A stretch of 10,825 bases of DNA. Source: Deltaproteobacteria bacterium (GTDB lineage: Bacteria; Bdellovibrionota_F; JAHFAK01). Where the stretch lies: contig JAHFAK010000082.1 in NCBI GenBank assembly GCA_023250585.1, forward strand, positions 1 to 10,825, in the 5' to 3' direction. The notes under the pieces are model-generated. The model searched no databases, was not told where the DNA came from, and was given only the letters and a program-made list of their open reading frames with translations. Below are positions 1-10,825 of this stretch, one piece after another (the first letter of the stretch is position 1; each line of letters opens with the position of its first letter). The position numbers were made by a program, and so were the translations under genes.

Positions 1-1293
1 ATAATTCTCGACTTTCAGGAAAAACCATTGCCCGAGCTTACACTGAGGTCGAGAGAGGTTAGTTTTGTTAAAAATATGTCTACTGCAATAATTGGAGCAA
101 GAAGATCAGGAAAAACCTATCGAACGTATCAGTTTATTCAAGAATGCCAAGAAAAAGGAGTCAAAAAAGAAAATTTTTGTCGTATACAATTCAATGATCA
201 TCGCATACGTGGTATCAAACTTGCTGAACTCAGCCAAATTCATGAAGCGTATTATGCGCTTTTTCCTGAAAAATTAGGCACAGAAGAAGTTTATTTTATT
301 TTTGATGAAATTCACCGTGTTAATGGATGGGAAGATTATATCCTTCATTTGTTAGAAGAACGAACCCATAGAGTCATTATTACAGGTTCAACTTCAAAAC
401 TTATGACAGGCGATATTGCTTCGGCTTTGAGGGGGAAGAATTTTCCCTGCGAACTCTTTCCCTTTTCGTTTCTCGAATTTATTCGCCATTATGATATTCC
501 TAGAGATATGAGGACAACAAAAGGCCAGGCACATCTCAGAAAGGCGTTTATGAAATACCTTACTCAGGGTGGATTTCCGGGTCTTCTCGATGCACAAGAA
601 ACACAGCATATTGAATTACTTCAAACCTATTGGGATACGATGGTGTTACGTGATATTATTGAAGCTCATCCGCAAGACAATATTAATATTACAACTTTTA
701 ATTATTTTGCAGAAGCTCTCATCTCTCGTATAGGGTGTCCTATTACGATACGTAAAATTGGCCAACATTTAGAAGAAGAAGCATTACCTTTCTCTGCCGA
801 GACACTGTATCGATATCTTGCGTATCTTGAAGAAGCGTTTATGGTGTTTACCCTTTCTATTTATTCAAAGTCAGAAAAAATCAGAGCCAGAAATTATCGT
901 AAAGTATATGCTATTGATTGGGCTCTTGCGAATGCGGTTGCGATAGGGGAAGGCGTTGATGACATGAGAAAGTTAGAAAATATTGTTTTTATTGAACTCA
1001 AACGACGTGGCTATAATGTATCCTATTATCTTACTCGTAGTGGGTATGAGATAGATTTTGTTGCAATAAAAAAGAAAAAACGAAATGTACAAAAGCTCAT
1101 TCAGGTATGCTATTCATTAAATAAAGATGAAGTACGAAATCGTGAATTACGAGGACTTTCTGAAACCTCCAAGTTTTTAAAAATCAAAGAATGTCTGATC
1201 ATAACTCTCAATGATGAAGAAATGCTTGTTCATGATGAACTGAAGATTCGTATTGTTCCTATTTGGAAATGGCTTCTTGAAGTAGAAGAATGA
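1..1293 (+). CDS. DUF4143-type AAA ATPase, 5'-truncated by the window edge
   Basis: Predicted P-loop ATPase of the AAA_14/DUF4143 group, often found in accessory or defence-like islands; the substrate is unknown. The frame is open back to base 1. The codons before the TTG at 28 read like the usual family N-terminus (…FQEKPLPEL), so the true start is probably outside the window and TTG 28 is not the start. Walker A GARRSGKT is at nt 94-117, and Walker B FIFDEIH is around 298-315. ITGSTSKLM is in the sensor position, followed by the family-typical GGFPGLL. The C-terminal domain has the spaced motif ENIVFIELKRRG, then EIDFV, then LIQV, which matches the restriction-nuclease-like (PD-(D/E)XK) fold seen in DUF4143 proteins. 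It ends in TGA, whose first two bases overlap the ATG of a 31-codon mini-ORF that carries repeat copy R1. Family assignment is firm; biological role is inferred only as accessory. Confidence 0.88.
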   Translation: MILDFQEKPLPELTLRSREVSFVKNMSTAIIGARRSGKTYRTYQFIQECQEKGVKKENFCRIQFNDHRIRGIKLAELSQIHEAYYALFPEKLGTEEVYFIFDEIHRVNGWEDYILHLLEERTHRVIITGSTSKLMTGDIASALRGKNFPCELFPFSFLEFIRHYDIPRDMRTTKGQAHLRKAFMKYLTQGGFPGLLDAQETQHIELLQTYWDTMVLRDIIEAHPQDNINITTFNYFAEALISRIGCPITIRKIGQHLEEEALPFSAETLYRYLAYLEEAFMVFTLSIYSKSEKIRARNYRKVYAIDWALANAVAIGEGVDDMRKLENIVFIELKRRGYNVSYYLTRSGYEIDFVAIKKKKRNVQKLIQVCYSLNKDEVRNRELRGLSETSKFLKIKECLIITLNDEEMLVHDELKIRIVPIWKWLLEVEE

Positions 1294-1385
1294 TTGAAAG
1301 CTTGAAAAAATCCGTCCAAAAAACTTTGGCAAAACCGCTCGTATTCAAGGAATCTGGCCATCAATTCGATGTTCAACGTAGATAA
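1290..1385 (+). CDS. 31-aa mini-ORF with AKPLVFK motif, coupled to the ATPase
   Basis: The ATG overlaps the TGA of the upstream ATPase (ATGA), a layout typical of translational coupling. The peptide begins MIESLKKSVQ and contains LAKPLVFKESGHQFD before a TAA stop. A second mini-ORF at 2541-2606 shares AKPLVFK, a variable residue, then SGH, and also begins just after a gene end. Between them the DNA differs by an indel, but the AKPLVFK frame is kept. It may be a real small gene, the remnant of a larger one, or a DNA repeat that happens to be open. I do not recognise the family. Confidence 0.3.
   Translation: MIESLKKSVQKTLAKPLVFKESGHQFDVQRR
1316..1370 (+). repeat. Dispersed repeat R1 (module boundary)
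   Basis: This is the first of three related, same-orientation copies. It begins with a short palindrome (CCAAA, 4 nt, TTTGG), then CCGCTCGTATTCAAGG, then TCTGGCCATC and a CATC…GATG inverted pair. Over the 29 nt from CCGCT to GGCCATC it differs from R2 at three positions. It follows directly on the end of the ATPase gene. Confidence 0.65.
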
Positions 1386-1444
1386 TTCGATTGAGCAAGA
1401 CACTATTTTTGACAGTTAACCTACCAGAAGAAAAATTAGTATAT

Positions 1445-1516
1445 TTGTATGGTAACTCGTTAATTTGACAATAGTTACCATACAAAATATGCTAATTAAG
1501 AAAATGTATGGTAACT
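1445..1516 (+). promoter_or_regulatory. Promoter with three operator-like GTATGGTAACT sites
   Basis: A consensus -35 TTGACA (1465-1470), a 17-nt spacer and a -10 TATGCT (1488-1493) predict a start near 1500, about 39 nt before the next gene. A perfect 13-bp inverted repeat, TTGTATGGTAACT (1445-1457) and AGTTACCATACAA (1473-1485), flanks the -35, and its right arm lies in the spacer. A third, direct copy, TGTATGGTAACT, is at 1505-1516, just downstream of the predicted start. This layout is typical of an operator for a repressor. The likely regulator is the basic protein encoded next (inference). Confidence 0.75.
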
Positions 1517-1538
1517 AAGCTGAGGAAAGGGATTCATT

Positions 1539-1856
1539 ATGGGAGTCATAAAAGGTGTCCTTAAAGAAGAGCTCAAGAATTCGTTGTCCATGAAAAAGTC
1601 ATTTGAGAGAGAATTGGCAAAATTGCCTAAAGGCAGCCTTATCAAAAAGAAAATCAAAGGACATGAATATTACTACCTTTTATTGAGGCATAAAGGCAAA
1701 GTGAAATTCATTTATAAAGGAAAATTATCTAATGATGAGGTAAAGAAATTTAAAGAAGCCAAAGAATATAGGGCAAAGTATAGAAAGTCTTTGTCTAAGA
1801 TCAAAAAACAGATTCGATTCTTAAGGAGTACTTTGCGTGGAAAAGAATCAGTTTGA
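1539..1856 (+). CDS. Small basic DUF6788-like protein, antitoxin or regulator candidate
   Basis: A 105-aa, strongly basic, helix-rich protein. The central stretch KLPKGSLIKKKIKGHEYYYL followed by a charged segment resembles DUF6788-type proteins, which I recall as small proteins of unknown function; that assignment is from memory. It starts with ATG preceded by AGGAAAGG (1523-1530), 8 nt upstream. Its last 20 bp overlap the start of the downstream nucleotidyltransferase, so the two are almost certainly co-translated. A small gene ahead of a nucleotidyltransferase-fold gene, behind a promoter full of repeated operator sites, looks like an autoregulated toxin-antitoxin-type pair, with this protein as the antitoxin/regulator. 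No classical helix-turn-helix is obvious to me, and a simple RNA- or DNA-binding accessory role is also possible. Confidence 0.75.
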   Translation: MGVIKGVLKEELKNSLSMKKSFERELAKLPKGSLIKKKIKGHEYYYLLLRHKGKVKFIYKGKLSNDEVKKFKEAKEYRAKYRKSLSKIKKQIRFLRSTLRGKESV

Positions 1857-2535
1857 ATTGTGCCTAAAAGTCCTCAAGAGGTTAAACGAACAAAAGTTAT
1901 TAGATGATATTATTCTTATAGGAAGCTGGTGTATGCCCTTTTATAAGGAATTTTTTTCTGGAATAAAATATCTCTCCACCTATAAAACTCGAGATGTCGA
2001 TTTTTTAGTTCCGCAGCCCAGAAGGATCAAGATAAATATTGATATTGGAGCTCTTCTGAAAGATTTTGGCTTTGTTATCGGTTATAAAGGATCAAAGGGG
2101 TTTATGAGGTTAGAACATGAGGACTTAATAGTAGAATTTTTGTCTCCTGAAAGAGGCAAAGGGACTGATAAACCGGTCCCTTTGCCTCAACTAAAGATCA
2201 ATGCTCATGCCCTAAGGTTTTTGGATTTTCTTGCTGAAACCATTATAAAAGTGAAGGTTGAGGATTTTTATGTTTCCATGCCGCACCCGGCAACTTTTGC
2301 ACTTCATAAGTTGATTATTTCAGAACGCCGAGCGAATGAGGAAAAAGCTGAAAAAGACAGAAGTATGGCATTTCAATTGTTAAACGCCCTTATTGAAAAA
2401 GGAGAGGACAAAAAAATAAAAGAGGTTTTCTGTTCTAGCCCCATTAAATGGCAAAAGAAAATAATTAAAGTTATAAAAGAAACACATAATAAGAAAATTC
2501 TGGAAATTCTAGAAGTTAATTCAGAAGAGGCCTAA
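1837..2535 (+). CDS. GSU2403-like nucleotidyltransferase-fold protein
   Basis: A 232-aa protein of the polymerase-beta-like nucleotidyltransferase superfamily. It has the Gly-Ser motif at G29-S30 (LIGSWCMPFY), the paired acidic residues D53 and D55 in TRDVDFLVP, and a candidate third metal ligand E100 in LIVEFLSP. The downstream segment PHPATFALHKLIISERR is typical of what I recall as the GSU2403/NTP_transf_8 group. A GTG start is preceded by AAGGAG at 1823-1828, 8 nt away, inside the end of the upstream gene, giving tight coupling with the small basic protein. Superfamily relatives in such pairs transfer nucleotides to tRNA or protein targets as toxins, but the substrate here cannot be read from sequence. 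The active-site residues look intact. A mini-ORF carrying repeat R2 begins 5 nt after its stop. Confidence 0.85.
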   Translation: MEKNQFELCLKVLKRLNEQKLLDDIILIGSWCMPFYKEFFSGIKYLSTYKTRDVDFLVPQPRRIKINIDIGALLKDFGFVIGYKGSKGFMRLEHEDLIVEFLSPERGKGTDKPVPLPQLKINAHALRFLDFLAETIIKVKVEDFYVSMPHPATFALHKLIISERRANEEKAEKDRSMAFQLLNALIEKGEDKKIKEVFCSSPIKWQKKIIKVIKETHNKKILEILEVNSEEA

Positions 2536-2540
2536 AAGGT

Positions 2541-2606
2541 ATGATCAAAAAAACTCCAAAACTTTGGGCCAAGCCGCTTGTATTCAAGGCATCCGGCCAT
2601 CGATGA
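2541..2606 (+). CDS. 21-aa mini-ORF with AKPLVFK motif
   Basis: ATG lies five bases after the nucleotidyltransferase stop codon, and AAAAGG sits immediately before it. It encodes a short basic peptide beginning MIKKTPKLW, with AKPLVFKASGHR before TGA. It is the shorter relative of the 1290-1385 mini-ORF and overlaps repeat R2. A small expressed peptide, a gene remnant and a non-coding repeat are all possible. Confidence 0.25.
   Translation: MIKKTPKLWAKPLVFKASGHR
2556..2604 (+). repeat. Dispersed repeat R2 (module boundary)
   Basis: The second copy of the repeat has CCAAA-AC-TTTGG, then CCGCTTGTATTCAAGG, then CATCCGGCCATC and the palindrome CATCGATG. It lies between the + strand nucleotidyltransferase module and the - strand one, in the same orientation as R1 and R3. 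Confidence 0.65.
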
Positions 2607-2639
2607 TTGCCGTGCTGTTGCTGAAACTTCGGAAATAGT

Positions 2640-3206
2640 TTATTTATTATTTTCCAATAATTCTACCAATTGTTTATTAATAGAAGGATTTCTGAGATCT
2701 CGAGCAATTATTTTTGCCCATTTTTTAAGATACGTTGTGTCCAATTTTTTTCCATGTCTTATAATAATATTCTTGATATCGAGAATATCCTTTTCTCTTC
2801 CTGCGATTAACTTAAGAAGAATTAAATCTTCTTCAGTTGGGAAAGAAGCGGTTAGATCAAAAAGTTTAATTCTCTTTCTTCGTTGAAATGCTTCTAATTC
2901 AAACGGCATTTGCCCAATAAGAAAATCAATATGAACTTTGTCATAAGCGAGTTGAAATACTCCTCTCAGATTAATTGAATTCTGAATGGTTTGAGTATTG
3001 AATTGAAAACCTTTTTTTCGAGCAATTTTTAGGAAACATTGTAAATCTTTTTCGTGAAGAGATATAAGAATATCGATGTCGTTAGTAACTCTCGCTTCCC
3101 CGAGAATTGATGTGGCTAATCCTCCAATAATAAGATATTGAAATTTTTCCTTTTCAAGAATGCTTATTATTTTCGTAAAAGCGGTATCAAGATTGGTATT
3201 TTGCAT
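2640..3206 (-). CDS. Nucleotidyltransferase-fold protein (AbiEii/DUF6036-like)
   Basis: A 188-aa protein of the nucleotidyltransferase superfamily, from a different branch than the gene at 1837. It has G28-G29 in LIIGGLATSILGE, D43 and D45 in ARVTNDIDILI, and D94 in VHIDFLIG, the usual three-acidic metal site. The C-terminal helical part (FPTEEDLILLKLIAGREKD…) matches the region after the active site in AbiEii-like and DUF6036-like proteins, where the helical tail often binds the partner. The gene follows the 64-aa gene with only 2 nt between stop and ATG. It has no Shine-Dalgarno sequence of its own, so it probably depends on coupling. The most likely role is the toxin or effector half of a two-gene module; the substrate is unknown. 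A housekeeping nucleotidyltransferase is less likely given the accessory setting. Confidence 0.8.
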   Translation of the reverse strand: MQNTNLDTAFTKIISILEKEKFQYLIIGGLATSILGEARVTNDIDILISLHEKDLQCFLKIARKKGFQFNTQTIQNSINLRGVFQLAYDKVHIDFLIGQMPFELEAFQRRKRIKLFDLTASFPTEEDLILLKLIAGREKDILDIKNIIIRHGKKLDTTYLKKWAKIIARDLRNPSINKQLVELLENNK

Positions 3207-3208
3207 AG

Positions 3209-3403
3209 TTAGGTAGCTTTTTTAACTTGTTTGTAGAGAGCAATAGGATGATCATCATTAAGAAAATACATTTTAGTATAGAGGTGTGAGCGAAGTAAAT
3301 CTTCGAGAATTTTAACACTTTGTTTTATACTGAGTTTTTGAAGGAAGATTCTTTTTTTGGCCTCGCATTCTTGTAAGTACTTTTTTCGATTGAATATCAT
3401 CAT
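3209..3403 (-). CDS. 64-aa partner protein of the nucleotidyltransferase
   Basis: A small, basic, mostly helical protein (MMIFNRKKYLQECEAKKRIF…) encoded directly upstream of the - strand nucleotidyltransferase, with a 2-nt gap. Size, order and spacing fit the antitoxin-like half of a nucleotidyltransferase module. I do not recognise a named family. Two adjacent ATG codons (3403 and 3400) are possible starts; neither has a good Shine-Dalgarno sequence. The sequence lacks an obvious helix-turn-helix or ribbon-helix-helix pattern. Function is inferred only from context. Confidence 0.6.
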   Translation of the reverse strand: MMIFNRKKYLQECEAKKRIFLQKLSIKQSVKILEDLLRSHLYTKMYFLNDDHPIALYKQVKKAT

Positions 3404-3442
3404 ACTTTATGTGTAGCATATGAAATAAGTTTTTACAATGGA

Positions 3443-3458
3443 TCTCTTATGAAAGAGA
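3443..3458. repeat. Short inverted repeat upstream of the small-gene/NTase pair
   Basis: TCTCTT and AAGAGA form a perfect 6-bp inverted pair around a 4-nt spacer, about 40 bp upstream of the - strand 64-aa gene. It could be an operator of that module, but six bases is short enough to arise by chance. Confidence 0.25.
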
Positions 3459-3470
3459 CAAAAACTGCTT

Positions 3471-3508
3471 CCCAAAACCCTCGGCAAAGCCGTGTGCATT
3501 CAAGGCAT
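3471..3508 (+). repeat. Dispersed repeat R3, the most diverged copy
   Basis: This copy aligns without gaps to R1 over 27 nt: CCTCGGCAAAGCCG then TGTGCATTCAAGG, against CTTTGGCAAAACCG then CTCGTATTCAAGG. It lacks the CCAAA/TTTGG palindrome but has CGGC-AAA-GCCG in its place, and the GGCCATC end is lost. In the frame equivalent to AKPLVFK it reads GKAVCIQ and soon meets a stop, with no ATG start, so it does not code. Confidence 0.5.
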
Positions 3509-3549
3509 ATAGTTGACCTTCTCTATCTCTCTGACGATAATGCTCCCGT

Positions 3550-3825
3550 ATGCTTGAGCGGTTAAGATTTATTGCCAAAAATATTCAGCGTGAATTAAAA
3601 GTGTATCGTCTTGTATTGAAAGACAAGCGAACGCCATTTGTAGCAAAAGTATTGCTTGGCATTGCTATTGGCTACGTCATTTCTCCCATTGATATTATCC
3701 CGGATTTTATTCCGGTGCTTGGGCAGCTTGATGATCTGATTATTGTCCCGATATTGATATTGATTGCTTTGAAAATGATTCCAAAAAGTGTTGTTGAAGA
3801 ATGTAAAACGCGCGTAAGCTCATGA
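3550..3825 (+). CDS. DUF1232 (YkvA-like) small membrane protein
   Basis: A 91-aa DUF1232 family protein. The diagnostic core ISPIDIIPDFIPVLGQLDD is present in full, at about residues 44-62. It is flanked by two hydrophobic segments (about 31-45 and 63-78) that should form membrane helices or a hairpin. The family is widespread and its function is not well established. ATG 3550 is the first start after an in-frame TAA at 3538-3540, and no good Shine-Dalgarno sequence precedes it. It converges on pepF: the two genes share the palindrome TCATGA (3820-3825), which provides the TGA stop of both. It lies just beyond repeat R3 and may be the first core gene after the accessory cassettes. Confidence 0.85.
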   Translation: MLERLRFIAKNIQRELKVYRLVLKDKRTPFVAKVLLGIAIGYVISPIDIIPDFIPVLGQLDDLIIVPILILIALKMIPKSVVEECKTRVSS

Positions 3826-5709
3826 GACCACGTTTTGATTTTTGACCATTCCTTCATAGTCTTTCAAAAGTTTTTCAAATGTTTTAATCGCCTGTATAAT
3901 TGGTTCTGGTTGCGAAAGATCAATTCCTAAATTCTGGATAAGTTCTATTGAATTTTTACGAGACCCTTGTTTTAAAAAATTAAGATATTTTTTTCGTAGA
4001 TCTTCATCATTATTATAAAGTCGTTCGCCAATCACTATTGCTGCGCACATACTGGTTGCATATTGATACACATAAAAATCAGATTGAAAGAAATGAGGAA
4101 TATACGCCCAATAAATGTGCGAAAGATCATCGAGTTCAACTTTATTGCCATAGTATTTTTGTTGAATGGAGATCCAAAGTTTCCCTAAACTTTCGGCATT
4201 CAATGATTCATTTCGTTCAGCCATCTCATGGGCCCCAAGTTCAAATTCAGCAAACATAGTTTGACGAAAAAGGGTACTTTGCATGCCTTCTAAAACCTGA
4301 TAAAGTATTTCACGTTTTTTTTGGGAATCTTTTTCGTGATCAAGAAGATAACGATACAAAATATTTTCATTGGTGATTGAAGCAATTTCTGCAACAAAGA
4401 TGGTGTAGTCACTATAAATATATGGTTGATTTTTGTTTGAAAAATATGAATGCGCTGCGTGGCCTAATTCATGGGCAAGTACTTCCATGTCGCGAAGTGT
4501 GTCTTGATAGTTTAACAGAATAAAAGGATGAACCGTATAAACGCCTGTATTGAATCCACCTGAGTATTTGGCTTTTGTCGGATATACATCGATCCATCGT
4601 TCGTTAAATGCAGTTTCCATAACCCGGGTATAATCATCGCCCAAAACACGAACTGCATCGAGTACTGTTTTTCGTGCCTCTTCATACGGAACTTTTGTCG
4701 GTTTTTTATTATGAGAAGGAGCATAGACATCCCATGCTTGAAGTTTCTTTAACCCAAGCTCTTTGCGCTTAATATCCATATAATGATGAAGCGGGTCGAG
4801 ATTTTTACTTACCGTTTTAATAAGATTGCGCGCAATGTTGCTATCGATATATTTAAAATTCCCCATGGTCGAAGCCTCGAGAGCATCTCTGTAATGTCGC
4901 GCTTTAGCCTGAAAAATACGAAAATTAATCAGCCCATCATAAATGGAACTAAAAGTATTTTTGGATGCAAATAAAGCTCCGAAGTATCCTTTATGCGCCT
5001 CTTCACGTACGCGACGATCAGGAGATATACGATAGAGCGACTGATATGACGAATCAGTTAATGCTACTTCTTCTCCTTTTTCGTCTTTAATTTTTGGGAG
5101 TTTGATATCGTTGGTTTTTAAATTGGTATAGGCATTCATGAGACTTGAATTCACTGAAAATGCACTTGCCAAGAGCTGTTCTTGTGCTGCATCCAAAACA
5201 TGAGCTTTATTTTTTAAAAGTAATCCAAAATATGTTTTATACAAATCTAATTTTAATTCATCAGTTTGAAATTTCTCTAACTTCTTTGTATCAAGAGCAA
5301 TAAGCATCGGGACAACGAAAGAAATTTTTTCATAAAATTGAACCTCAAGAGCATTCATAGTATCGCGCAATTCTTGATTTTTTATTGATGACTGATCCAG
5401 GCTGAAACTTAAGTGCCCATATGCCGCAAGCTTTTCAAGCTGAACTTTAAGTTTATAGACAAGGGTTAAACACTCATAAAGATCGTTACCAGATTTTGTT
5501 ATTCTTTCTTTACAACTATCGATTTGTTTTAGCTCCTTTTTGAAAAGCTCTAAATCATGATTGAGATCGGCTTCGCTTTTGTATATGTCCTCTAGGTTCC
5601 ATTGATATTTTTTATCGATTTCATTTTGCTTTTCTTCTGCGCTTGTTTTCATAAAACTCCCTGAAAAAAATAGTATTAAAATAATAAATATTCGATGTGT
5701 AGATTTCAT
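3820..5709 (-). CDS. pepF: Oligoendopeptidase F (M3B metallopeptidase) with signal peptide
   Basis: A 629-aa zinc endopeptidase that cleaves oligopeptides. The zinc site is H413-E414-x-x-H417 in AHELGHAAHSYFS, and the third ligand is probably E441 in FVAEIASITNE. The N-terminal region (YQWNLEDIYKSEADLNHDLE) and the C-terminal LGIDLSQPEPI are typical of PepF. Most PepF proteins are about 600 aa and cytoplasmic. This one has an extra N-terminus with a positive start, a hydrophobic run at about residues 7-19 and a plausible signal-peptidase I site after T22-S23-A24, so export to the periplasm is predicted. ATG 5709 is supported by AAGGAG (plus-strand CTCCTT, 5719-5724). A second start at M20 also has a Shine-Dalgarno sequence. 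The gene follows yifB on the same strand after 62 nt, perhaps co-transcribed. The catalytic site is intact. Confidence 0.93.
   Translation of the reverse strand: MKSTHRIFIILILFFSGSFMKTSAEEKQNEIDKKYQWNLEDIYKSEADLNHDLELFKKELKQIDSCKERITKSGNDLYECLTLVYKLKVQLEKLAAYGHLSFSLDQSSIKNQELRDTMNALEVQFYEKISFVVPMLIALDTKKLEKFQTDELKLDLYKTYFGLLLKNKAHVLDAAQEQLLASAFSVNSSLMNAYTNLKTNDIKLPKIKDEKGEEVALTDSSYQSLYRISPDRRVREEAHKGYFGALFASKNTFSSIYDGLINFRIFQAKARHYRDALEASTMGNFKYIDSNIARNLIKTVSKNLDPLHHYMDIKRKELGLKKLQAWDVYAPSHNKKPTKVPYEEARKTVLDAVRVLGDDYTRVMETAFNERWIDVYPTKAKYSGGFNTGVYTVHPFILLNYQDTLRDMEVLAHELGHAAHSYFSNKNQPYIYSDYTIFVAEIASITNENILYRYLLDHEKDSQKKREILYQVLEGMQSTLFRQTMFAEFELGAHEMAERNESLNAESLGKLWISIQQKYYGNKVELDDLSHIYWAYIPHFFQSDFYVYQYATSMCAAIVIGERLYNNDEDLRKKYLNFLKQGSRKNSIELIQNLGIDLSQPEPIIQAIKTFEKLLKDYEGMVKNQNVVS
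5650..5662 (-). promoter_or_regulatory. Possible internal ribosome binding site and second pepF start
   Basis: On the - strand, AGGGAG (plus strand 5657-5662) precedes an in-frame ATG (5652-5650, codon 20) by 4 nt. Initiation here would give MKTSAEEKQ…, a product without the hydrophobic signal segment. The spacing is on the short side, so use of this start is uncertain. Confidence 0.35.
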
Positions 5710-5771
5710 AATGGATGTCTCCTTGTTTTTCAGGAATATTATTATAAAAATAAAAGAGATGATAAAGAATT

Positions 5772-7301
5772 TTATTGTGATTTATCTAAACAGCGATACT
5801 TAATCGCTTCGGCAATATGTGTTGATTTAATATTTTCTTGAAATTCAAGATCAGCAATCGTTCGTGCAACTTTGATAATGCGATCATACGCGCGAGCGCT
5901 AAGGTTATAGTGATTCATTGCTTTTTCAAGTAAAGACAAGCTCTGGTCATCGAGCGCGCAAAATTGTTTCATGAGCTTTGAATTGAGCTGCGAGTTATTA
6001 AAAATATTTTTATAGGTTTTATATCGTTCTTTTTGCAGCAAACGCGTTTTTTCAACATTTGTGCGAATTTCGATTGATGACTTCCCCGTTCGGATATCAG
6101 ACATGTCGTGATACGACACCGATTGTACTTCTATTTGTAAATCAATACGATCAAGCAAGGGCCCAGATATTTTCATTCGATATCGCCTGATTTGTTCTTC
6201 CGTGCAGCTGCATTGTTTCGTTTTATGCCCGTAATATCCGCATGGACAGGGGTTCATGGCACACACGAGCATGAATGAAGCAGGAAAAGAAAGTGTCGTC
6301 ATTGACCGAGAAATGGTAACAACTTTATCCTCAAGCGGTTGGCGTAAAACCTCAAGCGAGTTTCGTTTGAATTCAGGTAATTCATCGAGAAATAAAACGC
6401 CGTTATGAGAGAGGCTTACTTCTCCAGGACGAGGATATTTTCCTCCACCGATAAGCCCCACATCGCTGATCGTATGATGAGGCGCTCGAAAGGGCCTTTC
6501 CGTAATCAGTGCTTTATGAAAGTGCGTGAGTCCAACAATGCTATAGATCTGCGTTGTTTCAATTGCTTCATCAAAACCGAGTGACGGCAAAATTGAACTG
6601 ATGCGTTTTGCAATCATTGTTTTTCCGGAGCCAGGAGGGCCAACCATGATGAGGTTATGTCCCCCTGCTGCTGCGATTTCTACGGCACGTTTAGCGCTTT
6701 CTTGCCCTTTAACTTCATTGAAATCGTTAAAGACATTTTTATCTTTGGGTAAAAAATCTTCAAATGATGAAACTTCTGCGGGAATTACCAGGCGATTTTG
6801 AAAAAAATGAATTACTTCAGAAAGATTTCGCACCGGAATTATTGTAATTCCGGAAACAATACTTGCTTCCTTCGCATTCATGTGCGGCAGAATAATTCCT
6901 TTCATTCCCAATTTTTTTGCAAGTAATGTGCTCGACAATGCGCCAATAACTTTTTTAATGCCGCCATCCAAAGCCAATTCACCGAGGAGAAAATAATTGG
7001 AAGTATCGGACTCATCAAGCTGGTGAGTCGCCTTAATAATGCCAATTGCAATGGGAAGATCGAATGACGAATCTCCTTTTTTCAAAGAAGCCGGAGCAAG
7101 ATTAATAGTGACAGAACCTTGCGGAAGCAAATAGCCGGTATTTTTTATTGCAGATTTTACCCGTTCTTTACTTTCTTTCACCGAACTTTCGGGGAGGCCA
7201 ACAATATGAAACGAGGGAAAACCTTTGCCTGCATCGACTTCAACTTCGACGAGAAATGAATCAATACCCCAAAGACCAGAAGTATATGTTTTTGCAATCA
7301 T
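5772..7301 (-). CDS. yifB: YifB/ComM-like Mg-chelatase-type AAA+ ATPase
   Basis: A 509-aa member of the YifB/ComM family. ComM is a helicase that promotes branch migration during recombination of incoming DNA; here that role is inferred from family. The N-terminal ChlI-like domain starts MIAKTYTSGLWGIDSFLVEVE, followed by FHIVGLPESSVKESKERVKS. Then come Walker A GPPGSGKT (221-228), Walker B FLDELPEF (D306-E307), and a cysteine cluster with C347, C352, C354, C364 and C366 that may bind zinc. The arginine-rich segment SGPLLDRIDLQ and a C-terminal helical domain (LSARAYDRIIKVARTIADLE) complete the family layout. The frame extends 15 codons further upstream (to 7346), but family proteins start at the MIAKTY-equivalent, so I place the start at 7301. 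Neither ATG has a Shine-Dalgarno sequence. The gene is complete and is divergent from the Lon gene. Confidence 0.93.
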   Translation of the reverse strand: MIAKTYTSGLWGIDSFLVEVEVDAGKGFPSFHIVGLPESSVKESKERVKSAIKNTGYLLPQGSVTINLAPASLKKGDSSFDLPIAIGIIKATHQLDESDTSNYFLLGELALDGGIKKVIGALSSTLLAKKLGMKGIILPHMNAKEASIVSGITIIPVRNLSEVIHFFQNRLVIPAEVSSFEDFLPKDKNVFNDFNEVKGQESAKRAVEIAAAGGHNLIMVGPPGSGKTMIAKRISSILPSLGFDEAIETTQIYSIVGLTHFHKALITERPFRAPHHTISDVGLIGGGKYPRPGEVSLSHNGVLFLDELPEFKRNSLEVLRQPLEDKVVTISRSMTTLSFPASFMLVCAMNPCPCGYYGHKTKQCSCTEEQIRRYRMKISGPLLDRIDLQIEVQSVSYHDMSDIRTGKSSIEIRTNVEKTRLLQKERYKTYKNIFNNSQLNSKLMKQFCALDDQSLSLLEKAMNHYNLSARAYDRIIKVARTIADLEFQENIKSTHIAEAIKYRCLDKSQ

Positions 7302-7485
7302 GAGAAAAAGATATGCAAATTGTATGCCAATAGTAACAGCCGTCATTGAGAGGCTGATGAATCAGCCGAAGCAAGCTCAAGCACATAGAAAGATTGCTTC
7401 ACTTCGTTCTCATTGACAAATACTAACAACAAAATGTGCGAAAACGGAGACAATTTGTGTGACAGCTCAGTTAATGGGGAGAGTT

Positions 7486-7600
7486 AGGGCGGGTAGGTCT
7501 GTTTACAGAAGTATTCCTATCGACGTCGCTTCCATAATACTATTAAGAACAGGAAAGCGCGTTCGATAGGAATACTTCTGTAAACAGACCTACCCGCCCT
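7486..7600 (+). repeat. Long hairpin element A with conserved core
   Basis: A perfect 38-bp inverted repeat (arms 7486-7523 and 7563-7600) surrounds a 39-nt core (7524-7562). The arms begin AGGGCGGG and end CCTATCGA at the core. The core contains GCTTCCATAATA and TTAAGAACAGGAAAGC and continues the stem through about nine further pairs with three single-base bulges, leaving an AT-rich apical loop. Just outside the arms, CAGTTAATG (7468-7476) and CATAACTG (7601-7608) could add about 8 pairs after a 9-nt one-sided insertion. It lies between divergent genes with no T-tract, so it is not a standard terminator. The core strand is given as +. Element B carries the same core on -. Confidence 0.92.
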
Positions 7601-7629
7601 CATAACTGAAGCATTACCAATTTATGTGT

Positions 7630-7658
7630 TTGAATCTACGCGAGATTTAGTGTATATT
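7630..7658 (+). promoter_or_regulatory. Probable promoter of the Lon-like gene
   Basis: TTGAAT (7630-7635), a 17-nt spacer and TATATT (7653-7658). Transcription would start near 7665, exactly at the chosen ATG, which would make the mRNA leaderless or nearly so. This agrees with the absence of a Shine-Dalgarno sequence. A TATAAT string overlaps the ATG itself (7661-7666) and could be an alternative -10 for a start inside the gene. Confidence 0.45.
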
Positions 7659-7664
7659 TATATA

Positions 7665-10067
7665 ATGAACACTAGAAAACATTGGGAACTCCCCCTTTCT
7701 CATTTATATAACAAAACTGATTTATCAAAACTCAAATTTAAAACAACCGATGAACTTAAAATTTCTGATGAGTTTATTGCTCAAAATAGAGCCATTTCGT
7801 CGCTCAATTTTGGGTTAGATCTTGATTATAAGGGATATAATATCTTTGTGTCGGGAGATGATGGAACGGGTAAGCTGTCAACGGTTCGTACTATCCTTGA
7901 GCACATTGCTCCCATGAAACATACCCCAAATGATTGGTGCTATATTCATAATTTTGATCATCCTGAAAGGCCTATTGCTATCGAACTTCCACGTGGGTCT
8001 GCGAAGGAATTTAAAAAGGATATGCAGGTGTTCGTTGATGGTCTTCTCAAAGAAATTCCCGCAGCTTTTGAAAGCAAAGACTATGAAGATCGCATTAATG
8101 ACATTATGAAATTTTATGGAGATAAGAAGAATAATCTTTTTTCTACCCTTGAGGAAATGGCGAAAGAACATAACTTTGCTATTAAAGTGACAAAAGTTAA
8201 TGTCGTAACCATTCCCATTATTGAGGGGAAACAGATCGATGAACACGAATACGCTAAGCTCGATAAAAACGAAAAAGACCGTATCGAAAAAGAGCGCGAA
8301 AAGATCAATGAAGAAATTGTAAAGTTCTTACGTGAAATTCGCGTTATCGATCGTAAGATGCAAGAGCAGATTGAGTCGGTTCAAAAGCAAGTTGCTCTTA
8401 TGGTTGCTGATGGCTATTTAAATGATCTCGTCGAAAAGTATGAAAAAGAAAAAGAGGTTATTGATTATTTAGCTAAAGTTAAAAATCATGTTCTCGATAA
8501 TTTGAATTTTTTTCTCGGCTTTGAAGATCCAAACGCGAATGCTCGAAAACAGCCACAGCGTAAGAAGACTTTGACTGAATACGAGGTGAATGTTCTTGTC
8601 GATAATACGGATACGTCCGGAGCTCCCATTGTTTTCGAAAACAATCCGACCTATTTCAATGTTTTTGGGAAGCTCGAAAAACGAATCGAATATGGATTTT
8701 ATACCGCTGATTTTTCAATGATTCGCAGTGGAAGTCTTTTGAAAGCCAATGGCGGGTATTTGATTGTGCAGGCAATGGATCTTTTAATGAATTTTCAGGT
8801 GTGGAATCAGTTAAAAAGAGTTTTGAAAAATCGAGAAATTATTCTTGAAGATCCACTTGAAGAGCATGGCTTAATTGCCACAACTGGTTTTAAGCCCGAA
8901 CCAATTCCTCTCAATGTAAAAGTTATTATGGTTGGAAGCGCTGATCTCTACTATCTTCTTTATCATCACGATGAAGATTTTCATAATATCTTTAAGGTCA
9001 AGGCAGACTTTGATTATGAAATGCCAAAATCAAAAGAGTTTATAGAAAAATATGCTTCATTTATTGCGACAAGATGCAAAGAAAATAAACTGAAACATTT
9101 CACCAAAGAAGCGGTCGGAAGAATTATTGAATACAGCTCTCGACTTATTGAAGACCAAAATCGCCTGTCTGCACAGTTTGGAAAAATCAATGATTTAATC
9201 GTTGAAGCCAATTTTTTTGCTAAAAACCAACAGTCAAAATACGTGGATTTGGCATGCGTTGAAAAGGCAATTACCGAAAAAAGGGCACGCGTAAAACTGC
9301 CAGAAGAAAAGATGCTTAAGTATATTCATGAAGGCGATTTAATGATTAATGTAGAGGGTAAAGCGGTTGGGGAGCTTAATGCTTTGAGTGTTTTAAATTA
9401 TGGTGATTTTGAGTTCGGACGTCCTTCAAAAATTACTGCTCGAACGTTTCATGGAAAAAGCGGACTTATTAATATTGAACGAGAATCAAAACTGTCAGGA
9501 AAACTTCACGATAAAGGTGTGCTTATTTTGAATGGTTATTTTGGTTGGAAATATGGACAAAATAAACCGGTAAGCCTTTCTGCAAGTCTCTGTTTTGAAC
9601 AATCCTATGGTATGATTGATGGAGATAGTGCTTCAAGTACGGAATTCTATGCATTGCTCTCATCGCTCTCGGGAGTTCCTATTCAACAATCAATTGCAGT
9701 AACGGGGTCAATGAATCAACGAGGAGAAGTGCAACCGATTGGTGGAGTTAATAGCAAAGTCGAAGGATTCTTTGATGTGTGTAAATTACGGGGATTAGAT
9801 GGCAGCCATGGCGTAATGATTCCAAAGCACAATGTAAAAAATCTTATGTTAAAAGAAGAAGTCGTTGAAGCGGTAAAAAAGAAAAAATTTCATATTTATG
9901 CAGTCGAAACTGTTGATGACGGAATTGAAGTGCTCACTGGTGTTCCAGCAGGAAAAATGAAAAAAGATGGATCGTATCCGGCAAAAAGTATTCACTCGTT
10001 AGTTCAAAAAACACTCGAATCATTTGGAAAAGAGCCTTCAAAAAAAAGAAAGAAAAAATCAAAATAG
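7665..10067 (+). CDS. Lon-like ATP-dependent protease (AAA_32/LonB-type)
   Basis: An 800-aa Lon-family protease with an N-terminal ATPase region and a C-terminal serine-lysine protease domain. ELPLSHLYNKTDLSKLKFKT is the typical start of this family. The P-loop position reads GDDGTGKLS (64-72), with Leu where Thr or Ser normally follows Lys. A long helical, charged insert, probably coiled-coil, spans roughly residues 140-290. GGYLIVQAMDLL and the following NQLKRVLKNREIILED form the second half of the ATPase. The protease domain has the catalytic Ser in GDSASS (S655) and the catalytic Lys in VNSKVEGFF (K698), inside the conserved AVTGSMNQRGEVQPIGG block. The C-terminus is a lysine-rich tail. 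The frame extends to a GTG at 7626, but homology and the promoter favour ATG 7665. It acts in cytoplasmic protein quality control by family inference. It is not the classical LonA architecture, as no LAN substrate-binding domain is seen. Confidence 0.93.
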   Translation: MNTRKHWELPLSHLYNKTDLSKLKFKTTDELKISDEFIAQNRAISSLNFGLDLDYKGYNIFVSGDDGTGKLSTVRTILEHIAPMKHTPNDWCYIHNFDHPERPIAIELPRGSAKEFKKDMQVFVDGLLKEIPAAFESKDYEDRINDIMKFYGDKKNNLFSTLEEMAKEHNFAIKVTKVNVVTIPIIEGKQIDEHEYAKLDKNEKDRIEKEREKINEEIVKFLREIRVIDRKMQEQIESVQKQVALMVADGYLNDLVEKYEKEKEVIDYLAKVKNHVLDNLNFFLGFEDPNANARKQPQRKKTLTEYEVNVLVDNTDTSGAPIVFENNPTYFNVFGKLEKRIEYGFYTADFSMIRSGSLLKANGGYLIVQAMDLLMNFQVWNQLKRVLKNREIILEDPLEEHGLIATTGFKPEPIPLNVKVIMVGSADLYYLLYHHDEDFHNIFKVKADFDYEMPKSKEFIEKYASFIATRCKENKLKHFTKEAVGRIIEYSSRLIEDQNRLSAQFGKINDLIVEANFFAKNQQSKYVDLACVEKAITEKRARVKLPEEKMLKYIHEGDLMINVEGKAVGELNALSVLNYGDFEFGRPSKITARTFHGKSGLINIERESKLSGKLHDKGVLILNGYFGWKYGQNKPVSLSASLCFEQSYGMIDGDSASSTEFYALLSSLSGVPIQQSIAVTGSMNQRGEVQPIGGVNSKVEGFFDVCKLRGLDGSHGVMIPKHNVKNLMLKEEVVEAVKKKKFHIYAVETVDDGIEVLTGVPAGKMKKDGSYPAKSIHSLVQKTLESFGKEPSKKRKKKSK

Positions 10068-10080
10068 TTTTTTTCTAACG

Positions 10081-10193
10081 GCGGGGGAGATATGTCTTCT
10101 TTTTTGTTTTATACTGAGCGTGCTTTCCTGTTCTTAAAATTATTATGGAAGCAACGTCAGTATAAAATAAAAAAGAAGACATATCACCCCCGC
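10081..10193 (-). repeat. Long hairpin element B with conserved core
   Basis: Two 37-nt arms (10081-10117 and 10157-10193) pair at 35 of 37 positions, with one A-A mismatch and one G-T wobble. They surround a 39-nt core (10118-10156). On the - strand the core matches the + strand core of element A at 34 of 39 positions without gaps. The arms start GCGGGGG and end ATACTGA, and apart from the GCGGG base they do not resemble the arms of element A. It begins 14 nt after the Lon stop codon and would form a stem of about 46 bp in a read-through transcript. No U-tract follows, so it is not a standard intrinsic terminator, though it could still block or protect the 3' end. Confidence 0.9.
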
Positions 10194-10220
10194 TGCTTCT
10201 ACAATGCTTATAAGATTAGC

Positions 10221-10267
10221 TTGACAAAGCTTGAGATGATAGTCATATGTGCGTGACCTTTGAGAGG
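10221..10267 (+). promoter_or_regulatory. Possible promoter and ribosome binding site of the last gene
   Basis: TTGACA (10221-10226) is followed after 17 nt by a weak -10, CATATG (10244-10249). AGAGG at 10263-10267 lies 5 nt before the ATG at 10273 and is a convincing Shine-Dalgarno sequence. The -10 matches only half of the consensus. Confidence 0.4.
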
Positions 10268-10272
10268 TTTCT

Positions 10273-10825
10273 ATGAGAGAAATTCATGACGATAGGCTAA
10301 CAGAAAAGTACAACGAGCTGGTAAAGCAACTTAAAGGCCTCTATCCCCAATATTCATTCCGTTTTTCCAAACATTACAATATTTTTGGGCAAGAGGTGCA
10401 GCTTTTTTATTATGAAAAAGCGAGTACTGAAAACAGCCGACGTCGAGCTTCGGGAATTATGCTCACGTTTAATGGAAACCCTGGCGATATTTTATGGAAT
10501 ATTCAAAACGATACGAAGCAAGGAATTTTAGAGATTCTCCGCATTCATAACCGTATTGGCACAAAGAGAGGGGCGTTTAGTACTACATTATTTAAAGGGC
10601 CCATGGATATGGGGAATATGGAAGATACTCGTCCTTACATCTCTCCTTCATTCCATACGCAAAAAAAATCACCCCCGCCACGTCCTCAACAAGAAAAACC
10701 AAAAGTATATGTTACCAAAAAACCAGACGAGCCACAAAAGACTATTCGCAATGAAAAGCCTACTTCAGTTACCATGGAAAAATTCAAAGAACTCGCTCTC
10801 AAAAAAGGCTGGATTAAAGCGAAGT
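10273..10825 (+). CDS. Unrecognised protein, 3'-truncated by the window edge
   Basis: The frame is open for 184 codons from the ATG to the end of the window. It starts MREIHDDRLTEKYNELVKQL after a good Shine-Dalgarno sequence. Residues 1-110 look like a compact domain (YSFRFSKHYNIFGQEVQLFYYEK; LEILRIHNRIGTKRGAF). Residues about 115-165 are a Pro/Lys/Gln-rich, probably disordered linker, containing SPPPRP. A short helical segment (MEKFKELALKKGWIKAK) follows at the edge. No signal peptide, membrane helix or familiar catalytic motif is visible, and I do not recognise the family. Reading-frame length, start signals and codon use like the neighbours make it a real gene. The two-part layout suggests an adaptor or nucleic-acid-associated protein, but that is speculation. 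Confidence 0.75.
   Translation, partial: MREIHDDRLTEKYNELVKQLKGLYPQYSFRFSKHYNIFGQEVQLFYYEKASTENSRRRASGIMLTFNGNPGDILWNIQNDTKQGILEILRIHNRIGTKRGAFSTTLFKGPMDMGNMEDTRPYISPSFHTQKKSPPPRPQQEKPKVYVTKKPDEPQKTIRNEKPTSVTMEKFKELALKKGWIKAK

Follow-up and report, generated by a model that had tools for sequence, protein, structure and literature searches.

A multicopy family of DNA palindromes with a conserved bulged tip in the genome of a Deltaproteobacteria bacterium

Results

Two hairpins with a common bulged core flank the lonB gene

The stretch of DNA analysed in this work, hereafter the window (10,825 nucleotides), carries two long hairpins, one on each side of lonB. The first (positions 7486-7600) lies between the divergent comM and lonB genes and is composed of a perfect 38-nt left arm (7486-7523, plus strand), a conserved bulged core, or tip, recognised on the plus strand by the covariance model R1 (7524-7562), and a right arm (7563-7600, plus strand), the two arms being complementary at 38 of 38 positions. 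This hairpin is carried by a MITE-like element of 159 bp (7459-7617, plus strand), assigned to class A, which contains no open reading frame and whose ends read GTAA.../...TTAC. Specifically, the left terminal inverted repeat (TIR), GTGACAGCTCAGTTA, maps to 7459-7473 on the plus strand and belongs to the family GTAAYRGCTCAGTTA, while the right one, GTAATGCTTCAGTTA, is read on the minus strand at 7603-7617. The element is enclosed by an 8-bp target-site duplication, CAATTTGT (7451-7458) on the left and CAATTTAT (7618-7625) on the right, identical at 7 of 8 positions, or at 10 of 11 if extended.

The second hairpin (10081-10193, minus strand) lies in the gap between the end of lonB (10067) and the start of the next gene (10273). 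Its arms (10081-10117 and 10157-10193) are complementary at 35 of 37 positions and enclose a conserved bulged core on the minus strand (10118-10156); having neither TIRs nor a target duplication, this copy is of the naked type, or class B. As a preliminary description of this DNA had stated, the two cores are 39 nt each and identical at 34 positions, with the differences at core positions 4, 17, 19, 36 and 39. The bulged fold proposed there was reproduced for both hairpins, as DNA as well as RNA, with stabilities far beyond those of shuffled sequence (z -12 to -17). Three bulges interrupt the core: T26 (model numbering), an additional base on the 3' side, and a single base where the core meets the outer stem. 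The joint change of core positions 4 and 36 from C-G to T-A, carried by the second hairpin, is also confirmed, and the T-A form recurs in a third copy (C111:6341), the arms of which are different.

The window additionally contains three 47-nt direct repeats (1319-1365, 2558-2604 and 3474-3520; 64-81% identity), which follow or separate gene units containing nucleotidyltransferase genes and are spaced like cassette boundaries. These repeats fold no better than shuffled DNA, and a BLAST search of the genome found no further copy of them.

The two hairpins are members of a family with about 78 copies

The window is contig C158 of the source genome, a single 2.24-Mb draft in 164 contigs, 96.7% complete. 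A BLAST search of this genome located the element at 40 places, and the covariance model R1 at 79 distinct places, one of which is a fragment; the family thus numbers about 78 copies, in support of the earlier proposal of a structured, undescribed, high-copy element. A total of 77 copies were analysed in detail, with automatic class assignment and open reading frame calls, and the bulged core base is kept in 72 of them; the refuting outcomes named in the preliminary description are therefore not observed. A typical copy is a palindrome of about 113-119 bp, in which a strictly conserved bulged tip of 38-40 nt is joined to arms of 36-46 nt that are nearly perfectly complementary. In a model-free palindrome scan of a 400-kb sample, non-random in that it included many contigs already known to hold copies, about 24 of the 37 strong palindromes had this core.

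Outside the source genome, the covariance model found no copy in 58 other genomes, including one other genome of the same phylum. Likewise, the loop pattern GCTTCCATAATANTNTTAAGAACAG had no exact match in 84,980 GTDB r220 species genomes or in IMG/VR, and blastn of the element against phages and plasmids gave no match, in collections that may omit the source genome. The family, one of dispersed non-autonomous DNA palindromes, has to date been seen in this genome alone.

Six long, near-perfect hairpins sharing this architecture (C6:5529, C25:11350, C75:17435, C100:13843, C101:3408 and C163:5943; loci L182-L187) carry a second tip family, CTCAGTGAAGTTTTATAAGAGGAA. The 3' side of the second tip (TAAGA..GGAA.GC) is similar to that of the first.

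Class A copies are carried by MITEs

Class A comprises 40 of the 77 copies, embedded in elements of about 157 bp (most of them 156-158 bp) with GTAAYRGCTCAGTTA TIRs at both ends. A target duplication score of at least 7 was obtained for 28 of the 40, compared to 2% of shuffled flanks, and many copies are near-identical. By the features tested, class A is therefore a MITE. Ends beginning with 5'-GTAA and 8-bp duplications are features of the IS66 family; nevertheless, an IS66 transposase as the present mobiliser was rejected, because PF03050 is absent from the whole genome. In addition, no autonomous transposon with GTAA ends was recognised in the 0.77 Mb examined, and, of the TIR pairs found 0.4-4 kb apart, those inspected proved to be separate short elements. 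Class A was presumably spread by a transposase with an IS66-like end preference that has since been lost.

MITE deletion derivatives of only 30-43 bp were also observed (C60:4862, C34:7237 and C27:4783; loci L160, L159 and L152), in which the 8-bp duplications are kept and the hairpin is lost. These remnants are apparent deletions of the palindrome centre, and slippage is well known to delete palindrome centres.

Two further observations concern the MITE ends. GTAA-ended MITEs elsewhere in this genome (e.g. C14:27182-27342; loci L142-L149, L154-L156, L190, L193 and L195) have a different cargo, in which a CGTC-REP-like hairpin forms a head-to-head dimer (TGGATCCCGYGGTCAAGCCRCGGGATGACA...TGTCATCCCGCGGCTTGACCGCGGGATCCA); a single set of MITE ends thus carries two unrelated hairpin types. 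Moreover, a repeat ending in ...TTTTTTCACACCTT (L188:229-349, L197:2833-2952, L180:2872-2992 and L170:13422-13539) is fused to truncated MITE ends (CTCAGTTA...), and one copy of it adjoins a Y1 transposase gene (C13:3042-3410).

Class B copies are naked hairpins in short intergenic gaps

The remaining 37 of the 77 copies, forming class B, have no terminal repeats, a few assignments being borderline (C70:9221 and C124:137, for example, retain partial ends). None of 32 class B copies reached a target duplication score of 7 (control, 0.6%), and for this reason class B cannot be classified as a MITE. Class B copies occupy short intergenic gaps, many of them leaving only 5-25 nt to the gene on either side, and often lie within housekeeping operons, such as at the atpG|atpD, carA|carB, nuoK|nuoL, tsf|pyrH, hslU|purA and maf|mnmE junctions; others are found at mdh and on the 3' side of lonB. 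At co-directional gene pairs the strand of the core is unbiased (10:14, p=0.54). When the flanks of class B copies were joined and compared with 0.77 Mb of sequence, no empty site was found, some of the flanks being other repeats; the mobility of class B is thus inferred from its dispersion only.

Since the copies are intergenic and strongly folding, they could act as bidirectional intrinsic terminators or simply be generic intergenic hairpins. Among about 31-35 class B copies, however, only 1-2 have convergent neighbours against 8-9 with divergent ones, many copies are internal to operons, and termination needs no such conserved 39-nt tip, all of which makes this explanation very improbable.

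Some class B hairpins are directly adjoined by a different repeat, which is also multicopy, measures about 130 bp and has the terminal repeats ATACTAAGTTGCATTCAAA...TTTGAATGCAACTTAGTAT (L167:9614-9730, L172:1008-1120, L175:11582-11697, L179:8722-8834 and others).

Paired changes in the arms do not require selection on the fold

In an alignment of 41 copies, standard pairs occupy 97.8% of the paired cells, two-sided changes are present at 18 pairs, and the cells changed on both sides outnumber those changed on one side by 170 to 4. Among about 1,830 arm pairs of the ungapped copies, only 3 G-T and 9 A-C mismatches were counted; wobble is therefore not favoured, unlike in RNA evolving through G-U intermediates. 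In class A, the core points either way with respect to the asymmetric MITE ends in nearly equal numbers (19:17), and the hairpin tree needs at least 15 orientation flips, no fewer than with shuffled labels. One pair of hairpins is identical over the full length and still opposite in orientation. Furthermore, four copies have a locally perfected core, in which the right side was copied in one case and the left side in three.

Template switching has been reported to create and maintain hairpins (PMC8794818) and, when it occurs between inverted repeats, to homogenise the arms and invert the spacer (PMC8604942). Homogenisation, inversion and paired changes are thus all accounted for by reported effects of template switching, and for the arms there is no need to invoke selection on the fold. 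The preliminary description had argued from co-varying stem pairs to selection on the folded form; this argument does not hold as it was made, because the scarcity of one-sided and wobble intermediates, together with the free flipping of the core, is what template switching yields, and paired arm changes are thus insufficient. The stronger case for selection is that the tip sequence and its bulges have been retained while the arms have widely diverged.

The same data bear on the possibility of a structured RNA, according to which the hairpins would act in transcripts, as an RNase III site, an mRNA stabiliser or an attenuator, and the covariation would reflect selection on RNA. Many class B copies, lying 5-25 nt from both genes at operon junctions, must indeed be transcribed, and the hairpin is very stable. 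On the other hand, wobble pairs are not enriched, one-sided intermediates are almost absent, the asymmetric loop has no bias with respect to the direction of transcription (10:14), and no Rfam family was matched at the gathering score; at a relaxed E-value only sub-threshold generic microRNA hairpin models and a few other weak chance matches emerged. Taken together, these observations lead us to regard a structured RNA as decidedly unlikely.

The bulged tip is conserved on diverged arms

Comparison of the class B copies revealed a mean identity of 0.88 in the core, 0.75 in the inner arm and 0.63 in the outer arm. The apparent position-wise randomness of the outer arms had prompted the idea that the arms are inverted duplications derived from the target; given the residual homology of the outer arms in a gapped alignment (0.63, against 0.39 for shuffled sequence), this idea is unneeded. 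Although the arm identity to the nearest neighbour is at most 0.87, in 18 of the 37 class B copies the core is identical to that of another copy, and the conserved tip includes the unpaired loop. By a strict test, the bulge is retained in 36 of 37 class B and 37 of 40 class A copies; natural copies with a repaired bulge occur in C58 and C66. The most divergent copy, C44:6431, has the stem CGTGGTT/AACCACG, perfect at the T position; with this copy counted as lost, the T bulge is kept in 72 of 77 copies overall and in 35 of 37 of class B. The 3' bulge is not constant, being A, T or else a small internal loop, yet the irregularity as such persists. Diverged arms with identical cores, and bulges kept despite repeated correction of the arms, imply that the bulged tip is under constraint, although gene conversion between copies could account for part of the core identity within class B.

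These results weigh on the view that the copies are neutral relics, that is, a dead MITE family with arms homogenised by template switching and cores alike through recent descent only. Such relics would explain the homogenised arms, the free inversion of the core, the few bulge erasures and the deletion derivatives, and the many near-identical class A copies fit as well. They would not be expected, however, to combine class B arms that are at most 87% identical with a 38-40-nt core, unpaired loop included, that is identical in half of the copies, nor a mean identity of 0.88 in the core with 0.63 in the outer arm; bulges, moreover, should have been erased like other mismatches, and 36 of 37 class B copies retain them by the strict test. 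Neutral relics are, in our judgement, distinctly improbable.

A further possibility is that the hairpins are themselves mobile as single strands, through an HUH (Y1) transposase that would read the bulged tip, as for REP/RAYT and IS200/IS605. Consistent with this, the tip is bulged, class B has no target duplication, the genome has four Y1 transposase-like matches, and repair of the bulge abolishes TnpA-REP activity in E. coli, which is a precedent for a DNA hairpin whose bulge is indispensable (PMC8266576). Nevertheless, no hairpin of this kind lies within 1.5 kb of any of the four Y1 genes, a conserved GTAG or comparable guide motif is missing at the hairpin base, and the conserved part is the tip, at a distance of 36 nt from the base, although the base is where enzymes of this type would need to cleave. 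Self-mobility of this kind is therefore unlikely.

Discussion

The explanation that best accounts for these data, to which we assign a probability of about two in three, is that of dispersed palindromes acting at the DNA level, in which template switching would keep the arms and selection the bulged tip through a putative recognising factor. According to this model, the class A hairpin would have been moved within its roughly 157-bp MITE by a now-absent transposase of the IS66-like end type. Arm complementarity would be maintained during replication by DNA template switching or by repair templated on the hairpin, and the same process would also flip the core and remove palindrome centres. The tip and its bulges, in turn, would be kept by selection, with a putative protein, of the host or of a mobile element, reading the tip as a folded single strand or cruciform; this protein may either mobilise class B or serve the host. 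By analogy, the element may work as a bulged hairpin whose folded DNA form is read.

More tentatively, and rather improbably in its full extent, the family could represent a new class of DNA element, in which interchangeable bulged tips, of at least two types in this one genome, sit on perfect arms that evolve freely and are read by a putative protein as folded single-stranded DNA or cruciform. Kept at tens of operon junctions, such elements would serve the host, in chromosome organisation, replication or expression, and not only themselves.

With about 78 copies in one genome, the family makes it possible to tell apart two signals that are usually confounded, namely covariation due to template switching, seen in the arms and in core inversion, and selected covariation or irregularity, seen in the bulged tip. 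It also cautions that compensatory changes alone are no proof of a selected RNA, and points to a putative factor recognising the bulged hairpin.

Comparison with known systems

The 5'-GTAA ends and 8-bp duplications of class A are like those of the IS66 family, from which the present case differs in that the genome has no IS66 transposase (PF03050). Class A resembles MITEs in general in being short, intergenic, without an open reading frame and present in high copy, with TIRs of about 15 bp and 8-bp target duplications. It differs from them in that its body is an almost perfect hairpin, whose conserved bulged tip flips with respect to the ends, and the family as a whole differs in that 37 copies bear the same tip but have neither TIR nor target duplication. 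An Rfam structured RNA was rejected as well, the matches being below the gathering threshold, with neither wobble tolerance nor strand preference.

The features tested agree with the preliminary description in that the element is not an attC site, an IS200/IS605 end or a REP/RAYT system. Integron attC sites similarly combine a variable self-complementary stem with conserved extrahelical bases. Their conserved core sites, however, are at the stem base, which is the least conserved part of our hairpins; here the conserved part is at the loop end, with no R-box pair at the base and no cassette array. The hairpins do not flank Y1 transposase genes, as IS200/IS605 ends would.

CGTC REPs are defined by an unpaired CGTC/TGTC tag, a stem of 8-9 bp, a loop of 4-5 nt and a CCA tail (PMC3733652). 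Like these elements, which include RPE-4 and RPE-6 of Rickettsia (PMC3733652), the present family is palindromic and has no linked transposase, and in the source genome the class A MITE ends carry a CGTC-REP-like dimer as their other cargo. The core structure nevertheless departs from the definition, since the CGTC in the tip is paired in the stem, the loop measures 18-20 nt rather than 4-5, and the CCA tail is lacking.

Finally, REP/BIME elements with RAYT (GTAG REPs) differ in size, REP elements being of 20-40 nt while the arms alone measure 36-46 bp here; in addition, none of the four Y1 matches is flanked by the palindrome, and the GTAG tag is absent from the hairpin base. The two groups are alike, on the other hand, in being high-copy intergenic bulged hairpins, and the retention of the bulge in our family parallels the requirement for the bulge in E. 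coli REP (PMC8266576).
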